A DNA stretch of 64,000 nucleotides, taken from NCBI GenBank assembly GCA_016288005.1, contig JAEEXY010000003.1:1-64000 (forward strand), given 5' to 3'. Positions 1-64,000 of the stretch are shown here, in pieces; positions within the stretch are counted from its first letter, which is position 1, and each line of letters starts with the position of its first letter. The stretch comes from Lachnospiraceae bacterium. GTDB lineage: Bacteria; Bacillota; Clostridia; Lachnospirales; Lachnospiraceae. The notes below the pieces were generated by a model. That model made no database searches and was not told where the DNA came from. It was given only the letters and a program-made list of their open reading frames with translations. A program made the translations under genes and the position numbers.

Positions 1-1216
1 TCTGCTGATTGCCTCCGCTTAAAGACCCTACGGGTGTCTCGCGGCTCGCAGTCTTTATGTTCAAAACTTTTATGTATTCATCCGCAAATGCTTCGGATTC
101 GCTGCGGCTGATCGGCTTGAAGAATCCGTTCATGACCTGCAGCGCAAGTATTATATTCTCTCTTACACTGAGCTCGGCAATGATACCGTCGCGTTTTCTG
201 TCCTCCGCGAGATATCCGATGCCGTGCTTCATCGCGTCGATCGGACGCGTGATCTTTACCGGCTCGCCCTTGATCTTAATATTGCCGCCGGTAACCTTGT
301 CGGCGCCGAAAATGGCTCTGACGCTCTCGCTTCTGCCGGAGCCGAGCAGACCGGTAAATCCGTTGACCTCTCCCTTATGTATGCAGAAATCGAAAGGCAT
401 GGCGTCGCTGCTCGAGAGCCCCTCCGCCTCGTAGAATACCTCTTTGACGCTTTCGTTCTCCTCTTCGCTCTCTCCGAGAGCGCTCAGCTCGTCCAGTTCC
501 TTGCCTATCATCTTTGCGACCAGTTCGACCTGAGGCAGTTCCTCTGTCAGATATTCGCCGACCAGCTCACCGTTTCGCAGAACCGTGATCCTGTCGCTGA
601 CCTCATAAACCTGCTCAAGGAAATGAGTTACGAAGATAATGCCTACGCCCTGCTTTTTCAGGTCTCTCATCAGGTCGAAGAGCATGTTTACTTCTTTGTC
701 GTCGAGTGAAGATGTGGGCTCGTCCAGAATGAGCACCTTACATTTCATATCCACCGCGCGCGCGATCGCCACCATCTGCTGTACCGCGAGCGAGCAGCTT
801 CCGAGCTGCTGTGTGCTCCTCGCTGGGATGCCGAGGCTTGCGAGTATCTCGTCCGCGCGCTGCTCGTAATCCTTATGCTTTATCCACGCGCCGCTCTCCC
901 TGCCGATGAACATGTTCTCGGCAACGGTAAGGTTCGGGCAGAGCGTGATCTCCTGGTAAACAGTACTTATTCCTTTATTCTGCGCGTCCTGGGGCGAACG
1001 GATGCTGACGTTTTCCCCTTCGATGGAGATCACGCCGCCGTCCATCTGATAGACGCCCGTAAGTATCTTGATAAGAGTCGATTTTCCGGCTCCGTTTTCG
1101 CCCATCAGAGCATGGATCTCACCCTTTCTCAGGGTAAAATCGACATTGTGAAGCGCGAGAACTCCGGGGAATCGCTTCTCTATATGACGCATCTGCAGCA
1201 ATGTGTTTTCCTGCAT
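1..1216 (-). CDS. Sugar ABC transporter ATP-binding protein (RbsA/MglA-type), 3' end truncated by window edge
   Basis: Minus-strand open frame reads [50 protein letters not shown]...; Walker A [9 protein letters not shown], second ABC domain ending SLSGGNQQ at the edge. Confidence 0.93.
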   Translation of the reverse strand, partial: [405 protein letters not shown]

Positions 1217-1260
1217 TTTTGAAACCTCACTTGTCTCCTTGATTCCTTACTTTTTCAAAA

Positions 1261-1292
1261 ACGGCGCAGCCTGAATTGCCCAGCTGCGCCGT
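1261..1292 (-). terminator. Hairpin followed by T-run between substrate-binding protein and ABC ATPase genes (possible intra-operon attenuator)
   Basis: ACGGCGCAG...CTGCGCCGT stem; on the minus strand followed by TTTTTGAAAAA. Confidence 0.6.
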
Positions 1293-1318
1293 CATAGATC
1301 ATTCGTTTAATGCTTTGA

Positions 1319-2275
1319 TCATTCGCCGAGACCGTAAGTGTCGATATCGCTCTGAGTAAGCTTTGTTGCGTCAAAGCCCTTCTCCTCGTTGATGATCTTC
1401 TTTGACGAAGGAGCCTTTCCGCTCTTGATCAGATCGCTGATGATCTGAGCCTGGAAAGGTGAGCACTGTCCGTCATAGTTCCACTTGCCTGCGAGCAGTT
1501 CTCTTAATGCCCACTTATTGCAGTCGAAGCCCATAACGATAACCTTGCCGTCAACACCGTGGGTGATACCGTTCTCATCAAGAGCCGCAACGGCACCCTT
1601 TGCCATACCGTCGTTCTCTGCGTAGATAACGTTGAAATCTTCACCGCTGTTGATAACGGACTCAACGATCTTCTTAGCTTCTGCCTCATCCCATGTAGCT
1701 GTCTGCTGAACAACCTTTGTCATCTTGCCCGAAGCAAACTGAGCGTCAAGAGCACCTGTACGTCCGATCTGTGCGTCGGAACCCATAGCTCCCTGGATGT
1801 GGATAACCTTGTACTCGGGAAGGTTCTGGCTGAGCAGCCAGTTAACAGCTGTCTCGCCTTCCTTAGCCATGTCTGAAACAACCGCTGCCTCATAGAGGTC
1901 TTCGCTTACATCGATCATACGGTCGAATAAATAAACCTTGATGCCGGCTTCCTTAGCCTTTTTGAGAACTGCATCCCATCCTGTAGTCTCGGCTGCGGAA
2001 ATAAGCAGATAATCAACGCCCTCTGTGATGAAGCCCTGAGCAGCCTGAAGCTGATCGTCGTTCTTGATGCTGTAGTAGGTCTTCAGATCATAGCCGTTTT
2101 CCTTTGAGAAAACTGCTTCCATGTCCTTAACGTTAGCCTCGCGGTAACCGGACTCCGAAGGGGGGTTGTTAACAACACCGACCTTGATGTTTCCCGACTT
2201 CTTTGAGCATGCGCTCATCGAAAATGCCAGGATAAGAACCAAAACGATTGACAGAACCTTTGAAATTTTCCTCAT
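1319..2275 (-). CDS. Sugar ABC transporter substrate-binding protein (periplasmic-binding fold, lipoprotein)
   Basis: Lipobox-type signal VLILAFSMSACSKK; VGVVNNPPSESGYREANVKDMEAVF periplasmic sugar-binding pattern. Confidence 0.9.
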   Translation of the reverse strand: MRKISKVLSIVLVLILAFSMSACSKKSGNIKVGVVNNPPSESGYREANVKDMEAVFSKENGYDLKTYYSIKNDDQLQAAQGFITEGVDYLLISAAETTGWDAVLKKAKEAGIKVYLFDRMIDVSEDLYEAAVVSDMAKEGETAVNWLLSQNLPEYKVIHIQGAMGSDAQIGRTGALDAQFASGKMTKVVQQTATWDEAEAKKIVESVINSGEDFNVIYAENDGMAKGAVAALDENGITHGVDGKVIVMGFDCNKWALRELLAGKWNYDGQCSPFQAQIISDLIKSGKAPSSKKIINEEKGFDATKLTQSDIDTYGLGE

Positions 2276-2423
2276 TACATTCTCCTCCTTAAAAATTACG
2301 GCATTTCGCCGTCTGAGAAAAGGATATCCGATTTATCGGAGGAGGTAAATCAATGTTCGTTTCGTCTTGGTTGAATTTAATCTCGGATTATCTCACGTTT
2401 TCGAAAAAAAGTTGAATATTGTT

Positions 2424-3680
2424 TTACTCGGGTTGGTTTTGATACTGCGTGCGATATTCCGAGGGTGTCATACCGATATTTTTCTTGAATATATAACTGA
2501 AATAATGCGCGTCGTTATAGCCGGCCTCACGCGCGATCTGCGAGGTCTTGAAGTTCGTCTGGCGCAGCAGCTCCTTCGCTTTGTTCAGCCTCAGATAGAT
2601 CAGATACTCGGTAAAGGTCTGCCCGTTCTGCTGGGAAAAAACCGTGGAAAAGCGGCTGTTGCTCATATTCACGGCCTTTGCGACATCCTGCAGCATCAGG
2701 TTCGGATCGTTGAAATGCTGCGCCATATAGAGCTTTGCATCGCTGATCACGGAAGGAGTCCTGCGGTCGTCCGCCGGCTCGCCCATCTCGCGCACGCCGA
2801 GGATTATCGCTTTTTCGTCGGTGCGCTCCGCGAGCAGATGACGGATATGTCTGGCCGCCCTGAAGCTGTTGTATATCCTGGCAGGTTCGTCAACGATATC
2901 GCCGATACCCACACGAATGCCGGTACAGCCGCAGCGTTCGAGCTCCCGTACCAGAGACGAGGCAAAAGCATAGGCCCTCTCTTCCGCGTCCTCAGCCGTA
3001 TCGCCGAGCACGAGCAGTCTGGTCCCCGTCCTGCCCGGAGATGACAGAACTATGCCGCCGCTGCTGTCCGCAAGCGACGCCGCAGCCTCCTGTCCCTCTC
3101 CCGTAGGGTTAAATGCCGCATCGGTCACCGCATAGTATTTCGCGGGAACGGGACTCCCCATGACCGCCAGTTGCTTCAGTACATTGCCCGCGTCCTCTTC
3201 CGCCGCCTCATCGGAAAACAGCGATCCTATCAGTTTCTCCTTGAGGAATCTGCCGTCGCTTTCCATGCGGGCGCGCAGGCTCGCCGCGTGCTCGAAGGTT
3301 TTTCGCTCCTCCGCCAGCTGGGCGCTCACCTTGTCCAGTACGGCACGAAGCTCGCCTGCATTGATGGGTTTCAGCATATACTCCCTGACGCCCAGCTGAA
3401 TGCACTGTCTCGCGTACTCAAACTCATCGTAACCGCTCAGGACTATGATCCCTATCCAGGGCATCTGCGCGCGCAGCGTCCTGCACAGCTCGATGCCGTC
3501 CATGAACGGCATTTTGATATCGGTGATCACGATGTCCGGGTTTGTGTCCCTGATCATCGGAAGCGCCATTTCCCCGTCGGGCGCCTCGCCGACCAGCGTA
3601 TACGGAGTCTCATCCCACGGGAAAGACTCCCTGATGCCCTCCCTTACGACTATCTCGTCATCAGCCAGAAACACTTTCAT
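2424..3680 (-). CDS. Response regulator, CheY receiver + AraC-type HTH (YesN-like)
   Basis: MKVFLADDEIVVREGIRESFPW...DIVITDIKMPFMDGIEL; C-terminal HTH_18 IAREAGYNDAHYFSYIFKKNIGMTPSEYR. Confidence 0.95.
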   Translation of the reverse strand: MKVFLADDEIVVREGIRESFPWDETPYTLVGEAPDGEMALPMIRDTNPDIVITDIKMPFMDGIELCRTLRAQMPWIGIIVLSGYDEFEYARQCIQLGVREYMLKPINAGELRAVLDKVSAQLAEERKTFEHAASLRARMESDGRFLKEKLIGSLFSDEAAEEDAGNVLKQLAVMGSPVPAKYYAVTDAAFNPTGEGQEAAASLADSSGGIVLSSPGRTGTRLLVLGDTAEDAEERAYAFASSLVRELERCGCTGIRVGIGDIVDEPARIYNSFRAARHIRHLLAERTDEKAIILGVREMGEPADDRRTPSVISDAKLYMAQHFNDPNLMLQDVAKAVNMSNSRFSTVFSQQNGQTFTEYLIYLRLNKAKELLRQTNFKTSQIAREAGYNDAHYFSYIFKKNIGMTPSEYRTQYQNQPE

Positions 3681-5142
3681 TGTCGGAAATCTCCTCTCTC
3701 GTACGGCACGGCACCTTAAAGCTTACCTCGGTACCGTCGGCGCCGCTTTCGATCTTCAGGCCGTCAGCCTGGTTATAATAAAGACGTATCCTTAAATTGA
3801 CATTGACCAGTCCGAAACCGCCCGAACCCTCGCTGACCGTGGGCCGGCCCTGCTTCATCCTCTCGCTGAGCGCCTTAAGCTGCTCCGCGGTCATGCCCGA
3901 GCCCGTATCGCGGACGCTGAAAATGAGGAATCCGTCCTCCAGCCTTCCCGAAACGCTGATCGTTCCGCCGCCCCTCTTGATCTTGATGCCGTGGTAGAGC
4001 GCGTTCTCCACGAGCGGCTGCAGCAGGAGCTTAAGTATATAATAATCGCCTATCTCATCGGGTATGTCGATCTCGTAATGCATGATATCGCGGTATCTGG
4101 TCTGCTGGATCTTAAGATAGCCTTCGATATGCTTCTTTTCCTGGCTGATCGGTATCCAGTCTGCGCCCGACGAAAGGCTTATCCTGAAGAAATCGGAGAG
4201 CGCGCTGGTCAGGTGGATTACCTCGTCCTTTTCGCCGGCTTCGGCCTTCCAGACGATCGCGTCGAGCGTATTGTACAGGAAATGAGGGTTGATCTGCGCC
4301 TGCAGTGTCCTCAGCTCCGCCTTTCGCAGGTTTCTGCCGTCGCGCAGGCTCTGCTCCATCATATTTTCCAGATGGTCTGCCATCGTATTGACCTGCATGG
4401 TCAGGTTCCTCAGCTCCGAAACATCGGTGTCCGGAAGCCTCGCGTCGAGTGTTCCCTTCGCCAGCTGCGCCGCAACCTCCTCCAGCCTCTCGATCGGCTG
4501 GCGCACGGAATCCGCCGTAGCCTTAACCGTGCGGTTTCTGAAGAGCAGCGCGATGAAAACGATTATCACCTCCGCCGCAGCGGTAAGTATGATGACCAGC
4601 CTCAGGCTCAGACTCATCTGCGCGGTCGAATGTATCTCCTGCGCGATATAATCGTTCAGCATGCTGTCAACGAGAGATGCCACGCCTCTTATCTCGCCGA
4701 GGACCTCCTCGTTGCGCACAACGGGGACCTCACGGTCTATGTTGTCCCGTATACGGTCGACATAGTTCTCGAGCGTCTGCATCGTGCGGCTCGCGATGAT
4801 AAGCGACAGTCTGTTTTCCGATCCGGTCTGTTCGGTGATCGTCTCGATCGTCAGATCCACGTCATGGATCTTGTTATATATGCCGCTTTCCGGAAAGGAC
4901 TCACGTCCGCTGACTATGTTCCAGGCCGCACCGGGAATGTCCTCGATAACGGCGGTCTTCAGGTCCGCGATAGTCTCGGTTCGCGCGATGGCGCTGTGAT
5001 ATTTCCAGGCATAAAAAAGCATAAGGACCAGACTGATGATGATCGGAAATACCAGCATCAGCACCAGCTTGTGGCTCAGGTCGTTGATCCGCCCGAGTAT
5101 GCTCTTTTCTTTTTTGATCTTTCCCGTCATCTCCAAACTCAT
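3661..5142 (-). CDS. Sensor histidine kinase (YesM-like, HAMP + His_kinase)
   Basis: LQAQINPHFLYNTLDAIVWKAE H-box; SGGFGLVNVNLRIRLYY ATP-binding region; overlaps the response regulator gene. Confidence 0.95.
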   Translation of the reverse strand: MSLEMTGKIKKEKSILGRINDLSHKLVLMLVFPIIISLVLMLFYAWKYHSAIARTETIADLKTAVIEDIPGAAWNIVSGRESFPESGIYNKIHDVDLTIETITEQTGSENRLSLIIASRTMQTLENYVDRIRDNIDREVPVVRNEEVLGEIRGVASLVDSMLNDYIAQEIHSTAQMSLSLRLVIILTAAAEVIIVFIALLFRNRTVKATADSVRQPIERLEEVAAQLAKGTLDARLPDTDVSELRNLTMQVNTMADHLENMMEQSLRDGRNLRKAELRTLQAQINPHFLYNTLDAIVWKAEAGEKDEVIHLTSALSDFFRISLSSGADWIPISQEKKHIEGYLKIQQTRYRDIMHYEIDIPDEIGDYYILKLLLQPLVENALYHGIKIKRGGGTISVSGRLEDGFLIFSVRDTGSGMTAEQLKALSERMKQGRPTVSEGSGGFGLVNVNLRIRLYYNQADGLKIESGADGTEVSFKVPCRTREEISDNESVSG

Positions 5143-5146
5143 AGGC

Positions 5147-6121
5147 TCAATACCCTCTGGGCGCGAGCGTCGTCAGATCCTGCTCGTCGCTGAACACCTG
5201 CTCCTCGGGGTGGATCACCGCATCCACCTTTTCCCCGGCTTTCAGCATGAAAACCGTCTCCATAAGCGCCTTTCCGAGCTTGGGCGTACACTCCACCACG
5301 CAGTTGATCCTGCCCTCTTTGAGCACATCGATGGCCTCCTGCCCGCCGTCTATCGATATGATGATCATGTCCTTTCCCGGCACATAGCCCGCCTTCTCGA
5401 TCTCGGGCAGCGCGCCGAGCGTCATCTCGTCATTGTGGCTGAAAACCACGTCTATCGTGTCGGAATAGGTCCTGAGCAGATACCTCATGCACTCCGCTCC
5501 GCGGCTCTTTAAGAAATCCCCGTCGATGCTCTCGAGTATGTTCATCCTGCCGTCGGCCGCTATCGTATCGTAAAAACCGGCCTGACGCTGCCTCATCGGC
5601 GTGGAATTCTCAGTGCCCGTGATCTCCACGATATTTACCTGCTCGAGTCCGAGCGCGTCGGCCTTGCGGATAAGGTACTCGGCCGCCATCACGCCCTCAC
5701 GGTAGAAATCAGCACCTATAAGGCAGGTCGTCAGATCCACCTTCTCAGTGCTTATGTCGCGGTCGACAAGTATCACAGGTATGCCCGCGTCTTTGGCCTC
5801 AAGGAGCACGTTGTCCCAGCCCTCCTCGACGATGGGCGAAAATGCGATAACATCCACCTTATAGGCGATAAACCGCCTGATCGCGTCGATCTGGTTCTCC
5901 TGCTTCTGGTTTGCGTTCTCGAGCATCAGGCTGACCCCGTAGCGATCCGCCTGTTCCTCTATGTCTTTGGTATTTCCTATGCGCCACGCGCTCTCCGAAC
6001 CGAGCTGGCTGAACCCAAGCAAAACCTTCGGTTCGGTCGGCTCATCGACGGTCTTCGAACAGCTCACCGACATGGCCACGAGCAGAATACATACTGCTCC
6101 CGCAATAAGTCTTTTCAACAT
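5147..6121 (-). CDS. Sugar-binding lipoprotein (YtfQ-like periplasmic-binding fold)
   Basis: MLKRLIAGAVCILLVAMSVSCSK lipobox; VLLGFSQLGSESAWRIGNTKDIEEQA, VILVDRDI, VVFSHNDEMTLGAL. Confidence 0.9.
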   Translation of the reverse strand: MLKRLIAGAVCILLVAMSVSCSKTVDEPTEPKVLLGFSQLGSESAWRIGNTKDIEEQADRYGVSLMLENANQKQENQIDAIRRFIAYKVDVIAFSPIVEEGWDNVLLEAKDAGIPVILVDRDISTEKVDLTTCLIGADFYREGVMAAEYLIRKADALGLEQVNIVEITGTENSTPMRQRQAGFYDTIAADGRMNILESIDGDFLKSRGAECMRYLLRTYSDTIDVVFSHNDEMTLGALPEIEKAGYVPGKDMIIISIDGGQEAIDVLKEGRINCVVECTPKLGKALMETVFMLKAGEKVDAVIHPEEQVFSDEQDLTTLAPRGY

Positions 6122-6250
6122 TTTGTAATCCCCGTTTCCCCCGTAAATGCCGAGCGTGATACCGCTCTTATCCCATTGTAACCCACAGATTCGCCAAAAT
6201 ACAACACAAAAAGCAAAGAGAGCGAAGGTTTTCTCCGCTCTCCCAAATAC

Positions 6251-8065
6251 TTACAGTTCAAATGCATCTGACAAACCGCTCTCGGCCCAGCGCTTCTCCA
6301 GTTCTTTCCTCTCGGAGTTGCTCTCCCAGTTGGGGATCGGTATGCCTATGTTAAGCCGCTCGAATATCGTATCGAGGCCCTCGGGCTTGTGGTACATGTA
6401 TCCCTGCGCGAGCTCACATCCTATATCTATCAGGAACTGTTTCTGCTCCTCCGTCTCCATGCCTTCGCAAAGCGTATGTATGCCGAGCTTCTTTGCCGCT
6501 GCGACCATTGCCTTTAATATGATCCTGTTCGCTCCGTTATGCGCGTCAAGATTCCTCAGCAGGTCCATGTCAAACTTGATCAGATCGATGTCAAAGCTGC
6601 TGAATACGTTAAGCGAAGAGTATCCGCTGCCGAAATCGTCCACCCAAAGCTGAAATCCGCTCTTTTTGATCGCGGCGAGCTGCTCGTGGAACCTGTCCGT
6701 GGCGCTCACGAGTCCCTGCTCGGTGATCTCGATCATGAAATAGCTCTTGTCGATGCCGTAATCCTCGATATGATACTTTTTAATGATGCGTTCGAGCTCG
6801 GCCGCAACCTCGATATAGTCGAAGTCCTGCCTCGAAAAATTGACCGATACCGGAAGCATCGGAAGTCCCGCACGATGACGCAGCTCCAGCTCCCTGCATA
6901 CCTGCTCGAACATGTAGAGATCGAGTTCGTGCATCAGATGGTATTTTTCAAGTGCCGGGATGAATTCATCGGGAGGTATCATGCCCTTAACGGGATCCTT
7001 CCATCTCGCCAGCGCCTCAAAGCCCATGCCGTTGCCCGTTTCCAGCCTCAGGAAGCACTGGTAATAAACCTTTATCCAGCCGTTGTTCATGGCCTTATAG
7101 AAGTTTTCGACCACATATCTGTCATGGCGGAAGCGTGTATCGTCGTCTTCCACGTAAAATTTGTATACGGTGTTCAGATCGTCGCTGATCAGCTTATTGG
7201 CACGGATTGCGTGATCGACGGCCGCAGCGGTGCTCGTAAAACCGTCTCCGACGCAGATGCCCGCATGGATACCCGTCGTGATGCCGAACGCATCGGCCTT
7301 GATCCGGTCGTTGATCCGGTTAAGCTTTGTTCCGAGTTCGTCCCTGTCCGTAAACTTATCTATAACTACAAAGTGATCGTCTGCCGCGCGCACCACCAGT
7401 CCCTGTCCGAACTCATCGGAAAGTACCCTCGCGACCAGCAGGAGCAGCTGGTCACCGCGCTTAAAGCCGTACTGGTTATTATAGAACTGCATCGAGTCGA
7501 CATCGAAGTACATTACGACAGGCTCCGTTCCGCCGATCCTTATCTCGCGTACCCTGTCCTCCGAGCATTTGTTCAGATAGTTCAGATTGGGCAGTCCCGT
7601 CAGCAGATCGGTATAGAATTCGTCGCGGAGGAAAAGATTGTATCTGGTAACGAGGTCAGAGACATATTCCTCATGACATGACATGTCGGCATAAGCCACC
7701 ACCGCCACTTCATTGCCGTCCGGAAGCTGCTGCCAGTATCCTACCGCATGGATCATGCGGTAATCGGATTCAATGCCCTTTCTGCTCCTGAACATGACAT
7801 CATACTGACCATGCTTTTTCAGGAATTCCCCTTCGACGACCTTGATCTTTGAGATATCGTCGGGATGGATTTTTTCGAAGAATCCCCCGGCCGACCGGGA
7901 TCCGAAATACTGTCTGGCCTTCTCGCGGTCCAGACCGTGAAATGCCAGAAGACCGTCGGACATAAGAACAGGCATGAGTGCCCCGTTATCGTCCATGGTG
8001 ATCATGAGCAGTGGAACTGCCGAGCTCTCGTATATTTTTCTGATTTCCTGCGGGATTGTTATCAT
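6251..8065 (-). CDS. PAS-like/GGDEF-EAL protein; GGDEF site degenerate, EAL motifs intact
   Basis: YTDLLTGLPNLNYL...RAADDHFVVI in place of GGDEF; FEALARWKDP, NFSRQDF, EITEQ, DDFGSGYSSL, CEGMETEEQ. Confidence 0.93.
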   Translation of the reverse strand: MITIPQEIRKIYESSAVPLLMITMDDNGALMPVLMSDGLLAFHGLDREKARQYFGSRSAGGFFEKIHPDDISKIKVVEGEFLKKHGQYDVMFRSRKGIESDYRMIHAVGYWQQLPDGNEVAVVAYADMSCHEEYVSDLVTRYNLFLRDEFYTDLLTGLPNLNYLNKCSEDRVREIRIGGTEPVVMYFDVDSMQFYNNQYGFKRGDQLLLLVARVLSDEFGQGLVVRAADDHFVVIDKFTDRDELGTKLNRINDRIKADAFGITTGIHAGICVGDGFTSTAAAVDHAIRANKLISDDLNTVYKFYVEDDDTRFRHDRYVVENFYKAMNNGWIKVYYQCFLRLETGNGMGFEALARWKDPVKGMIPPDEFIPALEKYHLMHELDLYMFEQVCRELELRHRAGLPMLPVSVNFSRQDFDYIEVAAELERIIKKYHIEDYGIDKSYFMIEITEQGLVSATDRFHEQLAAIKKSGFQLWVDDFGSGYSSLNVFSSFDIDLIKFDMDLLRNLDAHNGANRIILKAMVAAAKKLGIHTLCEGMETEEQKQFLIDIGCELAQGYMYHKPEGLDTIFERLNIGIPIPNWESNSERKELEKRWAESGLSDAFEL

Positions 8066-8321
8066 GTTTACTCCTTTTGTGAAAACAGCAGAGTATAGTG
8101 CTTGATTTTATATTATCACACACTAGCAGGAAAAGATAGGACTAATATTGGTTTTTATTTGTATTTTCTTGCAACATATATCAATTTTATTTTTTGACAG
8201 AAAAAATATTATTTTTTAAAAAATTTCAAAAAAAGTATAGACAAGTGAAGGTAAATTACTCATAATATTCTTATAAGAGTTAAATTCTCTTTAAATTTTT
8301 CCCCGAACGGAGGACACGCTC

Positions 8322-8618
8322 TTGGGAAATCAGGTGTATTCCAGAAACGAATATATCATCATCAAGATGAACCGAGGCTTCATCGTCATCAACAAAAGGA
8401 AGCCCTTCGCCGAAGGGCACACGCACATCAAAACCTTTAAGACAGCCAAATATCTTGTAGACCTGGCCATACATAACAGTATGCCTTACAATCTGTCTCT
8501 CTATTTGCTGACTTCGCTGACGAGGATAAGTGAAAACGAGACGTACAAACGAAAGATCTTCGATCTGATCGCAAACAAGAGAAACAGGGGTCTGCGAAGA
8601 TATCGAAGATCTGCATGA
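8322..8618 (+). CDS. Uncharacterised small basic protein (98 aa), TTG start
   Basis: GGAGG ~8 nt upstream of TTG; plausible coding composition (FKTAKYLVDLAIHNSMPYNLSLYLLTSL); terminator-like hairpin downstream. Confidence 0.65.
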   Translation: MGNQVYSRNEYIIIKMNRGFIVINKRKPFAEGHTHIKTFKTAKYLVDLAIHNSMPYNLSLYLLTSLTRISENETYKRKIFDLIANKRNRGLRRYRRSA

Positions 8619-8682
8619 TCTGAAAAAACTCAATATTCTGTTTTTTGCCCGAAGTATCCTTCGTGGGGGTACTTTCGCTCTC

Positions 8683-8711
8683 TAAAAGCCGCCCGGGGCT
8701 TTATTTTTTTG
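8683..8711 (+). terminator. Rho-independent terminator-like hairpin
   Basis: AAAGCC-GCCC-GGGGCTTTATTTTTTT. Confidence 0.6.
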
Positions 8712-8719
8712 CCGAAATA

Positions 8720-8899
8720 GTAACTATTCACAGTTAATCTGAAAAAGGACAAATCGCAAGCTTGCTTGCAGATTCGTCCTTGTACAGATTACGCTGTGGA
8801 AGCTGGCCAAAACACACGAGTAATCGCAAGCTGCGAAGCAGCGGCTTCCGCCAAAGGCGGAAGGATTATGAGTGTTTTGGGGCAGCTGTGAATAGTTAC
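8720..8899. repeat. MITE-like / nested-hairpin element with 14-nt perfect terminal inverted repeats
   Basis: GTAACTATTCACAG (8720-8733) and CTGTGAATAGTTAC (8886-8899); inside are hairpin 8735-8791 (TAATCTG..CAGATTA, AAGGAC..GTCCTT, GCAAGC-TT-GCTTGC) and hairpin 8807-8880 (CCAAAACAC..GTGTTTTGG, TAATC..GATTA, CTTCCGCC-AAA-GGCGGAAG). Confidence 0.8.
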
Positions 8900-8900
8900 G

Positions 8901-11072
8901 TCACTCTTCTCGTAGCCCCTTCGGTCCGAGCAGCGATTCATGCGTGATCGTTATCGCCCTGACCTCATCCGAGGCTGCCTCAAACAGTGCCGCGATCGCC
9001 GGGTCGAACTGGGTGCCGGCGCCCTCGGTGATTATCGACATAGCCTTTTCAAAGGTGAAAGGCTCCTTGTAGCTACGCTTCGAAACCAGCGCGTCGAAAA
9101 CATCGGCAACCGCCATGACTCTCGCCGAGAGAGGTATCTCCTCACCCTTCTTTCCGCTCGGATATCCGGTCCCGTCCCATCTCTCGTGATGATAGGTCGC
9201 CAGATTCTTTGCTTCCTTCAGATATCCCGTGTCCGAAACCAGGTTCATCGCGCTCGCGATGATCTTGTTTCCGGCTGTCGTATGGCTCTTCATTATCGCG
9301 AATTCTTCGTCCGTGAGCCTGCCCGGCTTATTCAGTATGACATCGGAGACCATGATCTTTCCGACATCGTGCAGAGGAGCGGAATTGATGACGTCCTCCA
9401 CATACTCATCGGTCAGGATATCCGGATACATACCCTTTTCTCTCATCTTATTCATGATCAGGCGCACATACGCGGCTGTCTTGCGCACGTGGTCGCCCGT
9501 GTTCTTGTCGCGGCTCTCGACCATATCGGCGAGCACGTAGATCAGGCCGTTCTGTATATGGCGGATCTCCTCGCCCTTGGCCTCCACGTCCTCGAGATAG
9601 CCTACGGTCTCGGCAATAGTCTTTGACAATGACTCGTACAGATTCTCTATCTCGTCACCTGTCGCTATATCCAGATGCTGCAGCCTGTCAACGCTTATCT
9701 CACGCGCTTCCTCGCTGTCGTACGCGAACTTTCTCGCCGAAACCGTCATCGCGGCGATAGGGTAGATCAGATGGTAATCGACCAGCCAGATGCACAGCGC
9801 CAGCACGAATATATAGAATCCCATGAACAGTGAGAATACCTTGGTCATGTAATTCAGTATTGAATTCCTGATCTCCTCGACCCTGATATCGGCCGCGGCA
9901 TAGCATACGCACTCTCCCTTTGAGTTGAAAATGGGCTCGAGTACGGTCAGCAGTCTGCCGTAGACCGTATCGTCGACCATCGGCTCGATCCTCTCACCGG
10001 CAAGCAGCTGGTCCTTATAAGGCTGCAGGTATGTCTCAAGTTCGATAACGTCTCCGGGGTTCTTGCCTTTGACCTCCGGAGTATCCAGATCGAATACGAC
10101 AGTCACTCCGACCGGCATAAAGCGGTAAACATAGATGAATTCAATATCGGGATTGCCGGATCTGATATGCTCGAGCATTCCCTCGACGCGGGCATAATCG
10201 GGGCCTGCCTCGCCCAGCTCTATATACTCGTCGATCCTCTCGGCATCGAGCACCTTTGCCGTCATGGACGCGGCGCTCTCGCAGCTGTAGGTATACTGGT
10301 CCATCGCGAAATTGCGGTAGAGGATATAGCTGATGATCGTCGTTACGACCGCAACGCAGACCATGATCGCGGAAATGATCGCAATGATCTTGCCGCGCAG
10401 CGAGAACGATCTGGTGCCGTTCTTTTTCGCGTAACGCAGCTCTTCTTCCGAAAGCGGAGCCTGGCGCCATCCGGTCATCCAGAGTCCGGGCTTGAGCCTG
10501 TCGGGGATGAGTTTGAGTATGATGAATACGAGAATAACGGTGATAGCCTTATCTACCAGGTCAATGACAATGTCCGACGTCATCTGGGCCCAGAATACAT
10601 TAAGCTTCCCGCTCTCAAGAAGTGCTCTCGCAAAAGGAGCGCTGATGCCCTCTCCCATACCGTAACCGTAGAGCAGGTAGGTGAGGATCGAGCCCAATAC
10701 GCCTCCGATAAAGGCAAACAGGGGGATGGTGAGCAAGGCTTTGCCCAGCCTGTCAAACCAGCCTTTTTTGCCGAGATAAGTACCTGCGGCAGCGATCATG
10801 GTAGACAGTACTACATAATACGCGTTGCCGGGGTTGCCCTGCATATTGATGATATTGTTGAGATATCCCACCGCGATACCGGGCAGATATCCTCCGAGAA
10901 CAGCCGCCACAAGCGTTCCCACATTATCGAGATACAGCGGGAGTCCAAGAGCGCCCGCAGCCCTCGGGAGAATAAAGTTAACGGCAACCGCGCCTACAAA
11001 AAAAGCGATCCGGAACATCAGGTATTTCCTGTCGCGTGCATTGACCGTATCTGAAGCAGCATTATTATCCAT
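8901..11072 (-). CDS. Membrane HD-GYP phosphodiesterase with N-terminal S-component-like TM domain and HAMP-like region
   Basis: HDVGKI and YHHERWDGTGYP HD-GYP motifs; N-term multi-TM LYLDNVGTLVAAVLGGYLPGIAVGYLNNIINM; extracellular Cache-like segment. Confidence 0.92.
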   Translation of the reverse strand: MDNNAASDTVNARDRKYLMFRIAFFVGAVAVNFILPRAAGALGLPLYLDNVGTLVAAVLGGYLPGIAVGYLNNIINMQGNPGNAYYVVLSTMIAAAGTYLGKKGWFDRLGKALLTIPLFAFIGGVLGSILTYLLYGYGMGEGISAPFARALLESGKLNVFWAQMTSDIVIDLVDKAITVILVFIILKLIPDRLKPGLWMTGWRQAPLSEEELRYAKKNGTRSFSLRGKIIAIISAIMVCVAVVTTIISYILYRNFAMDQYTYSCESAASMTAKVLDAERIDEYIELGEAGPDYARVEGMLEHIRSGNPDIEFIYVYRFMPVGVTVVFDLDTPEVKGKNPGDVIELETYLQPYKDQLLAGERIEPMVDDTVYGRLLTVLEPIFNSKGECVCYAAADIRVEEIRNSILNYMTKVFSLFMGFYIFVLALCIWLVDYHLIYPIAAMTVSARKFAYDSEEAREISVDRLQHLDIATGDEIENLYESLSKTIAETVGYLEDVEAKGEEIRHIQNGLIYVLADMVESRDKNTGDHVRKTAAYVRLIMNKMREKGMYPDILTDEYVEDVINSAPLHDVGKIMVSDVILNKPGRLTDEEFAIMKSHTTAGNKIIASAMNLVSDTGYLKEAKNLATYHHERWDGTGYPSGKKGEEIPLSARVMAVADVFDALVSKRSYKEPFTFEKAMSIITEGAGTQFDPAIAALFEAASDEVRAITITHESLLGPKGLREE

Positions 11073-11287
11073 GATAGGTTCACCTCTTAATCGAGAATAA
11101 TCCTAAAGCACCCACCCTTAATGTAGCAGATAATAAAAAATAATTCAATAGCCGTGAAGTCTTGCGTCATCCTTCCCGGTTTATGTGAATCAATCCGATA
11201 ACAGGTTATAGAAATTTTATTTGACTTTCCCGGTCTATGCGAGTAGCATGGTCTCGCATGTTTACATTACAACAGACAGGATCATTT

Positions 11288-12013
11288 ATGAAAAAGCTTA
11301 ATATATCTGAAAATAAGACCGTTCGCAGCATACTGCTCAACTTTGTTATCGCGACGGTATCACTGTTTTTTAACGGTTTCGGTATCTACCTTACAATGAA
11401 GGCCGGCATCGGCGCGGCGCCGTGGGACGTACTGAGTCTGGGTCTGTCAAAGACCTTCGGCATACTCTACGGCACGGCCTCGATATCCGTTTCGGTCACC
11501 ATACTGATAATAGACATCCTGATGAAGGAGCCGATCGGGCTCGCGATGATCATAGACGCGATCGTGGTCGGAAAATCGGTCGATTTCTTCAATTACATAA
11601 ACCCGGTACCGGCCCCCGAAACCGTTCCGGGCAGTATCGGCCTTCTGCTCCTCGGACTCATTGTGATAGGCTATACACAGCTGTTCTATATGCGCGCGGC
11701 GCTCGGCTGCGGCCCGAGAGACACACTGCTCGTCGGCCTGAAAAAGAGGCTTACGCGTATACCCATCGGTGCCGTGAGCATCGGTCTGTTAAGCACCGCG
11801 ACGCTGATCGGTTATCTCCTCGGCGGACCTGTGGGTTTAGGCACTCTTCTCTGCGCGTTCCTGCAGGGACCCATCATGCAGCTGTCCTTCCGTTCGCTCT
11901 CTTTCGACGCGACACGCGTCAGCCACCAGAGATTCTCCGAAACATTTGCGGTATTTGCCGCAGCATTCAAAAACCGGCACGGTTTTTCTGCCGGCAGACG
12001 CAAGCACGCCTGA
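11288..12013 (+). CDS. YczE/YyaS/YitT-family integral membrane protein
   Basis: GFGIYLTMKAGIGAAPWDVLSLGLSKTFGI...GPRDTLLVGL; start chosen at MKKLNISENK. Confidence 0.8.
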   Translation: MKKLNISENKTVRSILLNFVIATVSLFFNGFGIYLTMKAGIGAAPWDVLSLGLSKTFGILYGTASISVSVTILIIDILMKEPIGLAMIIDAIVVGKSVDFFNYINPVPAPETVPGSIGLLLLGLIVIGYTQLFYMRAALGCGPRDTLLVGLKKRLTRIPIGAVSIGLLSTATLIGYLLGGPVGLGTLLCAFLQGPIMQLSFRSLSFDATRVSHQRFSETFAVFAAAFKNRHGFSAGRRKHA

Positions 12014-12025
12014 GATAAAGACATG

Positions 12026-12060
12026 AAGACATGGGGACGGTTCTTCCGTCCCCATGTCTT
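12026..12060. repeat. Perfect 15-bp stem / 5-nt loop hairpin between convergent genes (REP-like or bidirectional terminator)
   Basis: AAGACATGGGGACGG-TTCTT-CCGTCCCCATGTCTT. Confidence 0.75.
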
Positions 12061-12622
12061 ATATCCCGTAGACTGCCACGCCAAGGCATGCGGCGATCGC
12101 TATCAGCATTATCGGGGAGACCTTGTGTTTGAGAACTTTTCGCGAGCCGAAATAGATCAGCGCCAGCACTGCCGCAAGGATCGGCGCCGCAATGTCGCGC
12201 TCCGCGTCAAACAGCGGATATATGCTGCTGATCAGCACCATATAGACACCTGTCGCGCCGATGATGCCGATGATGCAGGGCATCAGTCCGCCCAGTACGG
12301 CACGGACATATTTATTCTCCAGCAGTTTTTTTAAGACGATCATTATCAGCAGGATCAGGAAAAACGCAGGCAGGACCACCGCAAGCGTGGCGATGACTCC
12401 GCCCAAAACGCCGCCCTTCGTGCTGCCGACATAGGTCGCGAGATTGACCGTGATAGGGCCCGGAGTCGATTCGCTGACCGCGATCATATCCATTATCACT
12501 TCTTCGTCGAGCCATCCGTAGTAGAGCACCACATCCCTGATCAGCGGGATGGCGCCGTACGCGCCTCCGAACGAAAACAGCCCCACAACGAGAAATCCGA
12601 TAAGCAGTTCAATATATATCAT
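12059..12622 (-). CDS. Chromate transporter, single CHR domain (C-terminal-half type)
   Basis: LLIGFLVVGLFSFGGAYGAIPLI...VSESTPGPITVNLATYVG. Confidence 0.9.
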   Translation of the reverse strand: MIYIELLIGFLVVGLFSFGGAYGAIPLIRDVVLYYGWLDEEVIMDMIAVSESTPGPITVNLATYVGSTKGGVLGGVIATLAVVLPAFFLILLIMIVLKKLLENKYVRAVLGGLMPCIIGIIGATGVYMVLISSIYPLFDAERDIAAPILAAVLALIYFGSRKVLKHKVSPIMLIAIAACLGVAVYGI

Positions 12623-13191
12623 TTCCGCTCACCATCCTCTCCAGACGGCGCGCCCTGTATCACGAATATTACGAGGCTCACGACCGCGGCGACCAGCATG
12701 ATCCCTATCGAAGAGAATTTCCACGAGAAAATATTGATCAGCAGCATCGCAAGGAACGATCCGCCCATGATGATGCAGGGGATCAGTTTCTTTTTCATCT
12801 GTTTTATCATCTTGACCGCAACATCAATGATCAGTATGCCGACCGCGATGCGGATGCCCCTGAACGCTCCCGCGATCCACGTGATCTCCAGGAAATCATC
12901 GAGAAAAACCGAGATCAGATAGATAATGACAAATGACGGCAGCACCATGCCGACCGTCGCGGCTATGGCGCCTGCCATACCCTTTTGCTTATAGCCGACA
13001 AATGTCGCGCAATTTATCGCGATCGGCCCCGGTGTGGACTCGGCGATCACCGTGACCCTCATCATCTCATCGTGCGTTATCCATTTTTTCTGTTCGACAC
13101 AGATGCTCTCAATGATCGAGATCATCGCATATCCTCCGCCGAAAGTGAACAGGCCTATCTTGGCAAAGGTTAAAAATAATGTAAGCAGCAT
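12619..13191 (-). CDS. Chromate transporter, single CHR domain (N-terminal-half type)
   Basis: TFAKIGLFTFGGGYAMISIIE...IAESTPGPIAINCATFVGY; overlaps the next chromate gene by 4 nt. Confidence 0.9.
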   Translation of the reverse strand: MLLTLFLTFAKIGLFTFGGGYAMISIIESICVEQKKWITHDEMMRVTVIAESTPGPIAINCATFVGYKQKGMAGAIAATVGMVLPSFVIIYLISVFLDDFLEITWIAGAFRGIRIAVGILIIDVAVKMIKQMKKKLIPCIIMGGSFLAMLLINIFSWKFSSIGIMLVAAVVSLVIFVIQGAPSGEDGERK

Positions 13192-13252
13192 ATCTTTCTC
13201 TTTCTTTCCGAAAATGATCAATGTTGCTTACATTATATCCCATACTTATTTT

Positions 13253-15586
13253 TTATTCTATAGTCTTGAGAGCTTCACTCTTTTCGATCCTGCGTATCTT
13301 TAACAGCTGCAGCGCCGCGACCGCGATATAGCTTCCGATGCCGAGCAGAACCATATTGATGTAGCAGTCGTTGCTGATGCAGTAAGGCAGATATCCGCTC
13401 ATGCGCTTATACAGATATGTCCTGAATATCAGCCTCATCAGCCGGTCTACCAGAGGTATCGCAAGCAGCAGGCTGCCGATGACCACTATCGAGGTCGAAA
13501 CGATGTACAGGCCTCCGATCTCGCCCGGCGTAAAGCCGAGTATCTTTGTCATCGAAATGCTGACAGCGTTGCGCTCAATAACCTGTTTTGCGAGCAGATA
13601 TACCATCAGCACGAACATGATCACACCGAACCACCGTACCGGTCCCATGAAAGACGCGAACGATTTCCAGAGCTGGTCCGCAAAACCGCTCATGCTCTCG
13701 CTGTCAACGACCATATAAACATTTGACGTCGTCAGACTCTCCAGCTTTTCATCCGAAAAATATCCGCTGTAATAATCAGGGGTTTTCCCAAATGTCGTAT
13801 TAAACTCACCGATCCTTACAAATACCGCGAGCGAAGCCTCGTAGGGATAATCCCCCGCCACCGTAAAATCGTAATACTTGTCGGAGTATTTGTCGTAGAG
13901 GCTGACAGTATCGCCTTCCTTCAGGCCGTATTTGTCCATGAATCCATTCGAGACCAGAGCCTTGCCCTCAGGGATATCTTTTTTGATGTATCTGCTGCCT
14001 TCCACGATACCGTATACGGATATCCCGTCGGTCTTATAATCCTTGCGCGACGTCTCGAGCGAAGAGATCGCAAAGCGCTCGGCGCCGGCTTCAGAAGCCT
14101 CCTCGGGAGTCTTCATGAGATACTGGTAGCGGCTGATCGAGGTATCCACGATGCGTCTGGAAACTTCACCCAGCAGCGGCTGGAACATCAGTCCGAATAT
14201 GATTATCGCTCCCGCGAGTACGACTCCGACCATCATGGTCACATAATTCGACATGTTCTGGAAAATGATGCGGATACGGAATCTCCAGGTAAACGGGATC
14301 TTTGTTGAAAGGCGCATCGCGCGCTTCTTTTTGCTGCCGGATATCTCGCGGCGGAGGAATGACAGCGGTCTGATCCTCAGCTTCCGGATGAGGATCGCGA
14401 AATTGATGACGATCATGATCACCGTCGGGATCAGAGTGGTCTTAAGGAACGCTTCCCTGTTCCACGAAACATGCACATTGCCGAGAGAATACATTGAGCG
14501 GTATATGCTCATCATGAATTCTCTCATCCATGTATAGCCTATGATATTTCCGACGATCATGCCGATGAGGAATGAGCAGAGGGGCAAGACCGCATAATGT
14601 CTGACCATCTCGCCGCGGGTATAGCCCGACGCGCGCAGTGTTCCGATGACAGACGCCTCTCTGGTCAGCGTATTGATCGTCGTAACCGCCACGATAAACG
14701 CGAGCACCGCCACGACGATATACAGGAACATGGATATCGAGGCGCTGTCGCCGTTCATGTCCTCTCCCGCGAAATTGATCGCTTTGTTCTCGTACGCCGC
14801 CAGGAAATCCGTGACTTCAAGCATTGTAAGGCCCTGTTCGCCGGCCATTGCCCGCATGTAGATCTCAGTGTTCGCGGCTGTCAGTTCGTCTCGCAGCGCT
14901 TCCAGCACCTTTTCCGACGCTTCACGCTTTTCCTTGTCCGTTACGGCCTCGGTTTTATATCTCCATGCGTAGTTTACGGTCACATGATCGGACGAAAAAG
15001 CTTCAAAGCCCTCCTCCGTCATCAGGCCGATCCCGAAGCTGTCCTTATCAAACATCAGGTCCGCGTTGTCCTTAAACAGCGCGCTGTAGTTCGGCAGCGC
15101 CACAAAACCCGTGATCGTAAGCTCATGTCCGTCGACGGGGATGCGGTCGCCTATCTTCAGGTCATGCGCCTCGGGCTGGAGATTGTCCAGTGCTATCTCA
15201 TCATTTTTTTCGGGCAGTTTTCCCTCAAAGACCTCAGGCATGTTCACGCTGTCCGAGACCGTATAGACCCTGAGCGTTCTGCCGTTGTTTATCTCTTCGA
15301 AATAGTCTGCGGCAAACAAAGTGATATCCGCTTTTTCGGCCACAGCGTCCAGCAGTTCCCTGTCGGGCCTGATGTTGAACGACAGATGTCCGTCCTCCAC
15401 ACGGTTGTTTTTCAGGTTCCCGTAATATGAATCGGCCACATCGGCATTGGCTGAGAGAAAGCCCGAAACCACCGAAACGACCATTACTATGAAAAGAAAG
15501 ATTACCAGGTATTTTCCGAGATCGGACTTAAGCTCACGGAAAAACCTCTTATTCATGGGATTCTTCATCGTAAGCCTCCTTACCAC
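13253..15586 (-). CDS. ABC transporter permease, FtsX/MacB type (777 aa)
   Basis: Two FtsX-like TM blocks (AVLAFIVAVTTINTLTREASVIGTLRASGYTRGEMVRHY; ISMTKILGFTPGEIGGLYI) with large extracytoplasmic regions. Confidence 0.92.
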   Translation of the reverse strand: MVRRLTMKNPMNKRFFRELKSDLGKYLVIFLFIVMVVSVVSGFLSANADVADSYYGNLKNNRVEDGHLSFNIRPDRELLDAVAEKADITLFAADYFEEINNGRTLRVYTVSDSVNMPEVFEGKLPEKNDEIALDNLQPEAHDLKIGDRIPVDGHELTITGFVALPNYSALFKDNADLMFDKDSFGIGLMTEEGFEAFSSDHVTVNYAWRYKTEAVTDKEKREASEKVLEALRDELTAANTEIYMRAMAGEQGLTMLEVTDFLAAYENKAINFAGEDMNGDSASISMFLYIVVAVLAFIVAVTTINTLTREASVIGTLRASGYTRGEMVRHYAVLPLCSFLIGMIVGNIIGYTWMREFMMSIYRSMYSLGNVHVSWNREAFLKTTLIPTVIMIVINFAILIRKLRIRPLSFLRREISGSKKKRAMRLSTKIPFTWRFRIRIIFQNMSNYVTMMVGVVLAGAIIIFGLMFQPLLGEVSRRIVDTSISRYQYLMKTPEEASEAGAERFAISSLETSRKDYKTDGISVYGIVEGSRYIKKDIPEGKALVSNGFMDKYGLKEGDTVSLYDKYSDKYYDFTVAGDYPYEASLAVFVRIGEFNTTFGKTPDYYSGYFSDEKLESLTTSNVYMVVDSESMSGFADQLWKSFASFMGPVRWFGVIMFVLMVYLLAKQVIERNAVSISMTKILGFTPGEIGGLYIVSTSIVVIGSLLLAIPLVDRLMRLIFRTYLYKRMSGYLPYCISNDCYINMVLLGIGSYIAVAALQLLKIRRIEKSEALKTIE

Positions 15587-16281
15587 TCGATCTCGGAAAC
15601 GGGCATGCGCTTCTCATTCAGATAGTTGCTGTGCACGCGCCCGTCACGGAGTTTTACGACCCTGTCCGCCATATACTTTAAGGCATCGTTGTGGGTTACC
15701 ATGATGATCGTATTGCCGTACTCGCTGTTGATGCGTTCGAGCAATGTGAGGATTTCCTTGGAAGTGTTGTAATCGAGCGCGCCCGTGGGCTCGTCGCAGA
15801 GAAGTATATCGGGATTTTTGATGACAGCGCGTCCGATCGCGGTACGCTGCTGCTGTCCGCCCGAGAGCTGGTTGGGAAGTTTGTTCCGGTGTTCGTACAG
15901 GCCGAGTGTCTTTAACAGTTCGTCAACCTGCAGCGGTTTTTTGCTCAGATATGCGCCGACCTCTATGTTCTCGCGCACGGTAAGATTGGGAATAAGATTG
16001 TACAGCTGGAATACATAGCCGAGATGATTCCGCCGGTACTGTGTGAGCCGCTTTTCGTTCATGTCGGCGGTTTTTTCGTTGTCGATCATCACATAACCTT
16101 CGTCGGCGTCATCGATGCCTCCGATAATATTGAGAAGCGTTGATTTTCCGCTGCCCGACGGCCCGAGCAGCACACACAGCTCTCCTTTTTCGATCGACAG
16201 GTTCACGCCGGTCAGCACCGCCGTCCGCGCCTCTCCTTCACCGTAGTGTTTTTTTACGTTTTTGATCTCCACAAAACTCAT
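15580..16281 (-). CDS. ABC transporter ATP-binding protein (LolD/MacB type)
   Basis: [50 protein letters not shown]. Confidence 0.97.
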
Positions 16282-16305
16282 TTTCCTGACTCCTTCCTAT
16301 ATACG

Positions 16306-16339
16306 TTAAAAGACCGGATATGCTGTGCCATATCCGGTC
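16306..16339 (-). terminator. Intrinsic terminator of riboswitch expression platform
   Basis: Minus strand: GACCGGATATG-GCACAG-CATATCCGGTC-TTTT, 11-bp perfect stem, 25 nt upstream of the ABC ATPase start. Confidence 0.85.
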
Positions 16340-16387
16340 CGTATCATCTGTATTTCGGAAGAGACAATATCCATGTATGGCAAAGCA

Positions 16388-16484
16388 TACATGAGTCTCG
16401 CAAATTAAAGCAAGCCAGGCGAAAACCGCCAGGATGTTGACTTGCTGCTCTTTGAGTTAGAGCTTGCTACTCCCCCATGGGTTT
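16388..16484 (-). promoter_or_regulatory. yybP-ykoY (Mn2+) riboswitch aptamer
   Basis: Minus strand: ACCCATGGGGGAGTAGCAAGCTCTAACTCAAAGAGCAGCAAGTCAACATCCTGGCGGTTTTCGCCTGGCTTGCTTTAATTTGCGAGACTCATGT; conserved GGGGAGUAGC, GUCAAC...GGC and GCGAGACU segments with supporting helices. Confidence 0.85.
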
Positions 16485-16711
16485 GTCATTATTATAGGCT
16501 TAATCGATTAAGAAGACAATTGGCAATTTTGCCGAATTAGCCCTGTCTAACTCGCACTGAATTAGGTAATAATTTGCAAAACGGAGTGAAAACCACAGGA
16601 TAATACATTGAGCGCTCTCCCTTCGTCATGCTAAAATATTCGCAAAGCTTATACCCCGGCAAGCAGTCAAGCACCGGGAAACATCTAAGTACAGATAAGA
16701 GGAGGCACGGC

Positions 16712-17665
16712 ATGAATATCGCAATCTTGGGTGCAGGCGGGATCGCAGGCACCGTATCACGTACACTCGAACAAATGAAAGAGATCAACTGCTATGCGGT
16801 GGCTTCACGCGATCAGGCCAGAGCGGAAAGATTCGCCGCGGAGCACGGCTACGTGCGCGCATACGGCAGCTACGAAGAAATGCTCTCAGACCCCGCAGTG
16901 GAGCTGGTATACATCGCGACGCCCCATTCGCATCACTTTGAGCATATGAAGCTGTGCATAGAACACGGCAAACCCGCGCTCTGTGAAAAGGCCTTCTGTG
17001 AGACAGCTGAGCAGGCACGCGAGATCGCACGCCTCGCCCGTGAGAAAAAAGTCTATATTGCCGAGGCCATCTGGCCCCGCTACATGCCTTCACGCACTCT
17101 GATAAACGATGCCCTCGCGAGCGGGATAATAGGCAGGGTCTATACCCTGACCGCCAATCTGTCATATCCGATCTCGCACGTTGAGCGCATCATCAGGCCC
17201 GAGCTCGCAGGCGGTGCGCTGCTAGACATCGGCGTATACGGCATCAATTTCATGCTGATGCATTTCGGTGAGGACATCGAGCGCATCGAATCCTCGGTAA
17301 GATTTGCCGACACCGGCGTGGACAGCGATGAATCGATCACCGTTTTCTACCGTGACGGACGCATGGCCGTGCTCACGCACAGCATTTACCCGCGTTCCGA
17401 CCGCAAAGGCATATTCCACGGCGACAAGGGATACATGGTCGTGGAAAACATCAACAATCCGTCAGACATAAATATATACGACACAAACGACCGGCTGATC
17501 AGACACATAGAGATCCCGAAGCAGATCAGCGGCTACGAATACGAGTTCCTCGAGAGCATCGACTGCATCGAGCAGGGCCTCACCGAGAGCCGTTCGATGC
17601 CGCTTGATGAATCTGTAAAAATGATGGAACTGATGGACACCGTACGCAGAGGATGGGGCAAATAA
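16712..17665 (+). CDS. Gfo/Idh/MocA family oxidoreductase
   Basis: MNIAILGAGGIAGTVSRTLEQM; EKAFCETAEQA; AGGALLDIGVYGINFMLMHFG; SD aggagg upstream. Confidence 0.93.
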   Translation: MNIAILGAGGIAGTVSRTLEQMKEINCYAVASRDQARAERFAAEHGYVRAYGSYEEMLSDPAVELVYIATPHSHHFEHMKLCIEHGKPALCEKAFCETAEQAREIARLAREKKVYIAEAIWPRYMPSRTLINDALASGIIGRVYTLTANLSYPISHVERIIRPELAGGALLDIGVYGINFMLMHFGEDIERIESSVRFADTGVDSDESITVFYRDGRMAVLTHSIYPRSDRKGIFHGDKGYMVVENINNPSDINIYDTNDRLIRHIEIPKQISGYEYEFLESIDCIEQGLTESRSMPLDESVKMMELMDTVRRGWGK

Positions 17666-17680
17666 GCTCCATCCTTTTTT
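17651..17680 (+). terminator. Intrinsic terminator overlapping the stop codon
   Basis: GGATGGGGC-AAATAA-GCTCCATCC-TTTTTT. Confidence 0.8.
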
Positions 17681-17785
17681 AATGTGGTTTTAACCTTCCT
17701 TCAAAGACAGATTAATCTTTGCGCCGTAAACTGTGATCAAGACAAAACACGGAAATAAAGACTCAAAGAAACGGAGGGGCCGGAT

Positions 17786-18055
17786 ATGACGATGACAATA
17801 ATCACGATCTTCATAGGGCTTGGAGCATTTATAGATCTGTTTGAATATGCGATGAAAGAATCCTGGGGCGTGGCTCAGGTTGTAACATTCCTTGTTGCGC
17901 TGCCCTTCATCATCACACTGCTGGTGATAGCCGGCCTGAACATCCCGGCGATCACGTTCACCATCGGAGCGTGGATATTCGGAAGATTTACTATATTTAA
18001 GAAGAGCGAGCCTTCGGCAAAAAGAACCTTAAAGGATTGCGCAACGCATGATTAA
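17786..18055 (+). CDS. Small two/three-TM membrane protein of unknown function
   Basis: SD ggagg upstream; hydrophobic segments IITIFIGLGAFIDLF, VTFLVALPFIITLLVIAGL. Confidence 0.6.
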   Translation: MTMTIITIFIGLGAFIDLFEYAMKESWGVAQVVTFLVALPFIITLLVIAGLNIPAITFTIGAWIFGRFTIFKKSEPSAKRTLKDCATHD

Positions 18056-18143
18056 TACGATCTTAACCGATTGTTTACCTTTTGTTAATCACCCTCCGTG
18101 TGAAAGCGTGTATAATAGATTCGGAAAGGGTGGTAGAAAAATA

Positions 18144-18902
18144 ATGACAGAAAAAGAACTGGACAACGAAATACAGGCTAGCCTTAAGAAGATAGAAAAC
18201 AGTCTTCCCGCGATCATGCCCCGTCTTTCGGAGGATATGATCCGGGATAATCTCATGTCGGACGAGTTTCTCGATTTCGTAAAAGTCAACATGCTCCCGA
18301 TCGAGCAGATGATGACTTTCTATCAGTGCGCGATCATGCAGGTCGAGACCAAGTTCAAGATACTCAACGAGCAGTTTTCCCTCAATCTGGACCGCAATCC
18401 CATAGAATCGATCAAATCCCGCGTTAAATCATACGAGAGCATCATGCGAAAGATCCGCCGCAAAAAGATCGGCCTCTCGGTAGAGGACATCGAGGGCGGC
18501 ATCCACGATATCGCCGGAGTACGCGTGGTATGTTCGTACATAGATGATATTTACCTGCTCGCGGACTGTCTGCTGCAGCAGGATGACGTAACGCTCGTCG
18601 AGCGCAAGGACTACATCAAGAATCCCAAGCCCAGCGGTTATCGCAGCCTGCACCTGATAGTGGAAGTGCCGATCTTCCTGCAGAATGAAAAGAAATCGGT
18701 AAAGGTTGAGGTCCAGCTGCGCACGATCGCCATGGATTTCTGGGCGAGCCTCGAGCACACGCTGCATTATAAACGCTCCGAAAAGGAGTTTTCGGGCTCC
18801 GAAGCGGAGGAACTGGCCGCAGAGCTGGCTGACTGCGCCGCCGAGATCTCGCGTCTGGACAGACGGATGCAGCAGATACGCGACCGCATCACAGAGCTGT
18901 AA
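18144..18902 (+). CDS. Small alarmone synthetase / GTP pyrophosphokinase family (RelQ/YjbM-like)
   Basis: GGIHDIAGVRVVCSYIDDIYLLADCL...YIKNPKPSGYRSLHLIVEVP...EVQLRTIAMDFWASLEHTLHYK. Confidence 0.93.
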   Translation: MTEKELDNEIQASLKKIENSLPAIMPRLSEDMIRDNLMSDEFLDFVKVNMLPIEQMMTFYQCAIMQVETKFKILNEQFSLNLDRNPIESIKSRVKSYESIMRKIRRKKIGLSVEDIEGGIHDIAGVRVVCSYIDDIYLLADCLLQQDDVTLVERKDYIKNPKPSGYRSLHLIVEVPIFLQNEKKSVKVEVQLRTIAMDFWASLEHTLHYKRSEKEFSGSEAEELAAELADCAAEISRLDRRMQQIRDRITEL

Positions 18903-18924
18903 AACTTCATAACCCGATCATTAC

Positions 18925-18955
18925 GGGCGCTGCACTGCCGTGCGGCGCTCTTTTC
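18925..18955 (+). terminator. Terminator-like hairpin after alarmone synthetase
   Basis: GGGCGCtGCAC-TGCC-GTGCgGCGCTCTTTT. Confidence 0.6.
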
Positions 18956-19357
18956 CTGCTCTCCCGCAGCCTCAAGGGCGTTGATCTTTGACTCGGGGGC
19001 AGTTCATAACATACTGGTTATCATATTTTGTCATATTATGCATACGCATTTTGCTGTCAAACCCTCGCACTTTCAACCTTTCCGCTGTCTAAATTGCACA
19101 AACTTTATCGTTTTCGTGAATAATATTGCTTAATATTCGCATATATTTTACATTCCAATTTACATTTCCATTTACAAATCGCAATATTTGATTACCAAAA
19201 GACCATATCTGAAATGTGCCTCCATATCACAGGGACTATAATCAGTACATGTAGTACCGATAGATATCTCCAAGGCTTTACCATTAGCATCAGGGTTTTA
19301 CATCCCGCTTTCCGGGATGATCAACCATATATAAAAAGCAGGGAGGTTTACGAAAAA

Positions 19358-22300
19358 GTGAAGAAACAGTTTCTAACAAAAGCACTGGCCGTCATACTGG
19401 CGGCAGTCATGCTTATCGGTATGCTGCCCGACAGTGCCCCGGTCAGCGTATCGGCCGCAGAAAAGCCGGGCACACCCAAACTGAGTGTGAAAGTATCAAA
19501 AGACGGTTCTACCGCCATTATCACGATCGGCAAGACCAAGAACGCCGAGGGCTACAGGATCTATGTCAAAGAGCCCGGCTCAAAGAAGTATGTTAAGAAT
19601 TCCACCTGGAAGCAGGACGGAACAAGCAAGAGAACATACCGTATAAAGGGCCTCGGTGTGGGAGAGTCTTCCATCAGGGTCAAAGCCTTCTCAAAAGACG
19701 GCAAGAAAACCATATGGAGCAATTACAGCAATGTCGTTAAGGCATCCGTGAGCAACGCGGAAGCTCCCCGCGGTTATTTCCCTTATCCGGACCAGCTCGA
19801 GATCCTGCCCGAGAACCCTTCTCTTCCGGATCTGTTCAAATTCTTTGACGCTTCCGCGGATCCCAACGGCAACGGCCGTGTGGACACCGCAGATGAGTGG
19901 GACGCGCGTGCCGCAGAAATTCGCGACATGGCGCAGTACTATCTCTACGGAAGCCGTCTCGATCCTTTAAAGAGCGACACAACAGTAACCGCAGTTAAGG
20001 AAAACTACGAATATCAGTGGGCCGCAGGCGTTATGAACGGCGCACCGAGCATGTTCGGATACAATGCGCTGCCCAATCTTCCCGAAGGCGCCGTAACCTA
20101 TACTCCCATGGATTTCAGCCGCTGGGGCATGGGTATGTTCTATTCCAATATTGCTCCCGCCGACGGGTTCGTATATCACGGTGACGGCTATGATATGGCC
20201 GGCGATCTTGCGGACTGGAAAGACGGCGATACCTGGGCGCAGCATACCGATGCGGTTTCCAAGGTCACACTTCCCACGGTTACCGTTGAGATGCTGATCA
20301 GGGATACGAATCCCGAAAATGCGGCTTACGTTTCAGAGGCCGCAAAAGACGGCGTAACCTTCTCGTTCAACGTCCGTTTCCCCGAAAAGGCACCCACAGT
20401 CGACGGCAAGCTGCGTGATACCAAGGCCAGCCGCAACGGCGCAGGATACCCTCTCGTAGTTGCGATCAGCGGTCTTACCGAGCAGCAGATCACTACCCTG
20501 AACAACAACGGATACGCTTATATCCAGGTAAACGACACCGCAGACCCTGACAACGGACAGGTCAGCGTATATGAAAAGCTCTACCCTCCGAAGGATATCG
20601 TTGTTCACAACGACAACACCACCGAGAATGACTACATGACAGACAGCGGCGACCTGATGCACTCGGGCTGGATAGCCAGCCGCGCGATGGACGCCATCGA
20701 GAACTACATGAAGCTGTCCGACAAAGAAAAGCAGGCTCTGAACAAGAACGTGCAGATCCCCGATATCGATGTTTATTCATCCGCAGTTACAGGATGCTCC
20801 AACAACGGTAAGCGTGCCCTGATGGCAGCCCTGTACGATACAGGTGACAACGGCGGCACACGTTTTGACATCGTGGCTCCGGATGATTCGGGCGCTGCAG
20901 GAACAACAGGTTTCCGCTATATGACCGAAGGCCAGCTGTTCAGCTATGAGCCTCCCGTTCAGAACAAGAACGGCGCGGTTGAAGTTCACGATTTTGCTTA
21001 CGGTCTCAACGAGACCATCCAGAGAGCGGTTCAGAACACAGGCGAGGACCAGTGGTTCAGCGATCGCGCGCAGATCCTTACCGTAAGGCCCGATGTAGCG
21101 GACAATATGCCTTTCGATTCGCATTCGATCCTTGCATCATTCGCCACTGCAAAGGAAGAGCGCTATCTGCTCACCTGGACCGGCGAAGCCCAGGACGGAT
21201 GGAGCAACCATCCCGACACCATTCTCAATATGCTTGCCGCAAAAGAAGCATTTGAGCTGATCGGTCAGGGCGGCAACGTTATGGCAATAGCACGTGACCA
21301 GGCTCACGCCAACCAGGACCGCGACCTGCCCGAGTTAATGGCAGTCATGGCTCATCTGTATTACGGCGTTGACAAGTTCGTCCGCAAGTATCACAAGGAG
21401 CTTACCACCGCCAACGGCATCAACGCCATCGACGGAAACGGAACCATCCTTCCTACCAAGGTATTCGATTCCGCGGCCGAAATGACCAGATATCCTTATT
21501 ACCTCTCTTCGGCAATGATCAAGTGGTCACGTCCCGGAAAGCACATTCTCTGGACCGATCAGAACAATGTTACCGAAGGCGTTCCGATGACCTTTGAGTT
21601 CCATACGGACGCGGACAGAGTAACCCTGACCATCCCGACCGGAAAGACACTCAGCGCCGAGGCAAAGAACGGCATCGCTTCGATCTCGATCACTGCGGAT
21701 CAGGCTATGGCCGGACGTTACAGCGCTATCGCCGAGGGAAACAAGGATTCCCGCACCATCGAGATCTGCGGCTGGACGATCAAGGATGCGCTCCGCCATT
21801 CCATCGCCGACAACAGCGCTCTTGGACACGACGCAGGCTCAGGCATCTGCTTCACCACAAAGCTTGCCAACTACGACGATCCTTCGGATCCGGTTCTGCT
21901 CTATTTAAACGGCGAGCAGCTGCCGACCGACATCTACGATTACGACAACAAGATCACTCTCAAGGACGGCACCGTTGTGCCTCAGAGCGGCTATCTGCAG
22001 CCCTTCGGAGCTACGCTCACTCTGTACGACGGCACCATGGGCTACAACGTTCCCATGGGCGACAAGGTCGTTTACAGCATGCGCAACGCAAAGATCGAAG
22101 CACTCCAGGGCTATGTGATCGCCATGGATGTTGAGTTCGAGAAATACGAGCCTTCCGCAGGCCGCCAGCGCTTCAAGACCACCTACAACACACTCAGCAC
22201 CCAGACTCCCGTTTGGGAGCCCGAGCTGCGCCAGAACACTCCCGCCGCGGGTCTGCCTAAGGATGAGGACCGCTGGCCGATCCTCGGAAACTGGGTATAT

Positions 22301-22633
22301 GATTACGACGAGAACGGCAAATTAAAAGCCAAGGAAGACATCAGACCCGAACGCACCGCAGTGACCGAGAGCGCTTACAGTGCAAAGATGCGTGTTGTAA
22401 GAGCGACCGAAAACGGCTGCGTGATCAAGTTCAATCAGTCCGTGAGCAAGAACGACTTCGCTCTGGCAGTCAATACCGGCTTCACCTACTTCTGGAACAA
22501 AAAGGGCACCGAAGTAAGCATTACCTACGATGCTCCCACAAAGGATACGGTAAGCATGTTCGTATTCCGTTCCGTAGATAAGAACGGCAATATGATCGGA
22601 GGCCCCGTACATCTCGAGGCTACAGCAAAATAA
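19358..22633 (+). CDS. Secreted multidomain protein: signal peptide, FnIII-like domain, CE15-like alpha/beta-hydrolase domain, C-terminal beta domains
   Basis: GTG start after gggagg; signal peptide KKQFLTKALAVILAAVMLIGMLPDSAPVSVSA; AVTGCSNNGKRALMAALYDTG nucleophile-elbow-like motif. Confidence 0.75.
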   Translation: MKKQFLTKALAVILAAVMLIGMLPDSAPVSVSAAEKPGTPKLSVKVSKDGSTAIITIGKTKNAEGYRIYVKEPGSKKYVKNSTWKQDGTSKRTYRIKGLGVGESSIRVKAFSKDGKKTIWSNYSNVVKASVSNAEAPRGYFPYPDQLEILPENPSLPDLFKFFDASADPNGNGRVDTADEWDARAAEIRDMAQYYLYGSRLDPLKSDTTVTAVKENYEYQWAAGVMNGAPSMFGYNALPNLPEGAVTYTPMDFSRWGMGMFYSNIAPADGFVYHGDGYDMAGDLADWKDGDTWAQHTDAVSKVTLPTVTVEMLIRDTNPENAAYVSEAAKDGVTFSFNVRFPEKAPTVDGKLRDTKASRNGAGYPLVVAISGLTEQQITTLNNNGYAYIQVNDTADPDNGQVSVYEKLYPPKDIVVHNDNTTENDYMTDSGDLMHSGWIASRAMDAIENYMKLSDKEKQALNKNVQIPDIDVYSSAVTGCSNNGKRALMAALYDTGDNGGTRFDIVAPDDSGAAGTTGFRYMTEGQLFSYEPPVQNKNGAVEVHDFAYGLNETIQRAVQNTGEDQWFSDRAQILTVRPDVADNMPFDSHSILASFATAKEERYLLTWTGEAQDGWSNHPDTILNMLAAKEAFELIGQGGNVMAIARDQAHANQDRDLPELMAVMAHLYYGVDKFVRKYHKELTTANGINAIDGNGTILPTKVFDSAAEMTRYPYYLSSAMIKWSRPGKHILWTDQNNVTEGVPMTFEFHTDADRVTLTIPTGKTLSAEAKNGIASISITADQAMAGRYSAIAEGNKDSRTIEICGWTIKDALRHSIADNSALGHDAGSGICFTTKLANYDDPSDPVLLYLNGEQLPTDIYDYDNKITLKDGTVVPQSGYLQPFGATLTLYDGTMGYNVPMGDKVVYSMRNAKIEALQGYVIAMDVEFEKYEPSAGRQRFKTTYNTLSTQTPVWEPELRQNTPAAGLPKDEDRWPILGNWVYDYDENGKLKAKEDIRPERTAVTESAYSAKMRVVRATENGCVIKFNQSVSKNDFALAVNTGFTYFWNKKGTEVSITYDAPTKDTVSMFVFRSVDKNGNMIGGPVHLEATAK

Positions 22634-22661
22634 CCCATAAGGTCCTTCCGTAGACAGAATA

Positions 22662-22701
22662 AGCGCGGCCCTTCGTGTTCATTGCACGTAAGGGCCGCGC
22701 T
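22662..22701. other. Long GC-rich inverted repeat between convergent genes
   Basis: AGCGCGGCCCTT-CGTG-ttcattg-CACG-t-AAGGGCCGCGCT. Confidence 0.7.
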
Positions 22702-22805
22702 GCATATTTACTGCCGCGGCGGATATCAGTTTACGATCCGGAATTCCAACGGATGATATTTTTTCCGTATGTTTCTGTTTTGGTAACCGCCATCTTAATT
22801 ATTTC

Positions 22806-23147
22806 CTATCCTCTCCGCGCGTCTCTTAAGGGCTTGTCCCATTTGACTTTGCCTCCTGCCCCGGCCGCGACGGCATCGATCGTCTCACGGAAAGATTCCA
22901 GAAAGGCCTGCTCTTTTTTCTTCGATCTGCGCCCCTTGCCCTCGTAAAGAACCTTTTCAAAGTACGCGTCATACGAAACGGCGTAGTCTTCATCGTCCCT
23001 GTGCGGAAAGAAATTGACTGCCGCGGTATACCTGATTTGCCCCGCTTCGGAATCCGAAACCAGCATTACCAGCGCGGCCTTGCGTTTAACTCCGTTAAAA
23101 GTTCCCTGTGCTTCAAAATACTGCTCATATACGTTGACAGTAGCCAT
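22806..23147 (-). CDS. Hypothetical protein (~113 aa), downstream partner of macro-domain gene
   Basis: MATVNVYEQYFEAQGTFNGVKRKAALVMLVSDSEAGQIRYTAAVNFFPHRDDEDYAVSYD; start lies 1 nt after upstream stop. Confidence 0.75.
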   Translation of the reverse strand: MATVNVYEQYFEAQGTFNGVKRKAALVMLVSDSEAGQIRYTAAVNFFPHRDDEDYAVSYDAYFEKVLYEGKGRRSKKKEQAFLESFRETIDAVAAGAGGKVKWDKPLRDARRG

Positions 23148-23148
23148 G

Positions 23149-24090
23149 TCATTCTCCCTTCTTCGCCTTTTTAATGCTGTCCGCAGTCTCCTCGATCCAC
23201 TCCGTGTAATAATCAAAAGGCTGTTTGATCATGTAGTCGAGAAGCTTATTTAAGCGCTCGCAGTCCGCTTCTGCGCCTTCACTCACATACTGTTCGGGAT
23301 CGCGGTTCACAGTCACTTTGTGAGTATATCCGTCGGAAAGTTCTGCGATGTATATGCAGAATCCGGTCCAGCTCCTGTGGATGTAGAGCGTATCGCCTTC
23401 CATATACCAGAACCACTTGTCCTCCATGGCTTCTGGTATGTGGCCTTTTCTGAGCGCCATCATCTCTTTCTTTGAAAATGCCCTCTTCAGGATAAACGCG
23501 TCCCGGGCGTCGGGCATATCGACATTCTTCCAGTCCGAACGCTTAACCGCGGCACCGTCCGTCCCGGCATCATGTGCGCTCATCCCGTCCAACACCGATT
23601 TTCCGCACTCGATTATCTCATCGCTGAGGATCGCGAAAACGATCCTGATATCATAGTCCGGGTTCTCATTTAAAAAATCCGTGCACGCTTTGATCGCCTC
23701 CTGCCAGGCGCCTTCCACCGGGTATCCGAATATTCCCGCGGAGATCAGAGGAAATCCGATCGAGAGGCACTCATGGTCTCTCGCCAGCTCCAGCGATCTC
23801 TTATACGCTCCGTACAACAGCTCAGCCTCGCGATGACGGCCGTCGCTATATCTCGGTCCCACCGCGTGGATGATATATTTTGCGAGCCTGAATCCGGGCG
23901 TGATGACCGCCGACCCGGTATCACAGTGCCCGATCCGTCCGCACGCCTCTTCGAGCTGCGCATGCCCCGCCGCAGCAAAGATCGCCCCGCAGACGCCCGC
24001 GCCTGCCCACAGGCCTTCATTCGCCGCGTTGACCACAGCGTCGGTCCCCAAGTCCGTGATGCTCGCCTTTCTGATCTCCAATGTACTCAT
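23149..24090 (-). CDS. Macro-domain protein with C-terminal uncharacterised domain
   Basis: ADP-ribose-binding macro motifs DAVVNAANEGLWAGAGVCGAIFAAAG and IGFPLISAGIFGYP; C-term KGHIPEAMEDKWFWYMEGDTLYIHRSWTGFCIYIAEL. Confidence 0.9.
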   Translation of the reverse strand: MSTLEIRKASITDLGTDAVVNAANEGLWAGAGVCGAIFAAAGHAQLEEACGRIGHCDTGSAVITPGFRLAKYIIHAVGPRYSDGRHREAELLYGAYKRSLELARDHECLSIGFPLISAGIFGYPVEGAWQEAIKACTDFLNENPDYDIRIVFAILSDEIIECGKSVLDGMSAHDAGTDGAAVKRSDWKNVDMPDARDAFILKRAFSKKEMMALRKGHIPEAMEDKWFWYMEGDTLYIHRSWTGFCIYIAELSDGYTHKVTVNRDPEQYVSEGAEADCERLNKLLDYMIKQPFDYYTEWIEETADSIKKAKKGE

Positions 24091-24219
24091 AGCCGCCTCC
24101 TGCTCACACTCTCTGCAATAAGGTTAACAATATTCGTGTTACTATGCAAGATTTATGCTACTATCACCCCTCGCTCTTATAGTATAATATTTCCACAATG
24201 ATCTAACAAGGAGGCTGCT

Positions 24220-25323
24220 ATGTCCGGATTAAAACCTTTCGATTTTTATCAGAAAAATGTGTACGGCGTCTGGCGCGAGGGCGAAGACATCACGTACGAG
24301 ATCCTCGGCGAGGAGCCCGCTGCGGCACCATCGGAGGATAAGCCGTTTAATCCTTTTGCGGTCACAGGCGGGATCATCGTAAAGATTACCGCGGCATCAG
24401 GTTCGCGAAAGACCGCGTTTGATGTGCACGCCTATCTGCCTGAGGCAGAGGATGTGAAACGGTATCCCAACGGCTCTCCGTTTATCATATGCTTTCACCC
24501 TATTATGCCAGCGGACTTCGCGTTAAAACACGGCTATGCGCTGCTCGTCATGGAGAGCACAAAGATCGCCTCAGACAACACCGCTCACCGCGGCGCCTTC
24601 TACGATCTGTATCCTTACGGGGTCAAAAATGAAGAGCAGACCGGTGTCCTGATGGCATGGGCGTGGGGCGCATCGAAGATCCTCGATGCCGTGCACGGCG
24701 GGCTGGGCCGTGAGTTCGGGCTCGATCCCGATGCTTCGATGGTGACCGGCGTGTCACGATGGGGCAAGGCTGCGGCTGTCTGCGGCGCGTTTGACACAAG
24801 ATTCCGCATGACGATACCCGTCTGCTCCGGTGCGGGCGGACTGGCGCTGTACAGTGTTGTCTCCGAGGGCAGGACCTACGATTTTTCAAAGGCGGGCGGC
24901 CCTGCGGCATACACCTACGGCCAGAACGAGCCCCTGAGCTGCCTGCAGTCCGATGCCGAGCGCGGATGGTTCAACGATAATTTCCTGCAATACAAAAAAC
25001 CGTCCGATATACCGATGGATCAGGAGAATCTAGTGCTGATGGCCATGGATCCGGACAGGTATTATTTTGTAATAGCCGCCTATACGAAAGAGGACTGGGT
25101 AAATGCCCCGGCCATGTGGGAATGTTACAAAAGGGCGGATGACGCCTATACACAGGCAGGACTTTCGGACCGGCTGGCGGTGCATTTCCATCTCGAGGGC
25201 CACGCCGTTATCGAAGAGGATATGGACCTTATCATCCGTTATTTCGATCATATGTATTACGGATGGGATACCGGCATAGGGCCGGACGACTTAAAGACCA
25301 CACTGTTTGCGGATCAGCAGTAG
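24220..25323 (+). CDS. CE15-like (glucuronoyl esterase-type) alpha/beta hydrolase, no signal peptide
   Basis: MVTGVSRWGKAAAVCGAFDTRFRMTIPVCSGAGG; C-terminal LAVHFHLEGHAVIEEDM. Confidence 0.75.
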   Translation: MSGLKPFDFYQKNVYGVWREGEDITYEILGEEPAAAPSEDKPFNPFAVTGGIIVKITAASGSRKTAFDVHAYLPEAEDVKRYPNGSPFIICFHPIMPADFALKHGYALLVMESTKIASDNTAHRGAFYDLYPYGVKNEEQTGVLMAWAWGASKILDAVHGGLGREFGLDPDASMVTGVSRWGKAAAVCGAFDTRFRMTIPVCSGAGGLALYSVVSEGRTYDFSKAGGPAAYTYGQNEPLSCLQSDAERGWFNDNFLQYKKPSDIPMDQENLVLMAMDPDRYYFVIAAYTKEDWVNAPAMWECYKRADDAYTQAGLSDRLAVHFHLEGHAVIEEDMDLIIRYFDHMYYGWDTGIGPDDLKTTLFADQQ

Positions 25324-25331
25324 TCCCGCAA

Positions 25332-25351
25332 AAAAGGTGCCTGTCACCATA
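25332..25351. repeat. Dispersed 20-nt repeat copy 1 (AAAAGGTGCCTGTCACCATA)
   Basis: Identical to 40022-40041; contains GGTG-CCTGT-CACC. Confidence 0.8.
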
Positions 25352-25359
25352 GCATTTAA

Positions 25360-25386
25360 AAAGCCGGGAACATGTCCCCGGCTTTA
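25360..25386. terminator. Bidirectional terminator-like hairpin
   Basis: AAAGCCGGG-aacatgt-CCCCGGCTTT between convergent genes. Confidence 0.65.
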
Positions 25387-25396
25387 AGTTTGCCTG

Positions 25397-26398
25397 TTAT
25401 TTAAACGAATTAACATTCTTGCTGTCTACAGGTACATACGGAACCCATACATACAGGCCGTCTTCGGTCACGCCGGTGACTCCCGCTGCCGTGCCGTGCT
25501 TTACCAGAGCGATCGAAGCATCGATCGCGGCATTGCCCTGTCCGACAGCCGACTGGTATACCGTAAACTGCATGCCGCCGTCACGGATCGACTGGCATCC
25601 GCCGTCTGTCGCGTCGACTCCGACCACAGGTATCTTAGATGTGTCGATGCCCAGCTCGTTCATCGCGCGTACGACACCGACCGCCATGGAATCGTTGTTG
25701 CAGAATACCGCATCGTAAGACTGACCGGTCTTAAGGAAGATCATAAACGCGTCGTATGCCTTTTCGGTATCCCAGTATGCCGTATCGTTGAATACATATG
25801 TTACGTCAACATTGTTTTTCTTGAAATAGTCCTTAACACCCTTGGTCCTCTTGACCGCAGCGGGGTGTCCGGGCTGTCCCGAAAAGATCGCAACGTTCAT
25901 CTTCTTGGGCTTTCCGAGTTTGTTCCACACGTACTCTGCCTGGAAGAATGCCGCATCCTCCTCGTTGCTGCCCACATACATGTATTTGTCGGCTTCGAGC
26001 TTGTCCTCCTCAGGCTGGGAGTTTATGAAGATAACGGGGAGATCGCCCGCCGCCACTTCGAGCTGCAGAACCGTCTCACTGTCCACGGGGTTGCATATGA
26101 TGATATCATATCCCGAGGAAGCCGCCTGACGCACCTGGGCAACCTGATCGTCAACGCTGCCGCAGGGCTCGCCGAGAGTAACTTCGGCTCCGGCCTTTTT
26201 GCCGGAAGCGCTGACCGCGTTCATCAGCAGTTCCTTGAACTCATCGAGTATAGGAGTCGTGAAATAGATCTTTAAGCCCGCGCCCGATGCGGCGCCCGAG
26301 CTGCCTTTGCCGCCCGAACAGCCTGCCAGGGAAACGAGTATAACAGCAAAAGTAAGAACACTGACCAAAAATCTTTTAACAGTTGTATTTTTAATCAT
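25397..26398 (-). CDS. Sugar-type ABC substrate-binding lipoprotein (orphan)
   Basis: MIKNTTVKRFLVSVLTFAVILVSLAGCSGG lipobox; DIIICNPVDSETVLQLE, VVGVDATDGG. Confidence 0.88.
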   Translation of the reverse strand: MIKNTTVKRFLVSVLTFAVILVSLAGCSGGKGSSGAASGAGLKIYFTTPILDEFKELLMNAVSASGKKAGAEVTLGEPCGSVDDQVAQVRQAASSGYDIIICNPVDSETVLQLEVAAGDLPVIFINSQPEEDKLEADKYMYVGSNEEDAAFFQAEYVWNKLGKPKKMNVAIFSGQPGHPAAVKRTKGVKDYFKKNNVDVTYVFNDTAYWDTEKAYDAFMIFLKTGQSYDAVFCNNDSMAVGVVRAMNELGIDTSKIPVVGVDATDGGCQSIRDGGMQFTVYQSAVGQGNAAIDASIALVKHGTAAGVTGVTEDGLYVWVPYVPVDSKNVNSFK

Positions 26399-26417
26399 CT
26401 CTTTGGCCTCCTCTGAT

Positions 26418-28397
26418 TTATATCCTGAACTTCTGAACATAGGATGTAAGGGTCTGGCTGGTCTGCGCAAGCTCGTGCGAGTTGTCTGCCACATCCTGGC
26501 TGCTCTTTGTGATATTGTTGGCCATTTCTACCATGTTCTGAGAGGTAGCAAGGATCTCATCCGCGCTGGCGGCCTGCTCCTCGGAGATAGCCGCTACGTT
26601 GGTGGAAACATCCTCAACCTTCTGAACATCCGTGATCATCGCCTCGATGAGAGTATTGGTCTCCTGAATATTGCCGTAGATCTGATCGAAGGTCTTAACA
26701 GCTACGTCAATGAGCTCGCTGTTTTCCTTAATGCTCTCGGCGCTCGCGTCGGCCTGGCTGACGGCGTCGTTGATCAGAGCCCTGATCTCATCGATAAGGT
26801 TCGAGATATTGTTGGCGCTCGCCGCGGAAGTCTGAGCCAGTTTCGCGATCTGTGTCGCAACGATAGCGAAGCCTCTGCCGGCCTCACCCGCTCTGGCCGC
26901 CTCGATGCTGGCATTGAGCGAGAGGAGGTTGGTCTCTTCGGAAATGTCGCTGATCATGCCGACGATCTTGGTGATCTCCTCAGATGCGGTGCCAACCTTG
27001 TTGATAGAATCAACAAGCTTTTCGTTCGCGGTGGAGATGCCGCCCATCGCGGCGCTGAGGCTCTCCATATCGGAACGTCCCTTCTTGGATATTCCGACGG
27101 TCTCCTTCATGCTGTTGTGAGCCTTGTCCGAATTCTCTCTGGTATCGGAAACTACGCCCGCGAGGATGCCCGCATTCTGCGCGATATCGTTAACGGCTAC
27201 GGCCAACTGGTCAACTGTCTCGTTCAGCTGCATCATGGCATCGGCCTGGGACTGCGAAGCCTCAAACATGGTCTTCGAAACTCTGTCTGAGTTATCGGAC
27301 TCTTCTTTAAGTTTTTCTGACTCCTCGCTGATGCTGGTGAGCATGGTCTTCATGCTGGCAACGAACTCGGATACCTTGGCGCCCATGAGGCCGATCTCAT
27401 CGTCGCTCGACGAATCAACTTCGATGGTAAAGTCGCCTTCGGACATCGCGGAAATATTGTTCGAAATATGTGTAAGAGGAGCGATAACTCTTCTGACTAC
27501 GAGCAGGATAAGTATCGTAATAAGCGCGATCGCAACCGCTCCTACAACGAACAGCAGTATACCCATCTGGGATACCGACTTAAGGACTATGCTCTCGGGA
27601 ATATATGAAACCAGAACCCAGTCAGTGCCCGATACCGACGCGAACGCAACCATGTTGCCGTCGATCTCCCTGCTGCCGAGATCGTCCGCCATGATCGCCT
27701 CCGCGGCACCCGCAAGAAGCGCATCGCCGGCAGATGCCGAAAGATGCGTGCCGATGAGCTTAACATCTCTGTGGGCGAGGATCTTGTAATCGTTGGTATC
27801 AACAAGGAATGAGCTGGCGCCCTTCATCTTGACACCGGAGTTAACGATGATGCTGATCTTGTCAAGCGTAACATCGGCTCCGAGAACCTTGATGACATCG
27901 GTGCCGTCGTTTAAGATACCGGTGGCGCTGATAACGGTCTGTCCGTGATCGTTTGTATAAGCGGTACCGTAAGCCATGGTAATGCGGGAGATACCCTGCC
28001 TGAACCATGTGCTGCCCGTAACATTGCTCTCGGTCTTGTCCGACTGCGTCGCTTTATAGAACTCGCCGTTTGTCGTTCCCAGATAGAAACCGTTGGGCGA
28101 GTTGGAATTAAACCCGTAGAACGAATCAAGGAAAGGCACTATCTCTGACATATCGAGATGCTGAGACTCCATGGTGTGCTTTACCGTGCCGAAATACTCG
28201 AGGTTTTCGTTGAGCCACGATTCAATGTTGTCCGCCTGGTTGGAAATGGAGGATTCAATGGTCTCCTTTGCCATTTCCGTCATACGGTTCTTTGAAAGAG
28301 TCGCCGCTATCACAACGAGCGCAAGAACTGTGAGAACTACTACCGGAATGATGAAGGTGAGCAGTTTAGAACTGATCTTTCTGGTCTTTTTCTTCAT
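26418..28397 (-). CDS. Methyl-accepting chemotaxis protein (Cache sensor, HAMP, MCP signal domain)
   Basis: [51 protein letters not shown] hairpin tip; Cache-like periplasmic domain. Confidence 0.96.
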
Positions 28398-28570
28398 GTC
28401 TTTATCTCCTATGAAAACTATTTAGAACCAAAAAATCAAAAGAACTATACATTTACTGTATTATTATACACACTATTTTGCCAAATGAACAGAGGAAAAT
28501 CGCGAATTTGAAAAGAAATTTTACAAAAAGTGACAACTCATGCAAATCAACACAAACAGCAAATAAAAAA

Positions 28571-28597
28571 GAACCGATCCGTTAACCGGATCAGTTC
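28571..28597 (-). terminator. Terminator overlapping the 3' end of the 89-aa ORF
   Basis: Minus: GAACTGATCCGG-TTAA-CGGATCGGTTC-TTTTTT. Confidence 0.75.
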
Positions 28598-28860
28598 TCC
28601 TTTGTCCAATATGGCTTCTGGTCTTTGTGCGTATATCCTTCCAGCCTCTGTTTATATGTCTGCAGCGTCAGATTGTACTGCAGGTAGACATCTTCCTTGA
28701 TCTGCTTCGACTCACGCATCTCGTTCAGGAGCTGCTCGAACTCCCTCAGATCGGCCTGCGCGCTGTCCTTGTAGTTGTTGGCCATATTGTTCTCGAGGTT
28801 TTCGATGACGGTATCCAGCAGCTGCTCGTATTTGCTCTTAAACAGATCCCTTAAACCCAT
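28591..28860 (-). CDS. Hypothetical 89-aa alpha-helical protein
   Basis: Coding-like, ATG start, same strand directly downstream of MazG-like gene. Confidence 0.7.
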   Translation of the reverse strand: MGLRDLFKSKYEQLLDTVIENLENNMANNYKDSAQADLREFEQLLNEMRESKQIKEDVYLQYNLTLQTYKQRLEGYTHKDQKPYWTKEN

Positions 28861-28918
28861 GTTGTATCTCCCTTCCTGCCCGATAAGGGCATATATCGTT
28901 TCGCGGCGCCCCGGCCGC

Positions 28919-29239
28919 TTACAGCTCGTCGTACTTTGCCGCGCTGCCCTTTGCTTTCTCCACCGGGTATTTTCTCTCGTTCTGGTCCATCTTCATGTTC
29001 ACGATCTCATCCGCGTCCAGCCCGAGTTTATCCAGCAGGTCCTGCGCGTAAACTATCACGTCCGCCAGTTCCTCCTTCACATGCTGCAGATCATACTCCT
29101 CGTTGTTCCACTGGAAGCACTCCAGCAGTTCCGCCGCCTCGATCACAATGGACTTCGCCAGGTTCTCGGGCGAGTGGAACTGGTCCCAGTCGCGGTCGGT
29201 CGTAAATCTGCGTATTCTGTCAATCGTTTGCTGTTTCAT
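28919..29239 (-). CDS. MazG-like nucleotide pyrophosphohydrolase
   Basis: SIVIEAAELLECFQWNNEEYD...KEELADVIVYAQDLLDKLG. Confidence 0.9.
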   Translation of the reverse strand: MKQQTIDRIRRFTTDRDWDQFHSPENLAKSIVIEAAELLECFQWNNEEYDLQHVKEELADVIVYAQDLLDKLGLDADEIVNMKMDQNERKYPVEKAKGSAAKYDEL

Positions 29240-31112
29240 GTTTTACGCTCCTTAATCTCTCTTTCAGATACTGTGACATTCCGGGGTCCGTGCAGTAAAT
29301 GTAGCAGCCCTTCATGCCCCTGGTCAACAGCGTCCTATAGGTGTTCTTTATTATTTCGTCAGCCCGGCTTCCGGCCTCATCAGGAGACTCCCGGTACAGT
29401 TTTTTTATGCCCTTGAGCGACTGATCTGTCTTTGCGCGTTTGGTAAAATCGGTGATAACATGTCCGTTTTCGTATCTGATATCGTTGCCCATGATCACTC
29501 CGACATAGTCAAACTCCAGGCCCTGCGATGTATGTATGCATCCCGCCTCATTGATCGAGGTGTCGCTGACCGCGAAAGGTTCGCCGTTGCCCAGATTCCA
29601 GCTTATCTCGAAATCCCCGATCTTTATGTCATGATAATCGGTATTGTTCTGCTCACGTTTCAGCCACTCCCAGCAATATCCCGCAAGTATCCTTGCCCGA
29701 TTCGACAATTTGTTTTTCTCGACGACAAGTTCCCGCATTTCTCCCGGAGTGTCGCAAACACGTATATCGTAATCTATACCTTCGAGATCGTAATTCGCAG
29801 TTGAGCGAATATCCAGTACGTCATCCAGCCATGCGAGATATCCGTCGGAGCCGTTGCATCTGAACTGTGATCCCAGTTCAAGGTAATACAGTTCCGATCC
29901 CTCTTCCTCAGCCCATTTTTCTATCTCCCCGACGGAACCGATATCATCCATAGTAACTCTCTGGCTCTCGTCTATGAAAAATACGCTGCAATATGCTGCA
30001 TGAATGATCTCTTTGATCTGGTTTTCGCCCAGATTATGAAACATACCGGATTTTTCGTTCAGCCGGTGGGCTTCGTCACACAACAGCGTATGGGCTACAT
30101 TCCGGCCTACTTCTGTGTAATTGCCGGATCCCTTGAACATATTATCAACGCTGCTCTTTTTTATCAGGCCTTTGAGTTTTTTCAGATAAACCTGTCTGGG
30201 TGCGCTGTTTTTGGATACGTACTGCACCATCTGGTCTCTTTGAGTCAGCTCTGCGAGCAGGTTGACCGCTATTACGGTTTTCCCGGTTCCGGGACCGCCT
30301 TTTACAATGATCGTGCGCTTTTTATAATCCTTCTGGCATTGCAGTGACAGCCTTAATATCTCCTCGTACGCAACCTTTTGCTCGTCTATCATGACAAATT
30401 CGCGATTGCCCTTAAGCATTGAACCGATAGCGTTCTGGAGACTTTTTGACGGACGTATCCTGCCGTGATCGACCCTGTAGAGGATCTCCTTTTTATCACC
30501 TTTTTTAATGGACGCTTTTATAAAATCCCGCAGTTCAAAAAGCTGTCCCTTTGTAAATGCGGGCGCTTCATCGAGATAATCCTTATATCTCCCGGAATCC
30601 AGCGGATCGTTCGCGCCGCGGATATAATTATGCAGACAGGCACACGGTGTGATCCGGATATCGCCGTCCTGCACTTCCTGATTAAAATCCCTGATCAGCT
30701 GAGCATATGACCATGCCTGATACGAAGGATGGACTACCTTATGCGGTCCTCCGCCAACCACGGTTTCTACCAGCGCATCGGTTCCTTCCACTTCCTCAAG
30801 CGCGTCCCACTGTTTCAGCTCCACAATGACCATCCCGGGTTCATCCGCATTCCCATAGCCCGATATCATGAAATCCACACGTTTCGATGTCTGCGGGATA
30901 TTGAACTCGATCGCGACACCCGCATCGTCCGGGATATCATCATCGTTCATAACCTTGAACATGTAGTTGAGAGAATTCTCCCATGAGCGGAATTCCGCTT
31001 TCGGAGTGTGCCGCCCAAGCTTTGTCAGGATATTCATTTCTATCTCCATAGCTATCGAATCGTTCAAACAGCTTTTGAGAAAATCCGATTTTAGTCCGTC
31101 ATAAACTATCAT
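29220..31112 (-). CDS. DUF2075-type DNA/RNA helicase with N-terminal PD-(D/E)XK-like nuclease region
   Basis: IVKGGPGTGKTVIAVNLLAEL Walker A; LLCDEAHRLN Walker B; N-term RVDFMISGYGNADEPGMVIVELKQW; start set at MIVYDGLKS. Confidence 0.87.
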   Translation of the reverse strand: MIVYDGLKSDFLKSCLNDSIAMEIEMNILTKLGRHTPKAEFRSWENSLNYMFKVMNDDDIPDDAGVAIEFNIPQTSKRVDFMISGYGNADEPGMVIVELKQWDALEEVEGTDALVETVVGGGPHKVVHPSYQAWSYAQLIRDFNQEVQDGDIRITPCACLHNYIRGANDPLDSGRYKDYLDEAPAFTKGQLFELRDFIKASIKKGDKKEILYRVDHGRIRPSKSLQNAIGSMLKGNREFVMIDEQKVAYEEILRLSLQCQKDYKKRTIIVKGGPGTGKTVIAVNLLAELTQRDQMVQYVSKNSAPRQVYLKKLKGLIKKSSVDNMFKGSGNYTEVGRNVAHTLLCDEAHRLNEKSGMFHNLGENQIKEIIHAAYCSVFFIDESQRVTMDDIGSVGEIEKWAEEEGSELYYLELGSQFRCNGSDGYLAWLDDVLDIRSTANYDLEGIDYDIRVCDTPGEMRELVVEKNKLSNRARILAGYCWEWLKREQNNTDYHDIKIGDFEISWNLGNGEPFAVSDTSINEAGCIHTSQGLEFDYVGVIMGNDIRYENGHVITDFTKRAKTDQSLKGIKKLYRESPDEAGSRADEIIKNTYRTLLTRGMKGCYIYCTDPGMSQYLKERLRSVKHETAND

Positions 31113-31277
31113 GAAACGCGATCCTTTCTCAGTCTGAATCCATGATATTATTTTATGCTTTTGCATAACATGTTTCCACTATTTTTTGAATTACGCGATG
31201 AGACGGATCTCATTGACAAATAATCCGGGCAGATATTACGATAATTATATGATCTAGATTTTTATCCGGAGGCGACC

Positions 31278-31862
31278 ATGATCCTTATCACCGGCTTTGA
31301 GCCGTTCGGCAACGCAGTGCTTAACCCGTCCCGGGAGGCGGTAAAACTGCTGCCCGATACTATAAACGATGAAAAAATAGAAAAACTGCAGCTCCCCGTG
31401 GTATTCGGCGAAGCTGCGGAAATGATAATCAAGCAGATCGAGCGCGAGACTCCCTCGGCCCTCATAATGACCGGCGTTGCCGCGGGCAGGGATAAGATCA
31501 CGCCCGAAGTCAGCGCGATAAACCTTGCGGATGCGCGTATACCGGACAATGCGGGACAGTCACCGAAGTGGGAGCGCATCATCGAAGACGCGCCCGACGG
31601 GCTGTTCTCCACTCTCCCGGTCAGGCAGATGGTCGATGCCATGGAAGCCGCCGGTTTCAAGGCGGGACTCTCCTACTCGGCCGGCACTTATGTCTGCAAC
31701 GACACTTTTTTCAGGGTATGTTATCACATGAAGAATATCGCTCCCAACATCCCCTGCGGATTCATTCACGTCCCGAATCCCAAAGGCATGGACAAAGGCA
31801 CCGACATGACGGTCGAAGATTTCGCGAACGCTCTCGAAATCTGTATAAGGACAATCTTATAA
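31278..31862 (+). CDS. pcp: Pyroglutamyl-peptidase I
   Basis: MILITGFEPFGNAVLNPSREAVKLLP; YVCNDTFFRVCYHM catalytic Cys region; GFIHVPN. Confidence 0.93.
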   Translation: MILITGFEPFGNAVLNPSREAVKLLPDTINDEKIEKLQLPVVFGEAAEMIIKQIERETPSALIMTGVAAGRDKITPEVSAINLADARIPDNAGQSPKWERIIEDAPDGLFSTLPVRQMVDAMEAAGFKAGLSYSAGTYVCNDTFFRVCYHMKNIAPNIPCGFIHVPNPKGMDKGTDMTVEDFANALEICIRTIL

Positions 31863-31881
31863 AGGAGAAATGCAAGGGAAT

Positions 31882-33621
31882 ATGAGCAGGAATTTCAAAA
31901 AGATGATATCTTACTACAGGCCGTATATGGGGATATTCTCGGCCGATATGTTCTTTGCCTTTTTGTCTGCCGCGATCGCGCTGACGCTGCCGCTCATTGT
32001 GCGATATGTAACCCGCGAACTGATCTACAAAGAAAGAGATGCGATACTGCATGAGATCGGCATCATCGCAGTGATCATGTTCGCGCTCCTCGCGATCGAT
32101 GCCTACTCGAAGTTCTTTATCGGCTATTACGGTCATGTTATGGGCACGAAGATCGAATACGACATGCGTGCCGACATTTTCGACCATATGCAGAAGCTGA
32201 GTTTTTCATTCTTTGACGACGCAAAGGTCGGACAGCTCATGAGCCGCATAACGAACGATCTTTTCGATATCACGGAGCTGCTGCATCACGGCCCCGAGAA
32301 TATCATCCTCTCCGTGCTCAAGATCACAGGTGCCCTGATCATCCTGCTGCAGATCAACGGCTGGCTTGTCCTGGCCGCATTTGCGATACTTCCCGTGCTG
32401 TTCGTCTTCGCGTTCATCCTTAACAGGAAGATGCGCAGGGCATCGAGGGAACGCAGGGCCAGGATAGCGGAGATAAACGCGCAGATAGAGGATAATCTTG
32501 CCGGCATAAGAGTCGTCAAATCATTTGCCAACGAAGATATTGAAAACGAGAAATTCAAAGAGGGCAACGACGGGTTCTACGATGCCAAAAAGAAGCATTA
32601 TTTCTATATGGGAATGTTCCAGGGCGGAGTCGGTACTTTTACCACTCTGATCCAGATAAATGTCATCCTTGCCGGCACGATACTGATCGCATATAAGCGT
32701 ATAGATATCAGCGATCTGATCACATTCCTCCTGTATATCGGAGTTTTTGTCGACCCGATCAGGACGCTGGTCGATTTTACGGAAACATTTCAGAACGGGT
32801 ACACCGGCTTCGAGCGCTTCCAGGAGATCATGGACATAGAGCCCGATATAGAGGATAAGCCCGACGCCGCGGAACTAACGGATGTTCGCGGAGATGTCGA
32901 GTTCAGGGATGTTTCGTTCGCATATCACGAAAACAATGAGAAAGTGCTGAAGGATGTATCGCTTACAGTTCCCGCAGGTGCGTATATCGCGCTGGTCGGT
33001 CCTTCCGGCGCAGGCAAGACGACTATCTGTTCGCTGATACCGCGATTCTATGATGTGACCGGCGGCTCTGTTCTGGTTGACGGAAAAGACGTACGTGACG
33101 TAACGCAGAAAAGCCTTCGCGATCATATAGGCATCGTTCAGCAGGATGTTTATCTCTTTGCCGGTACCATCCTAGACAATATCGCATACGGAAAACCGGG
33201 CGCGTCCAGAGAAGAGATCATAGCCGCAGCAAAAAATGCCAATGCCCATGACTTTATCATGTCATTCCCAGACGGATATGAGACGGATATAGGCCAGCGT
33301 GGGATAAAGCTCTCCGGAGGCCAGAAACAGAGGCTGTCCATTGCCCGCGTATTCTTAAAAAACCCTCCCATCCTGATCTTCGATGAGGCGACCAGCGCTC
33401 TGGACAATGAGAGCGAGAGGGTCGTACAGGAATCGCTCGAGAAACTTGCAAAGAACAGGACAACATTTGTTATCGCGCACCGGCTCACAACCATTCAGAA
33501 TGCGGAAAAGATACTTGTTCTGACCGAAAAAGGCATAGAGGAGCAGGGAACGCACGAAGAGCTGCTTCGCAAAGGCGGTATCTACGCCGGATTATACAAT
33601 ATCCGCCAGATGACGCCGTAA
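31882..33621 (+). CDS. ABC transporter, fused permease/ATPase (MsbA/LmrA-like)
   Basis: VGPSGAGKTTICSLIPRFYD; LSGGQKQRLSIARVFLKNPPILIFDEATSALD. Confidence 0.95.
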   Translation: MSRNFKKMISYYRPYMGIFSADMFFAFLSAAIALTLPLIVRYVTRELIYKERDAILHEIGIIAVIMFALLAIDAYSKFFIGYYGHVMGTKIEYDMRADIFDHMQKLSFSFFDDAKVGQLMSRITNDLFDITELLHHGPENIILSVLKITGALIILLQINGWLVLAAFAILPVLFVFAFILNRKMRRASRERRARIAEINAQIEDNLAGIRVVKSFANEDIENEKFKEGNDGFYDAKKKHYFYMGMFQGGVGTFTTLIQINVILAGTILIAYKRIDISDLITFLLYIGVFVDPIRTLVDFTETFQNGYTGFERFQEIMDIEPDIEDKPDAAELTDVRGDVEFRDVSFAYHENNEKVLKDVSLTVPAGAYIALVGPSGAGKTTICSLIPRFYDVTGGSVLVDGKDVRDVTQKSLRDHIGIVQQDVYLFAGTILDNIAYGKPGASREEIIAAAKNANAHDFIMSFPDGYETDIGQRGIKLSGGQKQRLSIARVFLKNPPILIFDEATSALDNESERVVQESLEKLAKNRTTFVIAHRLTTIQNAEKILVLTEKGIEEQGTHEELLRKGGIYAGLYNIRQMTP

Positions 33622-33631
33622 ATGCGGCACG

Positions 33632-34171
33632 TCATCTGATATGTATATGGCAGCTCTTCATCGCTTCGAGCGCGGTCGCGTGTGACGCGGGTGTTACGCC
33701 TGCGCAGCCGGCCGCATCCACGTAAATGGGGACATTGGGCAGGGATGCCTTGGCCAGCAGCGCGTTCGAGATCACGCAGATATCAGTGCACACGCCTACC
33801 AGCTCGATCTCATCGATGCGGTGAGCGTTCTCGCGCAGGAAAGCCGCGAGCTGCTGCGAGCCGAAAGTATTCTTGTCGAAAATATAAGTGCGGGAAGGCA
33901 GCGCCGCGCCGTCCCTAACGGGATTGAGCTCATCGGTGATCTGCCATCCCTCAGTGCCGTATATGCAGTGCGGTACAGGGAGGTTCCTGCCCTCCTCAGT
34001 CTCCATATAGTCATCAAAATGCGTATCGCGCGTAAAGCAGATCAGCGTGTCTTCGCCTGCTGCCTCCAGTTTTTCTTTGATATGCGGGATCGTCCGTACC
34101 CCCTCCGGATTTGCCAGCGCGCCTGTCAGAAAGTCATTCTGCATATCCACAACTACCAGTACTTTAGCCAT
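33632..34171 (-). CDS. Cysteine hydrolase, isochorismatase/nicotinamidase family
   Basis: MAKVLVVVDMQNDFLTGAL; VGVCTDICVISNAL catalytic Cys. Confidence 0.9.
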   Translation of the reverse strand: MAKVLVVVDMQNDFLTGALANPEGVRTIPHIKEKLEAAGEDTLICFTRDTHFDDYMETEEGRNLPVPHCIYGTEGWQITDELNPVRDGAALPSRTYIFDKNTFGSQQLAAFLRENAHRIDEIELVGVCTDICVISNALLAKASLPNVPIYVDAAGCAGVTPASHATALEAMKSCHIHIR

Positions 34172-34400
34172 ATTTCCTCCATCTCCTGCTGCCGCCGCAG
34201 GAGTTTTTTTTGTCCTGCGCAAAACGGTTACAAATAAAATAATTATTGCATTTTGCGAATTATGGTTAACTTCTTAACATTTTTCAAAATTATAGTTAAG
34301 TAAACTTCAAAGGGAGTCGATATAGAAGGTGTAAACAAAAACAAAACGTGATTATTTCGAATGAATCTTTTTCATTTTTTTCATATCCCTCCCCCAAAAG

Positions 34401-34427
34401 GAAGACCGCTCCGACCGAGCGGTCTTC
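34401..34427 (-). terminator. Terminator downstream of nitroreductase gene
   Basis: GAAGACCGCTC-CGACC-GAGCGGTCTTC; minus strand followed by CTTTTGG. Confidence 0.6.
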
Positions 34428-34445
34428 TTTAATCTGCGGGAATCC

Positions 34446-35021
34446 CTACAGCAATATATCCTCCAGTTTGCGCTTCGGCACATAATGCACGTCATTCGCG
34501 TCGCGGTAATACTTTACGCTGCCGTCCTCGCCGGTATCCGTAAGCACCACTGTCTCATCGGGCTTTCCTATGGCAACGATCAGCTGCGGAACAAATCTTT
34601 CGGGCAGCGCCAGCGCTTCGGCCGCCTGCGTCTTTTCGTAATTGCCTATCATGCATCCGCCGAGTCCCTGCTCCACCGCTGCCAGGAGTATCGTCTGCGC
34701 GGCGATGCCGATATCGGTATTGGCATTTTCGGGGACTCTGGCGATATCCGTATCCACGCAGATCACGATATACGCGGTCGGGAATTTGCCTTTGTGAGGC
34801 AGCTCGATATCCTTGAGCATCTTGCCCCAGCGCGTGATGCCGTTGAGCTTTGCGACCTCCGCTTCCGAACAGACAAGTCTGTATTTTAACGGCTGGAGAT
34901 TGGCCGCCGAGCCTGCGACTCTCGCAGTGTCCACCAGGTCTTTCAGCTCATCCTCCGTGATCTTTCTGCTCTCGTCATATCCGCGATAGCTCCTGTTTTT
35001 GCGTACCAGATCCTTTATCAT
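34446..35021 (-). CDS. Nitroreductase family protein
   Basis: VRKNRSYRGYDESRKITEDELKDLVDTARVAGSAANLQPLKY; EQGLGGCMIGNY. Confidence 0.9.
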   Translation of the reverse strand: MIKDLVRKNRSYRGYDESRKITEDELKDLVDTARVAGSAANLQPLKYRLVCSEAEVAKLNGITRWGKMLKDIELPHKGKFPTAYIVICVDTDIARVPENANTDIGIAAQTILLAAVEQGLGGCMIGNYEKTQAAEALALPERFVPQLIVAIGKPDETVVLTDTGEDGSVKYYRDANDVHYVPKRKLEDILL

Positions 35022-35033
35022 ATATGCCTCCGC

Positions 35034-36158
35034 TTATCTCATCCTTACCAGTTCATATTCACGGGTCCCGACGCCTATCTTTTCCGCGTGCTCGAGAGTT
35101 TCCGCCCATGAAACGTTGGGATTGCTGTTATGCCATACATCTCCGAGATCACGGAAATGAGGTTTTGCCATGTTGTCGCCGAGCTGGCTGTTGCGTATGG
35201 GAGCCGCCTGCTGGCACAGATCAACACATGCCTGGTCGAGCGCTACCGGATCGAAGGATGCCAGCATACCGATGTCGGGAAGTATCGGAGCGTCGTTCTC
35301 TCCGTGGCAGTCGCAGTTGGGCGAAACATCGGTTATCAGGCTGATGTGGAAATGCGGCCTGCCGCTCACAACCGCCGCAGTGTACTCCGCCATCTTCCTG
35401 CCGAGCAGCTGGGGCGCGTTCTCATTGTCGTTCTCTATCGCGTCAAATGCGCAGGCACCTATGCAGCGTCCGCAGCCCTTGCATTTATCGGTATCTATGC
35501 GTGCTTTGTTATTCTCATAAACGATAGCGTCGGAGCCGCACTCCTTAGCGCATCTTCGGCAGCCCCTGCACTCATCGGTGATGACATGCGGATGCCCGCT
35601 GTTGTGCTGCTGCATCTTTCCCGCGCGGCTGCCGCAGCCCATGCCGATATTCTTGATAGCGCCGCCGAAACCGGCCTGCTCATGCCCCTTGAAATGGCTG
35701 AGCGAGATAAATATATCGGCATCCATCACGGCGCGTCCGATGTAAGCCTCCTTGCAGTACTCACCGTTCGGTACGGGCACGATTATGTCGTCCGTGCCTC
35801 TCAGTCCGTCCGCGATGATTATCTGACATCCGGTGGTCACGGTATTGAAACCGTTGATATTCGCGCAGTCCAGATGCTCGAGAGCGTGCTTTCTGCTGCC
35901 GGGATAGAGCGTATTGCAGTCGGTAAGGAAAGGCAGTCCGCCGTTCTCCTTAACTACATCGGCCACAGCCTTCGCGTAGTTGGGGCGTAAATATGCCAGA
36001 TTGCCCAGCTCACCGAAATGCATCTTTATCGCGACAAACTTGTTTTCCATGTCAATGCTGCCGATTCCCGCAGTCCTGATCAGTCTCTGAAGCTTTGCGG
36101 GCAGGCTGACGCCCAAAACCGTCCTGAAATCCGTAAAATATACTTTTGATCTTTCCAT
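35034..36158 (-). CDS. DUF362 domain 4Fe-4S protein
   Basis: CRGCRRCAKECGSDAI and CKGCGRCIGACAFDAI ferredoxin motifs; SHFKGHEQAGFGGAIKNIGMGCGSRAGK. Confidence 0.92.
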   Translation of the reverse strand: MERSKVYFTDFRTVLGVSLPAKLQRLIRTAGIGSIDMENKFVAIKMHFGELGNLAYLRPNYAKAVADVVKENGGLPFLTDCNTLYPGSRKHALEHLDCANINGFNTVTTGCQIIIADGLRGTDDIIVPVPNGEYCKEAYIGRAVMDADIFISLSHFKGHEQAGFGGAIKNIGMGCGSRAGKMQQHNSGHPHVITDECRGCRRCAKECGSDAIVYENNKARIDTDKCKGCGRCIGACAFDAIENDNENAPQLLGRKMAEYTAAVVSGRPHFHISLITDVSPNCDCHGENDAPILPDIGMLASFDPVALDQACVDLCQQAAPIRNSQLGDNMAKPHFRDLGDVWHNSNPNVSWAETLEHAEKIGVGTREYELVRMR

Positions 36159-36239
36159 GCTGACCCCTTTCTTTTGCGTCGTTTTTGATCCTGTCACTCC
36201 CTCATGATACACTATAAGACCGTGATCTGAAAAGAGGGA

Positions 36240-36872
36240 TCACTCCGTCATCAGACGTTTGTAAATATCGAGCATACTCTCGATCTGATACCGCAGCAGC
36301 CAGGCCGCCTTCGCGTAAGCGGGCTCACGCTCCAGCGCTTCGAGCAGCTCCGGGTAATGCTCTTCCGTATCTTTGATATAGCTTATGATCTTCTCTTTGC
36401 CGAACCCCCATGCCATCGTGGTCATGTTATTGCAGCGGTCGAGGCATTTGACCAGCGCCGCCTTAGGGTTCCGCGCTATCGCGCCGTAATAGGCCTTGAT
36501 CATGTACGAGCGGTTTTCGTCCGTGTTTTTCTCACGTGTCAGGAGCCGCACGATCTCTTTGGTCTCCGCATCGACCGGCAGGTCGTCGAGTGTCTTTGCG
36601 CAGTCCTCAACCACATCGTGCAGCAGGCAGGCCGCTATGATCTCATCCTCCTCTATACCCATCGCCAGCGCGTGGCAGGCCAGGTTGAGCGGATGATAGA
36701 TATACGGGATATCAGACTTTTTCCGCGTCTGTCCCTCATGCGCCTCCACAGCGCAGTCCAGCGCCTTACCGGTATTCTCCAGCCCCAGCTCCCGCGCCAT
36801 ATCCCCGACATACGTTTTCATCTGCCCGAGATCAAATATCGTATCCTTAAATGTAAAGCTATGCATGCGCAT
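36240..36872 (-). CDS. HD-domain phosphohydrolase (SpoT-HD-like)
   Basis: YIYHPLNLACHALAMGIEEDEIIAACLLHDVVEDCAK; KCLDRCNNM. Confidence 0.88.
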   Translation of the reverse strand: MRMHSFTFKDTIFDLGQMKTYVGDMARELGLENTGKALDCAVEAHEGQTRKKSDIPYIYHPLNLACHALAMGIEEDEIIAACLLHDVVEDCAKTLDDLPVDAETKEIVRLLTREKNTDENRSYMIKAYYGAIARNPKAALVKCLDRCNNMTTMAWGFGKEKIISYIKDTEEHYPELLEALEREPAYAKAAWLLRYQIESMLDIYKRLMTE

Positions 36873-36888
36873 CCTCCGTTAACAGGAC

Positions 36889-38964
36889 TTATCGTATCCT
36901 CTTCATCCAAGCTCTCGCCAGATCCGTCCACAGCCCCACATCCTCTTTAAGGCTCATGTCCAGTCCGAACGAAGGCATCTCCCTGCCGCTGAAAAACTGC
37001 TCGATGAGCTCCTGCCTGCGCGTCTCGGAGACGTTCACGCCCTTGCCTTCCTTTACCGCGAACGCGGCCCGCATCGTCTGCTCCATCGTATAGCCGCCGC
37101 CCGACCATCCTCTGAAAAATGCCTTGTCGGCCACGGACAGCCCATGGAATCCGTCAGGGAATACATAATGCGCGAAAGGTACCTTTTTCTGCCTGAGAGC
37201 CATCGCGAACAGGTATGTATTCTCTACCGGAACGAGAGAATCCGTCTCGGTCTGCCACAGGAAGCACGGAGGCGTATCCTCTTTAACCTGTTTCTCACAC
37301 GAGTAGTAGTCCAGCTCCTCCTGCGAGGGCTCGGGCCCGAGCAGCGCGCGTATCGAGTCCTTATGAGTATACTCACCGGCCGTGATCACGGGGTATGAGA
37401 GGATCACGCCGTCCGGTCTGTTCGAAATCTCCGCGTATTCGGGATTCTCATCCTTCACATCACCGTAATGTACCGCAAGGCTGGCGCAGACATGTCCGCC
37501 CGCCGAAAAACCGCAGACAAACAGCTTTCTGCCGTCGACATTGTTTTCCACGGCATGCTTTCTGATCCATCTGACAGCCCTCGAAATGTCCTTCAGCGGC
37601 TGACTTTTAAGCGGCACGGACATCGTGATGTCCGTGGTATAGCAGAGCACGAAAGCATTCATCCCGCTGTCGTAGAACTCGCGCGCGGCCAGCTCACCCT
37701 CATGAGGAGTGAGCATGCAGTATCCGCCGCCCGGCACCACGAGCATGCAGTCTCTTTTTTCATCGTCGTTGTGGATATACGCGAAAAGATTCGGTGTAAA
37801 ACCGTACGCCGCAGCGTAGTCGTACTCCCCGTCCTCCCAGATGTTCCTGCGGAAAATGTTCATTTCGCGCTTCGGCATGCCTACAGGTATGAACTCCTCG
37901 TCGGTATAACCGGGCTCCCATTTATCTATGCTGTCTTTGGGCACTGCTGCTTCGAGCACCGCGTAGTAGGCCTCCTTGGCCTCACATTTGCCCGCAAAGA
38001 GCAGCGGGTGGCTCGTCTCTCTCCGAAATCCCGACAGCCAGCTGTCCTCATCCCTCAGGTTCCAGAATGTTACGCTCGTGACATCGGCTTCTCCGGTCTT
38101 TTTGGCGTCCAGATAAATGCCGAAGAGCTCGCGGTAACGCTCTGCCAGCGCATGCATCGACTCCTCGGAAGGATCGGCATTGTGCATATCGAGCTCGGTC
38201 ACGTTGATCTGCAGCCCGAGCGCGCCGTACATGTTGAGGGCTGTGCGGTATGTCTCAAGATCGGGCTCCTTCATCAGCATATGCGACTGCATCCCCATGC
38301 CGTCGACCAGGCCCTTTTCCTTCAGCGGTTTCAGTATGTTCGCTATGATAAAGTCGCGCTTCCATTCGATCGCACTGTCATAGTCGTTATAAAAGAGCGC
38401 AACGCCGGGCGCGGCGTATTTCCGGGCAAATTCAAAGGCCTTCGCCACATAGTCGTCGCCGACCGTACGGGTCCAGAGCGATTTCCTGAACGCGCCGTCG
38501 TTTACCGCTTCGTTCACCACATCCCACGCGTAGATGATGCCGGGGTACTCAGTCTGCACAAAGCCCAGCACTCCGCGGATATAGCTCTCCAGTCTCGCAA
38601 GCATCGTCTCCCTCCCGGCGAGCGGAAGGTTCTCATTGTACTGCTCGCAGAAAAACCACTTCGGCGTCTGGTTATGCCACACCAGTGTGTGTCCGCGCAT
38701 CGCGAGCCCGTTTTTCTTTGCGAATTCCAGGTACGGCACGGCAATGTCAAACTTCAGTGCGGGCGCCGGATCGTATTTATCGGGGGCGGACTTGTTCGCC
38801 TCGGTGTCGAGAAAGAATTCGGGCTTCATGTCGTTCTCGCACGTGAAGCTGCCGAACTGCGCGCAGAGGAACTTCATCTGCGCAGGTGTATACAGATTGC
38901 GGCGCGAAATGGCCGCTCCTATCTTAAAATAAGGTTCGTAGGCAGTCTTAAGGTTCATCGGCAT
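36889..38964 (-). CDS. GH10 endo-1,4-beta-xylanase fused to C-terminal alpha/beta-hydrolase esterase; no signal peptide
   Basis: HTLVWHNQTPKWFF, YAWDVVNEAVND, INVTELDMH; C-terminal VVPGGGYCMLTPHEGE and CGFSAGGHVCASLA, DGFHGLSV. Confidence 0.93.
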   Translation of the reverse strand: MPMNLKTAYEPYFKIGAAISRRNLYTPAQMKFLCAQFGSFTCENDMKPEFFLDTEANKSAPDKYDPAPALKFDIAVPYLEFAKKNGLAMRGHTLVWHNQTPKWFFCEQYNENLPLAGRETMLARLESYIRGVLGFVQTEYPGIIYAWDVVNEAVNDGAFRKSLWTRTVGDDYVAKAFEFARKYAAPGVALFYNDYDSAIEWKRDFIIANILKPLKEKGLVDGMGMQSHMLMKEPDLETYRTALNMYGALGLQINVTELDMHNADPSEESMHALAERYRELFGIYLDAKKTGEADVTSVTFWNLRDEDSWLSGFRRETSHPLLFAGKCEAKEAYYAVLEAAVPKDSIDKWEPGYTDEEFIPVGMPKREMNIFRRNIWEDGEYDYAAAYGFTPNLFAYIHNDDEKRDCMLVVPGGGYCMLTPHEGELAAREFYDSGMNAFVLCYTTDITMSVPLKSQPLKDISRAVRWIRKHAVENNVDGRKLFVCGFSAGGHVCASLAVHYGDVKDENPEYAEISNRPDGVILSYPVITAGEYTHKDSIRALLGPEPSQEELDYYSCEKQVKEDTPPCFLWQTETDSLVPVENTYLFAMALRQKKVPFAHYVFPDGFHGLSVADKAFFRGWSGGGYTMEQTMRAAFAVKEGKGVNVSETRRQELIEQFFSGREMPSFGLDMSLKEDVGLWTDLARAWMKRIR

Positions 38965-39955
38965 CCTCCATGTTTTCCAGGAATCTCTTTGCGGTTTCCT
39001 TTATCTCGTCCACTACATCCGCAGGAGATACGATCCTTACGTCCTTCCCGAGGCCGAATATCCAGCCGTAGAACTGCGGGCTGATGAATACGTCCACGTT
39101 CAGTTCGCTGTGCTTCTCATCGACCGGCAGGATAGCGATATCCTTGCCGAACCTGTCGATGAACACACCGCTCATCTTGTTGTGGAAATATATCTTTACA
39201 CGCTTTTTTTCACCGCCGTACATGCCGAATGCCGCCTTGGAGTACACCGCCATGTCCAGATCCCTGAACTCGTCCTCGCCTTCGCGCTTTTCCCCGATCA
39301 TCTCGGGCCGGATCATCTTGTCGACGCGGTAATGCTTGCAGGTTTTGCTGAAATCGTCAAAAGCGATCAGATAATAGTACTCGTCGTCCCATGTCAGCGC
39401 CCACGGGCTCACAACAAAATAGTCGCCGCCGTGCAGTATGTACTGCGATTTGTCCGGCTGCCAGTGGAAATACTTGAAGCGGATCTTGCGGTTGTGCGCG
39501 ATCGCGTTATGTATCTCATCGACACTGTAATAAATGCTCTCGTTCATGGTCTTTATGCGGCCCTGGACGAAAACCTGGCGCTGCAGCTGATTTGCCTGAT
39601 AAATGCTCACAAAGCCCTTGATCTTCTTGATCAGGTCTCTCGATTTGCGTTCGGATATAAACTTTGAAGACTGTATCGCGTCGATCAGGAGCTTGACCTC
39701 CGCCAGCTCGAACTCGCGCGTACCCACATGATAATAGGTCTCTCTTCCGACCTTTTCCTTGATGATCTCGATCCCGAACTTGTCTGTCATGTCCTGGAAA
39801 TCGGTATAGATGCTCTTGCGCTCCGCAGTCACGTCGTGCTTTTCCAGCTCCTCCATGATCTGCGGCATCGTAAGGGCGTGCTCGTCGTCTGTTTTCTCGA
39901 GCATGATCTGCATGAGATAGGTAAATTTAAACTTCTGGTTAGTTCCTTTAGACAT
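38948..39955 (-). CDS. WYL-domain transcriptional regulator
   Basis: N-terminal HTH; RKIRFKYFHWQPDKSQYILHGGDYFVVSPWALTWDDEYYYLIAFD. Confidence 0.92.
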   Translation of the reverse strand: MSKGTNQKFKFTYLMQIMLEKTDDEHALTMPQIMEELEKHDVTAERKSIYTDFQDMTDKFGIEIIKEKVGRETYYHVGTREFELAEVKLLIDAIQSSKFISERKSRDLIKKIKGFVSIYQANQLQRQVFVQGRIKTMNESIYYSVDEIHNAIAHNRKIRFKYFHWQPDKSQYILHGGDYFVVSPWALTWDDEYYYLIAFDDFSKTCKHYRVDKMIRPEMIGEKREGEDEFRDLDMAVYSKAAFGMYGGEKKRVKIYFHNKMSGVFIDRFGKDIAILPVDEKHSELNVDVFISPQFYGWIFGLGKDVRIVSPADVVDEIKETAKRFLENMEDADEP

Positions 39956-39965
39956 GACGGCCCCC

Positions 39966-39998
39966 CTGTCTGTGAAATGACTATGCCTTCACAGACAG
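39966..39998 (-). promoter_or_regulatory. Inverted repeat upstream of WYL regulator, candidate operator
   Basis: CTGTCTGTGAA-N11-TTCACAGACAG, directly downstream of a TATACT candidate -10 on the minus strand. Confidence 0.55.
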
Positions 39999-40021
39999 TA
40001 TACCAGTAAAATGAGTCCAAT

Positions 40022-40041
40022 AAAAGGTGCCTGTCACCATA
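40022..40041. repeat. Dispersed 20-nt repeat copy 2 (AAAAGGTGCCTGTCACCATA)
   Basis: Identical to 25332-25351. Confidence 0.8.
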
Positions 40042-40059
40042 AAAAAACTATAAACTCGG

Positions 40060-41508
40060 TCAGAACCTGAAATCGCGTCTGTTCGACGAACGAATATCGC
40101 GGATATGTTCCGCCGCGAGCTCCCTGATCTTATCTTTCGGGATGCGCTTTAATTCCTCTTCTATCATCTTATAGCCTGTAGCCTTTGTCTCGGGTGAGGC
40201 ATAATCCTCGAGATACTCTGCCAGAGTCATGAGCGCGTTCGGATGACAGCAGTTGAGTATCTGTCCCTTTTTGCACAGGCTCATGAAACGGTCTCCGGTC
40301 CTGCCTTCGCGGTAGCATGCGGTACAGAACGAAGGAATGTGGCCGGTCTGCATCAGCCAGTGAACCACCTCGTCGAGCGTACGCTGGTCGGATACGTCGA
40401 ACTGCTCGGTATCATGCGGTCTTTCCTCCGAAGTATAGCCGCCGACAGAGGTACGCGACGCGCCGCTCACCTGCGAAATGCCGACCTGCAGGAGTCTCCT
40501 GCGGACCTCCTCCGACTCTCTGGTGGAAACGATCATGCCGGTATAGGGCACTGCCAGTCTGATGCATGCCGCGATCTTTGTAAATGTCTCATCGTCGATA
40601 CCGTTGTCAAACATATCGGGATCGATATCGTCCGCCCTCTTGACCCTGGGAACGCTGATGGTATGCGGTCCGACGCCATGTACGGCCTCCAGATGCTCCG
40701 CATGCATGATCAGTCCCGCAAACTCGTATTTGTACAGCTCCAGGCCGAACAGCACGCCCAGGCCGACATCGTCGATGCCGCCTTCCATCGCGCGGTCCAT
40801 CGCCTCGGTATGATAAGCGTAATCATGCTTGGGTCCGGTGGGATGGAGCTTTAAGTAGCTGTCCTTGTGGTAGGTCTCCTGGAACAGGATATAGGTACCG
40901 ATGCCCGCTTCCTTAAGTTTTCTGTAATTCTCCACGGTCGTTGCCGCAATGTTTACGTTCACGCGCCTGATATCGCCGTTTTTGTGATGCACGCTGTAAA
41001 TGGTCTTGATGCAGTCCAATATATATTCGATCGGGTTATTAACCGGGTCCTCGCCGGCCTCGATCGCCAGACGCTTATGTCCCATATCCTGCAGCGCGAT
41101 GACCTCTGCCTTTACCTCTTCCTGGGTCAGCTTTTTTCTCGCGATATGCTTGTTCTTCAGGTGATAGGGACAGTAAAGACATCCGTTCACGCAGTAGTTT
41201 GACAGATACAGAGGCGCAAAGAGCACGATCCTGTTGCCGTAAAACGCCAGCTTGATCTCCTCTGCGATCTCATACATCTTCTGTATCTTCTCGGGTATCT
41301 CACAGGCTAAGAGCACCGATGCCTCGCGGTGTGTCAGGCCCGCGCAGGTGCAGCCGTTCCCTTCCTTTACGGGTCTGGCCTTTTCGAGTATTTTATCGAT
41401 CAGCTCGACATTGTTCTTGTTCTCCTCCGCGTACGCGAGTGTGGCGCGGATCTCCTCATCGTTGATGAATTCCTCTGCTTTTAATGATCTCGGATCATAT
41501 TTTGCCAT
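40060..41508 (-). CDS. hydG: [FeFe] hydrogenase H-cluster radical SAM maturase HydG
   Basis: YLSNYCVNGCLYCPYHLKNKHIARKKLTQEEV; overall HydG pattern and adjacency to HydE/HydF. Confidence 0.95.
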   Translation of the reverse strand: MAKYDPRSLKAEEFINDEEIRATLAYAEENKNNVELIDKILEKARPVKEGNGCTCAGLTHREASVLLACEIPEKIQKMYEIAEEIKLAFYGNRIVLFAPLYLSNYCVNGCLYCPYHLKNKHIARKKLTQEEVKAEVIALQDMGHKRLAIEAGEDPVNNPIEYILDCIKTIYSVHHKNGDIRRVNVNIAATTVENYRKLKEAGIGTYILFQETYHKDSYLKLHPTGPKHDYAYHTEAMDRAMEGGIDDVGLGVLFGLELYKYEFAGLIMHAEHLEAVHGVGPHTISVPRVKRADDIDPDMFDNGIDDETFTKIAACIRLAVPYTGMIVSTRESEEVRRRLLQVGISQVSGASRTSVGGYTSEERPHDTEQFDVSDQRTLDEVVHWLMQTGHIPSFCTACYREGRTGDRFMSLCKKGQILNCCHPNALMTLAEYLEDYASPETKATGYKMIEEELKRIPKDKIRELAAEHIRDIRSSNRRDFRF

Positions 41509-41561
41509 AATGTTTATCTCTCCTTTTTCATGATTATCTGCGTTATATATTCAGGCAGGAT

Positions 41562-42638
41562 TTATCCGGCAGCGCCCTGTAAGCCCCTTACGGGATGCCC
41601 CGGCGCGTCTCCGCGGTCCACGGCCAGCGTGCAGCCGACGGCTTTCATCCTTGCCTCAAGACAGCCTCTGCACTGCGCGGATTCTTCGCCGGTGCAGATC
41701 TTGTTGTCGTACAGTTCGTATTTTTTCCTGACGCTCACGGGCGAAAGGTTCGGCATGACCACATTGGCTCCCGCCAGGATACCCTTTTCGCGGCCCTGCG
41801 GGTCTATCGTGCCGAGCGCGGTGGTGGCCGGAAGCAGCACTTTGGGCAGCGTAAGCCTGATCACCGAGAGCAGGAACAGCGTCAGCTCCAATGTCCCCTG
41901 TTTTTCGCCCCCGAACGGTGTATTCCTATGTGGGATGAAAGGACCGATCCCGCACATGTCGGGCTCAAAGCTCTTTATAAATGCCAGATCCTTTGCCAGA
42001 GCCGCCGCAGTCTGTCCGGGCGATCCGACCATAAAACCGCAGCCGACCTGGTAGCCGATCTCCTTCAGGTCAATGAGACACCGCATCCTGTTGTCAAACG
42101 ACATCTCCGCGGGATGCAGCATGGCGTAATGCTTCGGGTCGGCAGTCTCATGGCGCAGCAGATATCTGTCCGCGCCCGCGTCGTACAGCGCCTTGTAGCT
42201 CTCACGGCTCCGCTCGCCCATCGACAGGGTAACGGCGCAGTCGGGATGAGCGCTTTTTAAGGCCGATACGATATCGCACAGCACGGCATCCGTAAAATAG
42301 GCATCCTCACCGCCCTGCAGCACAAAGGTCCGAAATCCCAGCCCGTAGCCTTCATCGGCGCAGGCGAGTATCTCATCCTTGCTCAGGCGGTAACGCTCGG
42401 CCTGCCTGTTATCCCTGCGTATCCCGCAGTATAGGCAGTTGTTTTTGCAGATGCTGCTTATCTCTATCAGTCCGCGTGTGTATATTGCGTTGCCGAACAC
42501 GTCCTTTCTCTTTTCGGCGGCGAGCGACGCCAGCAGCTCGGAAGCTCCCGCATCCCTGCCCTCGATCAGCTCCTCGTATTCGGCTTCCGTAAGCCCGTGT
42601 TCGCGGTCGAGTTTTTCTATCAGTTCGCGTTCAGTCAT
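41562..42638 (-). CDS. hydE: [FeFe] hydrogenase H-cluster radical SAM maturase HydE
   Basis: ISSICKNNCLYCGIRRDNRQAERYRLSKDEIL radical SAM CxxxCxxC; VLQGGEDAYFTD. Confidence 0.95.
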   Translation of the reverse strand: MTERELIEKLDREHGLTEAEYEELIEGRDAGASELLASLAAEKRKDVFGNAIYTRGLIEISSICKNNCLYCGIRRDNRQAERYRLSKDEILACADEGYGLGFRTFVLQGGEDAYFTDAVLCDIVSALKSAHPDCAVTLSMGERSRESYKALYDAGADRYLLRHETADPKHYAMLHPAEMSFDNRMRCLIDLKEIGYQVGCGFMVGSPGQTAAALAKDLAFIKSFEPDMCGIGPFIPHRNTPFGGEKQGTLELTLFLLSVIRLTLPKVLLPATTALGTIDPQGREKGILAGANVVMPNLSPVSVRKKYELYDNKICTGEESAQCRGCLEARMKAVGCTLAVDRGDAPGHPVRGLQGAAG

Positions 42639-43848
42639 GCGCCTTCATCCTTTCCGTGAGCCGGTCATGCAGCGCGGGGAACAGGCGCAGGCTCCGCTCG
42701 AGCGTCCCGGTCATGAAGGCGATTGCGATGCCGTAGTTGGTAAACGGCACTCCCTGTTTCACGGCCTCATCCATGCGGGCAAGCACCGCGTTCTCGGTCA
42801 GCATGCAGCCGCCGCAATGGATCACGAGGCTATATGGCGAGAGGTCCTCGGGAAACTCATTTCCCGAGCTCGTCTCTATCACGAGTTCCTTACCCGTATA
42901 GGCTCTCAGCCATCCCGGGATCTTGACCGTCCCGATGTCGTTGCACTGCCTGTGATGTGAGCAGCCCTCGGCCATCAGTATCCGGTCTCCGTCCCTTAAT
43001 CCGCTCACGGCACCGATGCCCCCGATCGCGGTCTCTAAGAATCCCTTATATCTGGCCATCAGTATCGAGAATGATGTAAGCGGTATGTCGTCGGGAACGG
43101 TCTGCGCGACTTTTTTGAACGCCTGGCTGTCGGTGATCACCATGGCAGGCTCGATCCCCGGCTTTTCAAGCAGTCCGGCAAGTTCGGTATCGCGACAGAC
43201 TACCGGTATCGCGCCGTGGTCCATCAGGTCGCGTATCGTCTGCTGCTGCGGCAGTATGAGCCTCCCTTTAGGCGCCGACTCATCGATCGGACAGACAAGT
43301 ATGCACAGGTCCTGCGGGGAAACCAGGTCTCCGACCAGTTTTTTCTCTTCCTTTTCCGGGATCAGTCTTGCGAGCCTCTCCTTTAACGTTCCGATGCCTT
43401 CTCCGGTCAGCGTGCTGACCTTTGCCGCACCTTCGGGTGCAGGCAGCGCCGTACCCATATCGACTTTGTTCCATGCGATCAGCGAAGGTATCTTCCGCTC
43501 GCCTATCAGCGCGAGCAGCTCCCTGTCGGTATCTGTCAGCCCCACGCACGCATCGGCGACCAGCACCGCGATGTCGCAGGTCTTCAGTATCTCGCGGGTT
43601 TTCTTCACGCGCTCGCCGCCGAGCTTTCCTTCATCGTCAAAGCCCGGCGTGTCGATGATCATCACGGGTCCGAGCGGCAGCAGCTCCATGGCCTTTTTGA
43701 CCGGATCCGTCGTCGTGCCCTTAACGTCCGACACCACGGCCAGCTCCTGGCCCGTGACCGCGTTTACGAGGCTCGATTTGCCGGCGTTTCTCACACCGAA
43801 AAAACCGATATGCGTCCGCTCGCCGGACGGTGTTTCGTTTAAACTCAT
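42631..43848 (-). CDS. hydF: [FeFe] hydrogenase H-cluster maturation GTPase HydF
   Basis: HIGFFGVRNAGKSSLVNAVTGQ G1; DTPGFDDEGKLG; NKVD; C-terminal IHCGGCMLT; SD AAGGAGG before ATG. Confidence 0.95.
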   Translation of the reverse strand: MSLNETPSGERTHIGFFGVRNAGKSSLVNAVTGQELAVVSDVKGTTTDPVKKAMELLPLGPVMIIDTPGFDDEGKLGGERVKKTREILKTCDIAVLVADACVGLTDTDRELLALIGERKIPSLIAWNKVDMGTALPAPEGAAKVSTLTGEGIGTLKERLARLIPEKEEKKLVGDLVSPQDLCILVCPIDESAPKGRLILPQQQTIRDLMDHGAIPVVCRDTELAGLLEKPGIEPAMVITDSQAFKKVAQTVPDDIPLTSFSILMARYKGFLETAIGGIGAVSGLRDGDRILMAEGCSHHRQCNDIGTVKIPGWLRAYTGKELVIETSSGNEFPEDLSPYSLVIHCGGCMLTENAVLARMDEAVKQGVPFTNYGIAIAFMTGTLERSLRLFPALHDRLTERMKAHD

Positions 43849-43883
43849 GCTTCCTCCTTTTTTCATCTCGCTTATAATGCGAA

Positions 43884-43920
43884 AGGACCGCTGTCCCTGT
43901 GACAAGGGTACAGCGGTCCT
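43884..43920 (-). promoter_or_regulatory. Extended hairpin in hydF 5' leader
   Basis: AGGACCGCTGT-CCCT-gtgaca-AGGG-t-ACAGCGGTCCT. Confidence 0.6.
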
Positions 43921-44011
43921 GTAGTATTCAGGTCTGCGATGCATCTTGTCTTTCACCTCAAGGTTAGTTTCGGTGTCAGGGGATGTGGGACAGTATTCAG
44001 TTGAAATTATA

Positions 44012-44257
44012 TCAAACCTTTGAGTATGTGGCCTTGGCCGTGATGCCGTTTATGCGGCCAAGCGCACCGGTCAGCGAATTTATCTCATCGTTCGGGGCAT
44101 CGATCGCTATGCAGATGATGTTAATGCCCTTTTCCCTGTAGGGAATGCCCATGCGTCCGATGATATACCTGCCGAAGCGGTGAAGCAGGTCATTGAGCTC
44201 ACCCACGGCATCCTCATTCTCGACAATGATGCTGAGAACAGCTACGCGGCTATCCAT
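44012..44257 (-). CDS. TM1266-family iron-only hydrogenase system regulator
   Basis: MDSRVAVLSIIVENEDAVGELNDLLHRFGRYIIGRMGIPYREKGINIICIAIDAPNDEINSLTGALGRINGITAKATYSKV. Confidence 0.9.
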   Translation of the reverse strand: MDSRVAVLSIIVENEDAVGELNDLLHRFGRYIIGRMGIPYREKGINIICIAIDAPNDEINSLTGALGRINGITAKATYSKV

Positions 44258-44298
44258 GCCAAATACCTCCTTAAGTAGGTCTGTCTGCCTATCATACA

Positions 44299-45360
44299 CT
44301 ATTTCCCGAAAGAATTCAACAGATGCTGTACACGCGCGATCTCTTCGGGGATATACAGGTGCCTTAAGCAGTCCTTCATGCAGACGCGGTCGGTGCAGGC
44401 ACAGCAGTGTGCGTATGTGTTTTCGAGGTCCATCTTCAGTTTGTTTATCGCCCAGTATTCTTTGCCAAGGCAAAAATAGTTGAACTGGCGCAGCGTGGTG
44501 TGTATCTCGTGCCCGTACGGGCAGACGCATCTCTCGCAGCGGTCGCATCCGATCGGCTCGAAATCCCTTCTTAAGCGCTCCAATACCTCCTCAAACGAAA
44601 AATGCCGCGCCTGATGCTCCCTGCCGAATGCCTCTTCTTCCTGCTCAAAAGTACCTATCCCGAGCAATGCGCTCGAAAACGGGTACTCAAGTACCCCTCC
44701 GATCAGCTCTGCCGTCGAAAAAGGCCCGATCAGCAGCCCCGCGGCATATACCTTGTTCAGGATAAAGCCCTTGCCGCGGAATGCCTCTTCATCGCGGATC
44801 CGGTCGAGCATGCCGCGCTCGAGGATATTCCCGCTGCCCTGCAGCACATCCACGCGCGGGTCGAGAGCCGCCCGGTACAGGACATTGTAGTAATGCGACG
44901 CTATCCCGGTAAAACCTATCTTTCCTTCTTTTTTGAGGTCATACAGCGCATCGAGCGCGCCGCCTTTCGCGAACACCTCATCGACATTGCTCTCATCCAC
45001 CTGATGCACGAAATATATGTCCGGCACCGTGCCCAGGTGCTCCGCAGAACGCAGTACCTCCCTGTATATCTGCGCGCCGTCGTAAAATCTGGCCTTGTCC
45101 GATATGATGAGCCTGCTGCGGTCAACTGTCTTTATGAACTCGCCGAGCTTTATCTCGGCGTCACCGTATTCCTCCAAAATGGCGGTGTCAAAGAAATTGC
45201 AGCCGTGATCATAAGCCTGTTTCATTATGGCGACCGCGGTTTTTGTATCGGGGCTGAAATACTCGGGCAGCACCGGCACCCTGCCGCTCAGTATCGGGAT
45301 CGTCCCGAAGCCGAGCTCCGATATCCGCAGCCCCGTTTTTCCCAGTTCTCTGTATCTCAT
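44299..45360 (-). CDS. Aldo/keto reductase family protein with C-terminal Fe-S-type Cys clusters
   Basis: MRYRELGKTGLRISELGFGTIPI; C-terminal CDRCERCVCPYGHEI and CCACTDRVCMKDC. Confidence 0.9.
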   Translation of the reverse strand: MRYRELGKTGLRISELGFGTIPILSGRVPVLPEYFSPDTKTAVAIMKQAYDHGCNFFDTAILEEYGDAEIKLGEFIKTVDRSRLIISDKARFYDGAQIYREVLRSAEHLGTVPDIYFVHQVDESNVDEVFAKGGALDALYDLKKEGKIGFTGIASHYYNVLYRAALDPRVDVLQGSGNILERGMLDRIRDEEAFRGKGFILNKVYAAGLLIGPFSTAELIGGVLEYPFSSALLGIGTFEQEEEAFGREHQARHFSFEEVLERLRRDFEPIGCDRCERCVCPYGHEIHTTLRQFNYFCLGKEYWAINKLKMDLENTYAHCCACTDRVCMKDCLRHLYIPEEIARVQHLLNSFGK

Positions 45361-45363
45361 AGT

Positions 45364-48300
45364 TTATGTCCTGTGGATCGTCAACCGATCGCAGTATGCG
45401 AATACGCGGTCCGAAAGCGCAATGTCCCCGGGGATATACGCTTCCTCGAGATTCTCGCAGAATGCGAACGCTTCGTCCTCTATAGTTTTTACCGACGGAG
45501 GGATGACGATCTTTTTAATTGATTTGCATCTGAAGAATGCCCTTGCGGGGATCAGCTCCAGCCTGTCGGAGATATGTATCTCCTTCAGGCTCACGCAGTG
45601 CTCAAAGCACCTGGCACCGAGCTGTGTGAGCGCGTCCGACAGATCGATCTCCTCGAGCGACTGACATCCCGAAAATGCTTGCGCACCGATGCGTTCTACC
45701 GCTCCGGCGCCCGTCACGCTGCGCAGCCATTTGCTGTTCTCAAAGGCACATCTCCCGATACTTGCCGTATCCCCGGCAAGCTCGATCGTCTCCAGCAGGA
45801 GGCAGTCCTTATATACCGCGTCACCTATCGATACAATGCCTTCCGGGAACCTAAGATCCTTTATATTTCCTGTGCTCTCGATCAGGCTGCAGTCTTCGTC
45901 GAGCTTAAAGCAGTTGATGCATTCCGAGAATATCCTCCGGACGAGCTCGGGATAGTCCTTATCTTTCAGATCCGTAACCCTCTCCAGCTCATAAACACTG
46001 CCGTCCCGGTCGGTTATCCTTTTTAGGTTCAGGCAGTTGCGGAACGCCAGGTTCTCGATCGCGATCCTCTCCGACGGTATCGTAAGACCGGTGATCGCGG
46101 TATTCCCGGCAAAACACCAGGCGGCCACTCGGTTTACCGATATCGGGAGTTCCACATCCCCGGTGCAGTTTGCGCCGTCCGTCAGAACCCCGTTTACAAT
46201 GACCATATCGGACTTTGCCCTCTGCGCGGCCAGCCACCCGGTCTGCGAAAAAGCATGACTGCCGAATATCCGCACGGACTCAGGTATATCTATCTCCTCC
46301 AGGCGCGCGTGGTCACGGAAAACATCCTGACCGATCTCTTCGGTGTCCGCGGGGATCGTAACCCTGGACGCATCCCCGCTGTATCCGGCCAGCTCTGTTC
46401 CCTCGCGTATGTCAAAGCACGACCAGACAGACGCGATCACCTCGCGCACGCGGGGCGGATAGGGGTTATCGACACGGTTCAGGCTGTCCGAGAACCGTGA
46501 AAACTCATAGCTCTGCCCGTTCCATGCTATAGAACGGATCTGTGTGGAACCTGTAAAGGCACCGCTCTTTAATACCGTATCCTCACCGATCTCAACAGAT
46601 TCCAGCGACGCGCAATCCGCAAACGCGTGGTATCCGCACTCCACGGCGCCGAGCTTCACGCTCCTTAAGGCATCGCAGCGCTCGAAAGCCCTCTCGCCGA
46701 TCTGCTTGATCCCGGAGAAATCAAACGAATCGAGACTCACGCATTCGTCGAAGCATCCGGCCCCCATGCGCGTAACGCTCTTCGCCTCAAAACGGCTCAG
46801 CATATAGCAACCGGCAAAGCTCTGCGCGGGCAGTACCGAAACTCCCGAGAGTCTGATCTCTTCGAGCCGCCTGCTGTACGCGAAACAGGCTTCACCGACC
46901 TCTTTCACGTTCATCCTGACTTTTCTTAACTTCGGGCAGGCAGAGAACGCGTTCTTCCCTAACGTACATCCCGGCGCGTCTATGATGACCTCCTCGAGGT
47001 CGGGACAGGACGCAAAAGCGTATTTCCCGATACTATTTATGTCTTTGAGCTCGAGTACCTTAATCCCTGCTTTTCCCGCATATGCATACGGCTCTATGCG
47101 CTCACCGTTATCATCCCCGTCCTCAGGACCGCAGCCGTTACCGGCGTCCGCTCTTTTGCAGGGCCGCTCCGGCTGGTCAAAATTCTTAGCCAGATAAAAC
47201 GCGTACGGATGGATATAGGCATGCGCGGGCATGGAGTCGAAGGTTTTAAGCTGCAGGCAGCGCCTGAAGGCGTATTCCCCGATATAGGCGGCCGTCTCCG
47301 GCACATTGCATTTGAGGAGCTTTCTGCACTCCGCAAACGCCTCTCGCCCGATCCGCCAAAGCCCTGCGGGAAGTACGACATTCTGCAGGGTAAGGCAGCC
47401 CGCGAAGGCCTGCTCCCCGATCTCCTTAAGACCGTCCGGGCACAGCACCGTCTTTACGCGCTCGTTACCGAAAAAGCAGCGTTCTCCGATGATCTCAACC
47501 TCACCGGGAATGCGCACCTGCTCCTCACTGCCCATATAGCGGACCAGTATCCTGCCGCTGATATAGAAATCGCCGAGCACCTGGTCCCTGATCCTGCCGA
47601 CGAGCTCATCCGAAGACTCATCCTTAAGGTCATGGCTCTGTCCGCGCAGGATGACCGTTTTCAGGTTGCAGCAGCCGCGAAAGGCTTTATCGTCCAGGAT
47701 CACGTCATCATTTTGAAAAGAGACCGACTCCAGCCCCGTGCAGTTTAAGAACGCATTGGCCCTGATCGCGCGCAGCGTCGAAGGCAGCGATATGCTCACT
47801 ATGCCGCGTTTGTCAAAAAAGCAGCCTTTCCCGATCGCGGTGATCCCCTCGGGCAGGGTGATGGTTTTAAGGTTGATGCTGAATTTCGTCAGTACGCCGT
47901 CCTCGATCCTCATCGAATGGAATACGCTTTTCGCGATGGATTTGATGAGAGGCGGGTAGTCCGAATGTGAATCCATCGTTCCGATCAGATTGCCCAGCTC
48001 GTAGGTCGTGCCGGAGAGCGTGATCCTTTTCAGATTGATGCAGCCCTCGAATACCTCATCGGAGAAATTCGAATCGTCAAGATCCGCATTGAGCGCGACC
48101 TCGCTCAGGCTCATATTGTGGGAGAAGACCGCTTTCCCGAAATGCGTGGGGCCTTCCATCACCACTTTTTTCAGGCCGTCGCAGTATAAAAACGCGCAGG
48201 CCCCGACCTCCGTCATGGTCTTCGGGAATATCAGCTCCCCGAGCTTATGGCACTTATGGAAAGCGTGCTCTCCGACCGAGAGGAAACCCTCCGGAAATAC

Positions 48301-48513
48301 AAGTCTCGTTATCTGGCGGCAGCCCTTAAATGCCCCGTTTCCGACTCTTTTGAGGGTGGAGGGCAAAGTGATCTCCAGCAGCCACGACATGCCTTTAAAC
48401 ACGTCGTCCGCTATCGTATGAACGCCTTCCGGTATCCGAACCTCCGTCTCTGTCCCCGCACGGTAGGCTTTCAGCACGCCGTCTTCTATTTCAAAACGAT
48501 CATCAGTCAGCAT
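45364..48513 (-). CDS. Giant BspA-like LRR_5 protein, no signal peptide
   Basis: Dozens of LRR_5 units such as VRIPEGVHTIADDVFKGMSWLLEITLPSTLKRVGNGAFKGC. Confidence 0.93.
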   Translation of the reverse strand: MLTDDRFEIEDGVLKAYRAGTETEVRIPEGVHTIADDVFKGMSWLLEITLPSTLKRVGNGAFKGCRQITRLVFPEGFLSVGEHAFHKCHKLGELIFPKTMTEVGACAFLYCDGLKKVVMEGPTHFGKAVFSHNMSLSEVALNADLDDSNFSDEVFEGCINLKRITLSGTTYELGNLIGTMDSHSDYPPLIKSIAKSVFHSMRIEDGVLTKFSINLKTITLPEGITAIGKGCFFDKRGIVSISLPSTLRAIRANAFLNCTGLESVSFQNDDVILDDKAFRGCCNLKTVILRGQSHDLKDESSDELVGRIRDQVLGDFYISGRILVRYMGSEEQVRIPGEVEIIGERCFFGNERVKTVLCPDGLKEIGEQAFAGCLTLQNVVLPAGLWRIGREAFAECRKLLKCNVPETAAYIGEYAFRRCLQLKTFDSMPAHAYIHPYAFYLAKNFDQPERPCKRADAGNGCGPEDGDDNGERIEPYAYAGKAGIKVLELKDINSIGKYAFASCPDLEEVIIDAPGCTLGKNAFSACPKLRKVRMNVKEVGEACFAYSRRLEEIRLSGVSVLPAQSFAGCYMLSRFEAKSVTRMGAGCFDECVSLDSFDFSGIKQIGERAFERCDALRSVKLGAVECGYHAFADCASLESVEIGEDTVLKSGAFTGSTQIRSIAWNGQSYEFSRFSDSLNRVDNPYPPRVREVIASVWSCFDIREGTELAGYSGDASRVTIPADTEEIGQDVFRDHARLEEIDIPESVRIFGSHAFSQTGWLAAQRAKSDMVIVNGVLTDGANCTGDVELPISVNRVAAWCFAGNTAITGLTIPSERIAIENLAFRNCLNLKRITDRDGSVYELERVTDLKDKDYPELVRRIFSECINCFKLDEDCSLIESTGNIKDLRFPEGIVSIGDAVYKDCLLLETIELAGDTASIGRCAFENSKWLRSVTGAGAVERIGAQAFSGCQSLEEIDLSDALTQLGARCFEHCVSLKEIHISDRLELIPARAFFRCKSIKKIVIPPSVKTIEDEAFAFCENLEEAYIPGDIALSDRVFAYCDRLTIHRT

Positions 48514-49489
48514 ATTCCGTCCCCTTAAATATAGCTCCCAGCACATCGCGCAGCTCCGATACGCTGCCGCATCTGTACATATCTGCCTTGAGCTGTTTTG
48601 TTCCGGGCATCTTTTTCATAAAATACGATGCCAGCTTTTTAATGTATGTAAGCACGTAGAATTCGTCGAATATCTCCGACGAAAGCTCCAGCTGTTCGAG
48701 CAGCAGGCTGTATTTGGTGTCGCCGCACTCATGCCCTGTCAGCTCCGCAAATATCAGCGGGTTCTCAAAACCGTACCTGCCGAGCATGATGCCGTCCGCA
48801 CCGGTTTTTTCGGCCATTTTCAGGGCATCCTCCTTCGAGAATATCCCGCCGTTCGCAAACACCGGTATGCCGACAGACTCTTTTGCGAGCCTGATATACT
48901 CGTACAGCGGCTCGCCGTCATACATCATGCTCCTGGTCCTGCCGTGAACCGTGATCATGTCCGCACCCGAAGCCTCGCACATCCTGGCAAATTCCTCTAT
49001 AACTATCTTCTGTCCGTTCATGCCGAGGCGGCACTTTACCGAAACCGTCTTTCCGCTCCGCTTGCACGCCTCTATGATCTTCGCGGCTCTCGGGATATCT
49101 TCGAGCAGCGCGCTGCCTTCGCCCGCCTTTACCACGTTCGGGACCGGGCATCCCATATTGATATCGATAACGTCAAACGGCGCCAGCAGATCGCTCTTTG
49201 CAGCCCTTTCGAAAACCGTCGGGACCGATCCGAGGAGCTGCACGCATTTAACCGTCTCGCGCTCATCCGTATACAGCAGCTTTGATGTGGCGCGGTCATT
49301 GTATTTCAGCGCGTCCGCGCTCACCATCTCGGTATAGGCGCTGCCCGCGCCGAGCCTTTTCGCCATCAGCCTGAAAGGAAAACAGGTATAGCCTGCCAGC
49401 GGGGCCATCAGCACGTTTGAGGGAAACCTCGTCCGGCCGATCATTATCTCATGGACCTTAAAAGCATTCGGTCCGTTACCGTCACTCAT
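48503..49489 (-). CDS. dus: tRNA-dihydrouridine synthase
   Basis: LMAPLAGYTCFPFRLMAKRLGA...DINMGCPVPNVVKAGEGSALL...VHGRTRSMMYDG, VFANGGIFSKEDA. Confidence 0.95.
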   Translation of the reverse strand: MSDGNGPNAFKVHEIMIGRTRFPSNVLMAPLAGYTCFPFRLMAKRLGAGSAYTEMVSADALKYNDRATSKLLYTDERETVKCVQLLGSVPTVFERAAKSDLLAPFDVIDINMGCPVPNVVKAGEGSALLEDIPRAAKIIEACKRSGKTVSVKCRLGMNGQKIVIEEFARMCEASGADMITVHGRTRSMMYDGEPLYEYIRLAKESVGIPVFANGGIFSKEDALKMAEKTGADGIMLGRYGFENPLIFAELTGHECGDTKYSLLLEQLELSSEIFDEFYVLTYIKKLASYFMKKMPGTKQLKADMYRCGSVSELRDVLGAIFKGTEYAD

Positions 49490-50022
49490 AACGACTCCTT
49501 TTCGGTTATCTCTTCCAGTTTTTGCGCGAATGCCGCCTGATATGCCTCCTGTTCCGCGCGCAGTGTGGCGTCGTCCATCCTCTCTATCCTCTCCGACCCG
49601 ATAAAATGCAGGTTTGCGGCAGCTTTTTCCGTCTTTATCGCCACCTGGGTGTATTCGGGCCCGACCATCAGGAGTCTGAGCGCATTCTCCGGCCTGATAA
49701 GACCGCTGCTCAGTATCCCCAGCGTATCGAATAACGTGTCGTTGGCTATGGGTCCTACGATCACGTCCGCGCTCAGGCCGTCCTTTATCCTGCGGTTGTT
49801 GTAGATATAATCAAACCATTTTGCGTCCCGCGCGAAGGTATGGATGTCGAGCCCGTCCTCATCAAGCTCATACTCGTTCACGACGGCATCCTTCCTCGCC
49901 CAGCGGTAGGTAAAATCCCTGTCGGGCGTCAGATAAAAGCCCCAGCCGAAATCGGCGTTTTTCCTGCCGTAATGGATATCGGGGTTAACGATCTCGCGGT
50001 CACTCGTGTGGTAAAGCCTCAT
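49486..50022 (-). CDS. DUF3990-family protein (ADP-ribosyltransferase-like)
   Basis: MRLYHTSDREIVNPDIHYGRKNADFGWGFYLTPDRDFTYRWA; ATGA overlap with dus start. Confidence 0.83.
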   Translation of the reverse strand: MRLYHTSDREIVNPDIHYGRKNADFGWGFYLTPDRDFTYRWARKDAVVNEYELDEDGLDIHTFARDAKWFDYIYNNRRIKDGLSADVIVGPIANDTLFDTLGILSSGLIRPENALRLLMVGPEYTQVAIKTEKAAANLHFIGSERIERMDDATLRAEQEAYQAAFAQKLEEITEKESL

Positions 50023-50187
50023 GCTCGGTTCTCCTTTGTCTGCAGCGGGGACAATAGGTATCGGTAAAACACTCTGTCTTATATGTTATCACATATACTG
50101 CAGATTATCACGTGCAAAGACTGTCGAAATGTGCTATAATATAAAAAGATCGCGGAGCGTGTCCGCGAGTTTTTCGGAGGTACATAC

Positions 50188-50385
50188 ATGGGAGAATTAA
50201 AAGAGTGCCCTTTTTGCGGAGGCAAACCCAAACTGTCTAACAGACTGGTGGTCAACGGATCGGAGGTCAAGACCGTTTATCACATATACTGCACGAAATG
50301 TCTGGCGGCCATCGCCGAATACGATACCGAGTTCAGCGCGCTCGCAGCATGGAATCAGCGCTCATCACACGAAAAAAATAACTGA
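50188..50385 (+). CDS. Lar-like zinc-ribbon protein (65 aa)
   Basis: MGELKECPFCGGKPKL...YCTKCLAAIAEYDTEFSALAAWNQR; SD ggagg upstream. Confidence 0.83.
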   Translation: MGELKECPFCGGKPKLSNRLVVNGSEVKTVYHIYCTKCLAAIAEYDTEFSALAAWNQRSSHEKNN

Positions 50386-50408
50386 GGCTCAGCACCTCAG
50401 TTATTTTT
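50374..50408. terminator. Bidirectional terminator
   Basis: AAAAATAACTGAGG-ctcagca-CCTCAGTTATTTTT. Confidence 0.85.
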
Positions 50409-50428
50409 CTTTATCGGCCGTATGCCCG

Positions 50429-51001
50429 TCAGTTCAGGCTCGCGGCTGTTTTTTTCATTACCTTCTCCGCCAGGCGTATCGCCAGGATCGCCACAGGGAT
50501 CACCAGGATCAGCGCTATGCACAGGAGCGGGACATTGTCGGTGACTGTCTGCATCTTGGCGGCATAGCCTTCGGGCATCTCCTCGACTGCCGCCGCGAGA
50601 GCGTTCTCCGTATCGGTCCACCAGTGCGCCGTGTATGCGTAGAATGAGTAAGCAAAAGGTATAAAGCTGTATCTGACGCCTTTGAGCGTATCATAGCCGC
50701 ATGCCATCCTTATGAGCTCCGCAGCCAGAGTGATAACGGCTGTTATGATGATAAACGAGACATCCGCCTCACCGGTGATCAGTCCCGCTATCAGGACGAA
50801 TCCGTTCAGGCACAGCGCCGCGCCGAAGCACCTCATGTGCGCCGCGGTATACAGATATACAAAGGCAAACAGCAGCGGAAGGATCGTTCCGATATACGCA
50901 TAGCACATCGGGTGGATCATTCCGCAGGCCGAGCCCGCAGGGTAAAGGAGCAGATATATCACTGCGCAGATTATCACTGCGCCTGCAGAAACCTTTTTCA
51001 T
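50429..51001 (-). CDS. Multi-TM membrane protein, unknown function
   Basis: Hydrophobic segments; same strand, immediately downstream of AraC gene. Confidence 0.7.
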   Translation of the reverse strand: MKKVSAGAVIICAVIYLLLYPAGSACGMIHPMCYAYIGTILPLLFAFVYLYTAAHMRCFGAALCLNGFVLIAGLITGEADVSFIIITAVITLAAELIRMACGYDTLKGVRYSFIPFAYSFYAYTAHWWTDTENALAAAVEEMPEGYAAKMQTVTDNVPLLCIALILVIPVAILAIRLAEKVMKKTAASLN

Positions 51002-51020
51002 TGCATATTCCTCCGTTATA

Positions 51021-51995
51021 TCAGATATTTTTGTTTTTCCATTCTTTGGGCGTCATCCCAAAGCTTTTTTTGAACGCCGCCGAAAACTTGCTGGCGTTCA
51101 AATAGCCGCAGATCCCCGCGATCTCCGTTATCGAGAGGCTGTTGCCCAGCAGCAGGTTCTTTGATTCCTGCATGCGGACCTGCGTCCTGTATTCAAATAC
51201 CGTCACTCCGTACATCTGCTTGAACAGCTTCTGCAGCGTTGTGCGGTTCAGTTTGACTCTTTCCGACAGTTCTTCGATCGAGATGTCAGAAGCTATGTTT
51301 TCACCGAGTATCTTGCGGGCCATATGCACCTTATTGTAGGAGTCCCCGCTGAAATACCTGTATTCGGCGCTTTTTCCGCCTTTTACGTTCAAAAGCGCCA
51401 GTATCGCGCGGAGCGTCAGCAGTTTTCTGTGACACTCACCGTATTCCTCGGGAAGCAGGACCAGCTCCGTAAAAATAGTCTTCAGCATCTCATTTGCCGC
51501 GAAGCAGATGCACGAATCCGCCTTGGTGGCATATTCGAAGAGCGGCTTATCGTCAAATTCCTTAGTCCCGAAAAAGCGGTTCAGCTCGTCCTTTAACGTG
51601 TCCAGCAGCAAAACTATGCTGATGCAGCGTATACCGGCTTTCCCGAAAATAATCTTTTTGGCGTCCACACGGTCGTTGAATATGCAGACATCGCCTTTAT
51701 CGGCGGAGGCCACACGCCTGTTTTCCATTTCAAAATCGGCATGTCCCTCCACCATATACATGATCTCTATATAGTCAAATGACTCGGGTCTTTCCCTTAC
51801 AATGGGGTAATATGACTCCAGCTCCGAATACACCAGCTCGATGCCGGGAGCGATCCCGTAATTATGCATGATGCCCTCGCCCGCGCTGTCTTTTAAGCGG
51901 TAGGTCTTTTCAGACTCCTTATCGCACATGATATACATGTACTTCTTAAAGATCTCCTCTGCATCTAATTTTGTGTTATCGGATCCGTTGTTCAT
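51021..51995 (-). CDS. AraC-family transcriptional regulator
   Basis: C-terminal LSITEIAGICGYLNASKFSAAFKKSFGMTPKEWKNK. Confidence 0.93.
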   Translation of the reverse strand: MNNGSDNTKLDAEEIFKKYMYIMCDKESEKTYRLKDSAGEGIMHNYGIAPGIELVYSELESYYPIVRERPESFDYIEIMYMVEGHADFEMENRRVASADKGDVCIFNDRVDAKKIIFGKAGIRCISIVLLLDTLKDELNRFFGTKEFDDKPLFEYATKADSCICFAANEMLKTIFTELVLLPEEYGECHRKLLTLRAILALLNVKGGKSAEYRYFSGDSYNKVHMARKILGENIASDISIEELSERVKLNRTTLQKLFKQMYGVTVFEYRTQVRMQESKNLLLGNSLSITEIAGICGYLNASKFSAAFKKSFGMTPKEWKNKNI

Positions 51996-52012
51996 AATTA
52001 CCTTTCCGCCGG

Positions 52013-53383
52013 TCAGGCAATCGCCGGCCTTTCTTCACTTCTTATGCTCTTAAACGCAGCCGCCATGAGCGCAACGGCCAGTACAAGAACGACCGCGTCG
52101 GTGATGAGCTGCGCATAGAATACGCCTGCCACGCTGTTGGTGAATACATAAGGCAGTATCAGGACAAGGGGCAGGAAGAGCAGTATCTGTCTCAAAACCG
52201 TAAGTATAGCCGCATTGCCGCCTTTGCCTATCGCCTGGAAGAACGTGATCGAGAGGATCAGCACGCCGTACGTGATGTAGGACGCGAACAGCACTCTGAG
52301 CATCGGCGCTCCCATTTCGACGATGGAGGCATCGGTTATGAACATGGACAGCATGGTTCTGGGCGCGATCATGATCGGAATATAGAATACCGACGCAAGG
52401 AGCGTGGCCGCTATCATAAACGCTTTGTTGAAGGAACGCACACGGCCGTATTCCTTTGCCCCGTAGTTGGTTCCGATCGCAGGCTGGTATCCCTGGCTTA
52501 TGCCCCACAGAGGGATAAACGAGAACGCCTGAAGGCTGAGCGCGGCGCCGAGTATCGTCTGCCACTCACCGCCGCCGCAGCGCTCAACGGTATTGTACAT
52601 AACAGTCTGCTGAAGCATGGTCATTACCTGCATGAGCATCGCGGAGACTCCGACGCTGAACACGGACTTCGATACGGAACCTATGACACCTATCCTGTTT
52701 ATTTTAACCGTGTCGCTCTTTTTTGTAAAATATACGATCGCGAGAACGGCCTGGAATACCTGTGCCGTTACCGTTGCCGCCGCGGCTCCGAGGATACCGT
52801 TTTCTTTTCCGAATAACAGGATGAATAAGGGGTCGAGTATAATATTCAGGATCGCTCCCGAACCCATGATGAGCATGGCGGTCTTAAGCTTGCCTTCGCC
52901 GCGCATTACCATGTTCGACGACTGCGCGAAATTAACGAAGAGCGATCCGCAGAACACCAGCTTTAAATATCTGTTTGCCTCAACAAGTATCTCTCCCTTC
53001 GCTCCCGAAAGAGACAGCAGGGGCTTTGTGAATATCAGCCCGATGGCGGTGATGATCAGTGACAGGATCAAAACCCACGCGATCAGGTTGCCCATGATCT
53101 TGTCAACGGTCTGACGGTCCTTTTTACCGATGGCCCTTGAAAGCACGGATGCCGAACCGGTTCCGATCAGAGTCGATATTCCGCTGTTGAGCAGCGTAAA
53201 AGGATAAGAAACCTTGACCGCCGTCATTGCCTCGGGTCCTACCATCCTCCCCACAAAAACGGCATCCATAAAGTTGTACAGTCCGATAACGACCATTCCC
53301 AGGATCGCCGGAATACTTAGTGAAAGCATTGTTTTGACAATGTTTCCGCTTACGAGATTATCCCTTGCATTAGTATTGCTCAT
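52013..53383 (-). CDS. MATE-family efflux transporter
   Basis: MLSLSIPAILGMVVIGLYNFMDAVFVGRMVGPEAMTAVKVSYPF; start set at MSNTNARDN. Confidence 0.95.
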   Translation of the reverse strand: MSNTNARDNLVSGNIVKTMLSLSIPAILGMVVIGLYNFMDAVFVGRMVGPEAMTAVKVSYPFTLLNSGISTLIGTGSASVLSRAIGKKDRQTVDKIMGNLIAWVLILSLIITAIGLIFTKPLLSLSGAKGEILVEANRYLKLVFCGSLFVNFAQSSNMVMRGEGKLKTAMLIMGSGAILNIILDPLFILLFGKENGILGAAAATVTAQVFQAVLAIVYFTKKSDTVKINRIGVIGSVSKSVFSVGVSAMLMQVMTMLQQTVMYNTVERCGGGEWQTILGAALSLQAFSFIPLWGISQGYQPAIGTNYGAKEYGRVRSFNKAFMIAATLLASVFYIPIMIAPRTMLSMFITDASIVEMGAPMLRVLFASYITYGVLILSITFFQAIGKGGNAAILTVLRQILLFLPLVLILPYVFTNSVAGVFYAQLITDAVVLVLAVALMAAAFKSIRSEERPAIA

Positions 53384-53407
53384 AAAAAAACTCCCTTTCT
53401 GAAATGT

Positions 53408-53423
53408 GTTAGCATATGCTAAC
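53408..53423. promoter_or_regulatory. Candidate TetR-type operator upstream of MATE operon
   Basis: GTTAGCATATGCTAAC perfect palindrome. Confidence 0.7.
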
Positions 53424-53504
53424 CGGTGGTGAGTATATGGCAACCGCCCGTCAAAAACCACTCCAAAAAGCAATCAGCACTCCGATCAGCAATTATTTTT
53501 CCGC

Positions 53505-53558
53505 TTGACAATTGCCGGTTAGCATTGTATAACTGTTTCTTGGTTAGCGCAAGCTAAC
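53505..53558 (+). promoter_or_regulatory. Promoter TTGACA-N17-TATAAC with operator-like sites in the spacer and downstream
   Basis: TTGACA 53505-53510, TATAAC 53528-53533; GTTAGCATTGTATAAC 53518-53533 and GTTAGCGCAAGCTAAC 53543-53558. Confidence 0.75.
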
Positions 53559-53582
53559 TTAAATTCCTAAGGAGGGTGGTTT

Positions 53583-54965
53583 ATGAGATCATTTTTTAAC
53601 AAGGCAGCCGCTCTGTTCCTGGCACTGGTACTTTGCCTGGGCATTGCCGGTCCTGCCGCAACACAGGTAAGGGCAGAGGAGTCCGTAACAGCTGCACAGG
53701 AGGGCAAGGATTTCCTTAAAAACGTTATCGGAGAATACGTTCCCCTGTTTGAAGGCGCTTCTTTTGAAGCAAAGTACGATCACTACTGGCACGATTATTC
53801 CGCAGCTGTAGCGGGCGAATCCATGGCCGATATGTGCGTTGCCATGATGAAGCAGGCCATAGGCGCATCGACCTACGGCAAGGACGCAGGTGAGGAGTTC
53901 TTCTGCGGATTTACCGCGGATGTGGTAAAGATCGCGTTCGGCGGCGAAGACGGAACCGACGTTACCTATACTCTTAAGAACGGCAAGACCGTCAAGCATT
54001 CCTATGTCTATGTAAAGGACGCTGCAGCAACGGGCGAGGCCGAAGGCCAGGAGATGGTCATGAACGGCTATCTGTACAAGAGCGCCGACGGCAACAAGGA
54101 TGAGTTCACTTATCTCTATATGTGCCCCGATACTCCCGATACCACATATCATCTCGAGTTCAGATATGGCAGCGACGAAAAGAATATCTTAAAGCTGACC
54201 GACGGCAAATATAAGAACTGGCTCGCGGCGGGCTTTACCGCTTCGGCTCTCGACGATCCTAAGGAAGAGCTGATCAGCCGTGTTATCGGCCTCTTCGTTT
54301 ACGAGAATCTCGAAGCGATGAGCGGTGACGAGTGTGCCGCCCAGAGAGCCTCCATAGCAGGCACCTGGGATATGGACACCACCGCGTTCAAGGATTATCC
54401 CGGATATGAGAACGCATCGATGTATATCGAGCTCTCGGCCACAGGCACAGGCAAGTCCTACGTTGACATGACCGGCAGCGGCGCCTACATGCTCGCGAGC
54501 GAGTATCCTTTCTATACTTACGATACCAAGGATGCTTCCGGCACCGAAAAGGGTGTTTATCTGGTCGTAAGCGGTGACGAGGGATTAAAGACAGCCACCT
54601 ACGAGATTTCCGAAAAGGACGGCGTAAAGACGCTTCTCTTCAACTCATCCGAAGGCGTTATCACCTACTACGGCCGCAATGCAGTCATCGCAGCTCCCGA
54701 GATCACAAAGACAAAGGTAAAGAAGTCGAAGACCCTTACCGTAGCCTGGAAGGCTGTTGAGAACGCTGACGGCTATGAAGTAACCTACTCCACGAGCAAG
54801 AAGTTCAAGAAGGCCAAGACCGTATCCGTATCAAAGGCTTCCGCAAAGATAAAGAACCTCAAAAAGAAGAACTATTACGTAAAGGTCCGCGGATATGTGC
54901 TCGATCCTCTCGGAAACAAGGTTTACGGCGAATACTCACAGACATCGGTGATCAAGAACAAATAA
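53583..54965 (+). CDS. Secreted protein with C-terminal FnIII-like domain
   Basis: Signal peptide MRSFFNKAAALFLALVLCLGIAGPAATQVRA; C-terminal TVAWKAVENADGYEVTYSTSKKFKKAKTV...YYVKVRGYV. Confidence 0.85.
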   Translation: MRSFFNKAAALFLALVLCLGIAGPAATQVRAEESVTAAQEGKDFLKNVIGEYVPLFEGASFEAKYDHYWHDYSAAVAGESMADMCVAMMKQAIGASTYGKDAGEEFFCGFTADVVKIAFGGEDGTDVTYTLKNGKTVKHSYVYVKDAAATGEAEGQEMVMNGYLYKSADGNKDEFTYLYMCPDTPDTTYHLEFRYGSDEKNILKLTDGKYKNWLAAGFTASALDDPKEELISRVIGLFVYENLEAMSGDECAAQRASIAGTWDMDTTAFKDYPGYENASMYIELSATGTGKSYVDMTGSGAYMLASEYPFYTYDTKDASGTEKGVYLVVSGDEGLKTATYEISEKDGVKTLLFNSSEGVITYYGRNAVIAAPEITKTKVKKSKTLTVAWKAVENADGYEVTYSTSKKFKKAKTVSVSKASAKIKNLKKKNYYVKVRGYVLDPLGNKVYGEYSQTSVIKNK

Positions 54966-55001
54966 GATCGTCAGACCGATCATACCTGATTCTCCCTATA
55001 C

Positions 55002-55036
55002 AAAGAGACCGCCCCGAAACTCAGGGCGGTCTCTTT
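55002..55036. terminator. Bidirectional terminator-like hairpin
   Basis: AAAGAGACCGCCC-cgaaactca-GGGCGGTCTCTTT. Confidence 0.8.
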
Positions 55037-55069
55037 ATGTCATTATCCCAGGAAAGGAAGTGCCGTATT

Positions 55070-57151
55070 TTATGTTTCCGGCAGCAGCTTCGTCATGCTC
55101 TTCAGACCCAGTACCACGGTAGAGCCGTTGTGCAGCGCCGCGGACGTTGCGGGCGGCAGTATGCCGATTATCCCGAGTCCGATGAGCGCTGTATTAAACC
55201 CGACTATCGTGCGGTAGTTGAAGCGTATGCGCTTCATCAGCAATGTACTGATCTCGCGCAGGGTCACGATGCTCTCAAGGTCCGACGAGCTGATCGTGAT
55301 ATCCGCTATCTGTCTGGCTATCTCCGCGCCGTCACTGATCGCTATGCCGGCGTCAGCCGCGGAAAGCGCAGGTGAATCGTTTATGCCGTCGCCGACCATG
55401 ATCACATGCCTGCCCTCCGACTTTGCCTTTTCAACGTACCTGGCTTTATCTTCGGGAAGGACCTCTGCGTAAAACTCATCGATCCCGGCCTCGGAGGCGA
55501 TCTTTTTAGCGGTCCTCTCACTGTCTCCGGTCATCATTACAATGTGCTCAAAGCCCTGTTCGCGGAGCTTTTCAACTACGCTTCCCACCTCTTCGCGCAT
55601 CGGATCCTCTATGAGGATGCAGGCCGAGAGCATGCCGTTCTTTGCGAAATACAGATGCGAGTACTCATCGGGCAGGGAATCGAACATCTGCCTTTTATCC
55701 TCGGGGATGTGTACTCCTTCGTCCTCAAAAACAAAGTGATAGCTTCCGATCACGGCTTTTTCGTTATTGATCTCCGACGCTATGCCGTGGGCTACGATAT
55801 ATTCGACATTCGTGTGAAGTTCTTCATGCAGGAGCCCCTTATCCTCGGCCGCCCTGACTACGGCCCTGGCCACCGAATGAGGAAAATGCTCTTCGAGACA
55901 GGCCGCCTGACGGAGCAGCTCGTCTTCCGGTTCGCCGTCAAACGATACCACTCTGACGACCGTGGGCTGTGCCTTGGTAAGCGTTCCCGTTTTGTCGAAA
56001 ACTATCGTATCGGCATCGGCCACCGCCTCAAGGAACCTGCCTCCCTTGACGGTTATGTCGTACTCGGAAGCCTCCTTGATAGCGGAGAGCACCGATATGG
56101 GCATCGCCATTTTCAGCGCACAGGAATAATCAACCATCAGCACCGATACAGCCTTGGTGATATTGCGGCTGATCGCCCAGGTAAGGCCGGATGCCAGCAG
56201 TGTGTAGGGAACCAGTCTGTCGGCCAGTCTCTCGGCCTTGCTCTCAAGTGAGGATTTGAGTTTTTCCGACTCCTCGATCATCTTTACGATCTTGTCAAAA
56301 CGTCCGCAGCCCCCGGTCTGGGTAACCCTGACCGTGAGCTCTCCTTCCTCGGCAACGGTCCCTGCAAACACACTCATGCCCACTCCCTTATGCACCGCGA
56401 CAGACTCTCCCGTCATCGAAGCCTGGTTGACCATAGCCTCACCGGATACCACCTCGCCGTCAAACGGGATCATGTTTCCCATCCGCACGATGACCCGGTC
56501 GCCGCAGCGTACCTCTGACGAATCGGCCTGAACCTCGCCGTCGTCGGTAAGAAGCCAGACTTTATCGATATTGAGCGACATGCGTCTTGCCAGATCGTCC
56601 ACGGAGCGTTTATGCGTCCATTCCTCGAGGATATCTCCGATCTTCAGCAGGAACATGACTGAAGACGCGGTATTGTAATCCCCGGTAAGGACCGCTGCCG
56701 TGATCGCGGCGGCATCGAGCATCTCCACTTGCAGTTTTCTGTTTTTGAGAGTTTTAAGCCCGCGCCATACGTACTTTACGGTCTTTGCGATGACCCACAG
56801 CCTGCGCAGGTCGAAGGGAATGATAAGCCGTTTTCCGTAATGCAGGAGCACGGAAGTCACGAGCCGGTCGTAATACTGCGCCGAGAGCTCTCTTCCCGAG
56901 CACTCGAATACCTTTTCGGGGACCTGCACCGTATCAAAGGAAAAGCCTTTTACGATCTCGATCGCCCGCTCCCTGTCACAGTCAAAAACGATCACGGCAT
57001 CGGCGGTTCTCTCGTAGACCTTTGTTTCCCTGATCTCGGGGAAAGTGCCCAGATAATACTCGAACGTGTCCGCCTCCCTGAAACTCATGCGCTTCATGGG
57101 CAGATGCAGCCTGATCCTGTTCTTTATCTCATGTTTGATCGTGAATCTCAT
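55070..57151 (-). CDS. P1B-type heavy-metal P-type ATPase with non-canonical SCALKMAMP TM motif
   Basis: DKTGTLTKAQP; MVGDGINDSPALSAADAGIAI; TGESVAVHKG; YSCALKMAMPISVLSAI. Confidence 0.93.
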   Translation of the reverse strand: MRFTIKHEIKNRIRLHLPMKRMSFREADTFEYYLGTFPEIRETKVYERTADAVIVFDCDRERAIEIVKGFSFDTVQVPEKVFECSGRELSAQYYDRLVTSVLLHYGKRLIIPFDLRRLWVIAKTVKYVWRGLKTLKNRKLQVEMLDAAAITAAVLTGDYNTASSVMFLLKIGDILEEWTHKRSVDDLARRMSLNIDKVWLLTDDGEVQADSSEVRCGDRVIVRMGNMIPFDGEVVSGEAMVNQASMTGESVAVHKGVGMSVFAGTVAEEGELTVRVTQTGGCGRFDKIVKMIEESEKLKSSLESKAERLADRLVPYTLLASGLTWAISRNITKAVSVLMVDYSCALKMAMPISVLSAIKEASEYDITVKGGRFLEAVADADTIVFDKTGTLTKAQPTVVRVVSFDGEPEDELLRQAACLEEHFPHSVARAVVRAAEDKGLLHEELHTNVEYIVAHGIASEINNEKAVIGSYHFVFEDEGVHIPEDKRQMFDSLPDEYSHLYFAKNGMLSACILIEDPMREEVGSVVEKLREQGFEHIVMMTGDSERTAKKIASEAGIDEFYAEVLPEDKARYVEKAKSEGRHVIMVGDGINDSPALSAADAGIAISDGAEIARQIADITISSSDLESIVTLREISTLLMKRIRFNYRTIVGFNTALIGLGIIGILPPATSAALHNGSTVVLGLKSMTKLLPET

Positions 57152-57393
57152 TCTTCAACGACTTCCTTTTTCGCTCTTTCCTCGTTGATGGACTTGGCCT
57201 CGGCATAGATGTCGGAGCAGTTCTCCTGGAGGGTCGTCACCTGCGTAACGAGACAGTCCTTTGCCCTCAATACGCCTGCCGTGCAGTGCGCATAAACCTT
57301 CTTCGCGTCCTTTGAGGACAACAGTTTGATACCTTCGAGCCCAAACAGTGTGCCCAGCGCAAATAATCCGATTCCCTTAAGTTTCATGATCAT
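57148..57393 (-). CDS. Small DUF6110-like protein with N-terminal hydrophobic segment
   Basis: KLKGIGLFALGTLFGLEGIKLLSSKDAKKVYAHCTAGVLRAKDCL; overlaps P-type ATPase start by 4 nt. Confidence 0.75.
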   Translation of the reverse strand: MIMKLKGIGLFALGTLFGLEGIKLLSSKDAKKVYAHCTAGVLRAKDCLVTQVTTLQENCSDIYAEAKSINEERAKKEVVEE

Positions 57394-57399
57394 ACCTCC

Positions 57400-57648
57400 T
57401 TAAAATCCAAAGAATCTCTTTTTGTATGGTTCGGTGCTCACTGAGAGCACAGTATACCCGGTCTCGTCTATCGCGGCCTTAAGCGCCGCTTCATCGGGTG
57501 CCGCATCGGTCACAAAACTGCTCTCGCCTTTGGTGTGTGAGCTCTTAACCTTCGCCGCATCCGGTACCGCTTTTCTGATCGCGTCGTTGACATGTGCCTC
57601 GCACATACCGCACATCATGCCGTCGATCTTCAGTGTTGTCTTGATCAT
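57400..57648 (-). CDS. Heavy-metal-associated (HMA) domain protein
   Basis: TLKIDGMMCGMCEAHVNDAIRKA CxxC metal-binding motif. Confidence 0.9.
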   Translation of the reverse strand: MIKTTLKIDGMMCGMCEAHVNDAIRKAVPDAAKVKSSHTKGESSFVTDAAPDEAALKAAIDETGYTVLSVSTEPYKKRFFGF

Positions 57649-57682
57649 AGCTTCGCCTTTCTGTGTAAAACCGCGGAATCGT

Positions 57683-57735
57683 GTTAGATTCCGCTAACCG
57701 AATACATTATATATACGTTTGATACTTTTTTACAA
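57683..57735 (-). promoter_or_regulatory. Promoter TTGTAA-N18-TATAAT with downstream operator-like palindrome
   Basis: Minus strand: TTGTAA (57730-57735), TATAAT (57706-57711), GTTAGCGGAATCTAAC (57683-57698). Confidence 0.7.
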
Positions 57736-57874
57736 GTGTTTTCTTGATATTTTCAACACTTTGCACTATATTGGCGCATGTTTTATTTCGCACGAAACGG
57801 GCAGAGATTCCTCTGCCCGTTATCACTTACTAACTTTTCCTGCCTCTTTTTATTCTCCTTTGATAATTCTTTTT

Positions 57875-59617
57875 TCACATCTTCCAGTTCTGCGAGATCA
57901 GCTGCTGTTTTGTCATCCTGCTGTATATGCTGTCATATCCCGACAGGAATTCGGGACTTCCCTGCTCCGCGACCACGCCGTCCTTTAAGACTACGATATG
58001 GTCCGCGTTTGCGATGGTCCTCATGCGGTGCGCGATGATCATGACTGTCTTGTTTTTGATCAGTCTCGAGAGTGCCTCCTGGATGGCTGTCTCATTCTCA
58101 GCGTCGAGCGAAGCGGTCGCCTCATCGAGGAGTATCACGGGCGCGTCCTTTAAGAATGCCCTCGCGATCGATATCCTCTGCCTCTCGCCGCCCGAGAGCT
58201 CGCTGCCGTTCTCACCGATATAAGTGTTGTATTTCTCGGGGAGCAGGTTTACGAACTCCTCACAGTTGGCGAGCCTTGCGGCCTCCATTACCTCTGCGTC
58301 GGTAGCGCCCTGCTTTCCGATGCGGATGTTTTCCATGACAGAATTGTTAAAGAGGGTTACATCCTGGAAAACGATCGAGTATTTCGTCAGCAGTGTCTCG
58401 GGGTCTATCTTTGAGATATCCGTGGCGCCGAGCGTGATGCGGCCGCTGTTAACATCCCAGAACCTTGCCGCGAGTCTCGATATAGTGGTCTTTCCGCCGC
58501 CGGACGGCCCGATCAGCGCCGTTACTTCACCCTGTTTTGCGGTAAAGCTGACATCCTTCAGCACATCCGTATCATCCGCGTATTTGAAGCCCACATGGTC
58601 GAATACGATGTCGTATCCGTTGTTGTTCAGTTCTTCAGAACCGGTCTGGATCTCGTGCGAGAGCATCTCATCCAGCCTCTCGCACTGTATGCCCGTGGAA
58701 ATGATCGCGGCAAAGTTCTGGAGCGATATCTCCATGGGGCTGTACAGGCGCGCGGCGAGCATCAGGAACATAAAGAATGTCAGCAGGTCGATCTCGCCTT
58801 TCGCGAAAAGCGCGCCGCCCGCAACGGCTGTCGTTCCGATGCCGAGCTTCAGCACGATCGCCGCGGAATTAACGTAGACCGCCATTTTAAGCTCTGTGAA
58901 CAGAGCGAATTTTTCAACCTTTTTGATCTTGACGTCGAGTTCTTCCATGTATCTGCCCTCGGCGTTGTTGGCACGCAGGTCCCTGATCGATTCAAGGCAT
59001 TCCTGGATGCCGTCGGCCATGTCCAGTTTGATCGCCTGGTTTTTGCGGGTAGCTCTCTTTTCAGCGCCCGAGCAGCTGATCACGATGATAAAAGCAACGG
59101 GGATTACCCAGAAACTGGCCAGCACCATTCTCCAGTCGAAGAAGAAAAACATGCTGACACCGACGAGGCAAACCGAAATCACCGCACCGATCAGCTCAGG
59201 GATCCAGTGGCTCGAAGCCGTCTCGATCATCGCGCAGTCACCCATCAGGTTCGTGGTCAGATCGGCCAGATTCTTTTTGCCGAAATACGAAAGAGGCAGT
59301 TTTCTGAGCTTCTCCGCGATCATCGTGCGGCGCACTCCGCTCTCGCGGTATGTGGCGAAAAAGGTCGAATTGTACTGGATATAATTGGTTATGAAAATAA
59401 GGGCCATTATGATCACCGACCCGATCGCGTAGAACGGTATCCTGTCTTTCCCGAGGTTTCCTTCGAGCAGGTCCTTTATCAGCGTATACAGGATCCCCGC
59501 GGTCATCATCAGGACGATGTTTGTGACCGTAACGCTCACGCAGGCCTTGATCATATCCTTCGCGCCCTGTCTCGAGAGCGCGTATTTATGCTGTAATCTC
59601 TCTATCATCTCAGGCAC
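57875..59617 (-). CDS. ABC transporter, fused permease/ATPase
   Basis: LIGPSGGGKTTISRLAARFWD; LSGGERQRISIARAFLKDAPVILLDEATASLD. Confidence 0.95.
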   Translation of the reverse strand: MPEMIERLQHKYALSRQGAKDMIKACVSVTVTNIVLMMTAGILYTLIKDLLEGNLGKDRIPFYAIGSVIIMALIFITNYIQYNSTFFATYRESGVRRTMIAEKLRKLPLSYFGKKNLADLTTNLMGDCAMIETASSHWIPELIGAVISVCLVGVSMFFFFDWRMVLASFWVIPVAFIIVISCSGAEKRATRKNQAIKLDMADGIQECLESIRDLRANNAEGRYMEELDVKIKKVEKFALFTELKMAVYVNSAAIVLKLGIGTTAVAGGALFAKGEIDLLTFFMFLMLAARLYSPMEISLQNFAAIISTGIQCERLDEMLSHEIQTGSEELNNNGYDIVFDHVGFKYADDTDVLKDVSFTAKQGEVTALIGPSGGGKTTISRLAARFWDVNSGRITLGATDISKIDPETLLTKYSIVFQDVTLFNNSVMENIRIGKQGATDAEVMEAARLANCEEFVNLLPEKYNTYIGENGSELSGGERQRISIARAFLKDAPVILLDEATASLDAENETAIQEALSRLIKNKTVMIIAHRMRTIANADHIVVLKDGVVAEQGSPEFLSGYDSIYSRMTKQQLISQNWKM

Positions 59618-61394
59618 CTACCTTCCATTCGATCGATCTGGTATACTCATCGAACATCCGCTTATACAGACCGTCCCGCTTCATCAGTTCATCATGTGTT
59701 CCGGATTCGGTGCATTTTCCGTCATCCATCACAAATATCCTGTCGGCGTTCATTACGGTGCTGAGCCTGTGCGCGATCATGATAAGGGTCTTATCCTTCG
59801 AAAGCTCCTCAAATGCCGCCTGCACCTTTGTCTCGTTGTCGGGATCCGCAAACGCGGTCGCTTCGTCGAGGATAAGGATCGGGGCATCCTTTAACACAGC
59901 CCTCGCGATCGTGATCCTCTGCTGTTCGCCGCCGGAGAGATAGGTCCCTTTCTCCCCGATCACGGTATGTATGCCGTCCGGCAGTTTTTCGATGATATCC
60001 ATGCACTGCGCTTTTTTCAGGGCGTCGAGCACCTCAGCCTCGGACGCGTCCGGTCTGCTCATGCGCACATTGTCGAGGATCGATTTCTTGATCAGCCTGC
60101 TGTCCTGGAACACGAAAGAAACCTGCTTCATCAGCTCCGATGACGGCATGTCCTTAACATTTACGCCGCCTATGAGTATCTCACCCTTTGTCACGTCAAA
60201 GAACCTTACGATCAGCTCCGCAAGAGTGGTCTTTCCCGAACCCGACGGGCCGACGAACGCCACATGCTCACCTGGCCTGATGCTGAGGGTCACATTGCTT
60301 ACCGCGTCGCGCGCGGCGTCCTTATACCTGTAGGAAACATCCTTCAGCACGATACCGCAGTCCGCCGGAGTTTTCTTTGAGGTGCCCTCGGACAGGGGCT
60401 CGATCTCCATGATCTTATCTGCGCGCTTCAGCGCATCTATAAGGTTCATCTCCGCTTCGCCCGAATACGCGATCTTGGTCAGCGCGATGGTAACGAGAGG
60501 CATAATGATGATGTAATACATAACGTTCAGGATATCCGCGTTCTCTATGCCGTTCTTCGTAACGACATACGCAGCGATCACTATGAACGCGAATATCGCG
60601 TTGATAAAGGTCATAAAGAATGCCATCGGGACTCTCAGCATCAGCGTATACTGCGTTGCCCAGCTGCAGTAGCCGCTGATGCAGTCCTTGAACCGTTTGA
60701 AGGAATGTACAGTCTGGCCGAACGTTTTTACTACCGGGACGCCCCTTACGTATTCGGTCGCCTCGCTGCTCATGGTCTCGAGCGCGTCCTGGTACTCCTT
60801 CATCTTTGCCTGCATGTCCTTACCCATCATCTTCATCATGCACGCAAATCCGATGATGGCCGGTATAACGCAGATAAGACCGATCTTCCAGTTAAACCCG
60901 AATACCAGAACGATCAGGCCTATCGGAGTGACCGTCGCAACGGTCTTGTCGGCCAGGCTGTGCGCTATATAAGTCTCGGTAGCGGCCGTCGAATCGTTTA
61001 CGATACGTCTGATCTTTCCCGTTCCGTCCTCGTCAAAAACGCCGAGCGGCAGTGTAAGTATCCTGCGCATCAGCGAGCTGCGCATGCTGGCCTGCACACG
61101 GAATGCCGCGATATGCGTGCATAAGAGCGCCGCGATGTAAACGAGCAGCGCGCCGATGATCAGCCCGACCGCCAGCAGTGCATGTCCCTTGATCGTATCC
61201 GGATCTTCGCCGTTTACCGCGATCCTGATGATCTTCCATAACTCATAGTACGGGATCAGCGTCAGCACGGCGCTCACGGCCGCCAGACACCTCCCGAGAG
61301 TGATCAGGTACTTATGGTTTCCCGCGTATTCCCTGATCAGTTTCATGTGGTCATACTTTTCTGTCTTTCCCACTTTCTGTTCCTCCCTTTGCAT
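59610..61394 (-). CDS. ABC transporter, fused permease/ATPase
   Basis: FVGPSGSGKTTLAELIVRFFD; LSGGEQQRITIARAVLKDAPILILDEATAFAD; overlaps downstream ABC gene. Confidence 0.95.
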   Translation of the reverse strand: MQREEQKVGKTEKYDHMKLIREYAGNHKYLITLGRCLAAVSAVLTLIPYYELWKIIRIAVNGEDPDTIKGHALLAVGLIIGALLVYIAALLCTHIAAFRVQASMRSSLMRRILTLPLGVFDEDGTGKIRRIVNDSTAATETYIAHSLADKTVATVTPIGLIVLVFGFNWKIGLICVIPAIIGFACMMKMMGKDMQAKMKEYQDALETMSSEATEYVRGVPVVKTFGQTVHSFKRFKDCISGYCSWATQYTLMLRVPMAFFMTFINAIFAFIVIAAYVVTKNGIENADILNVMYYIIIMPLVTIALTKIAYSGEAEMNLIDALKRADKIMEIEPLSEGTSKKTPADCGIVLKDVSYRYKDAARDAVSNVTLSIRPGEHVAFVGPSGSGKTTLAELIVRFFDVTKGEILIGGVNVKDMPSSELMKQVSFVFQDSRLIKKSILDNVRMSRPDASEAEVLDALKKAQCMDIIEKLPDGIHTVIGEKGTYLSGGEQQRITIARAVLKDAPILILDEATAFADPDNETKVQAAFEELSKDKTLIMIAHRLSTVMNADRIFVMDDGKCTESGTHDELMKRDGLYKRMFDEYTRSIEWKVGA

Positions 61395-61453
61395 TTTGAT
61401 CTATATAAAACACCCGGCAGCCGCAGCATGACGGTTATCGATGTGTCATTTCG

Positions 61454-61469
61454 GTTAGCTATCGCTAAC
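61454..61469. promoter_or_regulatory. Candidate TetR-type operator upstream of dual ABC exporter operon
   Basis: GTTAGC-TATC-GCTAAC. Confidence 0.7.
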
Positions 61470-61492
61470 TCAAGAGCGATAACTTAAACAAT

Positions 61493-61514
61493 AAAAAAGA
61501 GCCTTTCGGCTCTT
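61493..61514 (-). terminator. Terminator of TetR gene
   Basis: Minus: AAGAGCC-GAAA-GGCTCTT-TTTTA. Confidence 0.8.
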
Positions 61515-61516
61515 CT

Positions 61517-62134
61517 CTATCTGATACCCATTATCCTCAGCCATCCCGGCATAAAGAACTCCTGGACCGTATTCAGAAAACTGTCTATCTTATCATTGTC
61601 AAAATCGTGTATGATGGGCTCAAAGCACGCGGTCAGGTACGCTGAAAGCAGCATGTGCAGTTCCTCCTCACTGATATCGATCACCGGATATCCCTTATCC
61701 TTCAGAAATCTGATGGCCTCCAGAAACTCTCTCTGGTTGCTCTCTACATAGTCGTGGACGAAGTTCTCGTATTTGGTCCCCCGTGAGCGTGTCATCAGGA
61801 GGATGAACTCATCCCTTCGCGGAAGTATGACTTCCCTGATCAGGTCTATGAAAGTTTCCCCGAAGAGCTCTTCCTTCGGCGTCCCGCTGTCCAAAAGATC
61901 GTACTTCCTGCCGGTATGCCTGTCCGTCCACGCCTTAATGCTCTCGACCAGCGGTTCGACCATGGCGTTGAACATGGCTTCCTTGTCGTCATAATGCCTG
62001 TAAAGGCCGGCCGAAGTCATACCCGCACGCGCCCCGATGCTCCTGATGGAAGCATCCTCATAGCCTTTTTCAAGGAACTCGTCGCGGATAGCTTTTTTAA
62101 CCTTTTCATGACTGAGTGTTTTATCTCTGGGCAT
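61517..62134 (-). CDS. TetR/AcrR-family transcriptional regulator
   Basis: MPRDKTLSHEKVKKAIRDEFLEKGYEDASIRSIGARAGMTSAGLYRHYDDKEAMFNAM. Confidence 0.94.
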   Translation of the reverse strand: MPRDKTLSHEKVKKAIRDEFLEKGYEDASIRSIGARAGMTSAGLYRHYDDKEAMFNAMVEPLVESIKAWTDRHTGRKYDLLDSGTPKEELFGETFIDLIREVILPRRDEFILLMTRSRGTKYENFVHDYVESNQREFLEAIRFLKDKGYPVIDISEEELHMLLSAYLTACFEPIIHDFDNDKIDSFLNTVQEFFMPGWLRIMGIR

Positions 62135-62155
62135 AACGGCAACTCCGAAAAATAA

Positions 62156-62205
62156 GTTATCACTGTTCGCTATCAAAGATTACTATAATTTCTTTTTCCT
62201 GTCAA
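62156..62205 (-). promoter_or_regulatory. Promoter of TetR gene with operator-like inverted repeat
   Basis: Minus: TTGACA (62200-62205)-N17-TAATCT (62177-62182), then GATAGC-GAACAGT-GATAAC (62156-62174). Confidence 0.6.
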
Positions 62206-62211
62206 GCATAA

Positions 62212-62244
62212 AAAAAGAGAACCCGCACCTATGTATGCGGGTTC
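62212..62244 (-). terminator. Terminator of lipase-like gene
   Basis: Minus: GAACCCGCA-tacatagg-TGCGGGTTC-TCTTTTTTT. Confidence 0.85.
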
Positions 62245-62264
62245 CGAAATTTACCGTTTCCGGG

Positions 62265-63902
62265 TCACAGTTCCGATATCATCTTTGCCAGTTCGAGATA
62301 GAACGGCTTAATGTTTATGCGCTTTGTGAGACCTCCCTGGAAAGCCATGTGGTCTCCCCTGAACGTGGGCATTACATACCACCGTCCGGGCTCGGGCACG
62401 GTCCCGTCCGCAAATTTGCTCTGCGGGGCACCCAAAGGCGCGCCGGCGGAGATCTCGTTTACCAGGCCGTCGTTGGGCTGCCAGGCTTTGCCGATCTCGG
62501 TGCCGCCCTTTGTGACGCCCGTATATCTGCTCATGTACATGGCGCCCTTCATGAAAATGCTCTCGGTGATCGAAGGATCGGGAGAAAAGCTCCCGTCCGC
62601 GTTCTCAACCGTTGAGGCGCAGGGATAGGCAAAATAATACACATCCCTGAAAGTGGTTATGCTCTCGTTGAGCGCGAGTGCGTTGTCGATATGCATATCG
62701 TACGACGCGTAATCCCAGGACGCACGGCCGTCAAGCACAGGCTTTGTGCCTTTTGATACCGCGCCTCCGGTCTTCTCGTATTTTTCAGGAATATCTATCG
62801 CGGACAGATCGAAGCTCTTATCCTCGTACATATCGTAGGCCGTGGTCCCGTTCGTGGGTGCCGCGAGCGTTACGACCGCCAGAAGCTTCGCCGTGCTCCC
62901 GCCTTTAAAATACGGTGAAAGGTCCGCCTCATCGGTCACCGCCCGCTCCTCGGCGCTGCCGTCGCGCAGTATCTCTGAAAAGAGACGGATCGTCGCTCCT
63001 CCGAAGGAATGTCCGATAAGAGCTATCTTTGACTGATCAAAGTCGTCTATCAGGGCTTTTCCGGTAAAATCCCTGCCGAACCGCTCATGCCCCGCCGCGC
63101 GGCTGTGCGCCTCGCCGTAATCGACTCTTGTCCCCGCCAGCTGCGCGTACAGCTCGCAGGCTCTGTCCCATGCGCTGCCCGTAGGATCGACAGACGCCGC
63201 ATAACTCTCATATCCGCGGTTGTTCAGGTACCTGATGATGCTGCCGCCCGACAGTCCCCAGTACGGGAAAAACTCGTTTATCGTATCATAGCTGCCCCAG
63301 CCCGAAAGCCCGTGGACAAAAATGTATTTCACATCACTCTCAGCCGGCCTGCGATATCCGACCGCGCCCGAAAGAACACTTACCGCCATGATCAGTACCA
63401 CCATCCATGCCGTAGTCTTTACGGCCCCGAGCTTATTCACACGGAAGAACGGGTACGGTCCGTCGACCTTTCCCGTCGCGTTCAGATAAAGCATCGTAAG
63501 CCCGTACGCGAGTGTCACGATCACGGGAACCCATACCCACAGGATCGAGGCCCTGTCCTCGGCAAAGATATACGATACCGCCGACAACAGCGGGATCAGC
63601 AGGTGATGGAACAGGCCGCTGCCCGAGAAGAGCAGCTCCTTTACCCTGCCTGATACGGGCACCAGTATGCACGCCGTGACGAAAAACGTCATAACTAGCA
63701 TGCCCGTCGCAGTGAACCTCAGCACCTCCACAAAAGCTCTCTGCCCGAATATCACGAGCAGCACAGATGCCGCGCACGCGATCAGGTTGGAGATTATCGT
63801 GTAAAATGTCAGGCCCTTTTTGATGCCCCCGCCGCGTTTACTGACCTTTGCAAATGCAATGATCTCAAGTATTACGATAATCAGATTAAGCAGTCTGGCC
63901 AT
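62265..63902 (-). CDS. Multi-TM N-terminal domain fused to lipase-like alpha/beta hydrolase
   Basis: N-term ~5-6 TM segments; YIFVHGLSGWGSYDTINEFFPYWG; GHSFGGATIRLF lipase box; NDGLVNEISAGAP. Confidence 0.87.
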   Translation of the reverse strand: MARLLNLIIVILEIIAFAKVSKRGGGIKKGLTFYTIISNLIACAASVLLVIFGQRAFVEVLRFTATGMLVMTFFVTACILVPVSGRVKELLFSGSGLFHHLLIPLLSAVSYIFAEDRASILWVWVPVIVTLAYGLTMLYLNATGKVDGPYPFFRVNKLGAVKTTAWMVVLIMAVSVLSGAVGYRRPAESDVKYIFVHGLSGWGSYDTINEFFPYWGLSGGSIIRYLNNRGYESYAASVDPTGSAWDRACELYAQLAGTRVDYGEAHSRAAGHERFGRDFTGKALIDDFDQSKIALIGHSFGGATIRLFSEILRDGSAEERAVTDEADLSPYFKGGSTAKLLAVVTLAAPTNGTTAYDMYEDKSFDLSAIDIPEKYEKTGGAVSKGTKPVLDGRASWDYASYDMHIDNALALNESITTFRDVYYFAYPCASTVENADGSFSPDPSITESIFMKGAMYMSRYTGVTKGGTEIGKAWQPNDGLVNEISAGAPLGAPQSKFADGTVPEPGRWYVMPTFRGDHMAFQGGLTKRINIKPFYLELAKMISEL

Positions 63903-64000
63903 TTTCTTTCCTCATAAGCTGCTCGACGAGTTCACGCTTTTCATACAGCACGCAACCGCCCTCGTGGTCGTCCAGCAGTATGTCGCCGCTCTGAAGAGCC
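63886..64000 (-). CDS. C-terminal fragment of an unidentified CDS, truncated by window edge
   Basis: Minus frame reads ...ALQSGDILLDDHEGGCVLYEKRELVEQLMRKENGQTA*; overlaps the start of the lipase-like gene. Confidence 0.6.
   Translation of the reverse strand, partial: ALQSGDILLDDHEGGCVLYEKRELVEQLMRKENGQTA

Follow-up and report, generated by a model that had tools for sequence, protein, structure and literature searches.

A shared palindrome at four promoters of a Lachnospiraceae contig predicts a DtxR-type iron regulon, with a TetR-family protein as a probable local regulator of one ABC transporter pair

We analyzed a 64,000-nucleotide stretch of the Lachnospiraceae bacterium assembly GCA_016288005.1 (contig JAEEXY010000003.1, positions 1 to 64,000 of the forward strand), referred to below as the window. 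An earlier note on this DNA had described a GTTAGC-N4-GCTAAC palindrome in four promoter regions, and had proposed that the product of the adjacent tetR gene was the common repressor of the four operons, viewed as an efflux and envelope regulon. The genes and features concerned are as follows.

50429..51001, - strand: Trep_Strep membrane protein (PF09605)
51021..51995, - strand: AraC-family regulator
52013..53383, - strand: MATE transporter, the first gene behind box 1
53408..53423: predicted DtxR-type box 1, GTTAGCATATGCTAAC, 25 bp upstream of the start codon (ATG 53383) of the MATE-AraC-Trep_Strep operon
53518..53533: degenerate box, GTTAGCATTGTATAAC, with 2 mismatches, upstream of the secreted-protein gene and overlapping the TTGACA-N17-TATAAC promoter at its -10
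53543..53558: predicted DtxR-type box 2, GTTAGCGCAAGCTAAC, 24 bp upstream of the start codon (ATG 53583) of the secreted-protein gene
53583..54965, + strand: secreted protein with a fibronectin-III-like C-terminus
55070..57151, - strand: P1B-type metal ATPase of the DUF6110-linked P1B6 kind, with HN in the last TM region
57148..57393, - strand: DUF6110 protein
57400..57648, - strand: HMA-domain metallochaperone-like protein
57683..57698: predicted DtxR-type box 3, GTTAGCGGAATCTAAC on the - strand, closely following a TTGTAA-N18-TATAAT promoter and preceding the HMA-DUF6110-P1B6 ATPase genes
57875..59617, - strand: ABC exporter-fold half-transporter B (ABC-B)
59610..61394, - strand: ABC exporter-fold half-transporter A (ABC-A), with IrtA and YbtP as best bacterial PDB matches
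61454..61469: predicted DtxR-type box 4, GTTAGCGATAGCTAAC on the - strand, between tetR and the ABC pair, holding the TetR-type element CGATAGCTAAC
61490..61521, - strand: intrinsic terminator of tetR, by which this gene is set apart from the ABC pair
61517..62131, - strand: TetR-family regulator, proposed to act locally on its own gene and the ABC pair
62156..62174, - strand: TetR-type element GATAGCGAACAGTGATAAC, just after the -10 of tetR and kept in orthologs, a probable autoregulatory operator

The secreted protein had no Pfam or NCBIfam match. Near the boxed operons, positions 45364-48546 encode a long, repeat-rich protein that is leucine-rich-repeat-like and, by eye, BspA-type.

A motif scan of the window recovered every copy of the palindrome that had been reported: 3 exact (boxes 1, 2 and 4), one with a single mismatch (box 3) and one with 2 mismatches (53518-53533). 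At up to 2 mismatches the window contains 7 matches compared to 1.61 expected, and none of 100 shuffles reached 7. The genome scan that the earlier note had suggested as a check gave 15 sites in the 3.30-Mb genome of this rumen bacterium (8 exact and 7 with one mismatch), while the reversed control pattern gave 0 at the same limit. The core, GTTAG-N6-CTAAC, likewise occurred at 15 sites compared to 0 for the control, and these are distributed over 4 contigs (8 on C32, 1 on C49, 2 on C73 and 4 on the window contig). According to the ORF tables all 15 core sites lie upstream of genes, ~120 bp or less from the likely start codon. A site near amidase genes (G000:C135:4968), in which the GTTAG/CTAAC core is broken, was set aside as a probable chance occurrence. 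Within the window the boxes precede the MATE operon, the secreted-protein gene, the HMA-DUF6110-P-ATPase genes and the ABC pair. Box 1 would fall within an ORF only if translation began at a TTG at 53473; the ATG at 53383 is preceded by a ribosome-site-like GGGAG. The TTGACA-N17-TATAAC promoter is a by-eye reading, and its TATAAC fails the T that the promoter tool requires at position 6. For the ABC pair, the promoter scan revealed no clear sigma-70 promoter upstream. Taken together, these findings support the view that the boxes are non-random, operator-like palindromes at promoters and that, as the earlier note had proposed, they define one regulon that would include all 4 window operons. 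The MATE operon and the secreted-protein gene are predicted members by virtue of their boxes alone.

The 11 core sites outside the window are found at feoA-feoA-feoB, 2 dtxR genes, a second ABC pair, and genes for a ZIP transporter, a DUF2325 protein, a methyltransferase and DUF3793-flavodoxin/citrate synthase. On C32, 3 boxes are located in the region that separates a DtxR-family gene from the divergently oriented feoA-feoA-feoB genes, and another lies between feoA2 and feoB; further boxes precede the second DtxR-family gene, the second ABC pair, the DUF2325 gene and the ZIP gene. One box precedes the methyltransferase gene on C49, and 2 lie between DUF3793-flavodoxin and citrate synthase on C73. 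The palindrome is therefore present at several iron-homeostasis promoters as well as at the promoter of the regulator itself. Judged by gene families, the content of the boxed promoters is that of an iron regulon, without any TetR like that of the window. A methyltransferase gene that follows a box and adjoins the P1B6 ATPase or DUF3793 gene is a recurring feature (L270, L301, G000:C49:13129-13752). The 2 regulator genes, both outside the window, are:

G000:C32:13529-13930: DtxR1, the proposed box-binding protein, divergent from feoA-feoA-feoB
G000:C32:17438-17827 (L016:7439-7828): the second paralog, DtxR2, with its own box upstream

Both regulators belong to the DtxR family by Pfam (PF01325 and PF02742), and their PDB matches are DtxR, IdeR and MntR. 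For DtxR1 the winged-helix domain (Fe_dep_repress, PF01325) scored 6e-12 and the metal/dimer domain (Fe_dep_repr_C, PF02742) 1.3e-14. Residues Met10, Cys102, Glu105 and His106 are the iron-type primary ligands that distinguish DtxR from the manganese-type MntR, and all 4 positions are retained in DtxR1 when aligned with Corynebacterium diphtheriae DtxR. With respect to ancillary ligands, the same alignment revealed that His79 is retained while Glu83 and His98 are replaced. DtxR1 is only 133 aa long and lacks the C-terminal SH3 domain; because it is short, lacks SH3 and has Glu83 and His98 replaced, it is not a member of the classical DtxR/IdeR subfamily. In DtxR2, Asp replaces Met10 while position 102 is Cys, which mixes iron and manganese ligand types. 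The sole FUR-family gene of the assembly (G000:C90:13976-14392; L334:1477-1893) is probably a Zur, since a ZnuC-like ATPase gene adjoins it. This context implies that the assembly has no iron Fur, and we rejected an iron Fur as the box-binding protein.

We found exact boxes in 51 of 150 genomes of the family. In other genera they precede feoA, feoB, dtxR, ZIP, DUF3793, flavodoxin and DUF2325 genes as well as ABC pairs, and in other families of the class they occur at feo, dtxR, DUF3793-flavodoxin and ABC-pair loci. Each genome has 1-2 DtxR paralogs. After locating the regulators of 90 genomes by tblastn, we typed them by the residue aligned to DtxR Gln43, a DNA-contacting residue. The core was found near dtxR in 12/18 genomes of the Arg type and 23/67 of the Val/Ile type, compared to 0 and a mean of 0.28 (maximum 2), respectively, for 29 permuted half-sites. 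When palindromes were searched for without supervision in Arg-type dtxR loci, GTTAG-N6-CTAAC ranked first (9/11 loci). The base next to GTTAG is mostly C in Arg-type genomes, while T is favored in the Val/Ile types. At least 2 exact boxes were present in 13/18 Arg-type genomes compared to 7/72 others (Fisher 2.6e-7), a value that is not independent of kinship and that we rejected as independent evidence because the tree indicates no more than one or two origins of Arg at this position. One genome with a Val-type DtxR (G086; L102-L112) carries 12 exact boxes, nearly all of them inside ORFs.

The TetR protein appears to have an element of its own. The earlier note had pointed to a looser element in the tetR promoter; it is indeed present at 62156-62174, but its motif differs from the palindrome. 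At up to one mismatch, the TetR element GATAGCNAAC matched the window only twice, in the tetR promoter and inside the ABC box, and GATAGCTAAC-like elements were confined to 61454 and 62165 under the same limit. The window scan found no GATAGC element in the boxes at 53408, 53543 or 57683, so that, of the 4 boxed promoters, that of the ABC pair alone carries the TetR-type element. In orthologs, the -10 of tetR is immediately followed by a shared TGATAGC(T/N)A(A/T)C-type sequence. As a further check the note had proposed looking for the motif beside orthologous tetR genes: a box with up to 2 mismatches was kept in the tetR-ABC gap of 42/52 relatives, while in one clade the left half is missing there. 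The spacer of the box is GATA in 39 of these 42, compared to GATA or TATC in 2/61 other boxes. With its spacer mostly GATA, whereas spacers are free elsewhere, the ABC box also holds a GATAGCTAAC element. In the exceptional clade (Saccharofermentans/Oscillospiraceae), the gap retains TGATAGCTAAC but has lost the left half of the box, and a separate box with a different, free spacer lies in the tetR promoter.

Of the 150 genomes, 4 others have close TetR orthologs (74% or more) and 16 have homologs (E<1e-25); among named genomes, orthologs were found in ~50 rumen Lachnospiraceae/Butyrivibrio records and a few of Saccharofermentans/Oscillospiraceae. A role for TetR at the ABC promoter is likely, since a box with up to 2 mismatches is present at 16/21 loci of TetR homologs. 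These findings suggest that TetR probably binds at the ABC promoter alone among the 4, over the iron box, and that in addition to DtxR it probably controls its own gene and the ABC pair. Copies of the TetR-ABC module with 62-66% identity were also seen beyond Lachnospiraceae, and in these the iron box is in the tetR promoter (L254/L255 in G234, Oscillospiraceae SIG422; L308, L310, L311, L323, L327). Horizontal transfer accompanied by operator rewiring is one possible origin of these copies.

The gene families behind the boxes make the efflux reading doubtful. The window ABC genes encode tandem exporter-fold half-transporters whose closest bacterial proteins are those of IrtAB/YbtPQ, the PDB comparison covering ABC-A. 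For ABC-A the siderophore importers IrtA and YbtP scored E values of about 1e-95 and 1e-93, ahead of MsbA, although full-length eukaryotic ABCB exporters score equal or higher overall. The PDB matches of the second ABC pair, on C32, behave like those of the window ABC-A. At L278, L279, L293 and L315-L317 we also saw exporter-fold ABC genes in tandem pairs, and every pair has a box of its own and a TetR or AraC gene nearby. The arrangement suggests a general layout in which each importer has one ligand regulator and an iron box. The P-type ATPase is of the DUF6110-linked P1B6 kind, which is found beside iron genes: orthologs occur in 58/150 genomes, where they adjoin DUF6110 and often feoAB, dtxR, DUF3793, flavodoxin or ZIP genes, and the core box is present at 12/29 P1B6 loci compared to 0.10 for permuted controls. 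We therefore predict, from gene content and boxes, a function in nutrient-metal homeostasis, the metal probably being iron, rather than in efflux or drug resistance.

The palindrome is very likely the operator, or iron box, of a Feo-linked metalloregulator of the DtxR/IdeR type encoded outside the window, which would tie the 4 window operons into a predicted low-iron response, with TetR as a second, local regulator of tetR and the ABC pair. When Fe(II) is plentiful inside the cell, a metal-loaded DtxR dimer would occupy GTTAGY-N4-RCTAAC over or just after the -10 and block transcription; when iron is scarce, the boxes would be vacated and the regulon induced. The induced set would comprise FeoAB for Fe(II) uptake, ZIP, the HMA-DUF6110-P1B6 ATPase module, DUF3793 together with flavodoxin, and 2 exporter-fold ABC pairs that are similar to the siderophore importers IrtAB/YbtPQ; the window MATE-AraC genes and the secreted protein would be among its accessory members. 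TetR would act on GATAGCNAAC-type elements in 2 places, the tetR promoter and the ABC box, and would thereby place the ABC pair under double control, by low iron via DtxR and presumably by a ligand via TetR. The sites, their non-randomness and placement, the gene families and the co-occurrence across genomes are observed; from them we infer that DtxR binds, that it represses, that its metal is iron and that TetR has a ligand.

That the adjacent TetR represses all 4 operons, as originally proposed, is highly improbable. Although tetR adjoins one box, boxes with up to 2 mismatches accompany 16/21 of its homologs, and the ABC box holds the GATAGCTAAC element found in tetR promoters too, exact boxes occur in 51 of 150 genomes compared to 4 with close orthologs and 16 with homologs. 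Most sites of the genome are far from tetR, beside feoAB, the 2 DtxR-type repressors, ZIP and flavodoxin genes, and in many genera the same box is concentrated at feo and dtxR loci without a TetR of the window type. The clade that keeps TGATAGCTAAC in the tetR-ABC gap without the left half of the box, with its free-spacer box in the tetR promoter, likewise separates the 2 elements. We rejected TetR as common repressor for 3 of the 4 promoters, at which its own element, present only at the tetR and ABC promoters, is missing.

A regulon of the same DtxR type that senses manganese, as MntR does, instead of iron is unlikely. The best-scoring NCBIfam models for both regulators are MntR, albeit below cut-off, both proteins are short and lack the C-terminal SH3 domain, and ZIP is among the regulon members. 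Against this, the remaining content (FeoAB, flavodoxin, siderophore-importer-like ABC pairs) is iron-like, and DtxR1 aligns Met and Cys with the Asp and Glu of MntR. It is scarcely credible that the boxes arose by chance or represent a structural element, for instance a terminator or an RNA hairpin: they are palindromic, and G086 has its 12 exact copies mostly in ORFs, but the controls gave 0 genome-wide, the 29 permuted half-sites gave almost none, the spacer is free except at tetR-ABC, and the terminator at 61490-61521 differs in sequence.

The preferred reading, an iron box bound by a Feo-linked DtxR, can be extended, if only tentatively, to a class-wide clostridial iron regulon. Such a regulon might be run by short Feo-linked DtxR proteins whose residue at the Gln43 position (Arg or Val/Ile) sets the inner operator base (GTTAGC or GTTAGT), with paired siderophore-importer-like ABC transporters gated by overlapping iron (DtxR) and ligand (TetR or AraC) operators, and with the DUF6110-P1B6 module perhaps serving as a ferrosome-type iron store. 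Iron control in anaerobic Lachnospiraceae of the rumen and gut has been little described, and no paper on this operator turned up in the library searched, although this does not prove that none exists. The box offers an easily scanned regulon marker that gives the DUF6110-P1B6 ATPase, DUF3793, DUF2325, the paired exporter-fold ABCs and MATE-AraC an iron context, and the correspondence between one regulator residue and one operator base is a testable link.

P1B6 ATPases include FezB of ferrosomes, and IrtAB is a classic IdeR target. The regulon predicted here resembles the DtxR/IdeR regulons of Actinobacteria (Corynebacterium, Mycobacterium) in repressor family, in iron-type primary ligands and in its iron-uptake and siderophore-import-type content. 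The half-site GTTAG/CTAAC is common to our box and the DtxR consensus TTAGGTTAGCCTAACCTAA, but the half-sites are 6 bp apart here and 1 bp apart there. The regulator here is short, lacks SH3 and is divergent from feoAB, and the regulon additionally includes the P1B6 ATPase, flavodoxin-DUF3793, ZIP and paired ABCs accompanied by local TetR/AraC regulators. Like YbtPQ/IrtAB, the ABC proteins are exporter-fold heteromeric pairs, here within a predicted iron-type regulon and with a likeness drawn from sequence. The Fur regulon of Clostridioides difficile is similar in that Feo, flavodoxin and a P1B6-type ATPase module are induced at low iron, as is predicted here, whereas our box is of the DtxR type and the sole FUR-family gene looks like Zur. 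In C. difficile the ferrosome genes fezAB are Fur-repressed (PMC12574912); what is seen at our locus is a P1B-type ATPase with an HN motif and a DUF6110 neighbor. DUF6110 has been linked with P1B6 ATPases in relation to PacL-CtpC metal-efflux platforms (PMC9374683), and here, too, a DUF6110 gene directly precedes a P1B6-like ATPase gene with an HN motif. Mycobacterial PacL1-CtpC, by contrast, has a zinc-efflux role and a CPC motif, while our module is predicted to be under an iron box. The kind of regulon is known, and the variant is apparently new.
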